Below are positions 1 through 62,673 of a DNA stretch of 62,673 nucleotides, piece by piece. The position numbers and the translations under genes are program-made. The DNA is from Defluviitaleaceae bacterium (lineage in GTDB: Bacteria > Bacillota > Clostridia > Lachnospirales > WQUN01). Numbering within the stretch: the first letter of the stretch is position 1; every line of letters starts with the position of its first letter. Under the pieces are notes generated by a model. The model was not told the origin of the DNA. It saw nothing but the letters and a program-made list of their open reading frames with translations, and made no database searches. Location of the stretch: the NCBI GenBank assembly GCA_009784025.1, contig WQVK01000008.1:1-62673 (forward strand). Direction: 5' to 3'.

Positions 1-1
1 T

Positions 2-94
2 ACGGCTACCACCACTCTTTCTATCTACTCTCATGCTTTTGAAAGCGCACAGACTCGTGCAATGGAGGCAATAGCAAGTGTGATTGACTTGTAA
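2..94 (+). CDS. Tyrosine recombinase/integrase, C-terminal end only
   Basis: Frame 2 is open from the window edge to TAA at 92-94 and gives about 30 residues containing TTTLSIYSHAFESAQ. This is the usual C-terminal box of phage/ICE-type tyrosine recombinases, where the Tyr of the T-L-x-x-Y-S-H pattern is the nucleophile that attacks DNA. The rest of the gene lies to the left of the window, so family and element type cannot be told. It implies that an integrated element, or its remnant, ends or is controlled near this edge. Confidence 0.7.
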   Translation, partial: TATTTLSIYSHAFESAQTRAMEAIASVIDL

Positions 95-301
95 TAATGT
101 GTAGTGACTTATGATATATGTAATTAGCCCCAGCCATAAAATCTTGACCAGATAAAGACCAACGCTAACGGCACGGGCCGGATTTACAAACACTAAACCT
201 TGTATTTATGGGCTTTTGTGGTGGTTGGGGCTAAAATGCAAATTTTGTTTACAAAAGAAGTGAAAAACTTTAATATTTCACTATATGTTAATTTTTTTCA
301 A
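95..301. other. Intergenic DNA after the recombinase, with an inverted repeat
   Basis: No convincing gene. A 12-bp inverted repeat lies at 125-136 (TTAGCCCCAGCC) and 223-234 (GGTTGGGGCTAA), and the direct text between contains CCATAAA/TTTATGG, which could extend the fold. The position directly behind a recombinase gene fits an attachment or recombinase-binding region, but no duplicated att core could be recognised. Confidence 0.35.
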
Positions 302-328
302 AAAAGCCCTAATTTATGGGCTTTTTTG
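302..328 (+). terminator. Intrinsic terminator-like hairpin
   Basis: AAAAAGCCC, an 8-nt A/T loop, then GGGCTTTTTT: a short G/C stem with A and T runs on both sides, able to act on either strand. It could end transcription from the recombinase side. Confidence 0.55.
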
Positions 329-348
329 TTTTTGAAGGTAGATGAAAA

Positions 349-436
349 GGCAAAAAAATGGTACCATACGGTACCATTTTACTGAAATTATGGTACCGTA
401 TGGTACCATTTTTGCCATTTCAGAAGAACTCTAGTT
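349..436. repeat. Nested GGTACC palindromes plus family C repeat end
   Basis: From 349 to 416 the arms GGCAAAAAAATGGTACC and GGTACCATTTTTGCC are inverted. Each arm is itself palindromic (GGTACCATACGGTACC and GGTACCGTATGGTACC). The same GGTACCATACGGTACC unit recurs near 19132-19150. At 417-436 the start of repeat family C (CAGAAGAACTCTAG) directly follows the stop codon of the oxidoreductase gene on the minus strand. Confidence 0.6.
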
Positions 437-1510
437 TTATTCACACCAAGCCTGTGTTTCACTAACAACCGCCCTACCCTCTTTCACAGCCTGGTCTATT
501 AGCAAGCTTAGGTACATATCTTGTAAGCCCTGGTTTAAGCTATAAGCTGGTTGGCCGCCTTTTGTGTAGTTGGCCATGTTGGCTAGCAGGTGGGCTATGG
601 CTATTTCGTCATCCACTAGGCGGCTGCCTGTGTGTGGGTTGCGATATTGCCATGCGCCGTCTGCCTGTATGCCTTTTAGGTCTACACCTTCAAAGTTATC
701 GTCTGTGCCTAGGGTTTTTCGTTTTAGTTTGGTTTCTATCGGGGTGTTAAAATTTTGTAGATATTTTATTTGATGGTTAAATATTTCGCCCCGGTCGCCC
801 TTCACTTGTATTATGTGAGAACGCACCCAAGAGCGATGCTGGTCGCCTTCAAAGTTTACAATCCCTGTTTTGCCGCTGGAGAATTTTAGCACTGCTATAG
901 TCTGTGTTTTTTGCAAAATGGCTTCATGGGTTGGCTCGCCGGCGCGGGTGTACCCCCCTACCACATTTACGGGGAAAGCCGTGGCTGTTATTTCGGCGTT
1001 TTCATAGGCTACGCCCAGGTACTGCCTTATAAGCGCTACAGCATGATAGCCATGAGAATAAGAGACCTGCGTATGCTGGATTTGCCCAAGCTTACCCCCG
1101 GCCACAAAAGCCAACCTTGCAGCATGCATAGGCTGGAAAGGATACTGCTCTGCCACCTGGATTTTTGCACCCGCAGGCAGTGACTTGTGAAAATGTATAA
1201 GCGATTCTAAGCTGGTGGCGGGAGGCGTCTCCAGCAGTACCGGCACACCCATCCCCAGCAGCTTTAGCGACACTTCCACATTGGCAGAAGCAGCAATGCT
1301 AACCACAACAAAATCCGGGCTGGCCGCCGTCAGCATTTCTTCCGGGGTTTTGTAACATCTCACGCCAAACTCTTGTGTAAACCTGGCGACCTTCTCGTCG
1401 CTTCTTGTTACCAGGCCCACAATCTCGAAACTGCCAGGCAGTAGCTTAGCCACCCGCAAGAAAAACTCTGCCCGCCATCCGCTTCCGTACAAACCAAATT
1501 TAATTTTCAT
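437..1510 (-). CDS. Gfo/Idh/MocA-family oxidoreductase
   Basis: A 357-residue protein with an N-terminal Rossmann fold (GLYGSGWRAEFF, residues 6-17) typical of NAD(P)-dependent sugar or cyclitol dehydrogenases of the Gfo/Idh/MocA family, followed by the alpha/beta substrate domain. ATG at 1510 was chosen because AGGTTGG/GGAGG lies just upstream; a TTG 12 nt further up would start inside the ribosome-binding site. The family's conserved EKP motif is ETP here (residues 94-96), so the lysine that normally contacts cofactor and substrate is missing; activity may be altered. Substrate unknown. Monocistronic. Confidence 0.85.
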   Translation of the reverse strand: MKIKFGLYGSGWRAEFFLRVAKLLPGSFEIVGLVTRSDEKVARFTQEFGVRCYKTPEEMLTAASPDFVVVSIAASANVEVSLKLLGMGVPVLLETPPATSLESLIHFHKSLPAGAKIQVAEQYPFQPMHAARLAFVAGGKLGQIQHTQVSYSHGYHAVALIRQYLGVAYENAEITATAFPVNVVGGYTRAGEPTHEAILQKTQTIAVLKFSSGKTGIVNFEGDQHRSWVRSHIIQVKGDRGEIFNHQIKYLQNFNTPIETKLKRKTLGTDDNFEGVDLKGIQADGAWQYRNPHTGSRLVDDEIAIAHLLANMANYTKGGQPAYSLNQGLQDMYLSLLIDQAVKEGRAVVSETQAWCE

Positions 1511-1547
1511 ACCAACCTCCAAATATTTTCTGGAATTATATCACAAA

Positions 1548-1580
1548 GCATGTATATTTTTCATTTCCCGGACAATAATA
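1548..1580 (+). promoter_or_regulatory. Possible forespore-type (sigF/sigG) promoter
   Basis: GCATG at 1548-1552 and GGACAATAATA at 1570-1580 are 17 nt apart and loosely resemble forespore sigma-factor boxes. They lie upstream of the small spore-protein gene at 1647. The match is by eye and imperfect. Confidence 0.3.
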
Positions 1581-1646
1581 TAACCATTCCTACGACACAA
1601 TAAGCTACTTACCAAAGCCCAACCGGGCGCGAAGGGAGGTAACAGC

Positions 1647-1778
1647 ATGACAAACAACAACAAAAAGCAACACGCGGAAGCAAACACAAACAACAACACA
1701 ACAAACAACAACGCCAACCGCACAGAATTTGCAACAGACATGAACAAAACGAATAAAGGCAATAAGAATTCTAAGTAA
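1647..1778 (+). CDS. Small acid-soluble spore protein, gamma-like (43 aa)
   Basis: A 43-residue, Asn/Lys/Thr-rich hydrophilic protein with no cysteine or tryptophan, preceded by a strong ribosome-binding site (GGGAGGTAAC, 6 nt before ATG) and followed by a clear terminator. It contains one TEFA site (residues 26-29, in RTEFATDMNK), the sequence that the germination protease GPR cuts in gamma-type SASPs of Bacillus (TEFASET). Gamma SASPs are amino-acid stores packed in the spore core and are not DNA binding. It is much shorter than Bacillus SspE (about 84-93 aa with two or more sites). Function is inferred from the single motif and composition; another low-complexity spore protein is possible. 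Confidence 0.6.
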   Translation: MTNNNKKQHAEANTNNNTTNNNANRTEFATDMNKTNKGNKNSK

Positions 1779-1842
1779 TGATATCGTCAGAGGTTTCGCC
1801 AGCCAAACCTCCGCCCGCTTTTTTGAAAAAACAGGGCAAAAA

Positions 1843-1890
1843 AACTCCAGCATTGGGATTTAATTTAAACCCCAATGCTGGAGTTTTTTT
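1843..1890 (+). terminator. Rho-independent terminator of the SASP-like gene
   Basis: ACTCCAGCATTGGG and CCCCAATGCTGGAGT form a 14-bp perfect stem with an A/T-rich loop, followed by seven or more T. The preceding 1791-1842 stretch is a copy of the family E repeat (inverted GTCAGAGG...CCCGCTTTTTTGAAAAAA). Confidence 0.85.
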
Positions 1891-1981
1891 GTGGCTTACA
1901 CATAAAAACATTTCCTGCTTATCTTGCATATCATATTTTAAGGGCCAAAAAATTGGCCTGTAAGAAAATAGAAAGGGGACA

Positions 1982-4174
1982 ATGAAGATGATAAATATTA
2001 CTGGGCGCGTGCTTTTTGATAGACAACGGACTATGGATGTTCAAGGATTAAAAGGTATAGATAACGTGCCTGTTGTATTGCAAAGCATGATCGCGCCTTA
2101 CCAGCGGCTTGCTGTATTAACAAACAATAACGGCGAATACGCCTTTCACAAGGTACCACAAGGTGATTATTGGATAGTTGAAGCGTATGGAGAAACCGCT
2201 ATCCCATCTCCGGGGGATTTTGGTGAAGCATTACCCGCCCCAAAAACAAATGCGGTCTTGCCGCCGATAAATTTTGCACCAAACCCGCCCACAGGGGCTA
2301 CACATTTGGATTGTGTTACACCAAGCACATTGCTGGTTACAGTTGATTCAGAAAACCTAAGTGAGCAGAATTTTTTTAATGGTCCGGTGAAGTATATACC
2401 TATTGAAACCATAATGGACAGCTGTGCTATAGTTTGCCCTAATAATCTATTGGTTGATGCCGAGTACGGAACGATGGGAAGTTTCGCTGCTGGCAAAGAT
2501 GCAAATACAGGAGTACCAAGCGAACCATATCCCGAAAATGTGCCGGATTTTCAATATGTCTTGCCTCTGTCACATGAAGTGCAAACCCCCGGTTATCCCA
2601 AATGGTTTCATGCCCCGGAAGATGGTGAGTACACCGTTCAAAATATCTTAAACGACGATAACAGTAACCGTATAGGGGCCTGGTGGCGCATTGCCGACCA
2701 CACAACAGGAAACGAAACCGGCAGGATGATGGTGGTAAATGGACACATCCCGGGGCATGCGTTTTTTTCCGAGGATGTTACCGTCACGCCAGACCAGCAT
2801 TATCTGTTTAGCGCATGGATTATAAATTTATTTAAGTCGCAGGGTTGGGCAGACCCCAAGCTTGGCGTAAAAATTCTTGACGAAAAAGGAAAAGCAATTT
2901 ACAGCGCAACACTTGGGGCTTTAATTCCCGTAAACACCGATATGCCCGAATGGAAACAAATAGGTACTGTAATAAATTCATACGACAACACAAAGCTGAC
3001 CGTTAAGTTTCTTAGTGAAGGGGAAGCCGCAATAGGCAACGACTACGCAATTGATGATATTTCCCTCAATAAAATAACTGTGCCCAAATTCATCCCGGTA
3101 AAAAGTATAGACCGGCCCGTTGCTTTTGTTGGGGAAACAGTTGTTTACAAGGTTGTGCTAAAGAACAATTGCACCCTCCCTTTAACAAACGTTATCTTTT
3201 TGGATAAATTGCCGCAAGGGTTAGTTTTTGTAGATGGCTCAGTTACCGTGAATGGTTTAGATGAACCGTTGGCTAACCCGGAAACTGGATTCCCATTACC
3301 AGACCTTTCTGGCGGAGACGAAGTGGTAGTACAGTTTAAAGCATTAGCTGAGTCTGAACAACACAATCCTGTTATAAACATGGCAGAAATGCAATATAAA
3401 TACACACCCGTTGAAGGCGGCATACCCGCAACTTATGATGTTGAATCTAATGAAGTATGCTTAGAAATAAAGAAAGGGGATATAAATAGTATGTTGCTTA
3501 TGAGCAAAATTGCAGTGGGTGCGCCTCTGGTTGGTGGTGAATTTACCTTTGGGATATTCGAGCATGGCCATTCCGACCCGCTGTACACTGCCACAAACGA
3601 TTCAAAAGGGCTTATCAAATTCACAGATGTACAATTTTCTGCAACAGGGGAATATAATTATACAGTAAAGGAAATTGACGCCCCACAAGATTGGGATGCC
3701 GACACTGCTGAATGGCGCATTAAAATTGTGGTAACCAATGTACAGGGTAATCTTGTTGCTACGGTAACTTACCCTGATGGTGTTCCTATTTTTGTAAACA
3801 AACACGAAAGTGCAACATGCGGCGCATTTCAATTTCCAGATTTAACTTTTGATGAGCCTGGCACCTACGAATACACTTTGCGGGAACTAACTGAATCTGG
3901 CGACGGCTGGACTACAGACGACAAAGTTATAAAGGTGATAGTAACCGTAATAGATGACGGGCATGGGAACTTTGTTGCAACAGTAGAATACCCAGACGGT
4001 TTCCCGTCTTTCACGAACGTATACAACGTTACCCCAACACGCATTATAATCAGCGGATGTAAAATTGCTATCGGTGCGCCACTTCCTGTAGGGCGGTTTG
4101 AATTTGGATTGTTCGATTCGGAAGGAAATGAAATTGCAAGAGTAACAAATGGTGCGGCCGACGAAACTATTTAA
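1982..4174 (+). CDS. Pilin/adhesin-like surface protein, N-terminal part of a split gene
   Basis: 730 residues. About 1-90 form a Cna-B/SdrD-like beta sandwich (NNNGEYAFHKVPQGDYWI); about 370-490 resemble a DUF11 repeat (VFVGETVVYKVVLKNN...LPLTNVIFLDKLPQGLVF); about 505-690 hold two streptococcal-pilin (Spy0128/FctA-type) isopeptide domains, each with an FPDLTFDEPGTYEYTLRE-like strand. A third such domain begins at about 700 and is cut off after NGAADETI. It resumes in another frame at 4341, so the original gene was interrupted by repeat DNA. There is no signal peptide and no LPXTG motif, unlike sortase-linked pilins. A spore-surface role is conceivable given the SASP-like gene just upstream, but that is inference. 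Start: AGAAAGGGG precedes ATG 1982. Confidence 0.7.
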   Translation: MKMINITGRVLFDRQRTMDVQGLKGIDNVPVVLQSMIAPYQRLAVLTNNNGEYAFHKVPQGDYWIVEAYGETAIPSPGDFGEALPAPKTNAVLPPINFAPNPPTGATHLDCVTPSTLLVTVDSENLSEQNFFNGPVKYIPIETIMDSCAIVCPNNLLVDAEYGTMGSFAAGKDANTGVPSEPYPENVPDFQYVLPLSHEVQTPGYPKWFHAPEDGEYTVQNILNDDNSNRIGAWWRIADHTTGNETGRMMVVNGHIPGHAFFSEDVTVTPDQHYLFSAWIINLFKSQGWADPKLGVKILDEKGKAIYSATLGALIPVNTDMPEWKQIGTVINSYDNTKLTVKFLSEGEAAIGNDYAIDDISLNKITVPKFIPVKSIDRPVAFVGETVVYKVVLKNNCTLPLTNVIFLDKLPQGLVFVDGSVTVNGLDEPLANPETGFPLPDLSGGDEVVVQFKALAESEQHNPVINMAEMQYKYTPVEGGIPATYDVESNEVCLEIKKGDINSMLLMSKIAVGAPLVGGEFTFGIFEHGHSDPLYTATNDSKGLIKFTDVQFSATGEYNYTVKEIDAPQDWDADTAEWRIKIVVTNVQGNLVATVTYPDGVPIFVNKHESATCGAFQFPDLTFDEPGTYEYTLRELTESGDGWTTDDKVIKVIVTVIDDGHGNFVATVEYPDGFPSFTNVYNVTPTRIIISGCKIAIGAPLPVGRFEFGLFDSEGNEIARVTNGAADETI

Positions 4175-4340
4175 TGATATAACAAACTTCTTTCGAAATC
4201 GCGTTTTTTGTGATTTCAGTAGAACTCTAGTGAAATAAATGAAAAAACGGTCTCGCCTAAGCGGTACAGGCGTTTTTACCGCGACAGGCGAGACCGGTTT
4301 TGTATATGAAGGTAAATATATTATTAGGGGGTATGATTGA
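4175..4340. mobile_element. Repeat insertion splitting the pilin-like gene (family C + MITE B)
   Basis: About 166 bp between the two halves of the third pilin domain. 4184-4227 is a family C hairpin (CTTCTTTCGAAATCGCG.../...GATTTCAGTAGAACTCTAG) and 4226-4308 a shortened MITE B with the inverted arms CGGTCTCGCC and GGCGAGACCG. Right-hand terminal bases have drifted (GTTTTGTATA). It introduces the TAA that ends the first half. Confidence 0.65.
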
Positions 4341-4835
4341 ATGAAATGCCAAAACATAAATTTTCCTGCGCTTACATTTTCGTCTCCTGGTATATATTCT
4401 TATACGATAAAAGAACTTACACCCTCTGATAGGTACTGGAAAACAGATAACCGAGTTTACCGGGCAATAGTTACGGTAACGAATAATGAAGAGGGAAAAC
4501 TTGAAGCACGCGTAGATTATCCAGACGGTTTTCCTAAGTTTGTAAACACGCATTGCCCGGTTCCACCACCGCCACCATGTGATGTGTGCAAGCATTTTGA
4601 TTGCATACCCTTCCCAATGTTTCTGTTCTCGCCACCGCAAAAACCTGAGTTTGAGAATATTATGGAAGCAAAAGAAAATGTGTTTGATTGGTGGGATGAT
4701 GTACTCAAATACCTACGCGAGTATTGTAACCGATATTGGTGGGATTATTTTCAACAACGCTGGCGTGATGATTTTTGCGATTATAAAGAAGAATGTCTTT
4801 GTGGTAAATGCCATAGAGAGAACAAACATGAATGA
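4341..4835 (+). CDS. C-terminal part of the split pilin-like protein
   Basis: 164 residues. Residues 5-60 (INFPALTFSSPGIYSYTIKE) complete the isopeptide-type domain that breaks off at 4174. Then comes a proline stretch (PVPPPPPCDVCK) and a Trp/Cys/charged tail (WWDYFQQRWRDDF, ECLCGKCHRENKHE). No transmembrane or sorting signal. GGGGG lies 9 nt before ATG 4341, so it could be translated separately, but domain continuity argues that it is the detached 3' end of the upstream gene. Whether the fragment is expressed is unknown. Confidence 0.55.
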   Translation: MKCQNINFPALTFSSPGIYSYTIKELTPSDRYWKTDNRVYRAIVTVTNNEEGKLEARVDYPDGFPKFVNTHCPVPPPPPCDVCKHFDCIPFPMFLFSPPQKPEFENIMEAKENVFDWWDDVLKYLREYCNRYWWDYFQQRWRDDFCDYKEECLCGKCHRENKHE

Positions 4836-4850
4836 AATAAAAAACCGCCC

Positions 4851-4915
4851 CCACACCTCCAAAAAATCAAAGTTTTTTGATAAAACTTTTTTCAAAAAAG
4901 TTTTTGGAGGTGTGG
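4851..4915. terminator. Bidirectional fold-back terminator (family E repeat)
   Basis: Arms CCACACCTCCAAAAA (4851-4865) and TTTTTGGAGGTGTGG (4901-4915) enclose a second A/T-rich hairpin. It separates the convergent pilin fragment and yebC and continues into GGCGAAGCCTCTGACGGTTTTA, a sequence found again at about 24755-24777. Confidence 0.65.
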
Positions 4916-4944
4916 TCGGCGAAGCCTCTGACGGTTTTATAATG

Positions 4945-5673
4945 TTACTGCTCCCAATTATGGTAAAAATCCTGCACGTCGTCGTCTTCGTCTAGTATGT
5001 CTATCATTTTGTTCATTTGTTTTAGTTCTTCTGGGGTGGTTAGGGTGGCGTAGGTTTGGGGTAGCATTGTTACTTCTGCGGATATCATGGGGATGTTGGC
5101 TGCTTCTATGGCCTCGCGCACGGCAGAGAAGTTGTCTGGGTGGGTGATTATCTCGAAGCCGCCGTCTTGGGTTATGAAATCGTCTGCGCCTGCGTCTGCG
5201 GTTAGCATCATAAGGTCTTCTTCGCCCATGCCGCAGTTTGTTTCTACCATTATTTGGCCCACTTCGTTGAACATGAAGGACACACAGCCTGGGGTGCCCA
5301 TGTTTCCGCCGCCCTTGGTGAAGGCATGGCGCACATTGGCCGCAGAGCGGGTTTTGTTGTCTGTAAGCACTTTTACTATAACTGCAACGCCGGCCGGGCC
5401 GTAGCCTTCGTAGGTTGCCGCTTCATAGTTAATTTGCTCGCCCTCGCCGGCGGCTTTTTTGATGCAGCGCTCTATGCTGTCTGTGGACATATTTTCTGAC
5501 TTGGCCTTGGCGATAACGTCTTTTAGTTTAATATTTGAGGCCGGGTCACCGCCGCCCCCGTGTTTTACAGCCATGGTTAACTCCCGCCCAAGCCTGGTAA
5601 AAACCCGCGCCTTAGCAGAATCGTTTTTTTCCTTGCGATGCTTAATATTCGAGAATTTTGAATGCCCTGCCAT
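4945..5673 (-). CDS. yebC: YebC/PmpR-family protein
   Basis: 242 residues with the full YebC signature from the start (MAGHSKFSNIKHRKE) and the expected length of about 240. Known members are cytosolic; some regulate transcription, others assist translation of proline-rich stretches. GGAGGGTCAACT precedes ATG 5673. Single gene flanked by repeats on both sides; the 3' end runs directly into a family E repeat. Confidence 0.95.
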   Translation of the reverse strand: MAGHSKFSNIKHRKEKNDSAKARVFTRLGRELTMAVKHGGGGDPASNIKLKDVIAKAKSENMSTDSIERCIKKAAGEGEQINYEAATYEGYGPAGVAVIVKVLTDNKTRSAANVRHAFTKGGGNMGTPGCVSFMFNEVGQIMVETNCGMGEEDLMMLTADAGADDFITQDGGFEIITHPDNFSAVREAIEAANIPMISAEVTMLPQTYATLTTPEELKQMNKMIDILDEDDDVQDFYHNWEQ

Positions 5674-5738
5674 AGTTGACCCTCCTTGATGTTGAAACCG
5701 CTGTTCATAAGGCTTGATAAAGAACTCTAATATTTTTT

Positions 5739-5765
5739 CAGTTGGTCGGAAAATCCGACCAACTG
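5739..5765. repeat. Family A palindrome, copy 1
   Basis: CAGTTGGTCGG / CCGACCAACTG perfect palindrome, its stem prolonged by a TTTTTT/AAAAA pair outside the core (5733-5771). No T-run follows the stem on either strand, so it is not a textbook terminator here. Confidence 0.85.
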
Positions 5766-5776
5766 AAAAATTATTC

Positions 5777-5855
5777 TATAGTAGAGTTCTTCTGAAATTG
5801 CAAAAAACGCAATTTCAGAAGAAGCAAAAGATTGAAAATGTAACATTTCACTATA
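5777..5855. repeat. Family C element between TATAGT and ACTATA ends
   Basis: A 79-bp unit starting TATAGTAGAG and ending TTTCACTATA, holding the hairpin CTTCTGAAATTGC / GCAATTTCAGAAG. Its segment 5783-5844 (62 bp) is identical to 24504-24565. The final CTATA supplies the TAG stop codon of the SCIFF maturase gene on the minus strand. Confidence 0.8.
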
Positions 5856-7230
5856 CTCTTGCTGCCGCCATGTACAATGCGCATTCTATGCGCTTTTTTT
5901 GCAGTTCGCAGCTTACTTTGTCTGGTTTTAGAATATGGCCGTTCATGTGATGGGCTGTGGCCATGCAGCCGCCGCTACAATAGTATTTTGCCCAGCAGTT
6001 TAAGCATTCGCTTTTGGCGAACACATGACATGCAGAGAAATCGCTAACTAAAGTTTTGTTGATTATTCCACTGTCTAAATCACCTAAGCGGAAGCTTTGG
6101 TCCATAACAAATTGATGGCATGGGTATAACTGGCCGCTAGGGGTTACTGCAAGGTATTCTGCCCCTGCGCCGCAGCCTGTTACGCGCTTGGCCAAGCATG
6201 GGCCGCCATCCAAATCCATCTCAAAATGGAAGAAATGCACGCCCTCCCCTGCCCTTTCCCGCTCCAGTAGCGAGTCTGCAAGCTTTTCGTATTCTGCAAA
6301 AAGTTGTGGCAGATGTTCTTCTGTAAGGGCATAATCTGCGTCCTGCGGGGCGACCACCGGCTCTACAGAAAGCTGCTTAAACCCGCAACTAGCCATATGC
6401 AGCACATCTGCCGCAAAGTCTAGGTTGTGGCAGGTGTATGTGCCGCGTACATAATAGTTTTTTTGGCCGCGTGATTCTGCCAGGGCTTTTATTTTTGGCA
6501 AAATTGTATCGTAGCTGCCGCCACCTTTGTTTAGGCGGCGCATATTGTCATTTACTTCTTTGCGGCCGTCTAGGCTAAGTACGACATTGTCCATGTTTTC
6601 GTTAATATATTTATTGGCTTCTTCGTTTAGCAATGCGCCGTTAGTGGTTAGGGTGAAGCGGAATTTCTTGCCTGTTTCTGCTTCGCGCTTCCTACCATGG
6701 GCAACTACTTCCTTTACGGCATCGAAGTTTAACATCGGTTCGCCGCCGAAAAAATCCACCTCTAGGTTACGCCGCGCGCCGGAATTTTCTATCAAAAAAT
6801 CCAGGGCTTTTTTGCCCACTTCTGCCGGCATAAGGCCTCTGTCGCTAAGCCCTTCACCAGAATATGTGCCATCCCCAGCAAAACAATAGCCGCAGCGCAA
6901 GTTGCATTCATGGGCCATATGCAGGCACATTGCCTTTACCACTGGCTGGCGGGTTTCCATATGGCTGTGTGCTGCATGGGGGTTGTCTGGCGAAAAAAGC
7001 TGCCCGGCTTCTGCCAGCGCCAAGATATCACCCTTTATAGAATCGCTAACCAGCCCATTATTGGCTGGGTCTGCAAAAAAATCTGCAACACTAAAAGGCT
7101 TACTGTAAAGGTAAGCCTTCTCATTTATCAGTTTTAATGCACCAAAAGTGCCGTCATCCACTTGATGCAACGAGCCGCTGGCTACGTCCAGCACCAAGTT
7201 TCGCGACTTGATTGTAAAACAATGTATCAC
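5851..7230 (-). CDS. scfB: SCIFF peptide maturase, radical SAM thioether synthase
   Basis: 459 residues. A RiPP-recognition-like N terminus (1-85) is followed by the radical SAM domain with the cluster motif CNLRCGYCFAGDG at about 110-122 and a C-terminal SPASM-type cysteine region (CGAGAEYLAV...CLNCWAKYYCSGGC). Known members install Cys-to-Thr thioether bonds in the SCIFF peptide, whose gene lies 10 nt upstream. The start is GTG 7230 behind GAGGG. The UAG stop is made from the end of a family C repeat, so the last codons (RV) may be repeat-derived. Confidence 0.93.
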   Translation of the reverse strand: MIHCFTIKSRNLVLDVASGSLHQVDDGTFGALKLINEKAYLYSKPFSVADFFADPANNGLVSDSIKGDILALAEAGQLFSPDNPHAAHSHMETRQPVVKAMCLHMAHECNLRCGYCFAGDGTYSGEGLSDRGLMPAEVGKKALDFLIENSGARRNLEVDFFGGEPMLNFDAVKEVVAHGRKREAETGKKFRFTLTTNGALLNEEANKYINENMDNVVLSLDGRKEVNDNMRRLNKGGGSYDTILPKIKALAESRGQKNYYVRGTYTCHNLDFAADVLHMASCGFKQLSVEPVVAPQDADYALTEEHLPQLFAEYEKLADSLLERERAGEGVHFFHFEMDLDGGPCLAKRVTGCGAGAEYLAVTPSGQLYPCHQFVMDQSFRLGDLDSGIINKTLVSDFSACHVFAKSECLNCWAKYYCSGGCMATAHHMNGHILKPDKVSCELQKKRIECALYMAAARV

Positions 7231-7240
7231 AATATCCCTC

Positions 7241-7456
7241 TTATGCTGTTACTGGTTTTCTGGCTTCTAGCAAAGTTTCTTTTGCTTGTGGGTGGCGTAG
7301 GGTAGATGCGCCTTTTTCGCAGTTTTGGTTGGCCACTGTGCAAGAAGTTTTGCAGGCAGATTGGCATGAAGTCTGGCATTCGCCGCAGCCCATGGCTTGC
7401 GCGTGGTGGTCGCCTTTGTTTAGGTTGCCGCTGAAAATTGTTTTGATATGGCTCAT
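7241..7456 (-). CDS. scfA: SCIFF ranthipeptide precursor
   Basis: 71 residues with the unmistakable six-cysteine core CGECQTSCQSACKTSC plus a sixth Cys in NQNC. SCIFF peptides are near-universal in Clostridia and are modified by the adjacent radical SAM maturase. The usual peptide is about 45-50 residues ending soon after the last Cys; this one has an extra tail of about 24 residues (GASTLRHPQAKETLLEARKPVTA) and a longer leader-core spacer. AAGGAGA precedes ATG 7456. Confidence 0.95.
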   Translation of the reverse strand: MSHIKTIFSGNLNKGDHHAQAMGCGECQTSCQSACKTSCTVANQNCEKGASTLRHPQAKETLLEARKPVTA

Positions 7457-7572
7457 GATATAAGTCTCCTTTTGTTTTAATGGGCTGTTTGCCCCATACT
7501 TACGGCTATTGGCTTGGCTTTTGCCAAAACCTTAGAATATGTCATCTCTCGTATTCTACAATATTTGTGGTG

Positions 7573-9522
7573 TTACTGCAACCTTAATATAACCATCTCG
7601 TTCTGGTTAACCAGCTCGCCGGGGATTGGGAACTGTTCTTGTACTGTGTTGCCCTCCCCGGTGGTGAGATGCTTTAAATTTGCCTCGCGCAGTAGCCGCA
7701 GGGCTTCGTTTTTTTCTAGGCCGCGTAGGTTTGGCATTGTGGCCGGGGCTACCCCGGGCTGTGTTAGTTCTTCTGGGGTGTATTGGGGCAGCACGCCTAG
7801 GTATGGCAGGATGTTTTGCAATAACACTTGCATCACTGGGCCTGTTACTTGGCCGCCGTAGTATACGCCCTGTGGTTCGTCTACCAGCACAAGCGCAACT
7901 ACCCTTGGCTGGTCTGCCGGGGCGAAGGCCATTATGGAAGATATGTACTTGCCGCTGCCGCGTGGCAGCTTTTGGCTGGTGGCAGTTTTGCCCCCTACCC
8001 TAAAACCCGGGATGTAAGTACGGTTGCCTGTGCCTACAGATACCACAGTCTCTAGCACAAAGCGCATGGATTCGCTTACTTCTGTGGGGAGAATCTGCTC
8101 GCCCTGGGGTGGTGCAAATTCTTGGGCGATATTGCCGTCTTCGTCTATCAGCCGCAGCCCAAGATGTGGCGTAACCAAATACCCGCCGTTTATCACCGTT
8201 GCGGCGGCGCTTACAAGCTGCAACGGTGTGATGGTAAGGCTTTGGCCAAAGGCCATGGTGGCTAGTTCTACCGGGCCTATTTTTTCTGCTGCGTACATTA
8301 TGCCCACGGCCTCGCCGGGCAGGTCTATGCCGGTTTTTTCGTTGAAGCCAAAGCGCATAAGATAGTCGTGAAAAAGTTCTGCCCCCAGCATTTCGCCGAT
8401 GGACATAAACACTGGGTTGCAAGAGTTTTGCACCCCCTGCAAGAAGGTTTGCCCACCATGGCTGCGTGGGCTGCGCCAGCATTTTATCTGCCGCCCGCCC
8501 ACAAGCATATGCCCAGAGCATGAAAACGGCGTATCTAGCGTGATTAGCCCCTCTGCCAGCCCCGCCGCTGAGGTTACAATTTTGAAGGTGCTGCCTGGCT
8601 CGTAGGTGTCATTTATGGCGAAGTTGCGCCACATTTGGTTCAAATGTTTGCTGCGTTCATCTTGGCTAAGGGTTTGCCATATTTCCGCCAGTGCTGGGTC
8701 TTGTATGGTGAATGGCGAGTTTAAATCGAAATCTGGCTTATTGGCCAGGGCGTAAATTTGGCCGTTGGTTGGGTTCATTAAAATTATTACGCCGCGGCGG
8801 GCGTTTTTTTGTGCTACCAGCATTTCTATGGCCTGCTCTGCATAGGCCTGGATTATTGCGTCTATGCTAACCACCAGGCTGTGGCCCTCCACCGGCGGGA
8901 TGCGGTACTGCCTGCCCCAATCTAGCTGGCGGCCGGCCACATCTGTTTCTGTTAAAATGCGCCCCGGCTGCCCCATTAAATATGTATCGTACTTGGCTTC
9001 CAGCCCGATTATCCCCTGGTTGTCGCTGCCCACAAAGCCAATCATCTGCGAAGCCAAAGACCCAAACGGATACACCCGCCGGATATCCTCGTCTACAACC
9101 ACCCCGGGCAAAGCCAGCCGCCGCAATTGGTCTGCCACATCCTTGTCTACCTTCTGCGCCACTCGCACCAGCACCACCCGCTGGGAAATCTTCTCTAGGG
9201 TGGCGGCCTCGTCAAGCTCTAACACCTGAGCCAAAGCCGCTGCCGTGCCAGGCAAATCCTTAATTTGCGCGTAGATAACGCTCACGCTGGCCACAGTTTC
9301 TGTAACTGCAAGCCCAACCACATTGCGGTCATAAATGCCGCCCCGGTTTGGCCGTATCACCCTATCCCGAGTCTGCTGCTGGAAGGCCTTTGCCTGCAAA
9401 TCCTCCCCACGAAACGCCTGTATATAAAAAACCCTTCCCACCATACCCGCGAACATCAGATGAAACGCAAGCATAACAAGCACGGCCTTCCTGCGAATAG
9501 CTAGTGGCGTGTTGGATCTCAT
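7573..9522 (-). CDS. spoVD: SpoVD/PBP2-type penicillin-binding protein with PASTA domain
   Basis: 649 residues: N-terminal membrane anchor (about 10-30), dimerisation domain, transpeptidase domain with the SxxK motif STFK, the SCN motif (QNSCNPVF) and KTA (GGKTATSQ) in place of KTG, then a C-terminal PASTA domain (about 585-649). KTATSQ followed by PRGSGKYISS is my recollection of clostridial SpoVD proteins. SpoVD cross-links spore-cortex peptidoglycan; a vegetative FtsI-like role cannot be excluded. ATG 9522 was chosen because GGGGG lies just upstream; the open frame extends further but only through a hairpin and a family A repeat. It is not in a division gene cluster. Confidence 0.85.
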   Translation of the reverse strand: MRSNTPLAIRRKAVLVMLAFHLMFAGMVGRVFYIQAFRGEDLQAKAFQQQTRDRVIRPNRGGIYDRNVVGLAVTETVASVSVIYAQIKDLPGTAAALAQVLELDEAATLEKISQRVVLVRVAQKVDKDVADQLRRLALPGVVVDEDIRRVYPFGSLASQMIGFVGSDNQGIIGLEAKYDTYLMGQPGRILTETDVAGRQLDWGRQYRIPPVEGHSLVVSIDAIIQAYAEQAIEMLVAQKNARRGVIILMNPTNGQIYALANKPDFDLNSPFTIQDPALAEIWQTLSQDERSKHLNQMWRNFAINDTYEPGSTFKIVTSAAGLAEGLITLDTPFSCSGHMLVGGRQIKCWRSPRSHGGQTFLQGVQNSCNPVFMSIGEMLGAELFHDYLMRFGFNEKTGIDLPGEAVGIMYAAEKIGPVELATMAFGQSLTITPLQLVSAAATVINGGYLVTPHLGLRLIDEDGNIAQEFAPPQGEQILPTEVSESMRFVLETVVSVGTGNRTYIPGFRVGGKTATSQKLPRGSGKYISSIMAFAPADQPRVVALVLVDEPQGVYYGGQVTGPVMQVLLQNILPYLGVLPQYTPEELTQPGVAPATMPNLRGLEKNEALRLLREANLKHLTTGEGNTVQEQFPIPGELVNQNEMVILRLQ

Positions 9523-9528
9523 AAAATA

Positions 9529-9570
9529 CCCCCAAACTCTCGTATGTAAAAGGATATGAGAGTTTGGGGG
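9529..9570 (-). promoter_or_regulatory. Hairpin covering the spoVD ribosome-binding site
   Basis: On the minus strand CCCCCAAACTCTC and GAGAGTTTGGGGG form a perfect 13-bp stem with a 16-nt loop. The right arm ends in the GGGGG that is the only ribosome-binding site for ATG 9522, 6 nt away. If it folds, it should hide the start region; there is no T-run, so attenuation by termination is unlikely. Confidence 0.6.
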
Positions 9571-9596
9571 TGGATATTCAAGTTGGCCGTGCATCT

Positions 9597-9623
9597 CAGT
9601 TGGTCGGATTTTCCGACCAACTG
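9597..9623. repeat. Family A palindrome, copy 2
   Basis: CAGTTGGTCGG / CCGACCAACTG between the S41 protease 3' end and the spoVD leader. Confidence 0.85.
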
Positions 9624-9652
9624 AAAAATTATCTGAGCATTGGTGCCGAAAA

Positions 9653-11449
9653 TCAAGCAAAAACTCTACGTGCTTCTTCAAGTGCCAGTATTATTGTGCC
9701 GTCTAGGTTAATTAAATAATCATCCATGGGTAGGCTGCGGACTGTGCCATCTGCCAGGGTTAAAATAACGGCGTTGTTTTCACCATCCCATTCTACGGTT
9801 GCGTCGTGGGCGTAGGCGGCTATGCGAAGGTGAACATATTCCCAAGAGCCGTTATGGTACACCCTACGCACCAAGGCAAATGGGTCGAATGCGAAAACTG
9901 GCTCTGGCACTGGGGTTATTGGCGGTGCAACTGCTGTGGTTTCGGCTATTATGGTGGCGATATCTGCATCGGTTGCCAGCAGGTAAAGCAGAGTTTCTAG
10001 CGCGTCCATGCCGGGCAGGTTTGCGATATCGGGGATTACGCCTGTTTCTTCAAGGGCGCGGCCTTGCGGGTCAATTGTTAGGCCAAGGTCTGTACGGATT
10101 AAAACCCCAGAGTTTGGCAGGGATAGGAATGTGTAAGTTACCGCAGAAATTTGCGATGTTGGCTCGCCCACTACAGTTGCAAAACCTGTGGCCACGGCTG
10201 TAAGCGCGGCCTGCTGCGATGCAGACATAGACATTTCGTCCACCAGCATCCAAATTTCGCCGCCAAAGGCTAGGTTGTAATCTTCGTATTCAAATGGCTC
10301 GATTACCACATCCCAAATAAGAACATAATCCAGGTATGCCAAATCACCACGCGCAAAATGCGTGAAATTATGCGACTGCACAAGCTGCGCCGCAGGCACA
10401 ACATCATACAATGTCGAGCCTAGGCTGTTTATAATCGGATTTGGGTTATCAAACCAAACCGCAGTGCTAGGGTGCGCCCGGAAAAATTCATAATGCCTAA
10501 AAGACAGAGTTTCATTAGCCAAAATAGAAGCCAGTATAGGGAAGTATATGGCCAAACCGCCCAAATTGCCACGGAGGTCAATTATCAGATGCTCGTAGTA
10601 TTGAATTTCTTCAAAGAACGGCAGCAGGGTTTCAAAATCGTATTCAGGGCTGTTCATGAAGCTGTCTATCTGAAAGTATGCGATACGGCCTTCTTCTATT
10701 ATTTTTGTGGTGATATTGTCTGGGGCGGTGTCGCCTATTTCGAAGAAAAGCTCGTCGAATGTCATATCTAGGTCTAAATCCTCTGGGCGCACGCCGTAGA
10801 GCCATGCAGTGGCCGGGCGTGTAATAATCTCGTACAGCGCCGCGTTTATATTATGGTCTGCAGATTGCCTGTAATCTGGCCCATAAAGTTCTTCCAACAT
10901 GGCGATATTATCTTCATCCATAAACCATGCCGCAATCATTATCAAAATCTCGTACATCATAAGCGGCTGCACGCCCAAATGCGCAAAGCTGCCAAGGCCA
11001 AGGTCCAACATACCCAGCATAAGCGAAAAAGTGTAATCTGCAGCTATATAGCGTGGGTCGTTTGGGGTATCTACCCATCTTGAATCCAGCAGCTCTAGCT
11101 CGCCACCTAGGGCCGGCAGCGGCACATTGTTAACCACTACCTGCCGCCACATAGCAAAATATTCCTCTAGGCTAATTTCAAAAAGCCGCTCTGCTACGCC
11201 AATGGTAGGGATTGTGGCCAAAATTTTGTACACGAGATAATCAAAATCTTCCAATACTAATGCCTGGGCCTCTGGTGTAATCTCAATTTGCCTAAAGCTA
11301 CCAAAGGCAGCATCAAATATATCTAAAATGGACTGTACTTCCGGCGGAAATTCTGGCTGTGCAGCAGACGCGCTAAAATTAGCGCTGGCCGAAAGCATTA
11401 CCAGCACCATTACAATGGCCACAGCTCTTTTTACGAACTTTGTTTTCAT
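9653..11449 (-). CDS. Secreted S41-family peptidase
   Basis: 598 residues. A signal peptide (KTKFVKRAVAIVMVLVML...ASA) leads to an exported mature chain. The S41 (C-terminal processing protease) domain spans about 270-480, with the nucleophile region LVDEMSMSASQQAAL and the strand HLIIDLRGNLGG. No PDZ domain is evident. The last 70 residues look like a copper-amine-oxidase-type stalk repeat (ATVEWDGENNAVILTLADG). ATG 11449 follows TAGGAGAGA. Substrate unknown. Confidence 0.85.
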   Translation of the reverse strand: MKTKFVKRAVAIVMVLVMLSASANFSASAAQPEFPPEVQSILDIFDAAFGSFRQIEITPEAQALVLEDFDYLVYKILATIPTIGVAERLFEISLEEYFAMWRQVVVNNVPLPALGGELELLDSRWVDTPNDPRYIAADYTFSLMLGMLDLGLGSFAHLGVQPLMMYEILIMIAAWFMDEDNIAMLEELYGPDYRQSADHNINAALYEIITRPATAWLYGVRPEDLDLDMTFDELFFEIGDTAPDNITTKIIEEGRIAYFQIDSFMNSPEYDFETLLPFFEEIQYYEHLIIDLRGNLGGLAIYFPILASILANETLSFRHYEFFRAHPSTAVWFDNPNPIINSLGSTLYDVVPAAQLVQSHNFTHFARGDLAYLDYVLIWDVVIEPFEYEDYNLAFGGEIWMLVDEMSMSASQQAALTAVATGFATVVGEPTSQISAVTYTFLSLPNSGVLIRTDLGLTIDPQGRALEETGVIPDIANLPGMDALETLLYLLATDADIATIIAETTAVAPPITPVPEPVFAFDPFALVRRVYHNGSWEYVHLRIAAYAHDATVEWDGENNAVILTLADGTVRSLPMDDYLINLDGTIILALEEARRVFA

Positions 11450-11464
11450 ATTCTCTCCTAGTCT

Positions 11465-11550
11465 AATGGGGTGCTGCCCCATACCCCGCCGCGGAACTTG
11501 GCCAAGCCCAGTTCCGCCTCCTACGGCATGCGCCTGCGGGTACACGCCAT
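11465..11550. repeat. GC-rich repeat (GGGGTGCTGCCCCATACCCCGCCG)
   Basis: A stretch much richer in G+C than its surroundings, with the small hairpin GGGGTGCTGCCCC and the pair CATGCGCCTGCGGG/GCCATGCGTG. Related DNA sits at 49655-49745 (GGGGCTCTGCCCCAAACCCCGCCG) and a short piece at 13354-13371. Function unknown. Confidence 0.6.
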
Positions 11551-11609
11551 GCGTGCAAAATATTTATTTACACGGGGAACCCCGGTTTTTATAACCTCTA
11601 ACTTCTAAG

Positions 11610-13337
11610 CTACGCGTACATATTTATTTCCGTAAGATGGGCGTATAGGCCGCCGCGGGCTACTAGCTCGTCGTGGGTGCCAATATCCTCTATTCGGCCG
11701 TCGTTTAGCACTACTATTTTGTTAGCCTTCTTTATTGTAGACAGCCTATGGGCAATTATAACCGTGGTGCGGCCAACCATAACTTCGTCTAGGGCCTCGC
11801 GGATTTGCCTTTCGGTTTCTACGTCTACGGCGGCGGTGGCTTCGTCTAGTATTAGTATGGGGCGGTTGCGCAACACGCTGCGGGCTATGCTAACGCGCTG
11901 CTTCTGCCCGCCAGACAGGCGCAGGCCGCGCTCGCCTACATAAGTTTCGTAGCCTTTGTCTAGCTGGGCTATAAATTCGTCTGCCCGGGCCAGCCTAGAG
12001 GCTTCTTCTATTTCGCTACGGGTGGCTTCTGGCTTTCCATAGCGGATGTTTTCTGCCAGGGTGTCGTTGAAGAGGAATACTTCTTGGATTACATTGCTCA
12101 TGGTGTTGCGTAGGCTTTTTAGGGAAACATCGCGCAGATTGTGGCCATCTATTGTTATTTCGCCATCTATAGGGTCGTAGAAGCGGTTTAGCAGGTTTAT
12201 GAAGGTGGTTTTACCCACGCCGGTTGGGCCTACCAGGGCTACGACTTCGCCAGGGTTTATGTCTAGGCTGATATCCTTTAGCACTTCGCTGCCTTCAATA
12301 TAATGGAAGCTCACGTTTTTGAAGCTGATTTGCCCCTTCACATTTGTGAGTTCTATGGGGTTGGCTACTTCTTTTACATCAATTTCTGCGTCTAGGATTT
12401 CGAACACGCGCTCTGCGCCTGCTATTGCGGTTTGTAGGTCTTCATTGATGCGGGCCAGGGCCGTTATTGGCTGGTAGAAGATGGCCAGGTACATGATAAA
12501 GGCTACGATATCTGCCACGGGCATCTGGCCATGTAGCGCCATGTAGCCGCCATAGGCTATTACAATCACCGTGCCAATGCTGGATAGATACTGGATTGCG
12601 CTGCCATAGCCGGCACTTAGCCGCAGGGCACGCAGGGTTGCCCAGGCATGATCTGTTGTGGATTTTTTAATTCTGGCGTTTTCGCGCTCGTGCTGGTTGA
12701 ATACTTGGATTTCCTTCATGCCAGAAATATTGTCTTGCAGGTTGGCGTTAAGTTCGCCAAGTAGTTCTTGTGATTTGCGGAACAGCGGTAGCACCATCTT
12801 GGCGAACCATATGGACAGCACAATTAACACAGGAACTGCAACAAGGCTTAATGCCGCCAAGCGGGCGTTGATTACAAACAAAATAGCAGTAACACCAATA
12901 ATTATAACCAAATTTACCAAAATATCTGGCACGGCATGGGCGATTAGCAGCTCTACCCGGTTGGAATCGTTAACCACTCGGGACATGATTTGCCCGGTTT
13001 GTTTATCATGGTAGAACTTCATGGACAGCCGCTGCAGCTTTGCATACACGCTGGCCTGTAAATCTGCCACGAAAAGCCATGCGGCATAATGGGTAAAATA
13101 CCCGCGAACATACACGCATATAACCTGCACTAAGTAAACCCCCGCCAGGATTAACCCCAGGCGCAAAGCGTATTCTGCAAGGCGCGGGTCTTGTTCTATG
13201 GCCATGTCTGTAAGCTGGCGCACCACCAGGGGCGCGTACAGCTGGGTGGCCGTCATGCCCACGATTGCAACAAGGGCGATTATCAGATACCGCCAGTAGC
13301 TGCGTGATTCTTTTACTAGCCTTAGCATTAGTTGCAT
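11610..13337 (-). CDS. ABC exporter, fused permease and ATPase
   Basis: 575 residues: six-helix ABC transmembrane domain (about 15-310), then the nucleotide-binding domain with Walker A GPTGVGKTT, signature LSGGQKQR, Walker B ILILDEATAAVD and H-loop AHRLST. It belongs to the MdlB/MsbA-like exporters that work as homo- or heterodimers in the inner membrane; no partner half is adjacent, so a homodimer is likely. Substrate unknown. GGAG precedes ATG 13337. Confidence 0.93.
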   Translation of the reverse strand: MQLMLRLVKESRSYWRYLIIALVAIVGMTATQLYAPLVVRQLTDMAIEQDPRLAEYALRLGLILAGVYLVQVICVYVRGYFTHYAAWLFVADLQASVYAKLQRLSMKFYHDKQTGQIMSRVVNDSNRVELLIAHAVPDILVNLVIIIGVTAILFVINARLAALSLVAVPVLIVLSIWFAKMVLPLFRKSQELLGELNANLQDNISGMKEIQVFNQHERENARIKKSTTDHAWATLRALRLSAGYGSAIQYLSSIGTVIVIAYGGYMALHGQMPVADIVAFIMYLAIFYQPITALARINEDLQTAIAGAERVFEILDAEIDVKEVANPIELTNVKGQISFKNVSFHYIEGSEVLKDISLDINPGEVVALVGPTGVGKTTFINLLNRFYDPIDGEITIDGHNLRDVSLKSLRNTMSNVIQEVFLFNDTLAENIRYGKPEATRSEIEEASRLARADEFIAQLDKGYETYVGERGLRLSGGQKQRVSIARSVLRNRPILILDEATAAVDVETERQIREALDEVMVGRTTVIIAHRLSTIKKANKIVVLNDGRIEDIGTHDELVARGGLYAHLTEINMYA

Positions 13338-13406
13338 GATTTAGCTCCATTCCAATGGGGTGTAGCCCCATGTCGTCTCGTAAGCTTCGCTTGTTTGACA
13401 AAAACT

Positions 13407-15407
13407 TTAGCGTTTTTTGTTTTTCTTTTTGGGTGGTACGGGTTTGTTTTTTGCCTTTTGGCTTATTGGTTTTTCTTTTTGGCTATAGGGATGAGGGGCG
13501 GCCTTTTTTGGCCGCAGCAGGGCTTTTGGGTCGTGTCCTATTAGGTCTTTTCTGCCTGCGCGAATTAGGGCGTTTTTTACTATTTCGTAGTTTATTGGCA
13601 GGCGGTATTGCATTAGGGCGCGCTGGGTGGTTTTTTCTCGCTGGGTTTTTGGCACAAATATGCGTTTCATGCTGCGGGGGTCTAGGCCGGTGTAGTACAT
13701 GCAGGTGGATAGTGTGCCGGGGGTTGGGTAGAAGTCTTGCACTTGTTCTGGCTGGTGGCCTATCTCTTGCAGATATTCGGCCAGCTGTATTGCGTCGTCT
13801 AGGTTACAGCCGGGGTGGCTGGACATAAGGTACGGCACAATGTACTGGTCTTTGTTTAGCTGTTTGTTAATTTTAGCGTATTTTTCTGCGAAATTTTTGT
13901 ATATCTCCATGTTAGGCTTGCCCATTGCGGCCAGCACCTTGTCGGATACATGTTCTGGCGCGACTTTTAGCCGCCCGCTTATATGATGGGCGCAAAGTTC
14001 TTTTAGAAATTCCTCGCCCTTTGGGTCATGCATAATATAATCGAAACGTAGGCCAGAGCGCACAAATACCTTTTTAATACCAGGGAGTTCTCGTAGTGAT
14101 TTTAGCAGCGCCAAGTAGTCTTGATGGTCTACTTTTAGGTTTTTACAGGGGGTTGGGGTGAGGCAGTTGCGTTTGCATGTGGATGATTGCCCGTGTTCAT
14201 CCGATTGCATTTCAGTTGGTCGGATTTTCCGACCAACTGATTTTTTTTCTGCGGGGTCTGTTGATGTATTAGGCTGGCCAACCCACCCATCCATATTTGG
14301 CTGCGAGCTTTCACGAATGCAAGATGGATGGCGGAAGTTTGCCGTTGGGCCTCCTACGTCGTGGATATAACCTTTGAAGGATGGGTCATGTATAAAATTT
14401 TTGGCTTCTTGGATTATAGATTTATGGCTGCGTGCCTGCACTATTTTGCCCTGGTGGAAATTTAGGGCGCAAAAGCTACAGCCGCCAAAGCAGCCGCGGC
14501 TGCTGGTTATGCTAAATTTTACTTCTTCTATTGCTGGCACGCCGCCCTGTGGCTTATACACGGGGTGATAATCCCGGGCAAATGGCAGGGCGTAAACCCT
14601 GTCTAGCTGTGCCGTAGTGAGGGGTGCTGCGGGTTTATTTTGCACCACAAAAATATTAGGATATTCTTCTATTAAAGGGCGTGCAGCCTGGTAGTTTATG
14701 TTGTGATATTGCTGCATAAAGCTTTTGGCATATTCTTTTTTGGCAGCTACGGTCGACTCTTTTACAGCCTTGAAGGGTGGCAGGGTTATTGGGTTTTCCA
14801 CAAAGGCCGGGTCGCGGGTTTTAAACACTGTCCCGGCTATAAAGGTGATATCCTGCACCGCCAGGCCGCTGTCTAGGGCTTCTGCTATTTCAACTATTTG
14901 ATTCTCGCCCATGCCGTAAATAAGCAGGTCTGCAGCGGCGTCTAGCAAAATTGACCGCCGCACGGCATTATCCCAATAATCGTAATGGGCAAGCCGCCGC
15001 AGGCTGGCCTCCAGCCCGCCTATCACAATAGGAATATTCTTATAAACCTCGCGGATTTTATTGCAGTACACAATAGTAGCGCGGTTTGGGCGCAACCCAA
15101 GCTGCCCACCGGGCGAATACGCATCCGCCTTGCGTTTATGCAACGAAACAGAATAATGATTCACCATAGAATCAATATTACCCCCCGTAACCAAAAACCC
15201 CAGCCGTGGCTCCCCAAACCTTTGGAAATCTGCCGCACCCTTCCAATCCGGCTGCGCCAAAATAGCAACGCTAAACCCATGCGACTGAAGCACACGGCCA
15301 ATAATACTCGCCCCAAAAGAGGGGTGGTCCACATAAGCATCGCCAGTAACCAGCACAAAATCAGGCCGGCCATTTAATTCTTCCGGGGTGATAGGAAGGA
15401 AAGTCAT
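13407..15407 (-). CDS. YgiQ-family radical SAM protein with in-frame repeat insertion
   Basis: 666 residues. N-terminal YgiQ domain, then the radical SAM domain with CFGGCSFC (306-313), and a C-terminal basic tail. Family members are conserved but of unknown reaction. Between GGPTANFRHPSC (352-363) and CKRNCLTPTPCKNLKVDH (411-428), where relatives have only a short linker, lie about 40 extra residues; residues 390-399 (SVGRKIRPTE) are encoded by a family A palindrome. The reading frame stays open, and the catalytic cysteines and downstream homology are intact, so the protein may still be made. ATG 15407 follows GAGG. Confidence 0.9.
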   Translation of the reverse strand: MTFLPITPEELNGRPDFVLVTGDAYVDHPSFGASIIGRVLQSHGFSVAILAQPDWKGAADFQRFGEPRLGFLVTGGNIDSMVNHYSVSLHKRKADAYSPGGQLGLRPNRATIVYCNKIREVYKNIPIVIGGLEASLRRLAHYDYWDNAVRRSILLDAAADLLIYGMGENQIVEIAEALDSGLAVQDITFIAGTVFKTRDPAFVENPITLPPFKAVKESTVAAKKEYAKSFMQQYHNINYQAARPLIEEYPNIFVVQNKPAAPLTTAQLDRVYALPFARDYHPVYKPQGGVPAIEEVKFSITSSRGCFGGCSFCALNFHQGKIVQARSHKSIIQEAKNFIHDPSFKGYIHDVGGPTANFRHPSCIRESSQPNMDGWVGQPNTSTDPAEKKSVGRKIRPTEMQSDEHGQSSTCKRNCLTPTPCKNLKVDHQDYLALLKSLRELPGIKKVFVRSGLRFDYIMHDPKGEEFLKELCAHHISGRLKVAPEHVSDKVLAAMGKPNMEIYKNFAEKYAKINKQLNKDQYIVPYLMSSHPGCNLDDAIQLAEYLQEIGHQPEQVQDFYPTPGTLSTCMYYTGLDPRSMKRIFVPKTQREKTTQRALMQYRLPINYEIVKNALIRAGRKDLIGHDPKALLRPKKAAPHPYSQKEKPISQKAKNKPVPPKKKNKKR
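14213..14239. repeat. Family A palindrome, copy 3, inside ygiQ
   Basis: The same 27-bp palindrome as in the intergenic copies, here within coding sequence and in a frame without stop (S-V-G-R-K-I-R-P-T). Flanking inserted codons read DPAEKK on one side and MQSDEHGQSS on the other. Confidence 0.9.
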
Positions 15408-15435
15408 ATTTTTATCCTCAATTGTTTAGTTTAAG

Positions 15436-15500
15436 ATCGCGGGCTTCGCCCACACCCACCCGCTTTTTTGAAAAAAAGCGGGCCAAAAAACTTTAAAATT
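15436..15500. repeat. Family E repeat upstream of ygiQ
   Basis: GCGGGCTTCGCCCACACCCACCCGC followed by TTTTTTGAAAAAAAGCGGG: two overlapping hairpins. Similar DNA is at 1791-1846 and 45818-45880. On the minus strand it follows the GH43 pseudogene and may end its transcript. Confidence 0.6.
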
Positions 15501-15537
15501 TTATGGGTTGTTTATTTCAAGTAATTTTCGGCTGTGG

Positions 15538-17073
15538 TTATTTCTCTACAGCCATATAAGCAATCTCGCCAAACCTAGCAAACCTATCACCAGCATCCAC
15601 ACCGCCAGAAGTAGCATACATACCAATGGTATTACCCACAAAGCCGCCAGCTACATCTGTGCTAAGCATCCTTGCGTCTGCGCCTTCAAGCACAGGCTTG
15701 CCGCAGCAATAGAAGCTTAGCTCCTGCCCTTTGGCCGCTATTTTCAAGGTAGACACCGCAGTATCGCATTCCATCTCTGCCAAAACTGTCTCTACTTCCT
15801 TCTCGCATTTAACCACTTTTACAATGCGTTTGCCGGCCTTTTGGGTGATTAACAGATGATAGTTAAACTTATGGTTCTGGAAGATAACCAGCCCGGCGGC
15901 TTCGTTTTCATTCTGCGGCATAAGCTCTACTGTGGTAGTTGCCTCGAAGCACATATGCTGCTGGCGAAGCGCAAAATAGCTAACCGGGTTGTCCACCTGG
16001 GTGATTTTGTTTGGGTTAAGGCGCAGGTTTAGGCCGTTATCAAATTTATAGTCCTCCGCAATAGGATTACGCAGATGCATCATATTTAGTGGCATCTCTG
16101 TCACTTTTGTAAAATCGTAAGCGGTAGGGTCGCTTACCGGCACTGGGGCCAGGTTTGGAAAACGCTCTTCGTCCAGCACCAGGCCAATGCCGTAGTTGCA
16201 CACGGGCCAACCATTTTCCCAAGTTACAGGCACGAGGAAAGTCTCGCGCCCAAGGTTGCGGAAGTAACCGCCATATGGCCGCGATGCAAGCAGCACCATC
16301 CACCATTCGCCGCTGGGAGTTTCAACTAAATCTGCATGGCCTACATTTACTATGGGGTATTTTTGCCCCAGGTGGCGATGTGTCAAAATCGGGTTAGATT
16401 TAAAGCCCTCGTAATAGCCTGTAAGGGTTTTGCTGCGGGCTATTGTTATGGCATGGTCTGGGCCTGTGCCGCCTTCAGATATCATTAGGTAGTACCAATC
16501 CCCTACTTTGTACACATGGGGCCCTTCTGGCTAAACAGCGTTTTTCAGCGCGCTATGCCATATTGCGTAGCGCTCGCCCACTAGCTTAAATGTGCTCAAA
16601 TCCAGCTCTTGTAGGTAGATTTCATTATCCCCAAAATACGCCGCGCCTTCGCGCCTGTCGCATGTGCCATGGTAGTAGCATTTGCCGTCATCGTCAAAAA
16701 AAAGTGACGGGTCTATACCGTTAGCCCCTTCAATAAAATGCGCGTCTGACCAGGGGCCGGCTGGGTTTGTGGCAGTTACAATAAAATTGCCGCCGCCGCT
16801 TACATTGGTAGTAATCATATAAAACACGCCGCCATGGTGGCGGATTGTAGGCGCAAAAATCCCGCGGCTAACCTCGCCATTAAGTTTCACTTGCTCTGGC
16901 CTATGCAACACATTGCCAATTTGCTTCCAATGCACCAAATCCTTACTGTGGAAAATTGGCACACCTGGGAAATACGTAAATGTTGAAGTGACCAGGTAGT
17001 AATCTTCGCCTACGCGGCAGATAGATGGGTCTGGGTAGAACCCTGGCAGGATTGGGTTGTTAAATGTTTTCAT
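15538..17073 (-). pseudogene. GH43 beta-xylosidase, broken by one amber codon
   Basis: A complete glycoside hydrolase 43 gene (about 511 codons) except for TAG at 16531-16533. The catalytic base Asp is in FYPDPSICR (residues 13-21) and the second Asp in NGIDPSLFFDDDGK. The amber codon sits in AV-stop-PEGPH; relatives read AVWPEGPH, so TGG became TAG directly beside the general-acid Glu. The C-terminal beta-sandwich (about 330-511) is intact. Both halves are in the same frame, and no repeat is involved. Several genes here end in TAG, so read-through is unlikely. The enzyme would trim xylose from xylo-oligosaccharides. ATG 17073 follows AAAGGAG. Confidence 0.88.
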
Positions 17074-17100
17074 TTTGTTTTCTCCTTTATTTGTATTCTG

Positions 17101-17157
17101 TAGAATAGACTTACTTCGAAATCACATTTTTTGTGGTTTTATAAGAACCCTAATGCT
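17101..17157. repeat. Family C repeat copy
   Basis: AGACTTACTTCGAAATCAC...GTGGTTTTATAAGAACCCTAATG, a diverged hairpin copy of the element at 5777-5855 and 24500-24565. Its end makes the TAG stop of the methyltransferase gene. Confidence 0.65.
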
Positions 17158-17758
17158 TTTGCATTATTATGGACTGGAAGGTATCATTATCCATTAAAAT
17201 TTCCTGGGAAGATATTATGTGAAAATGCCCCTCCAACACCGCAAGCAAATCTTCCAATAGATAAAACGAGAAAAACCGCGGGGTATCCGATACTTCCTTC
17301 AAGGCATATTCATGTTCAGAATCTACTCCGCCGTATACGCCCATGTAAAACAGCCCGCCATCTTCCAGAACGGAATCTATCTGGCTAAGAACCTGAGGCA
17401 ACTCGGCCTTTGGTACATGCAGCAGGGTGTTCATAGCCCATATGCAATCGAATTTCCGGCCTAGGGGCGTTAAATCGTAGAAGTCCATCTCATATGCTTC
17501 TATGGATTTCTCTTTGCATTTTTTCACCATTTCGGGGGATAGGTCTATGGCCACTACTTGCAGGCCTTTTTCCATAAAATACTGGCTGTCGTGGCCTGTT
17601 CCCGCACCTATTTCTAGTAAGCTTTGCTTGGCTTTTTTGGATAGCAGGTTGCAAAAATCATCCCTCACGCGGATTTTCCAGTCTTGTTTGGGGGATAGCT
17701 CTCTATATTTTGCATCTTTGTTGTAGAAATTTTTTAAATTTTCCTTATGCATTTTCAT
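17150..17758 (-). CDS. Class I SAM-dependent methyltransferase
   Basis: About 202 residues with the SAM-binding motif I LLEIGAGTGHDSQYF, motif II AIDLSPEMV and the post-motif FDCIWAMNTLLHVP. Substrate unknown. A start at ATG 17758 is preferred (GAGG 11 nt upstream); GTG 17764 and ATG 17752 are possible. The stop codon TAG is the beginning of a family C repeat. Divergent from the radical SAM gene, with a shared intergenic region of about 100 bp. Confidence 0.85.
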   Translation of the reverse strand: MKMHKENLKNFYNKDAKYRELSPKQDWKIRVRDDFCNLLSKKAKQSLLEIGAGTGHDSQYFMEKGLQVVAIDLSPEMVKKCKEKSIEAYEMDFYDLTPLGRKFDCIWAMNTLLHVPKAELPQVLSQIDSVLEDGGLFYMGVYGGVDSEHEYALKEVSDTPRFFSFYLLEDLLAVLEGHFHIISSQEILMDNDTFQSIIMQKH

Positions 17759-17799
17759 TCCCACTCTTTCCTCAAACAGCCGCTAGTAAGACTTTAACA

Positions 17800-17847
17800 C
17801 ATTTGACACATTAACATCAAGACATTATCATCAAATAATGTCAAATG
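17800..17847. promoter_or_regulatory. Nested inverted repeats between divergent genes
   Basis: CATTTGACA (17800-17808) and TGTCAAATG (17839-17847) are inverted, and inside them GACATTAT-catcaa-ATAATGTC (17821-17842) is a perfect 8-bp stem. Placed between two divergent starts and just before the radical SAM ribosome-binding site, it could be an operator or a leader hairpin. Confidence 0.5.
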
Positions 17848-17861
17848 AGGGAGTAAGATAA

Positions 17862-18785
17862 ATGACAAAAATAAACATAAACAGAATTGAGTTCTCGGTA
17901 ACAATGGCCTGTAGCGGGCGATGTAAGCATTGTTCGCGCAGTTTGGATAATACCAGCGGCAGCATTAACCCACAGGCTGCGGGGGTGGCCATTAAGCGGC
18001 TGGCTGGCAGGTACAGTATACAATCCATCATGACATTTGGCGGCGAGCCGCTTCTCTGCCACGAAACTATTTGCCTTATCCACTCAACAGCTAAGGAATG
18101 TAACATACCGCAGCGTCAATTAATCACTAATGGTTATTTTTCTAAGAACGAGCAAACTATAGAAACCGTGGCGCAAAACCTTTGCAATGCTGGAATTAAT
18201 GGGATAATGCTGTCTGTAGATGCGTTCCATCAAGAGTATATCCCGCTGCGGCCGGTGCTTCATTTTGCCCAGGCGATAATAAAAAATGCGCCTATTTTAA
18301 GGGCGCATCCGGCATGGCTCGTTAATGAACAGCATGATAACGAATATAATAGCAAAACCCACCATCTACTAAAAATCTTTGCAGATATGGGCATAGAAAT
18401 CTCCCGTGGCAATAATATTGCCCCATCCGGCAGCGCCGTAAAATATTTAAGCGATTACCTTCCACTCCCCGGGGAAATTGACTTGAGCATACCCTGCGGC
18501 CAAAACCCATACACCGCCCGCCCAGACCAAATAGAATGCGTACATATCATGCCCAATGGGGATATGATGCATTGTGCCTTTAAGCTAGGCAATATAGTGA
18601 CCGAAGATGCGCTGGATATTTTGGATAATTATAACCCCTATGCTAACCCGGCCACGGCTGCACTTTTGAACGGCGGCGTGGAGACAATGCTTGAATATGC
18701 AACAAAGGCCGGGCTAAATGTGGATATAAGCGATTGCCGCACAGCATGCGATGTTTGCAGAAAAATTGCCCAGGTGGGGTTTTGA
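17862..18785 (+). CDS. Radical SAM protein, small, unknown substrate
   Basis: 307 residues with the cluster motif CSGRCKHC (residues 17-24), the GGEP-type loop (FGGEPLLCHE), and C-terminal cysteines (CGQNP, MMHCAFKLGN, CRTACDVC) that could hold an auxiliary cluster in SPASM/twitch fashion. No peptide precursor was found nearby. GGGAG lies before ATG 17862. Its stop codon overlaps the start of the exonuclease remnant (TGATG), so the two were once translationally coupled. Confidence 0.85.
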   Translation: MTKININRIEFSVTMACSGRCKHCSRSLDNTSGSINPQAAGVAIKRLAGRYSIQSIMTFGGEPLLCHETICLIHSTAKECNIPQRQLITNGYFSKNEQTIETVAQNLCNAGINGIMLSVDAFHQEYIPLRPVLHFAQAIIKNAPILRAHPAWLVNEQHDNEYNSKTHHLLKIFADMGIEISRGNNIAPSGSAVKYLSDYLPLPGEIDLSIPCGQNPYTARPDQIECVHIMPNGDMMHCAFKLGNIVTEDALDILDNYNPYANPATAALLNGGVETMLEYATKAGLNVDISDCRTACDVCRKIAQVGF

Positions 18786-18993
18786 TGGAAACTTTGTTAA
18801 TTATAGACGGCCATGCATTGCTGTATCAGATGTTCTTTGAGATGCCGTCGCGGATTGTAAACCATGAGGGCAAGGCCATCATACAATAAGGCATTGCCGC
18901 GATATGCAGGTAGTGATTGCGTCTTTTGACAGCGATTTCTTCCAGCTTATATGCGACAATGTATCGGTGGTTTGCCTTGTTTTATTGGGATAA
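18785..18993 (+). pseudogene. Remnant of a 5'-3' exonuclease (PolA N-domain-like)
   Basis: Frame 1 from ATG 18785 reads ETLLIIDGHALLYQMFFEMP and PSRIVNHEGKAI, the N terminus of DNA polymerase I-type 5'-3' exonucleases, and stops at 18887-18889. In another frame from about 18899, DMQVVIASFDSDFFQLICDN matches the later Asp-rich metal-binding strand. The middle of the domain is deleted and the C-terminal part absent. The overlap TGATG with the upstream radical SAM gene suggests a former two-gene unit. Confidence 0.7.
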
Positions 18994-19285
18994 AGCAATG
19001 GATGAAGTTGAGTATGTCATGAAAAATTGAGCAAGCCGTTAAAAATTTTGGTTTGCATAAAATGAAAACCCCGGATTTTCAGGGTTTTTGTGGTTTTCGG
19101 GTTGCAAAATGGCCTCGTTTTGCTTAAATTGTGGTACCATACGGTACCATTTTCGGAAAAAATATCATTTTTCGGAAAATATATCACAACATATTTGAGC
19201 AGGCAATCTATCACTAACTAGCTTTGCAAAAATATTCCATAATATGGCTAAGCAATTTTGCGTGACTTTACCCGCCAATAGGAAT
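18994..19285. other. Gene-free region with hairpins
   Basis: No supported gene. AAAACCCCGGATTTTCAGGGTTTTT near 19061-19087 is an imperfect terminator-like hairpin, and GGTACCATACGGTACC near 19132-19148 repeats the palindrome found at 349-416. The tandem TTTTTCGGAAAA motifs at about 19151-19181 are A/T-rich and unassigned. Confidence 0.5.
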
Positions 19286-19458
19286 ACAATGGACTTCTTC
19301 CGAAATTCCCGCAGGGAGTTTCAGAAAAGTTACATTTTCAATCTTTTGATTCTTCTGAGGTAACCCGGAAGAAACCGGGCGGCACGAAGTGCCGGGTTCG
19401 CTAAGCGAACCTTATGAAATTGTATTTTTTGCAATTTCATAAGAACTCTAATAAAAAA
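19286..19458. repeat. Composite repeat: family C with inserted CCGGGTTCGC module
   Basis: GACTTCTTCCGAAATTCCCGC...GTTACATTTTCAATCTTTTG is an inverted family C copy. It is followed by GGTAACCCGGAAGAAACCGGGCGGCACG...GGGTTCGCTAAGCGAACCTTATGAAA (about 19361-19420), then another family C end (TTGCAATTTCATAAGAACTCTAAT). The CCGGG/TTCGC module recurs at about 24634-24693, so the families are nested. Confidence 0.65.
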
Positions 19459-19528
19459 TAAAGTTTCATTTGGAAAAATTTGTGGGTTTAGGCAAAGCCC
19501 AAAGCCCTAAAATAACAGGAGTGATAAC

Positions 19529-20680
19529 ATGAATGCACAACTACATTACAACAAGATTAAAGGCATGAACCTTAGTATAGACGCAAGCCGTGGCAAGCCA
19601 GATGCGCAGCAGACGGCGCTTAGCCTTGGGCTGCTAGATGCCATTGGAGATTGCCCGCCTTCTATAATTAACTATGGCGGGCCAGATGGAATACCCGAAA
19701 TGAAGCAGCTTTTTGCAGATATGTTGGGGCTGCAACCTGGCGAAATTATTGTGGGGGGAAACTCTAGCCTTACTATGATGTTCGACGCGGTGCAAACCTT
19801 GGTTCAAAGCGGGCTTTGGCAAAGCGGCAAGACTAAAATAATCTGCCCTTCGCCTGGTTATGATAGGCATTTTGCAATTTGCCAGCATCTTGACCTAGAG
19901 ATGATTACAATCCCCATGACACCAGCAGGCCCAGATATGGATATTGTAACAAGCCTAGCTACCGACCCAAATGTGGGCGGCATATGGTGTGTGCCTGTTT
20001 TCTCTAACCCGCAAGGGTATGTATACAGCGCCGAAACAGTAAAAGCGCTGGCGGCCCTAAAAACCGCCAACCCCAACTTTAAAATTTTATGGGATAATGC
20101 CTACGCCGTGCATCATTTCCGCGGCCTGCGCCCGCAGATTCCATGCATACTAAAAGAATGCGAAACCCATGGCCATGGCGCACGCCCCATAATATTCTCC
20201 TCATTCTCTAAAATAAGCCTACCTGGCGCGGCAGTAGCCTGCATGGCCGGCTCGCCCAGCGGCTTAGAAGTATTCCGCAAGCGCCTGGCAATACAGGCCA
20301 TAGGCCCAGACAAAGTTAACCAGCTACGTCATGTGCGCTTTTTCAAAAACCTACACGGCATAGAAGCCCATATGCAAAAACACGCCGCAATCCTACGCCC
20401 CAAATTCGAACTAGTGGCAAAAATGCTAGCTCCCCTACCCGTAACTTTCACAGACCCAAACGGCGGCTACTTCCTATCCATGGAAACCGCCCCAGGCAAA
20501 GCGAAAAAAATCCAAACCCTATGCAAAGAAGCAGGCGTACTCTTTACAGACGCAGGCGCAACCTTCCCATACGGCCAAGACCCAGCAGACACAAACCTAC
20601 GCATACCACCAACATTCCTATCGATGGAAGAACTGGAACAAGCGATGGAAGTGCTATGCTTGGCTATTGAGATTGCTTAA
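19529..20680 (+). CDS. PLP-dependent aminotransferase, class I fold
   Basis: 383 residues without a DNA-binding domain. The N-terminal half has GGNSSLTMMFDAV, and the likely PLP lysine lies in FSSFSKISLPGAAVACMAG (Ser-x-Ser-Lys motif); also present is ILWDNAYAVHHF. It resembles the MocR-like/aspartate aminotransferase subgroup, which often works on aspartate or aromatic amino acids. GGAG precedes ATG 19529; the next gene starts 23 nt after the stop, so the two are probably an operon. Confidence 0.85.
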   Translation: MNAQLHYNKIKGMNLSIDASRGKPDAQQTALSLGLLDAIGDCPPSIINYGGPDGIPEMKQLFADMLGLQPGEIIVGGNSSLTMMFDAVQTLVQSGLWQSGKTKIICPSPGYDRHFAICQHLDLEMITIPMTPAGPDMDIVTSLATDPNVGGIWCVPVFSNPQGYVYSAETVKALAALKTANPNFKILWDNAYAVHHFRGLRPQIPCILKECETHGHGARPIIFSSFSKISLPGAAVACMAGSPSGLEVFRKRLAIQAIGPDKVNQLRHVRFFKNLHGIEAHMQKHAAILRPKFELVAKMLAPLPVTFTDPNGGYFLSMETAPGKAKKIQTLCKEAGVLFTDAGATFPYGQDPADTNLRIPPTFLSMEELEQAMEVLCLAIEIA

Positions 20681-20703
20681 GATTTTATAGCTGGAGGTTT
20701 ATT

Positions 20704-21267
20704 ATGGTAAAAAATTATAAGGAAGTCATGTTTGACAATGAGACACTTACCACACCGCGGCTTATTTTACGGAAGTTTAAGAAATCCGACGCAGCCGATA
20801 TTTTAGAATACGCCAGCGACCCAGAAACGTTAAAATTCCTAGTATGGGAAGGGCTAAAGACAACTGACGATGCCATTGCGGCGATAGTAGATTCTTACTG
20901 GGCACGCACGGGGGTTTTCGCAATCCAATTTGAAGGCAAGGTAATAGGCTGCATGGATATCCGCCTAGAACCAGACCACCACAAAGCCAGCTTCGGCTAC
21001 GTGCTAAACCGCAGCTACTGGGGGCGCGGCCTCATGACAGAGGCCCTAACCGCGCTGCTAGAACTTGCATTCCAAAAACTGCAACTTAACCGCGTAGAAT
21101 CCACCCACTACCCCGGCAACGAAGCCTCCGGCCGCGTAATGCAAAAATGCGGCATGGTATACGAAGGCACAGCCCGCCAGCACAAGTTGGTTAAGGGTGT
21201 GTACCAGGATACTATCCACTACGCCATCACGCGGGATATGTATAAAAAAGAAGCACAGGCATTATGA
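20704..21267 (+). CDS. GNAT-family N-acetyltransferase (RimJ/RimL-like)
   Basis: 187 residues. TPRLILRKFKKSDAADIL opens the fold as in RimJ-type enzymes; the acetyl-CoA loop is in the NRSYWGRGLMTEAL segment, followed by LNRVESTHYPGNEASGRVMQKCGM. Substrate (ribosomal protein, antibiotic or metabolite) unknown. TGGAGG precedes ATG 20704. Second gene of a short operon with the aminotransferase. Confidence 0.9.
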   Translation: MVKNYKEVMFDNETLTTPRLILRKFKKSDAADILEYASDPETLKFLVWEGLKTTDDAIAAIVDSYWARTGVFAIQFEGKVIGCMDIRLEPDHHKASFGYVLNRSYWGRGLMTEALTALLELAFQKLQLNRVESTHYPGNEASGRVMQKCGMVYEGTARQHKLVKGVYQDTIHYAITRDMYKKEAQAL

Positions 21268-21303
21268 TTGAGCTCATATTAAATACGTAATGAATACGGG
21301 ACT

Positions 21304-21366
21304 GCCTCGCTAAGCATTTTCACGGATAGTATCCGCTTGAACATGCCCAGCGAGGCAACCTTTTTG
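21304..21366. terminator. Bidirectional terminator between GNAT and ald
   Basis: GCCTCGCT and AGCGAGGC arms (21304-21311, 21349-21356) flank the inner palindrome CGGATAGTATCCG and are followed by CCTTTTTGTTTT on the plus strand. Serves convergent genes. Confidence 0.7.
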
Positions 21367-21368
21367 TT

Positions 21369-22481
21369 TTATATAAGCTCTAGCAGGGGCATGTATTTCA
21401 TGCCGAATGCTTGTGCAACTTCTTTGCAGGTGATATGGCCGTTGTAGCAGTTTACGCCGGAGGCCAGGTATTCGTCTTGTTTTGCCGCTTCTTCTAGGCC
21501 CTTGTCTGCAATCTGCAACCCGTAGGATAAGGTGGCGTTTGTGAGGGCGAAGGTGGAGCTTTTGCATACTGCCCCTGGCATGTTTGCTACGCAATAATGG
21601 ATTACTCCGTCTACAACAAAGGTTGGGTTATCGTGATATGTCATTTTTGTTGTTTCGCAGCAGCCGCCTTGGTCCACTGCTACGTCTACTATTACTGCGC
21701 CTGGTTTCATGGTTTTAAGGTGATGGCGTCTGATAAGCTTGGGCGCGGCACCACCCGGAATCAATACAGCCCCTATCACCAAATCTGCATCTACTATAAC
21801 GGATTCTACCGCCGTTGGCGTGGAGTACAGGGTTTGTATCTGGCTGCCAAAAACATCATCTAAATAAGTAAGGCGCTGGATATTATTGTCCAAAATTGTA
21901 ACATTTGCCTCTAACCCAAGGGCCATTTTCATGGCGGCAGTACCTACTATCCCGCCGCCTAGGATAACAACTTCGGCTTTTTTTACGCCAACAACGCCGC
22001 CCAATAAAACCCCCGGCCCGCCCATGGGTTTTTCCAAGCAACGGGCGCCAACTTGTACGCTTAGCTTACCGGCAACTTCGCTCATAGGCTGCAAAAGCGG
22101 TAGCCCGCCAGATTTATCTCGGATAGTTTCGTATGCAACGGCCTTGCATTTTTTTGCGGCGAGTTCTTCTGTAAGCTTTCTGTCTGCCGCTAGATGCAAA
22201 TATGTGTATATTATTTGGCCCGGGCGAAGCAAAGAATACTCTGGCTCTAGGGGCTCTTTTACCTTTATAACCATCTCACAATTATCCCAAACTTCTTTCG
22301 CAGTGGCTACAAGCACTGCACCGGCGGCGGCGTATTCTTCATCCGACAGCGATGACCCTGCGCCCGCACCAGCCTGTACATATACCTGATGCCCGCGGCC
22401 TACGTAGTCTCGCACGTTGTCTGGTGTCATTCCCACGCGGTATTCTTGGGTTTTTATTTCTGTAACTGTTCCTATTTTCAC
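21369..22481 (-). CDS. ald: Alanine dehydrogenase
   Basis: About 370 residues and full length. KIGTVTEIKTQEYRVGMTP at the N terminus, the NAD-binding fingerprint ILGGGIVGTAAMKMA, and the C-terminal KSSTFALTNATLSYGL are family hallmarks. It interconverts L-alanine and pyruvate/ammonia; in spore formers it also serves germination with alanine. GTG 22481 fits AAGGA at 10 nt; GTG 22490 is closer to the site than usual. A MITE B copy lies about 35 bp upstream of the start, so the promoter may lie within or beside it. Confidence 0.95.
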   Translation of the reverse strand: MKIGTVTEIKTQEYRVGMTPDNVRDYVGRGHQVYVQAGAGAGSSLSDEEYAAAGAVLVATAKEVWDNCEMVIKVKEPLEPEYSLLRPGQIIYTYLHLAADRKLTEELAAKKCKAVAYETIRDKSGGLPLLQPMSEVAGKLSVQVGARCLEKPMGGPGVLLGGVVGVKKAEVVILGGGIVGTAAMKMALGLEANVTILDNNIQRLTYLDDVFGSQIQTLYSTPTAVESVIVDADLVIGAVLIPGGAAPKLIRRHHLKTMKPGAVIVDVAVDQGGCCETTKMTYHDNPTFVVDGVIHYCVANMPGAVCKSSTFALTNATLSYGLQIADKGLEEAAKQDEYLASGVNCYNGHITCKEVAQAFGMKYMPLLELI

Positions 22482-22524
22482 TTTATCCACATCCTTTGTC
22501 AGATTTATTATTGCCGTTTAGTAA

Positions 22525-22640
22525 TATAGTGAACTAATCCGAAATCGGTCTCATCTATCGCGATAAAAACGCCTAGAACGCCTTGTTTCGGCGTTTCAAG
22601 TGCCGCTCTGGCGAGACCATTTCTCATTTATCTCACTATA
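22525..22640. mobile_element. MITE B, copy 2 (116 bp)
   Basis: TATAGTGAACTAATCC at the left and TCATTTATCTCACTATA at the right; inner arms CGGTCTC / GGCGAGACC and a central hairpin AACGCC...GGCGTT. Encodes no protein. Confidence 0.75.
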
Positions 22641-22700
22641 ATATTGAAAATCTGCCTGGTTGTAAAGAAAAAATTGTTGTCCAGTTTTTATTCTTTCAAA

Positions 22701-22772
22701 TTGTGGTGAAACAAATAAAAAATGGTCTCGCCAAAGCGGCAGGCGAGACCGTTTTCTAATTATTTTTCTATA
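22701..22772. mobile_element. MITE B, copy 3, internally deleted (72 bp)
   Basis: GTGGTGAAACAAAT...GGTCTCGCC joined almost directly to GGCGAGACC...AATTATTTTTCTATA; the central hairpin is lost. The right end overlaps the 3' end of the amidase gene and supplies its TAA stop. Confidence 0.7.
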
Positions 22773-23416
22773 TCTTCTGGCGCTTGCGTGAAATAATCCA
22801 CAATACCCAGGTAAATGCCCCAGGCTAGTTTTTCCTGGTAGGTTTCGCTGGTTAGCTTTTGGCGCTCGTTATAATTGGTTAAAAAGCCGCATTCTACCAG
22901 CACTGCTGGCATTTCTGTTTGCTTTAGCACGTAGTAGTTGCTGTTGGCCTTGGCCTTAAATTTATTGCTGGGGTCTGCAAATTCCACCAGCCTTGTCTGC
23001 ACAAAATCCGCCAGCTTTTGGCTGTTGTCGGATTCATTAAAATAAAAAACCTGGGCGCCCTTAACATTAGGGCTGTTGAAAGAATTTTGATGAATGCTAA
23101 CAAAAATATCTGCGCTACTGCTGTTGGCAATGCTGCGCCGCACGTACATATCGCCAGATTTATTCTTGCTTAAATCTTTATCGTCTAGCCTTGTGATAAT
23201 AACCGTAGCCCCACCCTGTTCTAAAAAAACCTGCAGCTTTTGGGCAATGCTAAGGTTAATATCCTTCTCTTCCACCTTGTTGCTAACCATGCCGGGATCG
23301 CGGCCGCCATGGCCAGCATCCACCACAATGATTTTGCGGCTAAGTGGCATAGCCGCCACATTGCATGGCAGCAGCGCCAAAACCAGCGCAATAAATAAAA
23401 TCTTGAACTTAAAAAT
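22760..23416 (-). CDS. cwlD: N-acetylmuramoyl-L-alanine amidase, CwlD-like
   Basis: About 218 residues. Amidase_3 domain: zinc His in VVDAGHGGRDPG, Glu in the KVEEKDINLS segment, His in FVSIHQNSF, catalytic Glu in VLVECGFLTN. A hydrophobic signal or anchor (FKFKILFIALVLALLPCNVAA) precedes it. CwlD helps make muramic-delta-lactam in the spore cortex; a vegetative amidase is possible. No ATG, GTG or TTG exists in frame between the perfect AAGGAG (23426-23431) and the signal peptide; ATT at 23416, 9 nt downstream, is the likely start. Longer in-frame starts would read through a family A repeat. The last residues and stop lie in a MITE. Confidence 0.82.
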   Translation of the reverse strand: MFKFKILFIALVLALLPCNVAAMPLSRKIIVVDAGHGGRDPGMVSNKVEEKDINLSIAQKLQVFLEQGGATVIITRLDDKDLSKNKSGDMYVRRSIANSSSADIFVSIHQNSFNSPNVKGAQVFYFNESDNSQKLADFVQTRLVEFADPSNKFKAKANSNYYVLKQTEMPAVLVECGFLTNYNERQKLTSETYQEKLAWGIYLGIVDYFTQAPEDIEK

Positions 23417-23480
23417 AACAACCCACTCCTTCAGAATTAGATTGTGCAGATATGTAGGTTTTATTCCCGCCGCAACTAAA

Positions 23481-23517
23481 AAATTCAGTTGGTCGGATTT
23501 TCCGACCAACTGAATTT
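23481..23517. repeat. Family A palindrome, copy 4
   Basis: Core 23486-23512, extended by AAATT/AATTT on the outside to a 37-bp palindrome. Lies between the membrane-protein gene and the amidase leader. Confidence 0.85.
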
Positions 23518-23579
23518 TTTTGTCAGCAGGGAAACTGCTAGTTTTGAGGCTGTTGCAAAGCGGCAAAGCCGCTTTATTG

Positions 23580-24290
23580 CTAGCTGATTTTTTTGCCGCG
23601 CCGCAACTTGCATATAATTTTGCTTATAATCACCGAGGCAGGATACGCCAGCCAAGAAACAAACCACGAACCCCAAATTAAGCTGGCGGTAAGGAGTATT
23701 ACAGTGAAAGCATGATACATAATATCTGTCCAAACTTCTTCTGTAAGCTTGTATTTGCGTATTAAATCAAATATTTTTACGGCAGATATAATAATCCAAG
23801 AAACCGGGAAAATCACCCAGCCCCCTATCACAATCTCTGCCACAACGCCTACTACTAAAATAGTAAAGGGGATTTTAGGGAAATACGCCTTTTTTCTATC
23901 CTGCTTGCTGCGCAAAAGAGGCCATATTACTGTTAGCAGCACAAACACAATGGGCCCGGCCAGCCAAGACGAGTAAAACTCTAGCCTGATTATCCCAACG
24001 ATAAGCATGATGGTAGTTATGCTCACATATAATGCGGTTTCCACGGCATCTTCTAGGCTTGCATCCTCTTTGCCGCGCTTTATGTCAATTACCTCTTTAA
24101 CCAAACAAGCCGACCATGCAACCATAAAAGACATCCAAGAAAATGGCCACCAGCGATTTATGCCCTCCATGCCAGCATGATCAAATAAAGATGCAACGCG
24201 CGCACCCAGTATCATTGGCACAGCACATAACACCCCAGCCAAGGTAAAGGCATAATCCTCAAAATCCCATTTTTTATTTTTATCTTTCAA
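23580..24290 (-). CDS. Integral membrane protein, unknown
   Basis: 236 residues with about six hydrophobic segments (for example FTLAGVLCAVPMILGARVAS, TALYVSITTIMLIVGIIRL, WLAGPIVFVLLTVIWPLL, IPFTILVVGVVAEIVIGGWV) and a basic C terminus (KLRRGKKIS). No family recognised. TTG 24290 is preferred because AGGGG lies 8 nt upstream; the open frame continues upstream only through a MITE. Confidence 0.65.
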   Translation of the reverse strand: MKDKNKKWDFEDYAFTLAGVLCAVPMILGARVASLFDHAGMEGINRWWPFSWMSFMVAWSACLVKEVIDIKRGKEDASLEDAVETALYVSITTIMLIVGIIRLEFYSSWLAGPIVFVLLTVIWPLLRSKQDRKKAYFPKIPFTILVVGVVAEIVIGGWVIFPVSWIIISAVKIFDLIRKYKLTEEVWTDIMYHAFTVILLTASLIWGSWFVSWLAYPASVIISKIICKLRRGKKIS

Positions 24291-24324
24291 GCGATTATCC
24301 CCTGTCCATATCCATACTAATAAA

Positions 24325-24437
24325 TATAGTGAAATAAATGAACGGTCTTGCCAGAGCGGCACCTGAAACGCCGAGATAAGGCGTTTCAGGCGTTTTTGCC
24401 GTGATAGGCGAGACCGATTTCGAATTATTTCACTATA
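24325..24437. mobile_element. MITE B, copy 4 (113 bp)
   Basis: TATAGTGAAATAAATG ... CGAATTATTTCACTATA with inner GGTCTTGCC / GGCGAGACC and central hairpin TGAAACGCC / GGCGTTTCA. The central stem differs from copy 6 (GGAACGCC / GGCGTTCC) by paired changes. Confidence 0.8.
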
Positions 24438-24777
24438 ACTCTAATATTAGAATAACGGAATGGGGCAATTATACAATTGCCCCCATTCCAAAATTAGAAC
24501 ATTAGAGTTCTTCTGAAATTGCAAAAAACGCAATTTCAGAAGAAGCAAAAGATTGAAAATGTAACTCTTCCGAAATTAAAAAACGTAATTTCGGAAGAAG
24601 TCTATTAGAGTTTTTGATAAAACTTTTTTCCAAAGGTAACCCGGAAGAAACCGGGCGGCAAATCGTGCCGGGTTCGCGAAGCGAACCTTATGAAAAGTTT
24701 TTGGAGGTGTCGGAGCTGGTTGGACGCTTCGCGTCCTGCTCACCATGCATCCTGGGCAAAGCCTCTGACAGTTTTAA
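24438..24777. repeat. Composite repeat cluster (families C and E, CCGGG module)
   Basis: 340 bp without a gene. The inverted pair AACGGAATGGGGCAATTATACAATTGCCCCCATTCC is a 14-bp terminator-like hairpin (about 24453-24489). Next come the 62-bp family C copy 24504-24565, a second family C hairpin (CTTCCGAAATT...AATTTCGGAAG), the CCGGG/GGTTCGC module (about 24634-24693), and the family E tail AAAGTTTTTGGAGGTGTCGG...GCCTCTGACAGTTTTA adjoining the stop of the next gene. Confidence 0.7.
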
Positions 24778-26505
24778 CTACCTATAATATTCTAGCATAA
24801 TATCAAACAAAGTCTCGCCCATTAGCCTGTAGCCAGAGTTTGTTGGGTGGATGCCGTCGCGGTCGAAGGTTGGGGCTAGGCGGCGTGGGTTGCCTGGGTC
24901 GCGTAATATAGCGTCGAAGTCTATTAGGCCCCATATTACGCCATCTGCATATTGTTGGCGCATCCAGTCGTTAACTTCGTTACGTATTTGGTCGCGGTAG
25001 TCGCGATCTTCGTTGTGCGGGGTTATTGTGCCACCTATTACGCGGATACCTGCGGCATGGGCTTCTTCAATCATTTCAGAGTAAGCATTTATCATGCTGG
25101 CTGCGCTTACAGATGGAGAGAAGGCGATGTTGTTTACACCAATTTGGAATACTACATAACCTACGCCAGGTTGGTCTAGCACATCGCGCTGTAGCAAGTG
25201 ACGTGCGGCTGGTGGGTTGCCGCCTGGGCCGCCCACTAGGCCATTGCCGCCAATACCCATGTTTATTACGGATAGATGACGGGTTGCGGCGTTGCCTTGT
25301 AGGTTGTTCATTAGAATATCTACCCAGCGGGTGTAGGCTTCGTTGGTTACACCAAAGCCATCTGTAATGGAGTCGCCCAGAACAACTATAGAACGGAAGT
25401 TTGTTGGAGCAACAACGTCTACATTACATAGTACAAACCAGTGGGTATTAACTGAGCCGGTTACAGTTGCACTTGAGATATGGTTGCCCGGTTGCACGAA
25501 GCTGTTGGCGCGGGCTGCAATGTGTGATGTGATACGGGCTGGGACTTCGCCAAAGTAGGTAGATACTGCTAGGCGCTCTAGGGCTTCTACCGGGAAGTTT
25601 AAGGTGTCTGATGTTACAAATTCGCCCGGTGCAAGGGTAACGCTTGCGCTACCGCCAAAGGTGATTGGCGTGTGGGTTGCGGTGTTTATGCCAGAGCTGC
25701 CTGGGCTGCCGCTGGCGCGGGCCACGCTGGCTGCATTTATCACAAGGTCTGTTTGGCCAAACTGGTTGGAGAATGTGAGGCGGATGCTGTCGCCTGCTAT
25801 AGCTGTGCGCACCATCTGGCGGAGTGTTGCGCCTGCCAGGCGGTCTCTTGCTACTTCGCCTGCGCTACGGATGCCGCCGTTGCCGCTGTTTACATCACCA
25901 AAGTATTGTGAGCTGGCCCATGTGCCTACCCAGTGGTAACCTGCAGGTAACGCAGCTGTTGTTGGTGGTTGCGGGGCGGCCTCTGTTGGGCTTGGTGTTG
26001 GTGTTGGCGTTGGGGTTGCCTCAACTTCTGTGGTGGCGGCTGGGGTGGGTTCTGCTGTTGGTGAAGGTTGGCCGCCCGTGGTGATTACAATAATGCGGTT
26101 GGCTTCATCCCAGTCTACATCGTAGCCGACGCTTTCCACCACTGCGCGGATGGGTAGCATAGTTCTGTCTTGGATAATTTGGGCTGGCACATCTAGGTCG
26201 TGCACTACGCCGTTGGCGGTGAAGGTGTCGCTGCCTATCATGATGCGGATGGTAAAGCCGCCGCGGGTTAGCACTGCGGTTCTTGTGCCTTCTTGCCACT
26301 CTACTTCAAAACCTAAGGCTTCAAATACACCGCGTACTGGCACTAAAATTCTGCCGTCTACATTAACGGCCTGTGCGCCATCGAAGACTACTGGCTGCCC
26401 GTCTATGGTAACAGCACTGGCTGCAGGCTGCGCCACAACGGACATGGGTAGCGCCGCAAAAGCAAATACAATCGCTAACAAAATTAACCTTTTTGCAAAT
26501 TTCAT
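24778..26505 (-). CDS. Secreted SGNH/GDSL hydrolase with copper-amine-oxidase-like stalk
   Basis: 575 residues. Signal peptide (KFAKRLILLAIVFAFAALPM...), a stalk domain at about 35-150 (ILVPVRGVFEALGFEVEWQ and MLPIRAVVESVGYDVDWDE), a Pro/Thr/Glu-rich linker (about 150-185), and an SGNH esterase domain with block I VVLGDSITDGFG, Gly and Asn blocks (FQIGVNNI) and the His block DRDGIHPTNSGY. Likely deacetylates or de-esterifies a polysaccharide outside the cell; substrate unknown. AGGAGG precedes ATG 26505. Confidence 0.9.
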   Translation of the reverse strand: MKFAKRLILLAIVFAFAALPMSVVAQPAASAVTIDGQPVVFDGAQAVNVDGRILVPVRGVFEALGFEVEWQEGTRTAVLTRGGFTIRIMIGSDTFTANGVVHDLDVPAQIIQDRTMLPIRAVVESVGYDVDWDEANRIIVITTGGQPSPTAEPTPAATTEVEATPTPTPTPSPTEAAPQPPTTAALPAGYHWVGTWASSQYFGDVNSGNGGIRSAGEVARDRLAGATLRQMVRTAIAGDSIRLTFSNQFGQTDLVINAASVARASGSPGSSGINTATHTPITFGGSASVTLAPGEFVTSDTLNFPVEALERLAVSTYFGEVPARITSHIAARANSFVQPGNHISSATVTGSVNTHWFVLCNVDVVAPTNFRSIVVLGDSITDGFGVTNEAYTRWVDILMNNLQGNAATRHLSVINMGIGGNGLVGGPGGNPPAARHLLQRDVLDQPGVGYVVFQIGVNNIAFSPSVSAASMINAYSEMIEEAHAAGIRVIGGTITPHNEDRDYRDQIRNEVNDWMRQQYADGVIWGLIDFDAILRDPGNPRRLAPTFDRDGIHPTNSGYRLMGETLFDIMLEYYR

Positions 26506-26695
26506 TTCTTCCTCCTGGTTTATGGCCATTATGGCCGATTGATTACAACCCCAAGAATATATCATGATGCATGGAGAAAGACAAGATAAAATCGTAGTTT
26601 AGGGTTTTTGTGGGATTATGTCGAGTGTGGCTGGCTTGGGTTTATGGGAGATAAGGGGTTGGCGGGTGCTGGGGGGGAATTAAAGATATTTTTTG

Positions 26696-27637
26696 CTATA
26701 CATCCTCTTTCAGCTTACTTGGCGCATACAGCGCCATTTGTTCGTAGCCTAGACCTTTTTTAATTTCATCATCTACATATATCATATGGCCCATTAGCTC
26801 ACGGCTATTGTCTATGGCGAAGTTAGTGCCTTCTAGCCATTTTTCGGTTTTGGCACGTACTTTGTCGTGGCTTTCGCCGTCGCCGTCCATGCATACAGAC
26901 ACGGCGTACAGGCCGCCGACGAATTCTGTGATTTTAAAGGGGTGAATGTCTGCCTCGGTGACATCGTCATGTATGCGCCAAATCCATGCGGCTTTGCCGT
27001 CTTGGCCGTAAAGAAAGTCCTCGCCATCAAATAGAATTGGTACAGTTTTGGTTGCCATGCCGTCTATCCCCATGCCGAAAACTTTATCCCAGCCTACCAG
27101 GCCTGTTGTCATTGCCCTAAATTTTGGGATTCTTACTACAAAAATATCTGGCACTTTTTTGTCTAGTTTTTCTGTAATTTCCATCAGGCGGTTTATGGGA
27201 GATGCGTTGCCTGTATAGTCCACATTGGTGAGCTGCCCTTCTATTTCTTTTGTTTTTTCGTACAGCATTTTTACATCTGAGTCTTTGTTGAAATCTGTAT
27301 GCTTTATATAGTTTACAAAATCCATGATAATTTCCTTTAGCTCGTGCAGCAAAGCTACTTCGCTGTCTATATCTTCTACTTTTTTGTCCAACACCTCAAG
27401 GACTGTTTCCGAGCCGGACGCACTGAAAATCCGTTTTATATCTTTTACGCTTATGTTTAATTTACGCAGGATTAAAATTTGCTCCAATTTTTTTAGGTTG
27501 GCTTGGTCGTACAGCCTATATGCGTAATCTTGACTGCGGGTGCTGGAGATTAGCCCCATGTCTTCGTAGTACCTAAGGGTGCGGGCAGAGATGTCGTATT
27601 TGGATGATATGTCTCTGATTTTGATTAGATTATCCAT
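26696..27637 (-). CDS. MerR-family transcriptional regulator with GyrI-like effector domain
   Basis: 313 residues. Winged helix at 5-75 (ISSKYDISARTLRYYEDMGLIS), a coiled-coil linker at about 75-120, and a C-terminal domain at about 150-313 resembling GyrI/BmrR-type small-molecule binding domains. Such regulators distort the promoter spacer upon drug binding. No target gene is adjacent in an obvious way; a spacer-promoter for its own gene was not identified. AAAGGAGG precedes ATG 27637. Confidence 0.85.
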   Translation of the reverse strand: MDNLIKIRDISSKYDISARTLRYYEDMGLISSTRSQDYAYRLYDQANLKKLEQILILRKLNISVKDIKRIFSASGSETVLEVLDKKVEDIDSEVALLHELKEIIMDFVNYIKHTDFNKDSDVKMLYEKTKEIEGQLTNVDYTGNASPINRLMEITEKLDKKVPDIFVVRIPKFRAMTTGLVGWDKVFGMGIDGMATKTVPILFDGEDFLYGQDGKAAWIWRIHDDVTEADIHPFKITEFVGGLYAVSVCMDGDGESHDKVRAKTEKWLEGTNFAIDNSRELMGHMIYVDDEIKKGLGYEQMALYAPSKLKEDV

Positions 27638-27754
27638 TGGGAAGCCTCCTTTGTTTATGTGCTTTGGCTTAGTATAAACCCTTACCCAACGGTATAGTCA
27701 AGAGCATTATTATACCTCTCGCTGAAAATTGCAGAACAATTTCCTGGCATACAA

Positions 27755-27796
27755 AAAAAGTCAGTTGGTCGCAAAATGCGACCAACTGACTTTTTT
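27755..27796. terminator. Family A palindrome copy 5 acting as bidirectional terminator
   Basis: AAAAAAAGTCAGTTGGTCGC / GCGACCAACTGACTTTTTT: core plus paired outer bases AGT/ACT, with A and T runs on both sides. Lies downstream of the C11 peptidase gene (minus strand). The core differs from other copies (GCAAAATGC) by paired substitutions. Confidence 0.75.
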
Positions 27797-27896
27797 CGCC
27801 ATGGGTAGCTGCTGCTAATCTGCCATCAAATATACAACCCCAAAAGGCGCAAACGCAATTTACAGCCGTAATCGTACAACATGGATAAAACCACAC

Positions 27897-29600
27897 TCAC
27901 CCCACCACATAAACATCATCACAACAAACATCCCGCCCGCGGCTGCCCATCTTGCTTCCCACAGGGGCAAGCTGCCAATCAAGCTCCAACGGCAACGCCG
28001 CCGCAAAAACCTCTCCCTCCGCCCATTCTTCGCGGCCAGTGGCGAAATTCCTTTCTAAAAAATACAACGCAATTTCATCCCCAGGGTCTATAGGGTCGTG
28101 GCCTTTTTGGATTACGCCGCCCGTCTGGTATCTTATGCCCTTTATCTGGCCTGCCGGGTGGCAGCCCGTGAAGCTGACAATAATATCTGCATCCCTGCCA
28201 TTAACCACCGCAGGTATAGCATACATGCGGGCATTGGCAGTTTTAGCAATGGGATAAAGGGCGATATTATGCCCGCCCAAAGTTGGCCAAAGCAAATCCC
28301 CTATGGGCTGCCAGTGGGGGCTGGTTTGCAGCAGCCCCGCTAGCCTGTAGCTGTTGCCGCCGGTGGGCTGCCAAAGAGCAAGTTCGCTGCGGGTTATACC
28401 GCCATGCCCGCTACGCCGGCCAGTTAAAAATTCAAAAAATACATGCAAATACTCCGTAAAATTCTCGTCCATCCCCAGCCCAGAATACGCAGCCAGAGAC
28501 GGCACACCTAGGGATTTCCCGCCATATATATAGAATGTACTTAGCCCCCAAAGGGCTGTGTCGCTGTTGTGGCGGTTGTAACTGACGCAGCTTTCCAAGG
28601 CCGTAAGCACAGCAGTAACCTCTGCCGGGAAAATTTGCTGCAGCTGTATTGCCATGTCCCCGATATCCACCATATCTGCATAATTATCCCTTGGGCTACC
28701 CTCGCCAAAAGTCTTTGTTTTACTGCGGCGGGCAGAAAGGTCCACAAACCCGTTATGCATCACCTCTAGCCTGGTACTGGCCCTTGCCATCAGCGCCCCC
28801 ATTGCTTCCATCACGGCCTGTACTTTACTTAGCTCCACCACAGAAAGGGTTAAAATCTCGTCGCTATCTTCCCCATAAAAATCCATAAAAGTATCCACGA
28901 TTACACGCCCAAGCTGGTGGCCATCCATGCTGGGGTTATGATTAAGCGCACCCAAAAACACATAATCCCAGCCATCGCCAGGCTCTAAATCCTCCGATGC
29001 TATAAGCACATTTGCATAATCCGCAGCTATTATCGCCATCTCTACCGTGGCCATTAAACATGCATCAAAGCCCAAAAATTCCAGCTTATTCTCCCGTAGC
29101 CCCGCAGCCTCGAAAGCTGCGGCCATATCCAACAAAGTTAGGCTCGCGTCGTCAAATTTTTCATCATGGCCAAAGCCCGCGATGCTGCCGCCGCCGTGAT
29201 CCCACATTATCAGGCCATATTTTTCTGCGGGGTAGCGGCTTTGACAAAAGCTTATAAATTTTGCCAGGGTATCTGGGTTACCCATGTTTACCAAGCCCAT
29301 GTTTTCAATTTCGTTAAGCTGGCCGTCTGCCAGCTCCCATATTAGGCATTCATATTCTGGTATGGCTTCGTTCATCCAGCGTTTTGCGCCACCGGTTAGT
29401 ATCAGTACATTAGCAACCCGAGAATCCAGCCCAGAATCCAACATTTCCACCAAATCCGCAGTAGCCGCGCCAAATTCGCTTTCCAAATCCGAGCCGTTCA
29501 TATAAACCATAATCGTATAAGGCTTCTGCGCCGCTGGCCGCCCCCCCGCGAAGGTTACAAGCATCACAAAAACCAGCAATATCCATCTAATTTTTGACAT
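27897..29600 (-). CDS. Clostripain-family (C11) cysteine peptidase
   Basis: 567 residues with a signal peptide or lipid-free anchor (RWILLVFVMLVTFAGG). The C11 fold shows PYTIMVYMNGSDLES, the catalytic His in LIMWDHGGGSIAGFG and the catalytic Cys in FLGFDACLMATVEMA. C11 enzymes cleave after Arg or Lys and usually act outside the cell after self-processing. Length is typical of Clostridia homologues. AAGGGGTG precedes ATG 29600. Confidence 0.9.
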   Translation of the reverse strand: MSKIRWILLVFVMLVTFAGGRPAAQKPYTIMVYMNGSDLESEFGAATADLVEMLDSGLDSRVANVLILTGGAKRWMNEAIPEYECLIWELADGQLNEIENMGLVNMGNPDTLAKFISFCQSRYPAEKYGLIMWDHGGGSIAGFGHDEKFDDASLTLLDMAAAFEAAGLRENKLEFLGFDACLMATVEMAIIAADYANVLIASEDLEPGDGWDYVFLGALNHNPSMDGHQLGRVIVDTFMDFYGEDSDEILTLSVVELSKVQAVMEAMGALMARASTRLEVMHNGFVDLSARRSKTKTFGEGSPRDNYADMVDIGDMAIQLQQIFPAEVTAVLTALESCVSYNRHNSDTALWGLSTFYIYGGKSLGVPSLAAYSGLGMDENFTEYLHVFFEFLTGRRSGHGGITRSELALWQPTGGNSYRLAGLLQTSPHWQPIGDLLWPTLGGHNIALYPIAKTANARMYAIPAVVNGRDADIIVSFTGCHPAGQIKGIRYQTGGVIQKGHDPIDPGDEIALYFLERNFATGREEWAEGEVFAAALPLELDWQLAPVGSKMGSRGRDVCCDDVYVVG

Positions 29601-29667
29601 TTTACACCCCTTGTAGTGGTATTTATATTATTTCTTGCTTTTTTATCGAATATTATTCATGTTTTCC

Positions 29668-29697
29668 TTTACCATTTGCCAGTATTCTTGGTATACT
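29668..29697 (+). promoter_or_regulatory. Likely sigma-A promoter of glgP
   Basis: TTTACC and TATACT separated by 18 nt, about 42 nt before the GTG start of glgP. Confidence 0.5.
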
Positions 29698-29738
29698 GTT
29701 CTGGATATTTTTCAACAAGAAAAAGGAGGCCATAGTAA

Positions 29739-32195
29739 GTGGCAAATCTAACCAATATCACAAAACAGCAAATAAAAGACGGCGTTGTAGAAAACCTGCG
29801 CAACGCATACCGCAAAACAATTGCCAACGCCAGTAATCCGCAAATTTACAACGCCCTAGCCATGACCATCAAGCATTTTGTGTCAGACAACTGGATAGCC
29901 ACCCACGAGCAATTTGAAAAATCCGATGTAAAAACCGTCTACTATCTATCCATGGAATTTCTAATGGGCAGGTTTATGGGCAACGCAATGCTAAACCTAT
30001 CCCTAACCAGCACCGTTAAAGAAGCCCTAGACGAGCTTGGTATAGACATAAACATGGCAGAAGAATCTGAACCCGACCCAGGCCTTGGCAATGGCGGCCT
30101 AGGCAGGCTTGCAGCATGTTTTTTAGATTCTCTGTCTACATTGGGCTATCCAGCTTACGGCGCGGGCATCCGCTACCATTACGGCATTTTCGAGCAGCAT
30201 ATAGAAAATGGCCATCAAGTAGAAAAACCCGACAACTGGCTACAACACGGGGACCCATGGGGCGTGCGCCGTGAAGAATACGCCAAGGAAATCAAATTTG
30301 GCGGCCGCGTAACATCATTTAATGATAACGGCGAATACCGCTTTGCCCTGGAAGATTGCCAAAGTGTAATGGCCATCCCATACGATTATCCCGTAGTTGG
30401 CTACAACACAAAAATGGTTAACACCTTGCGCCTTTGGGATGCAGAGCCCGTTAACCGTTTCGACCTTCATTCATTCAACCAAGGCCAATACGAGCGCGCC
30501 GTAGAAGAACAAAACCTAGCACGCAATCTCACCAGCGTATTATACCCAGCAGACGAGCATGTATCCGGCAAGGAACTGCGCCTGCGCCAGCAATATTTCT
30601 TCGTATCTGCCACCATCCAGCGGGCAGTAGAGCAATTTGCCTCCCGGCATAATAACGACTTTACAAAGCTGCCAGATTATCTGCAATTTCAGCTAAACGA
30701 CACCCATCCATCCCTCACCGTAGCAGAGCTTATGCGCATACTAGTGGACGAATACAAAGTACCATGGGATAAAGCCTGGGAAATCACCCGCAAAGCCTGC
30801 GCCTACACCAACCACACCATACTAAGCGAAGCCCTAGAACGGTGGCCAATAGAGCTTTTCAGCCGTCTGTTGCCGCGTGTATACATGGTGGTGGAAGAAA
30901 TAAACCGCCGCTTTTGCGCCAATCTAGTAGAATGGTACGGCAACGACCCAGAACGTATCCGCAAGATGGCCATCTGCGCAGACGGCCAAATTCGCATGGC
31001 TCACCTTGCAATCGTAGGCAGCCACGCAGTTAACGGCGTAGCCGCCATCCACACCAATATATTAAAGGAAATCGAACTAAAGGATTTCCACGAAATTTAC
31101 CCAGACAAATTACAAAACAAAACCAATGGCATCACTCCGCGCCGCTGGCTTGCAAAATGCAACCCCGACCTAAGCCGCCTTATTACAGAAACCATAGGCA
31201 GCGGCTGGGTAGCAGACCTAGACCAGCTGCGCAACCTCACCCCCCTGGCAGATGACCCAGCCTTCCGGCAAAAATTTATGGACATTAAACATGCCAACAA
31301 AGTAGAACTCTCCAACTACTTCCGCCGGGAATACGGCATAGGGGTAGATCCGGATTCTATCTTTGACATCCAAGTAAAACGCCTCCACGAATACAAACGC
31401 CAGCTACTAAACATCTTCCATGTGATAGACCTGTACAACAGCATAAAAATGAACCCAGCATTAGATATCCACCCGCGCACCTTCATATTCTCTGCAAAAG
31501 CCGCCGCCAGCTACCACCGGGCAAAACTTATAATCAAGCTAATAAACACAGTAGCAGATGTGGTAAACAATGACCCGATTGTAGACGGCCGCTTGAAGGT
31601 TCTCTTCCTGCCAAATTATCGTGTTAGCCTGGCAGAAAAGCTAGTGCCTGCCTGCGATGTAAGCGAACAAATATCCACCGCAGGCAAGGAAGCCAGCGGC
31701 ACAGGCAATATGAAATTTATGCTAAACGGCGCAATCACAATAGGCACCCTAGACGGCGCCAATGTAGAAATGCAAGAGGAAGTGGGCAAAGAAAACATTT
31801 TCATCTTCGGCATGACAGCAGAAGAAGTCCACACCTTAACCCTGTCTGGCAGTTACGCCCCTTGGGATTTGTACAATATGGACTTTAATATACGCAATGT
31901 ACTAACCACGCTAATAAACGGCAGCCTAGACCGCAACCACGACCTTTTCCGCGAGCTTTACGACGCTATGCTAAATGGCTACGGCGGCGCAAGGCCAGAC
32001 GAATATTATGTGCTAAAAGATTTTGCAGCATACAAACAAGCCCAGGAGGATGTTAACGCTGCCTACAAAAACACAAACAAATGGGCAAAAATGGCTGTGC
32101 TAAACACCGCCGCTAGCGGCAAATTCTCCAGCGACCGCACCATCCGCCAGTACGCAGAAGAAATCTGGAACCTACCCGCAGTTACTATAGAATAA
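29739..32195 (+). CDS. glgP: Glycogen/alpha-glucan phosphorylase
   Basis: 818 residues and full length for GT35 phosphorylases. Substrate motif EPDPGLGNGGLGRLAACFLD; PLP region EASGTGNMKFMLNGAITIGT, where Lys carries the cofactor. Releases glucose-1-phosphate from storage glucan in the cytosol. GTG 29739 follows AAAGGAGG. No other glycogen gene is nearby; the next gene begins 12 nt downstream, which suggests co-transcription. Confidence 0.97.
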   Translation: MANLTNITKQQIKDGVVENLRNAYRKTIANASNPQIYNALAMTIKHFVSDNWIATHEQFEKSDVKTVYYLSMEFLMGRFMGNAMLNLSLTSTVKEALDELGIDINMAEESEPDPGLGNGGLGRLAACFLDSLSTLGYPAYGAGIRYHYGIFEQHIENGHQVEKPDNWLQHGDPWGVRREEYAKEIKFGGRVTSFNDNGEYRFALEDCQSVMAIPYDYPVVGYNTKMVNTLRLWDAEPVNRFDLHSFNQGQYERAVEEQNLARNLTSVLYPADEHVSGKELRLRQQYFFVSATIQRAVEQFASRHNNDFTKLPDYLQFQLNDTHPSLTVAELMRILVDEYKVPWDKAWEITRKACAYTNHTILSEALERWPIELFSRLLPRVYMVVEEINRRFCANLVEWYGNDPERIRKMAICADGQIRMAHLAIVGSHAVNGVAAIHTNILKEIELKDFHEIYPDKLQNKTNGITPRRWLAKCNPDLSRLITETIGSGWVADLDQLRNLTPLADDPAFRQKFMDIKHANKVELSNYFRREYGIGVDPDSIFDIQVKRLHEYKRQLLNIFHVIDLYNSIKMNPALDIHPRTFIFSAKAAASYHRAKLIIKLINTVADVVNNDPIVDGRLKVLFLPNYRVSLAEKLVPACDVSEQISTAGKEASGTGNMKFMLNGAITIGTLDGANVEMQEEVGKENIFIFGMTAEEVHTLTLSGSYAPWDLYNMDFNIRNVLTTLINGSLDRNHDLFRELYDAMLNGYGGARPDEYYVLKDFAAYKQAQEDVNAAYKNTNKWAKMAVLNTAASGKFSSDRTIRQYAEEIWNLPAVTIE

Positions 32196-32207
32196 GAGAG
32201 TGATATT

Positions 32208-34004
32208 GTGGATTTACGACAGCTAAAAGTAATGTTTGTGACATTTTTTGTCACGGTGTTAATTATCGTCGGGATTGTGGCTGTGGTTTGGCTTGTGGCT
32301 ATTCCGCGGTTTAGCGATATAGAATTTGGCGCTAACCGGGAAGAAGTTGACTACCACGGGCATCACGGCCTAGACCAAAATGTAACCAGCATAGTGTGGG
32401 ACGGGCGTATCATGCGAGATGTCGTACCATTTGTTAGTGACGACAGGTTGTTCGCTGGGGAAACCCTCTACCTGCCAGTTAGCTTCTTGCGCGACGTAAT
32501 TGACCCATTTATCTTCTGGGACGAAGGGGCTGGGGTATTATTCATCTCCTCCCGCCAGCATATGCTGGAATTTACCCCAGATTCCCTCACGTTTTTAGTA
32601 AATAACGAACAGCGTAGCATAGAGTCCCCCATCATAAGAGACGAAGCAAGCGGCGAGTTTTATCTGCCACAAAGCCTGGTAGAAAGCCTGTATCCCATCA
32701 TCGTGGAATATATCTTCAGCAGCAATATTATGATCATCACGCCCCATGGCGAAAGGCTAAATTACGCAAATATAATCTCTGCCAGCGCGCCAGTACGCAC
32801 CCTAAATAGCATCCGCGGCTCTATAGTAGAAACCCTGGCCGCAGATGACACCGTTATCATCCTGGGCGAAATAGACGATGACACAGAATTTGTAAGCGTA
32901 CGCACTCACAGCGGCTTTATTGGCTACCTGGCCACCAGGGATATCGGCGATGTGGAAAACCGCAGCCCAGACATTACCGCCACTCCGTTGCTAGGCAGCT
33001 TTATAGACAATTTAACCCGCATCCCACCAAACTGGCCAAGCGGCGCAAAAATTAACATGACTTGGGATTTAATTTACCAAGCTGCTGCCAACCAAAGCTT
33101 AATGCAAACCCCATTACATTCTAGCGTTAACGTTATCTCTCCCACATGGTTTAGGTTCGATGCAGACAACCTCAACATCAGCTCTGTAGCCAGCCGAGAT
33201 TATGTAGACTGGGCGCATCGCCAGGGGGTACATGTTTGGCCGCTTTTATTCGACGTAAACAATGCCACCGCCCGCGCCATTCTAATGAACAGAAGCGCCA
33301 GGCAAACGGTTATTGCCCAACTTGTACAATATGTAGATACCTACAACCTAGACGGTATCAATATAGATATCGAGCATCTTCTTTCGCCAGAAGAAGGGCC
33401 TTATAAAATCCAATTCCTGCGTGAGCTGGCCATACCCATGCGCCAACGCAATATAGTGCTTTCTGCCGCAGTAAAAGTGCCAACACCATGGACAATGTTC
33501 TACCGCCGCGACCTTATTGGCCTTACCATGGACTTTGTACAAGTTATGACCTACGACGAACATTGGGCAACTTCCCCCAACCCTGGCCCCGTTGCGTCCA
33601 TCCCTTGGGTGGACAACGCCCTAATAGCCACGCTTAGGGAAGTCCCTGCAGAACAGCTAATTATGGGGTTACCATTTTACAGCCGTATATGGCGCGAAGT
33701 GGCGCTAGAAGAAGATTCTCTCACCTCAAGGGCCCTAGGCATGGGGCTAGCCCGGGAATTCTTCGCAGAGCGCGGCGTAACCGGCGACGATTGGGATTGG
33801 CTAGACGACGTAGGCTCGTACTTTGCAGAAATTGCCGTAATTGAAGAAGGCCAAACAATAATCTATCGCGTATGGCTAGAAGACGAAGCATCCATTAGCG
33901 TAAAGATGCATCTTTTTTCATATTATAATCTAGTGGGCGTATCCAGCTGGTTTAGGGGGCTAGAATCCCCAGGAACATGGGATGTAATAGCCGGGCATTT
34001 TTGA
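32208..34004 (+). CDS. Membrane-anchored GH18-like protein with SH3 domain
   Basis: 598 residues. One N-terminal transmembrane helix (MFVTFFVTVLIIVGIVAVVWL), a stalk-like domain (about 60-190), an SH3b segment (SAPVRTLNSIRGSIVETLAADD...GFIGYL), then a GH18 barrel with YNLDGINIDIEHL. The usual DxxDxDxE is D-G-I-N-I-D-I-E, as in spore-lytic YaaH/SleL relatives, with the terminal Glu kept. Probably acts on peptidoglycan or spore cortex; anchoring suggests the outer membrane face. GTG 32208. Confidence 0.85.
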   Translation: MDLRQLKVMFVTFFVTVLIIVGIVAVVWLVAIPRFSDIEFGANREEVDYHGHHGLDQNVTSIVWDGRIMRDVVPFVSDDRLFAGETLYLPVSFLRDVIDPFIFWDEGAGVLFISSRQHMLEFTPDSLTFLVNNEQRSIESPIIRDEASGEFYLPQSLVESLYPIIVEYIFSSNIMIITPHGERLNYANIISASAPVRTLNSIRGSIVETLAADDTVIILGEIDDDTEFVSVRTHSGFIGYLATRDIGDVENRSPDITATPLLGSFIDNLTRIPPNWPSGAKINMTWDLIYQAAANQSLMQTPLHSSVNVISPTWFRFDADNLNISSVASRDYVDWAHRQGVHVWPLLFDVNNATARAILMNRSARQTVIAQLVQYVDTYNLDGINIDIEHLLSPEEGPYKIQFLRELAIPMRQRNIVLSAAVKVPTPWTMFYRRDLIGLTMDFVQVMTYDEHWATSPNPGPVASIPWVDNALIATLREVPAEQLIMGLPFYSRIWREVALEEDSLTSRALGMGLAREFFAERGVTGDDWDWLDDVGSYFAEIAVIEEGQTIIYRVWLEDEASISVKMHLFSYYNLVGVSSWFRGLESPGTWDVIAGHF

Positions 34005-34058
34005 TAGGTCAAGACTCAAATTTTTTGAAAAAGTTTGGCATTTTACTTTTAAAAAAAT

Positions 34059-34098
34059 TCAAATCAACTAATTACACTTTGTAATTAGTTGATTTGAA
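34059..34098. repeat. Family D palindrome, copy 1
   Basis: TTCAAATCAACTAATTACA / TGTAATTAGTTGATTTGAA, a near-perfect stem with a CT loop. Other copies are at 42883-42919 and 45900-45926. Confidence 0.8.
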
Positions 34099-34141
34099 AA
34101 TACAAGTGGCTGTCTTGCACAATTTAACGGGGGTACAGCGA

Positions 34142-35929
34142 ATGAAACTTACTTTTAAGCTTTTTGCAGTGTTGTTTTTGTCGGTGGCTTTTGGGCTGGC
34201 GATGGCATTTTTAGACTTTGGAGGTTATGGGCGTATTGTAATTCTTGCCGCTGGGTTTTTTATTATAGGCGGGGTTTTGTTAAGCATTCTTTCGTCTGTA
34301 GAGAAGCGCGCCCGTGAGCTTGGGCAAACGGTAGAACAAATTGCAGAAGGCAAGCTTGCTGTCAACTTTCGCGATATCAAGGACGAGTTCACCCCGGTAG
34401 AAGGCGCGCTGGCAGAGCTTTGCAGGCTGCAAAATGAAAAAATAACCCAGCTTAAAAACACCGCAGCAACTGCAAAAGGCGAGGTTCGCGAAGTGGTTAA
34501 CACCGCCGAGTTTGACGCGCTTCTTCTTGATGTGAAAAATGTGGCCGCGGCCATTAAAACTGGCGATTTATCTTTCCGGCTAAAAAGCGGCAAGAATGCC
34601 GAGCAGTTAAACGAAATAATGGCGGCCGTGCACAGCCCGGTGGCTGAAGCCCTGCGGGTAATAAGCGAAATAGAGGCTGGGAATTTTGCCGTGAAGGTTG
34701 TGGGGCAATATCGCGGCGATTTTGATGCGCTTCGTAATGGAATAGATGTTTCTGCTGGGTATGTAGATGGATTTTTAACAAAGCTTAATGCTGCGCTGGA
34801 TTCTTTGGCGGCGGGTAAGCATGATATTCGCCTAGATGGAGAATACGCTGGGGTTTTGGGCAAGATTGCAACAGCGGCCAAAACTATGGCAGCTAATTCC
34901 CAGCGGCTTTTAAGCGAGCTTGCAACCGCTACGGACGCCATAAGCCAAGATGCAGGCCAGATTTTATACACAAACCAAAACATATCCATGGGTGCAAGCC
35001 ATAGCCATGTACTAGCCACAGATTTAGCAAATACTTTGGTATCATTAAGCAACCAATCTACAGAAACAGCCCAAAACGCCCAGCTAGTGGCCAATTTAAC
35101 CGCCACAGCCACAAAAAATGCCCACGCCGGCAAAATAGACATGGACGAAATGTTGGTGGCCATTGCAGGTATTCGGGAATCTAGCGATAATATTTCTCGG
35201 GTGATTCAGGTTATCGATTCTATTGCAAGGCAAACCAATTTGCTGGCCATAAATGCCGCTGTGGAAGCCGCTAGGGCTGGGGTTCACGGCAGGGGCTTCA
35301 TGGTTGTGGCAGATGAGGTACGCGTCCTTGCAGATAAAAGCAAACAGGCAGCCGGCCAAACTGCTTCCCTTATTAGTGATTCTATTTTAAAAATTGACCA
35401 GGGCACAAAAAAGGCAGACCATACAGCAGCTGTACTTGATAAAATCGTAGAAGATTTTGCAGAGATAAACAGCATAGTAGTTAATATTGCAGAGGTTGCC
35501 GATGGGCAGCGCACATCAATTGAAGCAGTAAGCGCAGAAACCACAACCATAGCAACAGCCGCACAAACCGCCGCAGATATGGCGAAAAAAAGCGTAGTCA
35601 CCGTAGAAAGTCTCGAGAAAAACATGGCTTTGCTAAATAAACTAGCAAAAGCAAAAAAACCTGCGCCAGTAGCAGATAAACCCGCCACGCCCCGCAGGCT
35701 TGAAAGTATTACAACCAGCCCAGATAAGCTTAAACAAGATAATGCAGCCGCCAGCTTCAAAGAGCGGGTAGAAAAACGCAAGCAAGAACGAGCCGCTGCC
35801 AATTTAAACCGCGACAACACTCCTCCGCCTACTCCACGCAGCCCAGTTAAGGCGAAACCTGCTGCCATCAGAAACACCACGCAAACAGGTACACCAGAAT
35901 ATAATCGTAAGGATTTTGGTAAATATTAA
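34142..35929 (+). CDS. Methyl-accepting chemotaxis protein
   Basis: 595 residues. Two close N-terminal membrane helices (LFAVLFLSVAFGLAMAFL, IVILAAGFFIIGGVLLSIL) with almost no periplasmic loop, one or two HAMP-like segments (about 50-250), then the signalling hairpin IARQTNLLAINAAVEAARAG at about 360-380. The C-terminal tail is Ala/Lys/Pro rich. It senses an internal or membrane cue rather than an external ligand, by architecture. ATG 34142 was chosen; the frame is open 48 nt upstream through a repeat. Stop overlaps the next start (TAATG). Confidence 0.9.
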   Translation: MKLTFKLFAVLFLSVAFGLAMAFLDFGGYGRIVILAAGFFIIGGVLLSILSSVEKRARELGQTVEQIAEGKLAVNFRDIKDEFTPVEGALAELCRLQNEKITQLKNTAATAKGEVREVVNTAEFDALLLDVKNVAAAIKTGDLSFRLKSGKNAEQLNEIMAAVHSPVAEALRVISEIEAGNFAVKVVGQYRGDFDALRNGIDVSAGYVDGFLTKLNAALDSLAAGKHDIRLDGEYAGVLGKIATAAKTMAANSQRLLSELATATDAISQDAGQILYTNQNISMGASHSHVLATDLANTLVSLSNQSTETAQNAQLVANLTATATKNAHAGKIDMDEMLVAIAGIRESSDNISRVIQVIDSIARQTNLLAINAAVEAARAGVHGRGFMVVADEVRVLADKSKQAAGQTASLISDSILKIDQGTKKADHTAAVLDKIVEDFAEINSIVVNIAEVADGQRTSIEAVSAETTTIATAAQTAADMAKKSVVTVESLEKNMALLNKLAKAKKPAPVADKPATPRRLESITTSPDKLKQDNAAASFKERVEKRKQERAAANLNRDNTPPPTPRSPVKAKPAAIRNTTQTGTPEYNRKDFGKY

Positions 35930-36765
35930 TGGACTATACACAAGTAAAACAGGACGGCAACAACACCGTGCTTACAAATGTAAAAAACTTCGACCTGGCC
36001 CAGACATTAGACTGTGGCCAGGCGTTCCGCTTTAGCCAGGTTGGCGAGGCTTTTACTGGCATTGCCCATGGGCGCAGACTCACGCTTTGTATGGACGCAG
36101 GTAATCTGCTGCTTATGGATGTAACAGTAGATGAGTTTGAAGCATTGTGGAAACATTATCTGGATTTTGGCAGGAATTATACCCTACTAAAAGCCGGATA
36201 TGCGAAAGACCCATCCCTTAAACAAGCGATTAACTTTGCCCCTGGCATTCGGCTAATGAACCAGGACCCATGGGAAACCCTGGTATCTTTCATACTTAGC
36301 CAAAACTCCAACATCCCTCGCATAAAAAAAATGATAGAGGCTCTTTGTGATACCTTTGGGCGGCAGCTACCCTGCGGGGGCTTCACTTTCCCTGCACCGC
36401 AAACCCTGGCTGGGCTTACAGAGGCCAGCCTAGCCCCCATCCGCAGCGGCTACCGCGCAAAATACATAATAGACGCAGCAGAACAAATAGCCAGCGGCAA
36501 AGTTGATATCCCAACCCTGCAAAGCCAGCCCACACTAGCACTGCGCCAGGCGCTGCTGGGTATCCTTGGGGTTGGGCCAAAGGTGGCAGATTGCGTGCTG
36601 CTGTACGGCTTTGGCCGGGCAGAATGCTACCCTGTGGATGTATGGATACGCCGCGTGATGGAGCAAATGTACCCAAACGGCCTGCCAGCCTGGCTAAATG
36701 AAACCGCCGGGATTGCACAGATATATTTGTTTCATTATATACGGCATGGCGCGAATGGGATTTGA
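35929..36765 (+). CDS. 8-oxoguanine DNA glycosylase (Ogg-type HhH-GPD)
   Basis: 278 residues. N-terminal Ogg domain (FDLAQTLDCGQAFRF), then helix-hairpin-helix with catalytic Lys218 in LGVGPKVADCVLL and Asp237 in CYPVDVWIRRVM. Removes 8-oxoG from DNA and nicks by beta-elimination. Overlaps the chemotaxis gene by one base (TAATG), so translation is probably coupled although the functions seem unrelated. Confidence 0.95.
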   Translation: MDYTQVKQDGNNTVLTNVKNFDLAQTLDCGQAFRFSQVGEAFTGIAHGRRLTLCMDAGNLLLMDVTVDEFEALWKHYLDFGRNYTLLKAGYAKDPSLKQAINFAPGIRLMNQDPWETLVSFILSQNSNIPRIKKMIEALCDTFGRQLPCGGFTFPAPQTLAGLTEASLAPIRSGYRAKYIIDAAEQIASGKVDIPTLQSQPTLALRQALLGILGVGPKVADCVLLYGFGRAECYPVDVWIRRVMEQMYPNGLPAWLNETAGIAQIYLFHYIRHGANGI

Positions 36766-36860
36766 TGTGAAGAAACTGTTGTCATTGGGCGTTTTATGTG
36801 AGATAGAATAATCGGACTATGTATGGGGCTGCCTTCTTAGCGAGACAGACCCGTTTTCCT

Positions 36861-36986
36861 TTAACCAAGCTGTGGTGGGCACATATCTGTTTCTGGTGGG
36901 ATATTAACGTTGGGTGGGTTTTTTCTTTCATTTTCTTCGGGGTTGTGCTTTTCTTTTTTGGGGGTTTTGGTTTCGTTTTGGTACAT
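36861..36986 (-). CDS. Possible small protein (41 aa), Pro/Lys/Glu rich
   Basis: ATG 36986 with GGAAGG 10 nt upstream opens 41 codons ending at TAA 36861-36863: a hydrophilic protein (QNETKTPKKEKHNPEENER then PPNVNIPPETDMCPPQLG). The composition is typical of small soluble or spore-associated proteins, and the antisense reading (Phe/Trp/Val-rich) looks like its shadow. No family recognised. Confidence 0.4.
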   Translation of the reverse strand: MYQNETKTPKKEKHNPEENERKNPPNVNIPPETDMCPPQLG

Positions 36987-37154
36987 GGGTATACATCCTT
37001 CCGTTGTGGGATGACTTTAGTGTGCGCCATGGCTGTGCTTTTATACATATGCGCAATTCCCTTTTGCAGCAAGTTCGCACTTAAACGTCTTATCTCGGCG
37101 TTTATAGTCAGAAGGATGCTACTTTTCGTTCGTTGTCAGGTTTTGTTTGGTGGA

Positions 37155-37197
37155 GATAAATCCAGTTGGTCGGATTTTCCGACCAACTGGATTTATC
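37155..37197. repeat. Family A palindrome, copy 6
   Basis: GATAAATCCAGTTGGTCGG / CCGACCAACTGGATTTATC: a perfect 43-bp palindrome because eight outer bases on each side also pair. These outer bases are not shared with the other copies. Confidence 0.85.
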
Positions 37198-37330
37198 ACA
37201 AAAAAAACACCCACATAAAGCGTCATAAATTTCTGCAAACCGAAGGGCAAAAGCCGCTAGTTTACATAGAATTTACAGGCTAAATGTGAGTATTATATAA
37301 GTCTGTTAAACTGAAAACAATCATTACCAC

Positions 37331-37389
37331 AAGGCATTTCAGGCATTTTTGCCACGGCAGGCGAGGCCATTTTCGAATTATCTCACTAC
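37331..37389. mobile_element. MITE B, copy 5, right half only
   Basis: AGGCATTTCAGGCATTTTTGCCACGGCAGGCGAGGCC...CGAATTATCTCACTA. The left arm is missing. The end TATCTCACTAC overlaps the 3' end of the M23 peptidase gene and gives its TAA stop. Confidence 0.65.
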
Positions 37390-38286
37390 AACATCATCAC
37401 TTTTGCCATTTCCGTTCATCACTTCAAGCCCACGGCCAAGAAACACCCGCCCGCCTCTGGCATCTTGCAGCTGCTTGCGAGTATTACGAGGGTCTTTTTT
37501 GCCATAATTATTCTTCTCTGCAGCAACCACATTAACAAACGAAACAGGCAGCCCGGCAGATGCAAAAAACGACTTGCCGGCCTGAAGCTGAAAATGCAAA
37601 TGCGGCTCAGATGTATTACCGCTATTGCCGCATTTTCCTATCACCTGCCCCTGCTTCACCTTGTCGCCAGCCCGCACGGCCGCGCTGCCAGGCATAAGAT
37701 GGGCACATAGGCTAAATTCCTCTTCTGCATGTTGGATAATAACAAAATTGCCCCGGATATCCCATGAATCGCAGAACGCTTTTGTGCTGGTCACGCGGCT
37801 ATCTTTATGCTTATTGCTTACCTTCACCACAGTACCATTTGCCGGGGCTATAATATTTTCCCCATAGCAATAATAGCTGCCAAGGCTAGTGTTATCGCCA
37901 GAAAACGAGCTGCCTTTATCATCTATCATGATAAAATCATAGGCATATCGCTGGGGGATAATACCCCAAGAATGGGAGAATTCCTTTTCTGCCCCGCCGT
38001 TTACCACAACCCACTTGCCTTCAAAAGGCAAGATATAATCTACAGCGCAATCATAATCCTCTGCAGAAGGCAGCGGCTGTTTCCGCTTGGCCATAAAATT
38101 ACCAAAAACCTGAGCCAGCCCCAGCCACACATGCGCATCTAAAAATATAAGCAGCAACAGTAAATCCGACATCCTGCGGAAAACCGGCGGCAACGCAACA
38201 CCAAACAGACCCAACACGAAAAAAACGATAACCCCCAACATACCTATTTTCCACAGCGGTTTTATTATGCGTAAAAATATTGACAT
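37378..38286 (-). CDS. M23-family metallopeptidase (LytM-like)
   Basis: 302 residues: two N-terminal membrane helices (about 12-65), then a peptidase domain with NIIAPANGTVVKVSNKHKD, a zinc-binding His-Asp region and HLHFQ near 237-241. Cleaves peptide bridges of peptidoglycan outside the membrane. ATG 38286 uses GAGG that overlaps the stop codon of the activase gene, so the two genes are coupled. The C-terminal residues VVR plus stop are encoded by MITE DNA. Confidence 0.85.
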   Translation of the reverse strand: MSIFLRIIKPLWKIGMLGVIVFFVLGLFGVALPPVFRRMSDLLLLLIFLDAHVWLGLAQVFGNFMAKRKQPLPSAEDYDCAVDYILPFEGKWVVVNGGAEKEFSHSWGIIPQRYAYDFIMIDDKGSSFSGDNTSLGSYYCYGENIIAPANGTVVKVSNKHKDSRVTSTKAFCDSWDIRGNFVIIQHAEEEFSLCAHLMPGSAAVRAGDKVKQGQVIGKCGNSGNTSEPHLHFQLQAGKSFFASAGLPVSFVNVVAAEKNNYGKKDPRNTRKQLQDARGGRVFLGRGLEVMNGNGKSDDVVVR

Positions 38287-38290
38287 GACT

Positions 38291-41200
38291 CTACACCTCT
38301 TGTTTTTCTAGTATTTCGACTGCTTCTTCTGCCACCTCTTGGGCGTCGTTCCGTATAGCCGCAGACAGCATCAGTTTAATCCTATTAAGCTGGTTAACCT
38401 CGCTTGCGCCAGGGTCGTAATCCACGGCCACCACATTTGAGTTTGGATATTTATTATGCAGCGCCTTTATTATGCCCTTGCCCGTAACATGGTTGGGCAG
38501 GCAGGCAAACGGCTGGGCGCATACGATATTGTTCACGCCACTATGGATTAGCTCTATCATCTCTGCCGTTAAGAACCAGCCCTCCCCTGCCATATTCCCC
38601 AGGGATACTACGGGCTTAGCAAGCTCTGCCATCTCGCGGATATGCACCGGCGGCGCAAAGCGGCTGCTTTTGCCCAGTGCGCGGCGCATATGGCGGCGGT
38701 AAAACTCCATATACCATATAAGGAAATTACCCACTGTTTTGGCCTTTTTGCTGCCCCCAAGCTTATCATGTTTAAAGTTCACATTAAACGCGCTATACAG
38801 GAAGAAATCCATCAGATCCGGCACTACGGCCTCTGCGCCCTCGTTCTCTAGCAGGGTTACTATATCGTTGTTGGCGGTGGGGTGATATTTCACAAGAATT
38901 TCCCCTACTACGCCCACCTTTGGCTTGTAAACTTCCTTAAGGGGTAGCTGGTCAAATTCTTCTACTATTTTGTGGATATTTTTCTTAAACCTGCGGCCTT
39001 TGCGTACAGATTCTTTGCATATTTCATTCCATTTTTCATACAGCGCATTTGCCGAGCCTGGTGTGGCCTCGTATGGCCGCGTGCGGTACAACACACGACA
39101 CAATAAATCACCATAAACCAAGGATTGCATTGCCCTGCCAGCCAGCTTTAATGTAAATTTTAGCCCCGGGTTTTTCTCAATACCACCGGCACTTATCGAT
39201 ACCACAGGAACATGCCCAAAACCAGCACGGGCAAAGGCCTTCCGTATAAACGCCATATAATTAGACGCACGGCAGCCGCCGCCAGTTTGCGACATGAACA
39301 CAGACACATTGTCTGTATCATACTGGCCAGATTGCAGGGCGTTTAGCACCTGCCCCACCACTATTAGCGCCGGGTAGCAGGCATCGTTGTTTACATATTT
39401 TAGGCCGGTATCTATTGCTTCTTTGTCTATGGCGGGCATCAGCATCAAGTTGTACCCACTGGCCTTAAAGGCCTCTTGTAATATATCAAAATGATAAGGT
39501 GCCATCTGCGGGCATATTATCGTATGCTTGGCACGCATTTCCTTCGTAAACACCACGCGCGGCTTACGCGGAATCGGCTTCTTGGCCAGCACGCCCCGCT
39601 CGCGCCGCTCTTGCAATGCCGCAAACAACGAACGCACCCGAATACGCGCTGAACCAAGGCTTGTAACCTCGTCTATTTTAAGCAGAGTAAATATCTTGCC
39701 TGCAGCCTCCAGAATTTCCTGGATTTCGTCTGCGGTAACGGCGTCTAGGCCGCAGCCGAATGAATTTAGCTGAATCAGCTCTACATCTGTACGCTTGCGC
39801 ACCCAAAATGCCGCCCCATACAGCTGGGAATGATATGACCATTGGTCCCGCACACCCAGTGGGCGCTCCACTTCCCCTAGATGCGCCACGGAGTCCTCAC
39901 TAAGCACCGCAATGCCGTAAGATGCAATCAGCTCTGGTATGCCGTGGTTTATCTCTGGGTCTATATGGTATGGCCGCCCCGCCAGCACTACGGCAGACAG
40001 GCCGTTTTGCTCGATATAATTTATGGCAGAACGCCCAAGGCGCTTTATATCCTGGCGATAATTTTCTTGTTCTGCCAGGGCTTTTTCTAGGGCAAGCCTT
40101 ACCTCTGCCACCGGGATTTCTTTAAATTCCTCCAGCAGGCAGGCCTCTAGGCTTTTGGGGTCGTTTAGGTTAAAGAATGGGTTGTGAAAGCGTATGCCTC
40201 GCTCGTTTAGTTCTTCTACGTTATTTTTGATATTCTCCGGATAGGAGGTAACTATAGGGCAGTTGTAACATTCGTCTGCGCCGGGCGTCAGGTTTTTCTC
40301 AAAAGGGATGCTGGGGTAGAAAATATAGTTTATGCCACTGTTTATCAGCGCCATGATATGCCCGTGCACCAGCTTTGCCGGGTAACATTCAGATTCGCTT
40401 GGTATGGATTCCATGCCTAGCTCGTATAGGCTACGGCTAGACCTTGGGGACAACTGAACGCTGTAGCCAAGCTCTGTGAAGAATGTATGCCATAGTGGAT
40501 AGTTTTCATACATGTTAAGCACCCTTGGCAGGCCTACTACACCCCGGGGGGCGGTGGTTTTATCAATGGATTCGTAACCGAAAACACGCTCGTATTTTGC
40601 GGCGTATAGGTTTGGCAGGTTGGCGTCTTTGGCCTCTTTGCCACGGCCACGTTCACAGCGGTTACCAGAGATGAATCGGGTTTCTTTATCTGCGGCTTCG
40701 TTGGTTCGGAAGTTGTTTATGGTAAGCAGGCAGTTGTTTTCGCAAGCTTTGCAGCGGGTGTGTGATGTGCTTACTTCCAGGCTATTAAGCTGCTGGGGGG
40801 GTAGCAGGCTTGTCTCTTTGCGCTTGGTGTAGCGCGCCCGCGCCAGCAATGCCGCGCCAAATGCGCCCATTAGCCCTGCGATATCTGGGCGTATGGCTTC
40901 CCGCTGGCTTACCATTTCGAAGGCGCGCAGCACGGCATCATTGTAAAACGTGCCACCCTGCACCACAATATTTTTGCCCATCTGGGATGGGTCTGTGATT
41001 TTTATTACCTTCAGCAGCGCATTTTTTATCACAGAATAGGCCAGCCCAGAGGAAATATCCGCCACAGATGCCCCTTCTTTTTGGGCCTGCTTTACACGAG
41101 AGTTCATGAAAACTGTACATCGCGAGCCTAAATCCACAGGATTTTCTGCGAATAAGGATTTTTGGGAAAATTCTTCAATTGGCAAATCTAGCGACCTTGC

Positions 41201-42565
41201 AAAGGTCTCTAAAAAGCTGCCGCAGCCCGCAGAGCAGGCTTCGTTTAGCAGCACGCTATCTATTATGCCGTTTTTTATACGCAGGCATTTCATATCCTGG
41301 CCGCCGATATCTAAAATAAAATCCACCGCCGGGTCGAAAAATGCCGCCGCGCGGTAATGGGCTACAGTTTCTACCTCGCCCATATCTGCCCCTAGGGCTT
41401 TTTGCATCAGGGTTTCGCCATAGCCGGTTACGCAGGAATAGCTTAGCTTTGCGCCTGGCGGGAGTTTTTCGTACACTTCTGTAAGGGCTTTGCGAGCCAC
41501 CTGGATTGGGTTACCCTCGTTGCTTTCGTAGAAAGTGTACAAAAGCTCACCAGACTCGCTTATTAGCACGGCCTTGGTAGTGGTAGAGCCAGCATCTAAC
41601 CCAAAGAAACAATCCCCGGTGTAGCTGGCCAAATCGGCCTTTGGGACAATATGCTTGCCATGCCGCTGGCTAAATGTATCGTATTCTTCTCGGGCTGTAA
41701 ACAATGGCGCTAGGCGTGTGATTTCAAACGGAAGCTCTTGCTGGCCTAATAAATTTTCGATAAGGGTAGAGATATCTAGCGCCGCACCCTCATCCCCTGC
41801 GCGAATAGCCGCACCCAGGGCGGCAAAAAGATGAGAATTATCTGGCACGATTGTCTGCTGTTCTGTTAGCTTTAGCACATCAATAAACCTAGCCCGCAGC
41901 TGGCTTAAAAAATGCAGCGGCCCGCCCAAAAACGCAATATTGCCCCGTATTGGCTTACCACATGCAAGCCCGCTTATTATCTGGCTTACGATGGCCTGGA
42001 AAATACTTGCCGCCAAATCTGGCCGGGATGTGCCCTCGTTGATTAGCGGCTGCAAGTCACTTTTAGCAAACACGCCGCATCTGGCGGCTATGGGGTAGAT
42101 TACATTGTAGGATTTTGCAAGCTCGTTTAGGCCTGTGGCGTCTGTGTCTAGCAACGTGGCCATTTGGTCTATGAAGCTGCCCGTGCCGCCGGCGCATATG
42201 CCGTTCATCCGCTGCTCTATTGTGTTAGAAAAATAGATAATCTTGGCATCTTCGCCACCTATTTCTATCGCAACATCCGTAGCTGGCGCAAAATGGCTTA
42301 TAGAATCGCTAACCGCAATAACTTCCTGCACAAAAGGCACGCCAACCCAATTGGCCAGGCTTAGCCCACCAGAGCCGGTTATCATTGCCATAAAACTAAA
42401 ATTACCCAGCTCTTCCTTAGCCTCTGCCGCCAGTGATATTAGCGTCTCTTTAATATTAGAATGATGCCGTCTGTACCTATCAAAAACACAACGGTTATCC
42501 TGGCCTGTAACCACCAGCTTGATTGTAGTAGAGCCTATGTCAATCCCTAATTTATATGTACTCAT
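38291..42565 (-). CDS. Giant acyl-CoA dehydratase activase (BadF/HgdC-HgdB-like fusion)
   Basis: 1424 residues. Two consecutive ASKHA ATPase domains (YKLGIDIGSTTIKLVVTG at 3-20 and FFGLDAGSTTTKAVL at about 330), each with a glycine/cysteine loop (CAGGTGSF, CSAGCGSFLE), a DUF2229 region, and a C-terminal 2-hydroxyglutaryl-CoA dehydratase-like region with many Cys. Related activases use ATP and a [4Fe-4S] cluster to inject an electron into dehydratases. No separate dehydratase genes adjoin it, and the physiological partner of these long fusions is not established. ATG 42565 follows GGAAGGAG. Confidence 0.9.
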   Translation of the reverse strand: MSTYKLGIDIGSTTIKLVVTGQDNRCVFDRYRRHHSNIKETLISLAAEAKEELGNFSFMAMITGSGGLSLANWVGVPFVQEVIAVSDSISHFAPATDVAIEIGGEDAKIIYFSNTIEQRMNGICAGGTGSFIDQMATLLDTDATGLNELAKSYNVIYPIAARCGVFAKSDLQPLINEGTSRPDLAASIFQAIVSQIISGLACGKPIRGNIAFLGGPLHFLSQLRARFIDVLKLTEQQTIVPDNSHLFAALGAAIRAGDEGAALDISTLIENLLGQQELPFEITRLAPLFTAREEYDTFSQRHGKHIVPKADLASYTGDCFFGLDAGSTTTKAVLISESGELLYTFYESNEGNPIQVARKALTEVYEKLPPGAKLSYSCVTGYGETLMQKALGADMGEVETVAHYRAAAFFDPAVDFILDIGGQDMKCLRIKNGIIDSVLLNEACSAGCGSFLETFARSLDLPIEEFSQKSLFAENPVDLGSRCTVFMNSRVKQAQKEGASVADISSGLAYSVIKNALLKVIKITDPSQMGKNIVVQGGTFYNDAVLRAFEMVSQREAIRPDIAGLMGAFGAALLARARYTKRKETSLLPPQQLNSLEVSTSHTRCKACENNCLLTINNFRTNEAADKETRFISGNRCERGRGKEAKDANLPNLYAAKYERVFGYESIDKTTAPRGVVGLPRVLNMYENYPLWHTFFTELGYSVQLSPRSSRSLYELGMESIPSESECYPAKLVHGHIMALINSGINYIFYPSIPFEKNLTPGADECYNCPIVTSYPENIKNNVEELNERGIRFHNPFFNLNDPKSLEACLLEEFKEIPVAEVRLALEKALAEQENYRQDIKRLGRSAINYIEQNGLSAVVLAGRPYHIDPEINHGIPELIASYGIAVLSEDSVAHLGEVERPLGVRDQWSYHSQLYGAAFWVRKRTDVELIQLNSFGCGLDAVTADEIQEILEAAGKIFTLLKIDEVTSLGSARIRVRSLFAALQERRERGVLAKKPIPRKPRVVFTKEMRAKHTIICPQMAPYHFDILQEAFKASGYNLMLMPAIDKEAIDTGLKYVNNDACYPALIVVGQVLNALQSGQYDTDNVSVFMSQTGGGCRASNYMAFIRKAFARAGFGHVPVVSISAGGIEKNPGLKFTLKLAGRAMQSLVYGDLLCRVLYRTRPYEATPGSANALYEKWNEICKESVRKGRRFKKNIHKIVEEFDQLPLKEVYKPKVGVVGEILVKYHPTANNDIVTLLENEGAEAVVPDLMDFFLYSAFNVNFKHDKLGGSKKAKTVGNFLIWYMEFYRRHMRRALGKSSRFAPPVHIREMAELAKPVVSLGNMAGEGWFLTAEMIELIHSGVNNIVCAQPFACLPNHVTGKGIIKALHNKYPNSNVVAVDYDPGASEVNQLNRIKLMLSAAIRNDAQEVAEEAVEILEKQEV

Positions 42566-42583
42566 ATTATCTCCTTCCAAACC

Positions 42584-42727
42584 ATCACCTGCGGTGAGGC
42601 TGATTCCGTGGTAATGTATGTGGGGCTTCGGCATAAGCCTCGCGGCCGGATGCAAATCACCTGCGGTGAGGCTGATTCCGTGGTAATGTGGACGGGGCTT
42701 TGGTATGCGCCTCGCGGCCGGATGCAA
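42584..42727. repeat. 72-bp tandem duplication in the activase leader
   Basis: Two head-to-tail copies, 42584-42655 and 42656-42727, both reading ATCACCTGCGGTGAGGCTGA...GCCTCGCGGCCGGATGCAA with about 10 differences confined mainly to one inner segment. The unit is GC-rich in an A/T-rich gap, starts 19 bp from the activase start, and can fold (GAGGC/GCCTC). It may be a paired RNA element or simply a duplicated spacer. Confidence 0.8.
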
Positions 42728-42882
42728 ATTAGTTTACACTCAAACTGAAAAATGCTGAAAAATCTGGTTTTTCAAGAACATAAACTAATTTTTTAACGGT
42801 TACAGCAGCCATTTGCTATTTTAGCGTAAAGCTATATAAGCTTACAATAGCAGATATATGGTAAATACGGCACCGTAAACTG

Positions 42883-42919
42883 CAAATCAACTTCTTACAA
42901 TTTGTAAGAAGTTGATTTG
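42883..42919. repeat. Family D palindrome, copy 2
   Basis: CAAATCAACTTCTTACA / TGTAAGAAGTTGATTTG. Compared with copy 1, three bases change on one arm (AAT to TCT) and their partners change to match. Confidence 0.8.
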
Positions 42920-42924
42920 GCAAG

Positions 42925-43440
42925 CTAGAACAAATACGCATCCAACTTGCGCATGCTTTGGCGGTTAAGCCTGGCTACATCTGAAATGAGATAGCGGTTA
43001 CCGTCTACATCGAAGATTATCACGCTGGTGGGAGTTAGCATACGTATGTTGCGGCTCACATCTTTTATGGCGCAGTTTTTTGTGTATTCTGCGCCTTGTT
43101 TGTTTCGCAGGCGCAGCTCCATGTATACGTAACCCAGCTTGTCTTGTACGCTTGTTACTTCCAGCACTTCTGGGCAGTAGTAGCGGCTGTCTAGCTCTGT
43201 GATTACTATTTCTTGCTGGGCAGCGGGTAACGCCTTTATGGATTTTAATATGCCTATCTCTTTGTTCTCATGGTCTGCAACAGAGATATAGTTTAGCGGC
43301 TCTTGCATGGGCATGATTCTTCGTAGGATTATATGCTTGTAGTCCTCACCCTTAAACTTCACCCCTAGGAAGCCCCCTTCTGTAGCGTAGAATTCTGTTT
43401 CGTTTAGGTCCATTATGCCTAGGTCCATTTGTTCGTTCAT
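42925..43440 (-). CDS. DUF1854 domain protein
   Basis: 171 residues matching DUF1854 by pattern: ITELDSRYYCPEVLEVTSV..., VIIFDVDGNRYLISDVARLNRQSMRKLDAYLF. The domain often stands next to an unusual ABC transporter, as it does here, and in other bacteria it is associated with cyanophycin genes; no cyanophycin synthetase is in this window. Function unknown. GAGG precedes ATG 43440; separated from the ABC gene by about 85 nt. Confidence 0.8.
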   Translation of the reverse strand: MNEQMDLGIMDLNETEFYATEGGFLGVKFKGEDYKHIILRRIMPMQEPLNYISVADHENKEIGILKSIKALPAAQQEIVITELDSRYYCPEVLEVTSVQDKLGYVYMELRLRNKQGAEYTKNCAIKDVSRNIRMLTPTSVIIFDVDGNRYLISDVARLNRQSMRKLDAYLF

Positions 43441-43524
43441 ATTAGCACCTCGTTTTCGTTGTTAATTATTTCTTTAAACTTCGGAGAAATTTCCTTTTTC
43501 GTAAAAGCCTTCTTTTCACGCGAT

Positions 43525-45786
43525 TTAATCCATGCTTATAACTTTTAGGCCTTCCATCTGTATCGTATACAGCTTATGATACTCGCCTTTTTTGGTCATT
43601 AGCTCTTCATGGGTGCCGCTTTCTACTATTTTGCCGTCGTTTATCACGGCCAGGCTATCCACATCCTTTAGTGTAGAAAGCCGGTGCGCTATGGCAATCG
43701 TTGTGCGGTTTTCTTGCAGTTTGTTTAAGGCGGCCTGGATTTTTGCTTCGGTTTCTGTATCCATGGCGGCGGTGGCTTCGTCTAGTATTAGTATTTTCGG
43801 GTTTTGGATTATGGTGCGGGCTATGGATAGACGCTGTTTTTCGCCGCCAGATAGGTCTTGGCCGCCTGCCCCTACACGGGTTTCGTAGGCATCTGGCAGG
43901 TTGGCTATAAACTCGTGGGCAGAGGCCATTTTGGCCGCCCAGATTACTTCTTCTATAGTGGCATCAGGCTTGGCATAGCGGATATTGTCGGCTATGCTGC
44001 CTATAAACAGATATATTTCCTGGGAAACTATACCTATGTTTGTGCGCAACTGTTGCAGGGATAGTTCTTTTACGTTAACGCCATCTACCTTGATTATGCC
44101 TTCTGTGGGGTCATACAGGCGGGCTATCAGGTTGGCCAAAGTGGATTTGCCAGCCCCGGTTTTGCCTACTATACCCAGGGAATGCCCAGCCGGCACATGT
44201 ATGCTCATGCCCTTTAATATAGATTTAGCCGGCTCGTATTGAAACCATACATCTTTAACGTCAATTTCGCCTTTAAAATCCTCTAGGGTCACAGGATTTT
44301 CTGGCTCTTCTACATCTGCCTTGGCATCTATTACTTCAAACACGCGCTGTGCGGCGTCTACGCATCTTGCCCACCAGTTGCTTACAGAAGACATAAATTC
44401 CAGTGGGCCAAACAGCATGGACAAATACGCCAGGAAAGTAAGCAGCACACCAAGGGTGATTTCCTCATTTATAACCATCATACCGCCAAAAAATGTAACC
44501 GCCACCTGCCCCAAAAACATAAACAGGTATATAAGCGGGAATGCCGTCCAGCCTAGGTTATTGCTGGCTATCTGTACATCTGTATGCTTGCGGCCAAGCC
44601 CTGCAAAGCGTTGTGATTCTTCCTTTTCGTTGGCAAAGGCCTTTATCACGCGCTGGCCGTTTATTGCGTCGCTTACCATATTGTTAAGCTGGGAGTTCAT
44701 TACCCAGGATTTATGGTGCAGCCGCTTGAAAAGCCCCATAAGCAGCTTAAACATAACCAAGCTCACTGGCACAATAACTATACAAACTAACGCCAGCCGC
44801 CATTCCAGCACCAGCATCATAATAAAAACGCCAATAAACAGCGCCGTGTTTATAAGTATAAATGGCAGGCCATCTACAAAAAACCAATAGATATTCCGGG
44901 CATCGCGCCCTACTCTATTCATAAGGCTTCCTGTGCGCTTAGATGTGTAAAATGAAACAGACAGCCGTTGCATAGCCCCAAAAATCCGCAGCTGCAGGTC
45001 ATAAATTATCCATGGCATGGTCTTGGCCAATACAAATTGGTATGTCATATTCAACAAAGTGGTAAGAAGCCGCACAAGCACAATAATCGCCACAACCAGC
45101 CCAACCATGCCGTACAGCCCAAGGTCGCCATATGTTAACACCTCGTCTATAAACAGCATATTGCCAAATATAGGCGCGACTATAGACATACCGGTAATAA
45201 GCAGCATTACAACAAAACAAGCCGCCACTTTACCCTTGTAAAACCTAAAAAACCCGAGCAGTCGCATGAAAATAGACATCTTATCTGTACATTTTAAGCA
45301 TACAGCCCTATCTGGCTCTGGGTAGCGCGTGCCGCATTTTGGGCAAAACAGCGCATCATCCAGACGCACATCCAGTAGTGGGTCTTGGTCTTTTTTCAGG
45401 TTTTTTGTTACCTTAATCAGCCTGTCCACCTGGCTCATGCTGCCTAGCGAATACATAAGCACCAGCCGCTGCTCGTCGTCTTTGCTGGCAATCAACCGGC
45501 ATGTAGACAGTAGCGTCTCGGTTTTCAACTCGCCCAAATCTTCCAGGCTGTATTCTTCTATTTTATGGGTAGAATACTGCGCCACAATCCGCCGCGCACC
45601 CTGGGTTTTAACAACTTCTTCTATGCCGTACATGATATACAGCTTCTCTTTATCCACCGCCACATAAGCGTCAGAAAAGCCGCCATCTATAGTCATGTCG
45701 GTGTGAATGGCATACAAAAACCCCTCGGCTTTAACGCCGTTGGCAATATAGGCCTGCGTAATATAATCTGGAATATGCTGTTTCAT
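43525..45786 (-). CDS. ABC transporter, DUF1854-associated type, with N-terminal extension
   Basis: 753 residues. An unusual N-terminal region of about 150 residues (AEGFLYAIHTDMTIDGGFSD) and a Cys4 zinc ribbon (FCPKCGTRYPEPDRAVCLKC, about 162-181) precede six membrane helices and the ATPase domain (GKTGAGKST, LSGGEKQR, ILILDEATAAMD). Paired with DUF1854 downstream. Substrate unknown. ATG 45786 has AGGTAG upstream; the longer frame runs through a family E repeat. Confidence 0.88.
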   Translation of the reverse strand: MKQHIPDYITQAYIANGVKAEGFLYAIHTDMTIDGGFSDAYVAVDKEKLYIMYGIEEVVKTQGARRIVAQYSTHKIEEYSLEDLGELKTETLLSTCRLIASKDDEQRLVLMYSLGSMSQVDRLIKVTKNLKKDQDPLLDVRLDDALFCPKCGTRYPEPDRAVCLKCTDKMSIFMRLLGFFRFYKGKVAACFVVMLLITGMSIVAPIFGNMLFIDEVLTYGDLGLYGMVGLVVAIIVLVRLLTTLLNMTYQFVLAKTMPWIIYDLQLRIFGAMQRLSVSFYTSKRTGSLMNRVGRDARNIYWFFVDGLPFILINTALFIGVFIMMLVLEWRLALVCIVIVPVSLVMFKLLMGLFKRLHHKSWVMNSQLNNMVSDAINGQRVIKAFANEKEESQRFAGLGRKHTDVQIASNNLGWTAFPLIYLFMFLGQVAVTFFGGMMVINEEITLGVLLTFLAYLSMLFGPLEFMSSVSNWWARCVDAAQRVFEVIDAKADVEEPENPVTLEDFKGEIDVKDVWFQYEPAKSILKGMSIHVPAGHSLGIVGKTGAGKSTLANLIARLYDPTEGIIKVDGVNVKELSLQQLRTNIGIVSQEIYLFIGSIADNIRYAKPDATIEEVIWAAKMASAHEFIANLPDAYETRVGAGGQDLSGGEKQRLSIARTIIQNPKILILDEATAAMDTETEAKIQAALNKLQENRTTIAIAHRLSTLKDVDSLAVINDGKIVESGTHEELMTKKGEYHKLYTIQMEGLKVISMD

Positions 45787-45817
45787 ATCTACCTGCCTTT
45801 TTTGTGATACAAGACCA

Positions 45818-45885
45818 TGGGGACGCCGTCCCCACACCCCAGCCCGCTTTTTGAAAAAAGCGGGGCGAAAACTTTAATTTTTATT
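45818..45885. repeat. Family E repeat
   Basis: GGGGACGCCGTCCCCACACCCC then CCCGCTTTTTTGAAAAAAGCGGGGCGAAAACTTTAA: two successive hairpins, upstream of the ABC gene and downstream of recG on the minus strand. Confidence 0.65.
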
Positions 45886-45899
45886 TATCCTTGCCGGCT

Positions 45900-45926
45900 C
45901 AACTAATTACAGATTGTAATTAGTTG
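45900..45926. repeat. Family D palindrome, copy 3
   Basis: CAACTAATTACA / TGTAATTAGTTG next to the recG stop; the outer ATC/GAT pairs of copies 1 and 2 are not kept, so it is a shorter version. Confidence 0.7.
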
Positions 45927-45931
45927 GTTTT

Positions 45932-47992
45932 TTACATCACGCTGCTGCGGGTTGTGGCCAACACATGCTGCAAATGCGCATTTAGAGATTTTTCTTCTGC
46001 GGCAGCCATTGGTAGGCTCTCTACCGCGGCGGCCTGGGCTTGTTTTAGCACTTCCATATCGCGGTAGAGGTTGGCTATGGTGAAATTTGGCAAGCCATGT
46101 TGGCGTGTACCGAAAAAATCCCCTGCGCCGCGCAGTTTTAAGTCTAGCTCTGCCAGCATGAAGCCATCGCTAGTGTCTACCATAGCCTTCATGCGGGCTT
46201 TGGTTACCTTGGCCTTGCCGTCTGTAACCAGCACGCAGTATGATTTTTGGCTACCTCGACCTACCCTACCCCGCAGCTGATGGAGCTGGCTTAGGCCAAA
46301 ACGTTCGGCGTTTTCTATTATCATAAGGGTGGCGTTTGGCACATTAACCCCAACTTCTATCACTGTTGTGGAGACTATCGCCTGGATTTCCCCCGCTTTG
46401 AAGCTATCCATGGTTTGCTGCTTGTCCTTTGGTTTCATCTTGCCATGTAGGTAGGTTATTTTTACATCTGGCAAAGCGGCGGATAGTTGTTCTGTGTAGT
46501 TCATCACATTTTGTATTTCTCTTTTTGCCCGCTCGGTTTCGCTGGTTTCCTCAGCTTCTTCAATTGCGGGGCAGATTATATAGGCCTGCCTGCCTGCGGT
46601 GGCTTCTTTTTGTATAAAGGCCTGCAAACGTTGGCGGTAGGCGGTGTTTACACAATATGTTTCTATGGGCTGCCTGCCCGGGGGCAACTGGTCGATTATA
46701 GATACATCTAGATCCCCATACAGCACAAGCCCTAGGGTGCGCGGGATTGGAGTTGCGGTCATTACCAAGGTGTGGGGGTGAATGCTGGCTTTTTGCGCCA
46801 GGCGCAGGCGTTGCTCTACGCCAAAGCGATGCTGCTCGTCGGTTATTACCAGGCCTAGGTTATGATATTCTACCCCTTCTTGAAAAAGAGCGTGAGTGCC
46901 CGTTATCATGCTGGCTTGGCCGTTTTTAATTTTCTCTAGGGATTCACGGCGGGATTTTGCCCCTAGGTTACCTGTAAGAAGCACGGTCTCTATGCCCAGC
47001 GCGCCAAAAACCTGGCTGCATTGCCCAAAATGCTGGTTAGCAAGCACATCTGTGGGGGCCATCAGCGCTACTTGATAGCCGTTTTGCATGGCCATGTAGG
47101 CTGCCGCCATGGCCACGGCAGTTTTACCGCTGCCCACATCTCCTTGTATAAGGCGGTTCATACGCCCGCCGCCGGTAACATCGGCCTTTATTTCCTCCAG
47201 CACATTGGCCTGGGGGCTGGTTAGCGCAAATGGCAACTGCCCTAAGAAATCAGCTAGTTCTGTACTTTCAAACCGCACCCCCGGCTGGGAAATTATAGAA
47301 TCCTTAACGCTAAACAACGCCCGCTGCATGAAGAATAATTCTTCAAACACGAGCCGTCGCCGGGCGTTAAGAAACATTTGATTGGATTCTGGAAAATGGA
47401 TGTTTACCACTGCGGCTTTTTTATCCATTAGGTCGTATTTTTCCCTGTAGGAGGCTGGCAGCGGTTCTTCGCAGCCGTTCCATTTCTCCAGCGCTTGGTG
47501 GATAAATGCGCGGAAGGTCTTTTGGGTAAACTGCTTTGGGGTGGTGTAAATTGGTACAATCCGCCCTCCGGTAAGCTCTAGCTTGCCACAGGGTTCGTAT
47601 TCTGTGGGTTGCATTTGCAGCTTGCCGTCAAAAGTTGCCTTCACCTTGCCTGTAAAAATATATTCCCAGTCTGGCTTAAATGTGTTGGCCAGGTAGGGCT
47701 GGTTAAACCAGATTAAATCTAGGCTGCCGGTATGGTCTGTTATGGTTAGCCTCGTGATGTTTAACATGGAGGTGTTTTTGCGGCGCACCATGCTGTTTTC
47801 TGCCGGGGTGGTTACCACGCCGCGGATGGTATTAACTGCATCTGTAGTTAGTTCCCGTATGGTTTTTACATTGCTGCGGTCATCATAATCTCTTGGGTAG
47901 TGGGCAAGCAAATCGTCTATGCTAAAAATGCCTGCATCCCACAGGGATTTTGCGCGTTTTGCGCCTATGCCGTCCAGCTGTGAGACTTTCAT
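45932..47992 (-). CDS. recG: ATP-dependent DNA helicase RecG
   Basis: About 686 residues. N-terminal OB/wedge domain (RGVVTTPAENSMVRRKNTS), Walker A QGDVGSGKTAVA, DEQH box VITDEQHRFG, and helicase C-terminal motif QLRGRVGRG. Remodels stalled replication forks. ATG 47992 overlaps the fakA stop by one base (GTG 47995 also possible); the order yloU-fakA-recG is standard in Firmicutes. Confidence 0.97.
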   Translation of the reverse strand: MKVSQLDGIGAKRAKSLWDAGIFSIDDLLAHYPRDYDDRSNVKTIRELTTDAVNTIRGVVTTPAENSMVRRKNTSMLNITRLTITDHTGSLDLIWFNQPYLANTFKPDWEYIFTGKVKATFDGKLQMQPTEYEPCGKLELTGGRIVPIYTTPKQFTQKTFRAFIHQALEKWNGCEEPLPASYREKYDLMDKKAAVVNIHFPESNQMFLNARRRLVFEELFFMQRALFSVKDSIISQPGVRFESTELADFLGQLPFALTSPQANVLEEIKADVTGGGRMNRLIQGDVGSGKTAVAMAAAYMAMQNGYQVALMAPTDVLANQHFGQCSQVFGALGIETVLLTGNLGAKSRRESLEKIKNGQASMITGTHALFQEGVEYHNLGLVITDEQHRFGVEQRLRLAQKASIHPHTLVMTATPIPRTLGLVLYGDLDVSIIDQLPPGRQPIETYCVNTAYRQRLQAFIQKEATAGRQAYIICPAIEEAEETSETERAKREIQNVMNYTEQLSAALPDVKITYLHGKMKPKDKQQTMDSFKAGEIQAIVSTTVIEVGVNVPNATLMIIENAERFGLSQLHQLRGRVGRGSQKSYCVLVTDGKAKVTKARMKAMVDTSDGFMLAELDLKLRGAGDFFGTRQHGLPNFTIANLYRDMEVLKQAQAAAVESLPMAAAEEKSLNAHLQHVLATTRSSVM

Positions 47993-49635
47993 CACTCTAT
48001 AGATAGGATGTAGCTGTACAGGGGCTGCTTGCCTTCGTAAACTTCTACCTCTATGCCCGGGCTGGTATTTTCTATAAATGATGCCACATCTGCGGCCATT
48101 TCCTCTGTTGCACCCTCGCCAAAATATACGCTGGCGATATCGCCGCCATCTTTTAACATATAGGTGGACAGCGCCTTCGCAGCAGATTGAAGGTCTTTTT
48201 CAACCAGCACTATTTCGCCGTCATATATGCATAGGTAATCGCCTTCTTTTATTTCCCGGCCATCTAGCACTGTGTCGCGCACCGCATGGGTAACTTGGCC
48301 GCTGTGTACGGCTTCCATGGCTTCTCTCATGCCTGCCAGATTATCTTCAAGTGGGATGGTATCTGCGTTGGCCACCATGCACGACACCCCTTGCGGGATA
48401 GACAAAGTACGCATAACATGCACGTTTACGCCTTCTGCCAGCTCGCCGGCCTGCTCTGCCGTTAGTATGATGTTTTTGTTGTTGGGTAGCACGATTACAT
48501 CTTTGGCGTTTACGCGTTTTACGGCGTTGGCGATATCCTCTGCACTTGGGTTCATGCTTTGGCCGCCTTCTATTACAAAGTCTGCACCTAGGCCTTTAAA
48601 AAGCTCTACCATGCCGCTGCCTGCGGCTACGGCCACTATGGCCAGCGGTTTTGGCGGCTCGTTGGAGGTTGTGGAAAAATCTAGTTGCTCTTGATGCTGT
48701 TCTTTCATATTGTCTATTTTTATGTTTAGCAGTTGGCCAAATTGCAGCCCTTTTTCTAGCGCTTTGCCTGGGTTGTTGGTGTGAACATGCACCTTTACCA
48801 AGCCGCCGTCTTCTATAGCCACCACAGAATCGCCAATGGTGGGCAGGTATTGTCTAAATACGGCCTCTGCATCTTGGGAATGGCCGGGTTTTGCGTTTGG
48901 GCTTACTTCCACCAAAAATTCTGTGCAATATGCAAATTTTATATCATCTGGGTTGATTGTGCCTGCTACTGTGCCTTCTATGGCGTCTTGTGAGCCTTCT
49001 AGTAGCTCTACATCGCCGGGCTCTGCAAGGGCTTCTGCCGCGCCTTGAAAGAAATTTAAAATACCCATGCCGCCAGAATCTACAACGCCGGCCTGTTTAA
49101 GCACTGGTAGCATCTCTGGGGTTTGGTTTAGCACTTCTTCGGATTTTTTTACTACGAAGGCTAGGCATTTTGTGATATCTTCTTCATCGAAAGCAATTTC
49201 ATGGGCGGCTTCGCTGGCTGCGCGGCCTATGGTTAGCATTGTGCCTTCCTTTGGCTTCATCACGGCGCGATACGCCATTTCAGACGATTTTGCTAGAGCC
49301 ACGGCTAAATCCTCTGCGGTGGCTACGGTTTTGCCCTCTAACCCTTTGGCAAAGCCACGGAAAAGCTGGCTTAAAATAACGCCAGAATTGCCTCTTGCGC
49401 CACGCAGCGCGCCATTGCTGGCGGCTTTGGCCACATCGGCCACACTTGGGGAAGATTGCTTCAGCACTTCCTTGGCAGCGGCTTGTACCGTATGCGCCAT
49501 ATTGGTACCTGTATCACCATCCGGCACAGGGAACACATTTAATGCGTTAAGCGCCGCCATGTTCTTGGTTATACCATTAGCGCCGCCCACCATCAATTTT
49601 CTCAAAACCTTGCCATCTATGCTAATTAAGCCCAA
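47992..49635 (-). CDS. fakA: Fatty acid kinase subunit A-like DAK2 protein (YloV)
   Basis: 547 residues. N-terminal DAK2/DhaL-type ATP-binding domain with the metal site NVFPVPDGDTGTNM, a middle region, and the C-terminal DAK2_B domain. In Firmicutes FakA phosphorylates fatty acids held by a FakB (DegV) protein. Start TTG 49635 behind GGAGG; no ATG fits. Directly followed by recG. Confidence 0.92.
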   Translation of the reverse strand: MGLISIDGKVLRKLMVGGANGITKNMAALNALNVFPVPDGDTGTNMAHTVQAAAKEVLKQSSPSVADVAKAASNGALRGARGNSGVILSQLFRGFAKGLEGKTVATAEDLAVALAKSSEMAYRAVMKPKEGTMLTIGRAASEAAHEIAFDEEDITKCLAFVVKKSEEVLNQTPEMLPVLKQAGVVDSGGMGILNFFQGAAEALAEPGDVELLEGSQDAIEGTVAGTINPDDIKFAYCTEFLVEVSPNAKPGHSQDAEAVFRQYLPTIGDSVVAIEDGGLVKVHVHTNNPGKALEKGLQFGQLLNIKIDNMKEQHQEQLDFSTTSNEPPKPLAIVAVAAGSGMVELFKGLGADFVIEGGQSMNPSAEDIANAVKRVNAKDVIVLPNNKNIILTAEQAGELAEGVNVHVMRTLSIPQGVSCMVANADTIPLEDNLAGMREAMEAVHSGQVTHAVRDTVLDGREIKEGDYLCIYDGEIVLVEKDLQSAAKALSTYMLKDGGDIASVYFGEGATEEMAADVASFIENTSPGIEVEVYEGKQPLYSYILSIE

Positions 49636-49654
49636 AGCTTAGCACCTCCATTTA

Positions 49655-49745
49655 TAATGGGGCTCTGCCCCAAACCCCGCCGTTCCGCCTGGCGAAGCCA
49701 GGCTACTCTTCCTCGGCAGCTTGCTGACTGCGGGCGTATGCTGTG
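49655..49745. repeat. GC-rich repeat, second copy
   Basis: GGGGCTCTGCCCCAAACCCC, CCTGGCGAAGCCAGG and GCATACGCCC/GGGCGTATGC hairpins. Shares its first 24 bp with 11465-11550. Lies between yloU and fakA. Confidence 0.6.
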
Positions 49746-49845
49746 CATACGGATAGTTTTATTCTATAGGCATTGCCCTAAACGCTATATATATAGCCTT
49801 CGCCATATATAGACGCATTTTTGTGCAAATGGTTGCATGGTTTTT

Positions 49846-50199
49846 TTAGCCCCTTACACCTTCGATACACACATTAAGCTCGCGCACGGTTACCCCTGCG
49901 CTATCTTCTACTTTGTAGCGTACATTTTCTTTTAAGGATTGGGCTATGGCCACTAGGTTTGTGCCGTAATCTACTATTATGTGCAGGTCTATTATTAGGC
50001 TGCCGTCTTCTTTTGTTTCAATTACTACGCCACGGGATAGGCTTTCTATCTTTAGCAGATGCACTAGGCCGTCTTTTAAGCTTTTGGCGGCCATGCCCAC
50101 TACGCCATAGCATTCCATGGCGGCTAAGCCTGCTATGCGGGCTATTACCTCATTTTGGATGCGGATTGTTCCTAGTTCGGTTTTAAATTTTGTTTGCAT
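49846..50199 (-). CDS. yloU: Asp23/Gls24-family protein (YloU)
   Basis: 117 residues: TIRIQNEVIARIAGLAAMECYGVVGMA at 9-35 and VDYGTNLVAIAQSLKENVRYKVEDSAGV, the Asp23 signature. Cytosolic or membrane-associated envelope-stress protein; heads the fakA-recG group. AAGGAGGG precedes ATG 50199. 210 bp of GC-rich repeat separate it from fakA, an unusual gap. Confidence 0.93.
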   Translation of the reverse strand: MQTKFKTELGTIRIQNEVIARIAGLAAMECYGVVGMAAKSLKDGLVHLLKIESLSRGVVIETKEDGSLIIDLHIIVDYGTNLVAIAQSLKENVRYKVEDSAGVTVRELNVCIEGVRG

Positions 50200-50308
50200 A
50201 TTGCCCTCCTTGCATTTATACTGGTCTTATTTATAAGAAAATGTCTTATCATGCGTATATTAACAATTGTTTGGGATAAGCGCAACTAAAATTATTAGGA
50301 GATTCTTA

Positions 50309-51265
50309 ATGCCGGGCTTTTTAACACATTATATTGCTGGCCAGGCAATGCTAAAACTGGCCGATTCTAAACTACAAAAGAAAATTTTACCCTTCGAAAG
50401 ATTATATAACCTTGGTACCCAAGGGCCAGATATATTTTTCTATTATTTGCCAGGGCATTTGCGCAAGCGCACCCGCGGCCTTGGGGTTCATATGCATTTA
50501 AACGATTTGGGGATTTTTCTTGCAGAAATGGCAAGGCTGGCTAAAGCCTCCCCTCCACGGGAGCGAGATATCGTACTGGCGTATATCTCGGGTTTTGTAA
50601 TGCATTACACCCTAGATGCAAACACCCACCCATATGTATATGCCATGACTCACCACGAGAATGTATCTAAAATAAAAAACAGCGCAGACCATCGCAAGCT
50701 AGAAACAGCCATAGATATAGCTATGCTAAAGCTAGTAAGCGGCAAAAAACCCGCAGATTACAACCAATGGGAGCTTATAGCCGCAGACAACGGCCATATG
50801 TACACAGCCTCATGTGCGTTCAGCTACGTGTTAAACCAGGTTTACCAGCGGCAAATCCCCGCAAATATCATCCACCGCGCCATGCGCCATATGGTACATG
50901 CCACTCGCATTCTACAATCCCGCAAAGGCAAAAAGAAACGCTGGATGGAACTTATGGAAAACATCAGCATAAAACAACCATACCTGTCCAGCATGATACA
51001 CGACCAAGAACTACCACCAGAAAACGACTGCCTTAACACCAAAAAATCCAGTTGGCAAGCCCCCTGGGAAAATGAAATCACCCACCACGAAAGTTTCCTG
51101 GATTGCTACCAAACCGCCATAGACGAAGGCCTAAGCATAATAAAATCCCTACACGCCTATATCTACGAAACCATAGAAATAGAAACCCTAGCCACAAAAC
51201 TAGGCAACCGCTCTTTAAAGACTGGCCTGCCCCTTGCAGGTGGCGGCATCGTAGGAATGCCGTGA
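50309..51265 (+). CDS. Zinc-dependent phospholipase C-like protein
   Basis: 318 residues. MPGFLTHYIAGQAM and the His-rich helices GTQGPDIFFYYLP, DIVLAYISGFVMHYTLDANTHPYVY fit the Zn_dep_PLPC family, where His and Asp bind zinc. No signal peptide, so it is probably cytosolic, unlike clostridial alpha-toxin. TTAGGAG precedes ATG 50309. Substrate unknown. Confidence 0.83.
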   Translation: MPGFLTHYIAGQAMLKLADSKLQKKILPFERLYNLGTQGPDIFFYYLPGHLRKRTRGLGVHMHLNDLGIFLAEMARLAKASPPRERDIVLAYISGFVMHYTLDANTHPYVYAMTHHENVSKIKNSADHRKLETAIDIAMLKLVSGKKPADYNQWELIAADNGHMYTASCAFSYVLNQVYQRQIPANIIHRAMRHMVHATRILQSRKGKKKRWMELMENISIKQPYLSSMIHDQELPPENDCLNTKKSSWQAPWENEITHHESFLDCYQTAIDEGLSIIKSLHAYIYETIEIETLATKLGNRSLKTGLPLAGGGIVGMP

Positions 51266-51482
51266 TTGGCTTCAGCAGCCGTTTCGCAGCTGGAAGCAAA
51301 TTGGTTTAATAGACTTCTGTCGAAATCACGCTTCCGGTTCCGAAGAGTTACCTTTTCAATCTTTTGCTTATTCTGAAATTATTTCCATCCCATCATATTG
51401 CAAAAGTACAAAGCGGCTTCGTTTTCCTAGGTCTCTCTTGGGAATCGCAAAACAATTTCCCAACAAAAGTACAAGCCAACAC
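51266..51482. repeat. Family C remnant region
   Basis: AGACTTCTGTCGAAATCACGC...AGAGTTACCTTTTCAATCTTTTGC (about 51309-51368) is an inverted, diverged family C copy. No gene seen. Confidence 0.6.
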
Positions 51483-51519
51483 AACATCAGTTGGTCGCAA
51501 TTTACGACCAACTGATGTT
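51483..51519. repeat. Family A palindrome, copy 7
   Basis: AACATCAGTTGGTCGCAA / TTTACGACCAACTGATGTT: outer ACAT/ATGT pairs differ from every other copy but still pair; the centre is slightly imperfect. 51520-51641 shows nothing else. Confidence 0.8.
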
Positions 51520-51641
51520 AATATCAAATCAAACAAAACACCGATGCAAGGCGTTTCGTACATCCTCGCCGCTAACAACAAGGCAATTTCAATTGAAATT
51601 GGCATGAAAACCAATTCCCGAAAGGATAACCGCGTAATCAT

Positions 51642-52955
51642 ATGAATATTCCGCTTTCAACCACAATCGAAAAAAATCAACCCAACCTCTCCACAAAAAA
51701 AATTATAATAATAGGCGCAGGCCCAGCAGGCATGATGGCTGCGGGCCGCGCAGCGCAAGCGCTTCAGAGCACTGGCGCAACCGTGGCCATTTTAGAACAA
51801 AACGACCGCATGGGCAAAAAACTGTATATCACGGGCAAGGGCCGCTGCAACCTCACAAACAACACAGATATCCAATCCTTGGTAAAAAATGTGGTAACCA
51901 ACCCGCGTTTTTTACAAAGTGCCTTCCACGCCCTGCCAGCGCAAGCCACCATGGAATTTTTCGAAAACCGCAATACTCCGATAAAAACTGAGCGCGGCGG
52001 GCGGGTTTTCCCAGCCAGCGATTATTCCGGGCATATAATAGACGCTCTAGTGATAAACCTAAAACGCATGGGGGTAGTAATAAAACGCGGCTGCACGGTA
52101 AATCACATAGAACATGATAGCAAGTTCCTAATACACACAAGCATGGGAACATTCCAGGCAGATGCGCTTATTATCGCAACAGGCGGCCTATCCTACCCCT
52201 CTACAGGGTCAACGGGAGATGGTTATGGTTTCGCCAGCAGCCTGGGGCATAATATCACTTCAACCCACCCTTCCCTAGTGCCGCTAATCACCGAAGAAAC
52301 CTGGGTAAAGGGCCTAGAAGGCCTAAGCCTAAAAAATATCTCCTGCAAAATAACAGCAACGGATTCGCAAAAAAAACGTCCTATTTATATAGAAACCGGC
52401 GAAATGCTGTTCACTGCCAATGGCGTTACTGGCCCAGCCATACTGCGCGCCAGCGCCTACGCGGCAGGCAAGCTACCCGCCCTGCTAGAAATTGACCTAA
52501 AACCAGGCCTAACCCACGAGCAGCTAAACGCGCGTATCCTACGGGATTTCACCGCCAACCAAAACAAAACCTTCGCCAATGCAATGGAAGGGCTACTGCC
52601 CAAGCGTATGATTGATGTTATTGTAGCAATCTCCCAAATCCCGGCAGATAAAAAAGTAAACGCCATCACCAAGCAAGAACGCCAAACCTTAACCAACCTA
52701 CTAAAAGCCCTACCCCTAACCCTAAAACAAACCGCAGGCTACAAAGAAGCTGTAATCACCAAAGGTGGCGTAAATGTAAAGGAAATCAACCCATCCACCC
52801 TAATGTCAAAAATCATCCCAGGTCTATTCTTCGCAGGGGAAATCATAGATGTAGACGCCCTCACCGGCGGCTACAACCTACAAATCGCATTTTCCACAGG
52901 CCATCTGGCCGGGCAAAGCGCAGCAAATTATATTGGAGGCGGCAGCAATGACTAA
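51642..52955 (+). CDS. BaiN/HI0933-family flavoprotein
   Basis: 437 residues. N-terminal FAD motif IIIIGAGPAGMMAAGRAA, then GKKLYITGKGRCNLTNN, and the C-terminal GLFFAGEIIDVDALTGGYNLQIAFSTG. These are NAD(P)/FAD-dependent oxidoreductases of largely unknown substrate (one is a bile-acid reductase). The 3' end overlaps cmk by 8 nt. Confidence 0.92.
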   Translation: MNIPLSTTIEKNQPNLSTKKIIIIGAGPAGMMAAGRAAQALQSTGATVAILEQNDRMGKKLYITGKGRCNLTNNTDIQSLVKNVVTNPRFLQSAFHALPAQATMEFFENRNTPIKTERGGRVFPASDYSGHIIDALVINLKRMGVVIKRGCTVNHIEHDSKFLIHTSMGTFQADALIIATGGLSYPSTGSTGDGYGFASSLGHNITSTHPSLVPLITEETWVKGLEGLSLKNISCKITATDSQKKRPIYIETGEMLFTANGVTGPAILRASAYAAGKLPALLEIDLKPGLTHEQLNARILRDFTANQNKTFANAMEGLLPKRMIDVIVAISQIPADKKVNAITKQERQTLTNLLKALPLTLKQTAGYKEAVITKGGVNVKEINPSTLMSKIIPGLFFAGEIIDVDALTGGYNLQIAFSTGHLAGQSAANYIGGGSND

Positions 52956-53634
52956 AACTAAAGGTTTTGCCATAGCCATAGACGGCCCTGTAGGGGTTGG
53001 CAAAAGTACCACAGCCCGCCTAGTAGCGCAAAAACTAGGTATGATATATATAGACACCGGCGCAATGTACCGGGCCGTGGCCTACTATAATATGAAACAA
53101 AAAATCGACCTAACCAACTCTACAAAACTAGCAGAATCCATGAAAAAAATCCACATAGCCCTCACACATATCAGCGGCGAACAGCGCGTATACCTAAACG
53201 GTGAAGATATAACCAACGAAATCCGCACCCAGGAGATTTCAAACAACACATCAGTAGTAGCCGCCCACAAAACCGTCCGCGAACATCTGGTAGCCCAGCA
53301 GGAAAAAATGGCCGAAACTGGCAAAATAGTAATGGACGGCCGCGACATAGGCAGCCAAGTTTTACCCTGGGCCCAGGTAAAAATCTACTTAGACGCGGCC
53401 ATAGAAACCCGCGCCGCCCGCCGCCAAGCAGACCTTGAAGCCAAAGGCCAAGAAGCAATCTATGCCTGCATACTAGAAGAAACAAAAATCAGAGACCATC
53501 GTGACAAAACCCGCCAAATAAGCCCCCTGGTACAAGCCCCAGATGCAATCTACATCGACAATAGCAACCTGACCACAGAAGAAGTAGCAGAACAAATCGT
53601 ATCCCATGCGAATACCGCATTAAACAAGATTTAA
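52948..53634 (+). CDS. cmk: Cytidylate kinase
   Basis: 228 residues: P-loop IDGPVGVGKSTTARLVAQKLG, YIDTGAMYRAVAYY, GRDIGSQVLPWAQVKIYLDA. Phosphorylates CMP and dCMP. ATG 52948 is preceded by GGAGG and overlaps the flavoprotein stop (ATGACTAA). Precedes plsC and rpsA, the common clostridial arrangement. Confidence 0.97.
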   Translation: MTKTKGFAIAIDGPVGVGKSTTARLVAQKLGMIYIDTGAMYRAVAYYNMKQKIDLTNSTKLAESMKKIHIALTHISGEQRVYLNGEDITNEIRTQEISNNTSVVAAHKTVREHLVAQQEKMAETGKIVMDGRDIGSQVLPWAQVKIYLDAAIETRAARRQADLEAKGQEAIYACILEETKIRDHRDKTRQISPLVQAPDAIYIDNSNLTTEEVAEQIVSHANTALNKI

Positions 53635-53636
53635 AG

Positions 53637-53697
53637 TTTTGCCAAGCTTGTTAAAAAAGCGGTGGATGCGCCAGAGGCAAAGCCTCTAACCGTTTTG
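53637..53697. repeat. Family E repeat fragment
   Basis: AAGTTTTGCCAAGCTTGTTAAAAAAGCGG...AGAGGCAAAGCCTCTAACCGTTTT between cmk and plsC, related to 4890-4942 and 24690-24777. Confidence 0.5.
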
Positions 53698-53721
53698 ATA
53701 TGTACCCACAAGGAGGCCAAG

Positions 53722-54297
53722 ATGCTATACAAAATTGTTAAACCTATTATTGTTGTGCTTGCTAGGGTTTTTTATCGCTTTAAAGTTAGCGGGTTGGAGA
53801 ATATCCCCAAAGAAGGGGCATATCTTTATTGCGCTAATCATATTCATGCTTTCGACCCTATTGTTGTGGCGGCATTCTCTAGACGGCAGCCGCGGTTTAT
53901 GGCTAAAAAGGAGCTTTTTAAGAATCGTATTATCGGGGCGCTGTTAAGGGGCGTGGGAGCGTATCCTATAGATAGAAACGGTTCAGATTTGCAGGCCTAC
54001 CGGCATTCTCTGGCATTGTTAAAGAGAGGCCATGGGTTGCTTATTTTTTCCCAGGGCACCCGCATGAAGGACTTTGAAAGTGAAAGCGCCAAAGGCGGCG
54101 TGGCCATGTTCGCGCTAAAGTCTGGCGCGCCTATTATTCCTATGGGTATTAGTGGCAGTTATCGCATTTTTTCAAAGATGCATCTTCGTGTTGGCAAGCC
54201 TATTGCAATGGACCAGTATCAGGGCCAAAAGGTTAAATCTGAGCTGATTAACGAGGTTATGGCCAAGGTGGTTGAAGAAGTTTCAAAATTATGTTAA
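53722..54297 (+). CDS. plsC: 1-acylglycerol-3-phosphate acyltransferase
   Basis: 191 residues. Acceptor motif NHIHAFDP (HxxxxD), FMAKKELF, FSQGTRMKDFESESAKGG and GAPIIPMGI are the four PlsC blocks. Adds the second acyl chain to make phosphatidic acid at the membrane. AAGGAGG precedes ATG 53722. The open frame upstream is repeat DNA. Confidence 0.95.
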   Translation: MLYKIVKPIIVVLARVFYRFKVSGLENIPKEGAYLYCANHIHAFDPIVVAAFSRRQPRFMAKKELFKNRIIGALLRGVGAYPIDRNGSDLQAYRHSLALLKRGHGLLIFSQGTRMKDFESESAKGGVAMFALKSGAPIIPMGISGSYRIFSKMHLRVGKPIAMDQYQGQKVKSELINEVMAKVVEEVSKLC

Positions 54298-54369
54298 TAT
54301 TCCCCGGTAAAAATTTCTCAGATTTTTTCACATAACGGTTGCAGAAAATGTAAATCCATGATAGTCTAT

Positions 54370-54480
54370 AATCAACGGCTTTCGGGCTAATGTCCGTCAG
54401 TTAAGAACTAAAGGGGCTTCCCAAAATGGGAGCAGCGCACAGCTGCCGATAAAATCGGGCCGAAGGAGGCCATTTGCTTT
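54370..54480 (+). promoter_or_regulatory. Structured leader of rpsA (candidate)
   Basis: Between plsC and rpsA: ACGG...CCGT, CTTCCCAAAATGGGAG and GCCGATAAAATCGGGC can form three short hairpins; the last abuts the GAAGGAGG ribosome-binding site. Could permit S1 autoregulation. No known leader family recognised. Confidence 0.35.
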
Positions 54481-55752
54481 ATGAACATGAACATTTACAC
54501 TCGCATGGATTCAGATGTAGACATCCAAGCATCCGGAGGGCAATCATTTGAAGAAATGCTTAACGAATCCCTTGTCACATTAAAGACAGGCGCAATCGTT
54601 AAAGGAACTGTCATGCATGTAACCCCGGCAGAAGTTATTGTCGACCTTGGGTTCAAGTCAGATGGCATAATCTCCAAAACAGAATTTACAGACGACCCCA
54701 ACGCCCAACTTACCGAACTTGCCAAGCCAGGCGATGTTTTCGAAGTTGCAGTGCTGCGTGTTAACGACGGCGAAGGCAATGTGGTTGTATCAAAACGCAA
54801 GGTAGACAGTCAGCTTAACTACAAGTATCTGGAAGCCGCATTCAACGACAAAACTCCCCTACCCGGCAAAATCGTGGATATAGTCAAGGGCGGGCTAATT
54901 GCCAGCATCATGGACTGCCGCGTGTTTGTACCCGCATCTCAAATATCAAACCGCTTCGAGCAAAATCTCGAAAACTTCAAAGGTAAAGAATTTAACTTTG
55001 AAATTCTTGAACTTGACCGCTCGAAAAGGCGTATAGTAGGCGGCAGAAAAGACCTAGCAACCCGCGAAGCCCAAGCCCGCCGCGACGAAATTTTTGGCAC
55101 CATTGAAGTGGGCCAACAAGTAACCGGCACAGTAAGCCGCGTAGTAGACTTTGGCGCATTCGTGGACCTAGGTGGCGTAGATGGCCTAATCCATGTGTCC
55201 GAAACTTCATGGAAGCGCGTTCGCAAAGCATCCGATGTACTTAGCGTAGGCGATGTGGTAACGGCTTTCGTTATAGCCATGGATGCCGAAAAAGGCAAGA
55301 TTTCCCTGTCTCTAAAAGACGCGAAAGCAAACCCATGGAACAATATTTTAGAAAAATATCCAGTTGGCGGAATAGTTGAAGGTAGGGTTGCTCGCCTTGC
55401 AGCATTCGGCGCGTTTGTCACATTAGAAGACGGCTTAGACGGTCTGGTTCATATCTCTCAAATAGCCAACAAGCATGTGGCCAAGCCAGAAGATGAACTG
55501 TCTCAAGGCCAAGTTATCAACGTAAAAATCGTTGAAATAGATGTAGAAAAACAAAAAATCAGCCTCTCTAAACGCGAGGCCGATGCAGCTCTAAATCCAC
55601 CAGAAGATGATTATGACGACGAATACTATGACGACCAATACGATGAAGAATATGAAGACGCCGACGTAGCAGAAGAACTAGAAGAAGTTGCCGCAGTAGA
55701 ACCAGCGGCAGAAGAAGTTGAAGCAACAGAAGAAACCCCAGAAGAAGAATAA
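54481..55752 (+). CDS. rpsA: 30S ribosomal protein S1
   Basis: 423 residues with four S1 RNA-binding repeats (about 35-105, 120-190, 205-275, 290-360), for example GTVSRVVDFGAFVDLGGVDGLIHVSE, and an acidic Asp/Glu/Tyr tail (about 365-423). Binds mRNA on the small subunit. GGAGG is 11 nt before ATG 54481; ATG 54487 is an alternative. Unlike many Clostridia it is not fused to IspH. Confidence 0.95.
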   Translation: MNMNIYTRMDSDVDIQASGGQSFEEMLNESLVTLKTGAIVKGTVMHVTPAEVIVDLGFKSDGIISKTEFTDDPNAQLTELAKPGDVFEVAVLRVNDGEGNVVVSKRKVDSQLNYKYLEAAFNDKTPLPGKIVDIVKGGLIASIMDCRVFVPASQISNRFEQNLENFKGKEFNFEILELDRSKRRIVGGRKDLATREAQARRDEIFGTIEVGQQVTGTVSRVVDFGAFVDLGGVDGLIHVSETSWKRVRKASDVLSVGDVVTAFVIAMDAEKGKISLSLKDAKANPWNNILEKYPVGGIVEGRVARLAAFGAFVTLEDGLDGLVHISQIANKHVAKPEDELSQGQVINVKIVEIDVEKQKISLSKREADAALNPPEDDYDDEYYDDQYDEEYEDADVAEELEEVAAVEPAAEEVEATEETPEEE

Positions 55753-55757
55753 AAAAT

Positions 55758-56134
55758 ATGAGTAAGCTGGGCAGTCGCGTGTATACTATACATGAGGAAA
55801 GTCCGGGCACCATAGGGTAAGGATGCCGGGTAACGCCCGGCGGAGGCGACTCCAGGGATAGTGCAACAGAAACAAACCGCTAACAATGGCATGGGAAACT
55901 GCTTCGGCAGCTTCCCATTGCCTTGAAGTAAGGGTGGAAAGGTGCGGTAAGAGCGCACCGCAACCTTGGAGACAAGGCTGGCCATGTAAACCCCATCCGG
56001 TGCAAGACCGATTAAGCAGCCCAACGGCAAGGGGCGACCCGCCTCGCTTAGGTAGTGTCGCAAGAGCCGGCTGGCAACAGCCGCCCCAGATAGATGACTG
56101 TCCAAGACAGAACCCGGCTTACAGGCTTGCTCAT
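55758..56134 (+). ncRNA. rnpB: RNase P RNA, class A
   Basis: 377 nt. Ends pair (ATGAGTAAGC / GCTTGCTCAT). Conserved core GAGGAAAGTCCGGGC, ACAGAAACAAACCGC, GTAAGGGTGGAAAGGTGCGGTAAGAG, AGATAGATGACTGTCC and ACAGAACCCGGCTTAC are all present, giving the catalytic RNA that matures tRNA 5' ends. Lies just after rpsA and 9 nt before tRNA-Ser. Confidence 0.97.
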
Positions 56135-56143
56135 ACAATTTAT

Positions 56144-56230
56144 GGAGATGTACTCAAGTGGTGAAGAGGTTCCCCTGCTAAGGGAATAGGTCGGGAAACC
56201 GGCGCGGAGGTTCAAATCCTCTCATCTCCG
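56144..56230 (+). tRNA. tRNA-Ser(GCU)
   Basis: 87 nt. Acceptor GGAGATG / CATCTCC, discriminator G, anticodon loop CTGCTAA (GCT, reading AGC/AGU), a long variable arm (GGTCGGGAAACCGGCG) as in serine tRNAs, T loop TTCAAAT. CCA is not encoded. Confidence 0.95.
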
Positions 56231-56336
56231 ATTTTATACATTACCCCTCTGTGAAAGTGGATAATGTGAACGTGAAGCTGTTAGAGAAGGTCGCAAGCCA
56301 TCAACTAACAGCAACACATGAACAATCGAACAATCT

Positions 56337-56368
56337 GAAAACTCGCTTGCAAGCGAGTTTTCTTTTTT
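56337..56368 (+). terminator. Terminator after rnpB-tRNA-Ser
   Basis: GAAAACTCGCTTGCAAGCGAGTTTTCTTTTTT. A second hairpin (GCTGTTAG...CTAACAGC, about 56277-56312) lies between the tRNA and this terminator. Confidence 0.85.
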
Positions 56369-56423
56369 GAGTCAAAGGCATTTTGAAATTTATACCGTAC
56401 TTCAATCTCACACTGTTTCTCGC

Positions 56424-56593
56424 CGTTGTAGCCGCTCCACCTAAAAACATTCGCATAGAGCTTGTAAATTTCCCACAAGCTTTCGTCGCTAAAAACCTTG
56501 CACACCGCCAGTGCGCGACGGCTTTCAGCTCCTCGCCTTGCGAAAAATTTCCTGCGCTCTATGCGAATGTTTTTAGGTGGAGCGGCTATAATG
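56424..56593. repeat. Fold-back repeat, 33-bp perfect arms
   Basis: Arms 56429-56461 (TAGCCGCTCCACCTAAAAAC...) and 56556-56588 are exactly inverted over 33 bp, extended by G-U-tolerant pairs to about 38 bp, with a 94-nt loop containing its own small hairpins. Read on the minus strand it is open (RWSGYNGEKQCEIEVRYKFQNAF towards 56305), faintly like the C terminus of a serine recombinase; that is weak. No transposase. Confidence 0.7.
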
Positions 56594-56651
56594 TCCATTG
56601 GTTCGAATATAATTCACTTCTTACAAATTTACATCATCCCCACCACTGGTA

Positions 56652-58385
56652 CTATTGAACTGTCAACAACCGCTCCCTAACTTCACGCATTTGTCCTGTT
56701 TGTTGCCAATTTACCCTATCAAAAACTTCTTCCATATAGGTAATGTATAAACCTTGCTCACCCACACCGCCAAGAGATATGCTTGCTTGAAAATGGTATT
56801 CACTTGCAAAATATCCGCTTGTTCCATCGGATAACCTCCATGATATGGGCACCCAACGAAAACGCTTGTCTCGTGGAGATTCTAGGCTCATGTTGTATCC
56901 GGCGGCTGTAATAGTGATGTTTTGCCCGGCGGATAGATTGTTTTCATCGATGCCATAGATAATGCCTCTATATGCTCTTGGCCAAATACCACCGGGGCCG
57001 GAATATACCCATTTTGGAAAGAGCATCGTATCTTGATAAATTATAGTCTCATTTGTGTAGGGTGCCTCTTCAAAATTAGGGTTGTTAAACCAACCATGGA
57101 ATGTATAATCATCTCTTGTTGGGTTAAATTGCTCCGCTGGCCATACCGTTTCACCACCGCCAAGCCCATGCCCCTCTAAGACGGGGAAAATGCACAAGGA
57201 CCCAAATGCATAAGTCATAAAATGCACTTCCAGAAGTGTCTCATCATGTTCTTCTGGCCAAACCCTTACATAATCAATAAAATCAAGAGAAAGATAATCT
57301 ATAGAATGCTCTTGCCCGCGGGAATTAAAGTCCATAGATTCAGTACGTTGAACAGCATAAACAACCCCTTGGTTTGAGTAAGCCAATTGTATAAACAACG
57401 TGTATTTCTGGCCTATCCCAAACTCATATGTGTCACGAAACCTTACCCAAGTGTCAATGCCAAATATAAATCGTCTACCGCTCATTGACTCTACATCAAG
57501 TGCTACGGATGTTCGGCCATGCTGCCAAGTGATATGATGCCATGTATCTTTTACAATAAAGTCTGCATACACGCCAATGGGATGCCTTGCTTCATCCCAA
57601 ATTGACAGGTTTAATAAATAATAATCATTCGGGCCTGTAAGTGGACGAAAGCTGCCTACATAAAGCTCGCCCTGCCACATCTGCCTTATTGCCCTAACTT
57701 TTACGCCCAATTTTGCATCAAAATATGGTGTGTGAAGAAACACATGTGGGTTTGTGTATCGTGATTGGACTTGATAGCCTCCTATGTCTTGCGGCATAGA
57801 AAATCCATCCGTTGAAATCGTTTGGTCTTGCATTATTGCCAGCCGCTGGGCTTCCTCGATACTTAAATCTGGAGATAAATATCTAATGACCGATGTTAAA
57901 ATCATAATCATATCTTGCGAATTATCATGGTCTTTAAATGCAATCGTGAACGAAGGATTTGCAGAGCCATCAAGCAAAACATCTATGCCGTAATTCAAAT
58001 GCCTATTTAAAAATAATATGACACCAACATTGCCACTATCAGAGAAATTCACCACAATTTGAGTATACTCTCTGCTGTTAAATACAATGTTTTCTATTTC
58101 ACTTATAGTCATTGGCAAGCCACGTTCGTTTATGTCATTTTCCAGCGCAATTTTAAGTTGCTCGGCTGGATATTCAGGGTGCCGGAATGCGCCAATTATA
58201 TTCCCCGCGGTAGTACCGGTATTATCATCTGGAGTGGTATGGCTAGAAATATTATCTACAGCGTCGCTGATAATCCTCTCCATGTCATGCTTGTGCTCAT
58301 TGGCAGGTTCTGCGTTTCCACATGATGCAAGCATCAGTATTAAAACAAGCATGGCTAAAAAAGTAAAATTCTTTTTTATTTTCAT
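56652..58385 (-). CDS. Lipoprotein with InlB-type repeat, unknown
   Basis: 577 residues. Lipobox LASC at about 20-23 after a hydrophobic stretch (FTFLAMLVLILMLASCGN). About 425-480 resembles a Listeria-Bacteroides (InlB B) repeat: PTRDDYTFHGWFNNPNFEEAPY. The rest is beta-rich, without recognised domain. Anchored to the outer face of the membrane. ATG 58385 follows GGAG; ATG 58400 is less likely. Confidence 0.75.
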   Translation of the reverse strand: MKIKKNFTFLAMLVLILMLASCGNAEPANEHKHDMERIISDAVDNISSHTTPDDNTGTTAGNIIGAFRHPEYPAEQLKIALENDINERGLPMTISEIENIVFNSREYTQIVVNFSDSGNVGVILFLNRHLNYGIDVLLDGSANPSFTIAFKDHDNSQDMIMILTSVIRYLSPDLSIEEAQRLAIMQDQTISTDGFSMPQDIGGYQVQSRYTNPHVFLHTPYFDAKLGVKVRAIRQMWQGELYVGSFRPLTGPNDYYLLNLSIWDEARHPIGVYADFIVKDTWHHITWQHGRTSVALDVESMSGRRFIFGIDTWVRFRDTYEFGIGQKYTLFIQLAYSNQGVVYAVQRTESMDFNSRGQEHSIDYLSLDFIDYVRVWPEEHDETLLEVHFMTYAFGSLCIFPVLEGHGLGGGETVWPAEQFNPTRDDYTFHGWFNNPNFEEAPYTNETIIYQDTMLFPKWVYSGPGGIWPRAYRGIIYGIDENNLSAGQNITITAAGYNMSLESPRDKRFRWVPISWRLSDGTSGYFASEYHFQASISLGGVGEQGLYITYMEEVFDRVNWQQTGQMREVRERLLTVQ

Positions 58386-58545
58386 AATGATTATCTCCAT
58401 TCAAATATTTATCTAACTTTTGGCGCAGCAGATGTGCTGTTTCTGGGCAGTCCTAAGTTCTTACGAGTGTAGTATTTATATTGTTACACGTGTAAGATAT
58501 GAAAGTCAAGTGTTTCTTAAAGCTGTTTTGTTTTTGCGTTTGTGG

Positions 58546-58578
58546 ATTCAGTTGGTCGGATTTTCCGACCAACTGAAT
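58546..58578. repeat. Family A palindrome, copy 8
   Basis: ATTCAGTTGGTCGG / CCGACCAACTGAAT. Upstream of the lipoprotein gene. Confidence 0.85.
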
Positions 58579-58642
58579 TTTTCGCAAAAGCAAACCGCAA
58601 TCCATAGGAGTTCATGAATTCACACGGAAATTATCCTCATGC

Positions 58643-58759
58643 TATAAGTGAAACAATTCGAAATCGGTCTCGCCTGTCGCAGCAAAAACACCTGGAACGC
58701 CTTATCTCGGCGTTCCGGGTGTCGCTCGGGCGAGACCGTTTTTCATTTATTTTACTATA
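58643..58759. mobile_element. MITE B, copy 6 (117 bp, best preserved)
   Basis: TATAAGTGAAACAATTCGAAATCGGTCTCGCC... to ...GGGCGAGACCGTTTTTCATTTATTTTACTATA, central hairpin ACCTGGAACGCC / GGCGTTCCGGGT. The whole unit can fold into one long stem. The remaining DNA 58386-58545 and 58579-58642 holds no gene. Confidence 0.8.
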
Positions 58760-58856
58760 GACACTTGCTCTGCTTGCATGATTAGCGAAACCATACGAAA
58801 TACCCAGTTTTAGCAACGGCGTGGTCGTTGCATTTTAATGAAAAAGGGATGTATTA

Positions 58857-58941
58857 TACACTGCTGTAATTTCTACCTAGTAAATAAAAAAATAAGATTG
58901 AAGAATAGAGAGAGCATGGTATAATAGTATTACATGCGTAA
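58857..58941 (+). promoter_or_regulatory. blaI-blaR1 promoter with two dyads
   Basis: -35 TTGAAG (58898-58903) and -10 TATAAT (58920-58925) with 16 nt between. TACACTGCTGTA (58857-58868) and TTACATGCGTAA (58930-58941) are dyads of the TACA-N4-TGTA kind that BlaI/MecI repressors bind; the second overlaps the expected transcription start, suggesting autorepression. Confidence 0.6.
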
Positions 58942-58964
58942 GAATAACGAAGGGAGATAATCAT

Positions 58965-59393
58965 ATGAATAGCAAGCCCGAAATCTCAGAGGCCGAATAT
59001 CAAGTAATGAAATCAATATGGTCGGCGGGTGTTCCGCTAAATACCAACGAGGTCGTTGAAAAGCTGGAAACGTTTACGTCATGGAAGCCCAAAACTATTC
59101 ATACCTTACTATCACGGCTGGTAAAAAAGGGCGCGTTGCAATACAAAAAAGATGGCCGTGTATTCGTTTACACGCCACTTGTAAAAGAATCTGATATTTT
59201 AGCAAAAGAAAATGATAACTTCCTTAATCGGTTTTATAATGGGGCATTGGGCTCGATGATTGTAAGCTTATTGGAGCAGGACAAGCTCTCTGGCGATGAT
59301 ATTTTAGCGTTAAGGAAAATTTTAGACGAGAAATTATCGGACTTGCCGCAAACAGAGCCTGCTGTTCGCCCATGCAGCATGGAAAGGCGGTAA
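58965..59393 (+). CDS. blaI: BlaI/MecI-family repressor
   Basis: 142 residues. Winged helix (SEAEYQVMKSIWSAGVPLNTNEVV and SWKPKTIHTLLSRLVKKGALQY) plus a helical dimer domain. Works as a dimer released by proteolysis when BlaR1 senses a beta-lactam or another wall signal. Overlaps the following gene by one base (TAATG). GGGAG precedes ATG 58965. Confidence 0.92.
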   Translation: MNSKPEISEAEYQVMKSIWSAGVPLNTNEVVEKLETFTSWKPKTIHTLLSRLVKKGALQYKKDGRVFVYTPLVKESDILAKENDNFLNRFYNGALGSMIVSLLEQDKLSGDDILALRKILDEKLSDLPQTEPAVRPCSMERR

Positions 59394-61183
59394 TGCTAAT
59401 GAGTTCATTTGTACTCCATTTTGCGATGGCAACTTTTATATCTTCGGTTGGCATAACGTTTATTTTGCTTGTAAAAAAAGTATTCAAAAAACATCTATCT
59501 GCAAGGGGGCAATACAATCTGGGGTTTTTGTATTTTGCTTTATTGGTAATACCCTTTATCCCCAGCAGCATTATTTCTTCATTAAACATGCGAAACTGGG
59601 CAAATATTTTTGGCCGTGATGGAAGCATAACAACAGCATATAGTTCTGGAGGCACTGCGACTGTAACCGTACATAGCGATGGCTGGCTACAAGATTTTGC
59701 GCTAGCAATAGACCGCAGCAATCCGGGATATACTCCAGCAATTATCGGGAGCATATGGATCGCAGGTATCATCGTGTTTGCAATAATCGCTTTCATATGC
59801 TACCGAAAGCTATGCCTAATTAGAGAATCTGTTAAGCCCTTAAAAGATGATGAACTTCTTTTGTTATTTTCTCGCTGTAAAGCAGATGTTGGTATCAAAG
59901 GCAATGTGTTGATAGGCTCGTCTATTATTGCGAAAACGCCTATGACTACGGGATTTTTTAATCCTATAATTATTTTGCCTGGGGGAAAAATGATATTAAG
60001 TGATGTGCGTTATGCCATATTGCACGAACTGACCCATTGCAAAAAAAGAGACATTCAAGTGAACTGCCTCATGTGTATATTTCAGGTTTTGTATTGGTTT
60101 AATCCTTTAGTGTACTTTGCTTTTCGCCAAATGCGATTGGACAGAGAGCTAGCCTGCGATGCCTCTGTGTTGAAAATGCTACCCAGAGGGCATCATGCAG
60201 AATACGGACACGCCTTATTAAACTTTGTAAGCAGTCTTTCTCACCAGCCTGCGTTTGTTTTTGCTACGAATATGGGCGGTGCAAAACCACAAATTGTGAG
60301 CCGTATAAAGCACATCACTTCATATGTAAAGGAAACAGCTCTGCTTAGGGCAAAAAGCATTTGCCTTTTCATGCTAATGGGAGTTCTTGTTTTGTGTAAA
60401 ATACCAATAGTTTCTGCCCTTGCGAATGGTGATGATAGCCGAGTTGATTTTCGTGCTGAAAATGTGATGTATAACGACTTTTCAAGCTTTTTCGAAGGAT
60501 TTGACGGAAGTTTTGTCCTCTATAATGTGAACGAAAATGCATACATAATTCACAATAGAGATATTAGTGTAACAAGGGTCTCGCCAAATTCAACCTATAA
60601 AATATTTAGCGCACTTATCGCCCTAGAGCTGGGTATTTTGGAGGCAGATAATACTGAACGAGAATGGGATGGCGTACCTCAACCCTTTGAATCATGGAAC
60701 CAAAATCATAATCTGACATCGGCAATGCAAAGTTCTGTCAACTGGTATTTTCAAGATTTTGACAGGCTGGTAGGCATAGAGCAGTTACAGTTATTTATGT
60801 CTCAGCTATCCTACGGCAACCAAAATCTTTCTGGCGGCATAGCAGATTTTTGGGCAGAATCGTCATTACGTATATCACCTGTGGAGCAGGTTAGACTTTT
60901 AAGAGATTTGTACCAAGGTAACACAATATTTGAGGCAAGGCATGTATACACGCTAAAAGATGCGTTGCGGTTATCAGAAAATGATAGCGCAGTGCTTTTT
61001 GGCAAAACAGGAACTGGACTGATAAATGATGCCTGGGGAATGAATGGTTGGTTCGTTGGGTATGTAGAAACAAGCGACAACACTTTCTTTTTTGCAACAT
61101 ATATCCAAGGAGAATCTGGCGCAGGGGGTAGTGTCGCTGCCCAAATTACATTATCGCTTTTGGGGTATAAGGGTATATTTTAA
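59393..61183 (+). CDS. blaR1: BlaR1/MecR1-type sensor protease
   Basis: 596 residues. N-terminal membrane helices, the M56 zinc protease motif LHELTHCKKRD (about 207-217), a further helix (LFMLMGVLVLCKIPIVSAL), and an extracellular class D beta-lactamase-like sensor with STYK, SVNWYF and FGKTGTG. Binding of beta-lactam to the STYK serine activates the protease against BlaI. The nearest neighbours include no beta-lactamase, so the target is elsewhere. ATG 59393 (TAATG). Confidence 0.92.
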   Translation: MLMSSFVLHFAMATFISSVGITFILLVKKVFKKHLSARGQYNLGFLYFALLVIPFIPSSIISSLNMRNWANIFGRDGSITTAYSSGGTATVTVHSDGWLQDFALAIDRSNPGYTPAIIGSIWIAGIIVFAIIAFICYRKLCLIRESVKPLKDDELLLLFSRCKADVGIKGNVLIGSSIIAKTPMTTGFFNPIIILPGGKMILSDVRYAILHELTHCKKRDIQVNCLMCIFQVLYWFNPLVYFAFRQMRLDRELACDASVLKMLPRGHHAEYGHALLNFVSSLSHQPAFVFATNMGGAKPQIVSRIKHITSYVKETALLRAKSICLFMLMGVLVLCKIPIVSALANGDDSRVDFRAENVMYNDFSSFFEGFDGSFVLYNVNENAYIIHNRDISVTRVSPNSTYKIFSALIALELGILEADNTEREWDGVPQPFESWNQNHNLTSAMQSSVNWYFQDFDRLVGIEQLQLFMSQLSYGNQNLSGGIADFWAESSLRISPVEQVRLLRDLYQGNTIFEARHVYTLKDALRLSENDSAVLFGKTGTGLINDAWGMNGWFVGYVETSDNTFFFATYIQGESGAGGSVAAQITLSLLGYKGIF

Positions 61184-61293
61184 TTTGGCCACAAATTGCG
61201 CAGAAGCAATTTACACACAATCAAAATTTACATTTCGATTATATCTATTCCTTGCTGTTTGTTGTGGGAGGTTTCCCCCTTAGGCCCCTTGTG

Positions 61294-61314
61294 AAAAATC
61301 CTGTCGGGATTTTT
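61294..61314 (+). terminator. Terminator-like hairpin after blaR1
   Basis: AAAAATCC-TGTCG-GGATTTTT. 61315-61529 holds no gene I can support. Confidence 0.6.
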
Positions 61315-61529
61315 CGTTGAAAGCCCTTGCTATACTCTGTCTGCACCACTAGCTAACGCTTGCGGAAAAGAAAAAGCTAAAATGCAATATGTATAGCTTC
61401 ATACAAAAAAAAATTGATGCGATATGCCATCTTTGACGTATGCGTACACTTCACGCATCCATCCGTTACGGCTCAAAAATAGTAAAGGGACGCTACGCTT
61501 AAACCCTTGACTAGCGAGAGTTTTTCGGA

Positions 61530-61809
61530 TACCATTAACCCTGCTATTGATACAAAAAACCGCAGAGTGGTTGGCGGCTGGCGCAACTGGGCGGCATCAA
61601 ATGGCTAGGGAATTTTTGAATATTGTGATGGAGAGTTTCTGCAAACATATTCATTGGATACATCTTTAGAGGAACGGTGAGAGGGTGTGAACCCACCTGT
61701 TTATGCATGGCGGTACGAAGTTAGCCGCGATGACGATACTGTTATCTTCTTTGGGGATGAGTTTGCTGATAGCCCATATATGATGATGTTTTTTGGGATG
61801 GCATCCTAG
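61530..61809 (+). pseudogene. Degenerate coding remnant, unknown family
   Basis: One frame reads NRRVVGGWRNWAASNG, then stop, GIFEYCDGEFLQTYSLDTSL, a second stop, EGVNPPVYAWRYEVSRDDDT and VIFFGDEFADSPYMMMFFGM to a TAG. Two internal stops but otherwise protein-like composition suggest a decayed gene. Confidence 0.35.
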
Positions 61810-61851
61810 GGTTGCGGGAGCTTTTCTTGGGTGGTTAGCTTGGAGGCAAAT

Positions 61852-62103
61852 ATGACATATGCGATAATTTCTGATATCCATGGCAACTTGCCCGCCTTCG
61901 AGGCTGTACTGGCCGATGCACGGGCTTATAACGTGGATATGTACTTGCTTGTTGGTGATTATACCAACGGCTTCCCTTGGGGGGCTGGGGTGATAAAGCG
62001 CATTCGTGGGCTGAAGATACTTCTTGTAAGATGTTACCATATAAACAAAAAATGCGGATGCAAATTGCAACCGCATTTTTTTATGCAACTAAAACTTTGG
62101 TAA
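61852..62103 (+). pseudogene. Truncated calcineurin-like metallophosphoesterase
   Basis: TTGGAGG precedes ATG 61852. Residues TYAIISDIHGNLPAFEAVLA and YLLVGDYTNGFPWG match the first two metal-binding blocks (D-x-H, GD) of the family, then homology ends near LKILLV and the frame runs through a terminator hairpin to about 84 residues. The catalytic His blocks are absent, so it is a remnant of a protein of about 200-300 residues. Confidence 0.7.
62046..62082. terminator. Bidirectional terminator
   Basis: AAAAAATGCGGATGCAA / TTGCAACCGCATTTTTTT, between the phosphoesterase remnant and the ferredoxin gene. Confidence 0.8.
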
Positions 62104-62598
62104 CATATACTGCCATCTTGGCCTTGCATGGAAAAACACTGTTATCGCACGCTGTGGGCATAGATTTACACAGCGGTAACATGATGTGCAATTATGGTTT
62201 TGTGTTATTTTACCCTGGCTTTTATTTAGGTTTTTCATTGGGCAGTTTTTTTCACATGCGCCGCATAGATTGCAATCACTTGTGATGCGCACATCATTTT
62301 TGGCTTTATGTTCCATTTTGCCCGGGATTGCGGCTACACTCCGGCTATCGCCCTGCCATGGCAGGCCCTGGGCTTTACCGCTTAGCCTAGATAATGCAGT
62401 AAACCCGCGCTTCAGCACCCTGCCGTTTTTTATATCTTGGCAGATTCTATTCAGCTTTTTATCTGCCCGGGCTAGGCTTCTTTTTACGCCGCCGGGGGTT
62501 GGTTTTGGCAGGATTAGCACATTGCATACATTGTTGGGCATAAGCAGATGCTCTGGGGCGCCCGTAAGGGCTTTGTAGTACCGCTCGTATGTGAGCAT
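62089..62598 (-). CDS. EFR1-like ferredoxin, C-terminal portion
   Basis: 169 residues. Two [4Fe-4S] motifs, CNLCGACEKNCP and CTSCYRCVNLCP, preceded by MPNNVCNVLILPKP and RGFTALSRLSGKAQ as in EFR1-type flavodoxin-ferredoxin fusions. The flavodoxin half (about 90 residues) is missing: the same frame has a TAA about 27 nt before ATG 62598, and the window ends soon after. Either an N-terminally truncated gene or a frameshifted one. Confidence 0.65.
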   Translation of the reverse strand: MLTYERYYKALTGAPEHLLMPNNVCNVLILPKPTPGGVKRSLARADKKLNRICQDIKNGRVLKRGFTALSRLSGKAQGLPWQGDSRSVAAIPGKMEHKAKNDVRITSDCNLCGACEKNCPMKNLNKSQGKITQNHNCTSCYRCVNLCPQRAITVFFHARPRWQYMLPKF

Positions 62599-62673
62599 TG
62601 GAGTAGAGAGAACTCCAACTGGTTATCCGACTTACCCGCAACCGAAAGGCCAAGGGGAACATAGCCTGTCGGA

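Follow-up and report, generated by a model that had tools for sequence, protein, structure and literature searches.

When the gene for a ribozyme is followed, almost without a gap, by the gene for one of its own substrates, does a single cut mature both? The question is raised by the RNase P RNA gene (rnpB) of a Defluviitaleaceae bacterium, which has a tRNA-Ser gene directly behind it. The DNA analysed here, referred to as the window, is the whole 62,673-nt stretch of contig WQVK01000008.1 (assembly GCA_009784025.1, forward strand), part of a 2.14-Mb draft genome in 67 contigs that is 82% complete. The gene arrangement makes it probable that rpsA, rnpB and the tRNA gene share one transcript and that the RNase P cut at the tRNA 5′ end would also make the 3′ end of the RNase P RNA (P RNA).

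The rnpB–tRNA-Ser(GCU) Locus

The rnpB gene encodes a type A P RNA at 55757–56135 (+), as delimited by cmscan together with a fold of the joint RNA. The RNaseP_bact_a model (RF00010) matches in full length at 55759–56137 (+), covering model positions 1–367 of 367 with 289.3 bits (E 1.5e-93) against a gathering score of 100. Since a search of the draft assembly found this rnpB as the only one, and since rnpA is also present, the P RNA is presumably active. In the Rfam alignment the last base pair of helix P1 ends at 56133, and the minimum-energy fold of the joint RNA (55753–56240) uses two outer P1 pairs as well, A55758–U56134 and U55757–A56135. The same fold keeps the tRNA separate from the P RNA, with eight unpaired bases preceding G56144. 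The spacer, or tRNA 5′ leader, is 8 nt long with the extended P1 (56136–56143) and 10 nt when counted from the last Rfam pair (56134–56143), and the 9-nt gap of the original prediction was right to within one base.

The tRNA gene occupies 56144–56230 (+; cmscan, 59.4 bits) and has the cloverleaf, the long variable arm and the GCU anticodon of a tRNA-Ser(GCU), with G56230 as the discriminator and no encoded CCA. ARAGORN likewise calls a tRNA-Ser(gct) at 56143–56231 (+), so that both programs uphold the earlier reading of rnpB followed by a tRNA-Ser on the same strand. When all 32 tRNA matches of the draft assembly were read or named, GCU was the anticodon of one, the rnpB-linked gene. To judge by the tRNA 5′ end, RNase P would be expected to cut between 56143 (U−1) and 56144 (G+1), and the U at −1 is kept in 15 of the 17 loci of the family with an rnpB–tRNA pair. 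Four further tRNA matches in the relatives G018, G026 and G027 have the anticodons CGA or GGA. As a separate observation on tRNA genes, at locus L183 (G000:C1:91914-92082) a weak tRNA-like match (31 bits; Ile(tat) according to ARAGORN) comes after a tRNA-Ser(GGA) and overlaps with it; this match ends in the same CATCTCC acceptor strand and is perhaps a decayed duplicate.

The Upstream rpsA Gene and Its Overlap with P1 in Relatives

A point absent from the original prediction is that a protein-coding gene runs up to the ribozyme from the other side. The gene rpsA (54481–55752, +) encodes 30S ribosomal protein S1, a protein of 423 aa with four S1 domains and an acidic C-terminal tail (NCBIfam PRK06676.1, 410.7 bits; cut-off 368), and is itself preceded by a phospholipid acyltransferase-like gene, cmk and a gene for a HI0933-type flavoprotein. 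Its TAA stop codon lies at 55750–55752, and P1 of rnpB begins 4–6 nt past it. In the family, rpsA is directly upstream of rnpB in all 17 loci with the tRNA pair, and nine of these (L042, L045, L047, L049, L052, L055, L058, L068 and L199) have the stop codon of rpsA within P1. The stop ends seven bases inside the Rfam match in eight of the nine, and L199 was added by reading. In all nine, the last glutamate codon, GAG, together with the UAA stop forms the conserved GAGUAA of P1. Moreover, the first P1 pair covaries, being U–A in the window and C–G in L052, L055 and L056, and because it changes on both sides together, the stretch is kept as a helix in addition to being translated. At the end of rpsA, a terminating ribosome would sit over the 5′ strand of P1 and may in this way affect the folding of that helix.

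Conservation in the Family

Strong rnpB matches were found in 33 of the 38 genomes of the window’s family, and all 34 of these matches were examined, one of them (L201) with only 20 nt of 3′ flank. A tRNA-Ser(gct) follows rnpB on the same strand in 17 of the 34 loci, at P1-to-tRNA distances of 6 to 110 nt (29 nt or less in 11 of the 17, and 6–14 nt in five, the window included), and inspection of the 17 spacers by eye showed no evident conserved sequence. A tree of 33 rnpB sequences, rooted at its midpoint only, places all 17 pair loci in a single clade, which has 19 rows (ultrafast bootstrap 100, SH-aLRT 98), and the check on conservation that accompanied the original prediction thus comes out in favour of an arrangement kept by descent. 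The two rows of the clade that have no pair are L046, where a hairpin and T run, seen by eye, stand in place of the tRNA, and L200 (G029:C64:1-344), a second, divergent rnpB at a contig edge that has its own terminator and no tRNA. L200 may represent a genuine second rnpB of one relative or a contaminant.

The association with rpsA extends further than that with the tRNA, since rpsA is also found upstream of rnpB in five loci without a tRNA (L046, L050, L051, L059 and L067), and ten rows in the opposite part of the tree had no rpsA match. On this midpoint-rooted tree, the likely order of events is that rnpB first joined the end of rpsA and that the tRNA joined rnpB later.

Terminators and Promoters

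A scan of the window detected nothing resembling a terminator between the end of rpsA and the tRNA, in agreement with the earlier claim that none separates rnpB from the tRNA. A good intrinsic terminator, with an 11-bp stem, a loop of 4 and a T run, lies at 56337–56362 (+), 107 nt past the tRNA, and was recovered in a second analysis. None of the 17 pair loci has a terminator between rnpB and tRNA, which is partly trivial in that short spacers cannot hold one, and in nine of the 17 a terminator follows the tRNA at a distance of up to 150 nt. Among the 16 family loci without a tRNA, eight have a terminator within 100 nt after rnpB, and in other families of the order the same is true of 64 of 108 loci, as against 7 of 108 shuffled sequences. 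On these counts, the tRNA occupies the place where a terminator of rnpB would be. Against a joint transcript stands L046 of the same clade, with its hairpin and T run in place of the tRNA.

Promoters were sought as sigma70-type sites that would initiate transcription either at the 5′ end of rnpB or within the spacer, each compared with 200 dinucleotide shuffles. For rnpB in the window, the best match was no better than the shuffles (p 0.27), and in 16 of the 17 pair loci a sigma70 promoter for rnpB within the end of rpsA had no support at p 0.05; the other locus, L060, has a candidate at p 0.01. For the tRNA, a spacer of 8–10 nt leaves no room for a promoter starting within it. A promoter for a separate tRNA transcript was the finding that the original prediction had named as speaking against it, and the best sigma70-type match for such a promoter in the window was likewise no better than the shuffles (p 0.6). 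The two genes, then, lie on one strand with neither a terminator nor a sigma70-type promoter between them, as expected of a single transcription unit, and the earlier proposal of one transcript carrying both ribozyme and pre-tRNA is well supported on these grounds.

Two further features lie beyond the unit. At 56426–56591, beginning about 64 nt past its terminator, the window contains a MITE-like element with 36-nt inverted-repeat arms that are 97% complementary and 94 nt apart. The element has 40 scored places in its own genome (of 113 candidates), most of them at 87–95% identity. Beyond it, on the reverse strand (56652–58400), is a 582-aa ORF without an NCBIfam match and with only a sub-threshold hit to the Listeria-Bacteroides repeat in Pfam.

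Proposed Joint Transcript and Its Maturation

We infer the joint transcript, and the nucleases at work on it, from the genes and their order. In the proposed scheme, rpsA, rnpB and the sole tRNA-Ser(GCU) gene would form one transcription unit ending at the terminator described above. Lacking a terminator and any good promoter of its own, the P RNA probably owes both of its ends to processing. On the 5′ side, an endonuclease, perhaps RNase Y, would free the P RNA from the rpsA mRNA together with RNase J, which would trim the 5′ end back to P1; genes for RNase J, RNase Y and rnpA are all present with scores over their cut-offs. On the 3′ side, RNase P, with P RNA as the enzyme, would cut at the 5′ end of the tRNA-Ser and leave a tail of 8–10 nt. 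This cutting would take place mostly in trans, through other, mature RNase P molecules. Where the RNase P cut makes the 3′ end of P RNA, the maturation of every P RNA molecule calls on RNase P.

The original prediction had gone on to say that cleavage of the tRNA would create the rnpB 3′ end, perhaps in cis. The first part stands to the extent that the RNA is joint, in which case a cut at 56143/56144 necessarily detaches the tRNA from the P RNA as well. The suggestion of cleavage in cis did not find support, given spacers of 6 to 110 nt with no conserved sequence visible.

Occurrence outside the Family

It may well be that the two genes are simply neutral neighbours, the tRNA having landed once behind rnpB and being co-transcribed with it, while their shared cleavage is inconsequential and generic exonucleases finish the rnpB 3′ ends. 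Such a view is compatible with co-transcription and denies only that the link matters to the cell. The rarity of the arrangement around the family agrees with it. The tight rnpB–tRNA pattern was found in one of 391 genomes of the class, the window’s own (none of 390 others), and in two of 398 genomes of the phylum, the second being a Lys pair (one of 397 others). In other families of the order, 109 loci were inspected, the highest-scoring among 162 non-family genomes with an rnpB match; none has a tRNA within 300 nt of rnpB on either side or strand, and none has rpsA within 600 nt upstream. A general rule that a tRNA follows rnpB was rejected on the first of these counts.

Farther afield, tight pairs with different tRNAs do arise. 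A pattern scan of 84,980 species, in which other members of the family are not recognisable and near relatives may be omitted, returned 38 stretches. By cmscan, 24 of them are RNase P RNAs, of classes A and B, with a same-strand tRNA just behind, in ten combinations of lineage and tRNA: Ser-GGA in Blattabacterium (seven), Arg-CCU in Cardiobacteriaceae (four), His in Chloroflexia (one), Leu-UAG, Leu-GAG, Lys and Ala in Clostridia or Bacillota (two each), Leu in Rickettsiales (one) and in WOR-3 (one), and Ser-GCU in Negativicutes (two). Four more (L003, L010, L018 and L039) combine the 3′ motif with a tRNA but fall short of the cut-off for RNase P RNA. In the other ten (L004, L005, L008, L011, L016, L019, L025, L027, L029 and L036) there is no same-strand tRNA behind the motif, and cmscan was run on the stretches that do have one. 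As in the window, the tRNA of these other bacterial pairs lies at a short distance and on the same strand; the tRNAs are mostly different ones and the lineages unrelated, which makes the pairs separate events. One coincidence of identity was seen in L037 (Anaerospora hongkongensis DSM 15969) and L032. Their lineage is unrelated and their P RNA is of class B, and Ser(GCU) stands behind rnpB as it does in the window’s family.

Recurrence of this kind proves nothing by itself, because a rough estimate (about 50 tRNAs, 5 Mb of both strands and a 31-nt search window) indicates that chance could produce such pairs in some tens of species. Selection for the pair across bacteria is thus not supported; what is seen is repeated origin at a rate that chance could explain. 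Within the family, one member of the clade (L046) has lost the pair, which also fits an association of no consequence. What weighs on the other side is that, in a clade that covers several genera, 17 of 19 rows have kept the pair, and the orientation of the tRNA is constant. On balance, we would give neutrality an even chance of being correct.

Possible Cleavage in Cis

A more demanding possibility is that each P RNA folds, captures the tRNA on its own 3′ end, cuts it off and so matures alone. Ribozyme and substrate would indeed be on one molecule, joined by a linker of 8–10 nt, and Frank et al. (1994) are reportedly the source for P RNA–substrate conjugates that cleave in cis. The spacers of the relatives differ in length (6 to 110 nt) and share no evident conserved sequence, which means that no particular geometry has been kept; a conserved spacer element that might serve cleavage in cis was looked for by eye in the 17 spacers, and none was seen. 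In the architecture of P RNA, moreover, P1 points away from the active site, and a linker of 6 nt may be too short to bring the tRNA there. Artificial P RNA–substrate conjugates are described as cleaving in cis in vitro, but these engineered molecules had the substrate joined on the L15 side and not at the natural 3′ end (PMC13022451). Finally, cleavage in trans by mature RNase P would suffice. A mainly cis route is judged unlikely.

The overlap of rpsA with P1 invites a broader version, in which the ribosome finishing rpsA on or beside P1 gates the folding of the ribozyme, and the ribozyme then cuts off the attached tRNA, partly in cis, so that the output of S1, of RNase P and of tRNA-Ser(GCU) would be tied together in one loop. 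Such a loop is distinctly improbable.

A Possible Separate tRNA Promoter or Assembly Artefact

Two separate transcripts would result if the tRNA had a promoter of its own overlapping the 3′ end of rnpB. The sequence TACAAT at 56134–56139 is a good −10 word, yet transcription driven by it would usually begin some two bases within the tRNA, and AACCCG, the hexamer 17 nt upstream, agrees with the −35 consensus in only one of its six positions; candidates starting in the spacer fared no better than the shuffles, as noted above. TATAAT-type candidates for the tRNA do occur in three relatives with long spacers, namely L044 (p 0.02, spacer 61 nt), L061 (p 0.025, 98 nt) and L062 (p 0.095, 55 nt). The tie between rnpB and tRNA is thus not absolute, and a promoter specific to the tRNA may have arisen in some lineages with long spacers. 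Against this as a general account, the five spacers of 6–14 nt cannot hold a promoter, and for the window a separate tRNA transcript seems very unlikely. Adjacency produced by mis-joined metagenome contigs, a concern with any draft as fragmented and incomplete as this one, was rejected as scarcely credible, since 16 further genomes of the family show the identical order.

Comparison with Known Systems

The arrangement of the window is not wholly new, because yeast mitochondria already have a unit of P RNA and tRNA. There, tRNA-fMet, RPM1 (the 9S P RNA) and tRNA-Pro are given as one unit in a promoter table (PMC3797045), so that P RNA and a downstream tRNA are joined as we propose here. As presented there, the mitochondrial unit is organellar, has a tRNA upstream as well and contains a different kind of P RNA, whereas the proposed unit of the window is bacterial and has a ribosomal-protein gene upstream and a spacer of 8–10 nt.

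Among bacteria, the 6S RNA (ssrS) of Streptococcus pneumoniae is described as sharing a joint transcript with a tRNA, with no start site between them, and processing of the long RNA is assumed to yield the tRNA (PMC6212727). As in the window, a bacterial stable RNA is followed by a tRNA, but 6S RNA is not the processing enzyme. For the 5′ side, a parallel is offered by Staphylococcus aureus, where an mRNA likewise runs into rnpB: an unidentified endonuclease is reported to cleave a gpsB–rnpB read-through RNA, and RNase J to trim it back to P1 (PMC3937233). There, the S. aureus P RNA is reported with its own 3′ ends and without mention of a downstream tRNA, whereas in the window’s family a coding sequence reaches into or next to P1. 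For the 3′ side, RNase E is stated to make the P RNA 3′ end in Escherichia coli, and autolytic processing of P RNA has been proposed for Bacillus subtilis (PMC11143913). The latter proposal resembles ours in that RNase P helps to mature its own RNA, and differs, as summarised in that source, in that the cut falls in extensions at the 5′ and 3′ ends of the P RNA and not at a real tRNA. A literature search of titles and abstract openings, with subscription papers mostly outside its reach, brought up no recognisable bacterial rnpB–tRNA or rpsA–rnpB transcript.

Significance

If the proposed maturation is true, the locus would be a natural bacterial case in which RNase P makes the 3′ end of its own RNA at a real tRNA, and the P RNA would need neither a promoter nor a terminator of its own. 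With spacers of 6 to 110 nt and a relative that has lost the tRNA, the family forms a natural series that suits direct tests of cleavage in cis versus trans, and the same series suits a test of whether P RNA needs an independent terminator. Moreover, with the rpsA stop codon lying inside P1 in nine relatives, a link between the termination of translation and the folding of a ribozyme becomes testable.
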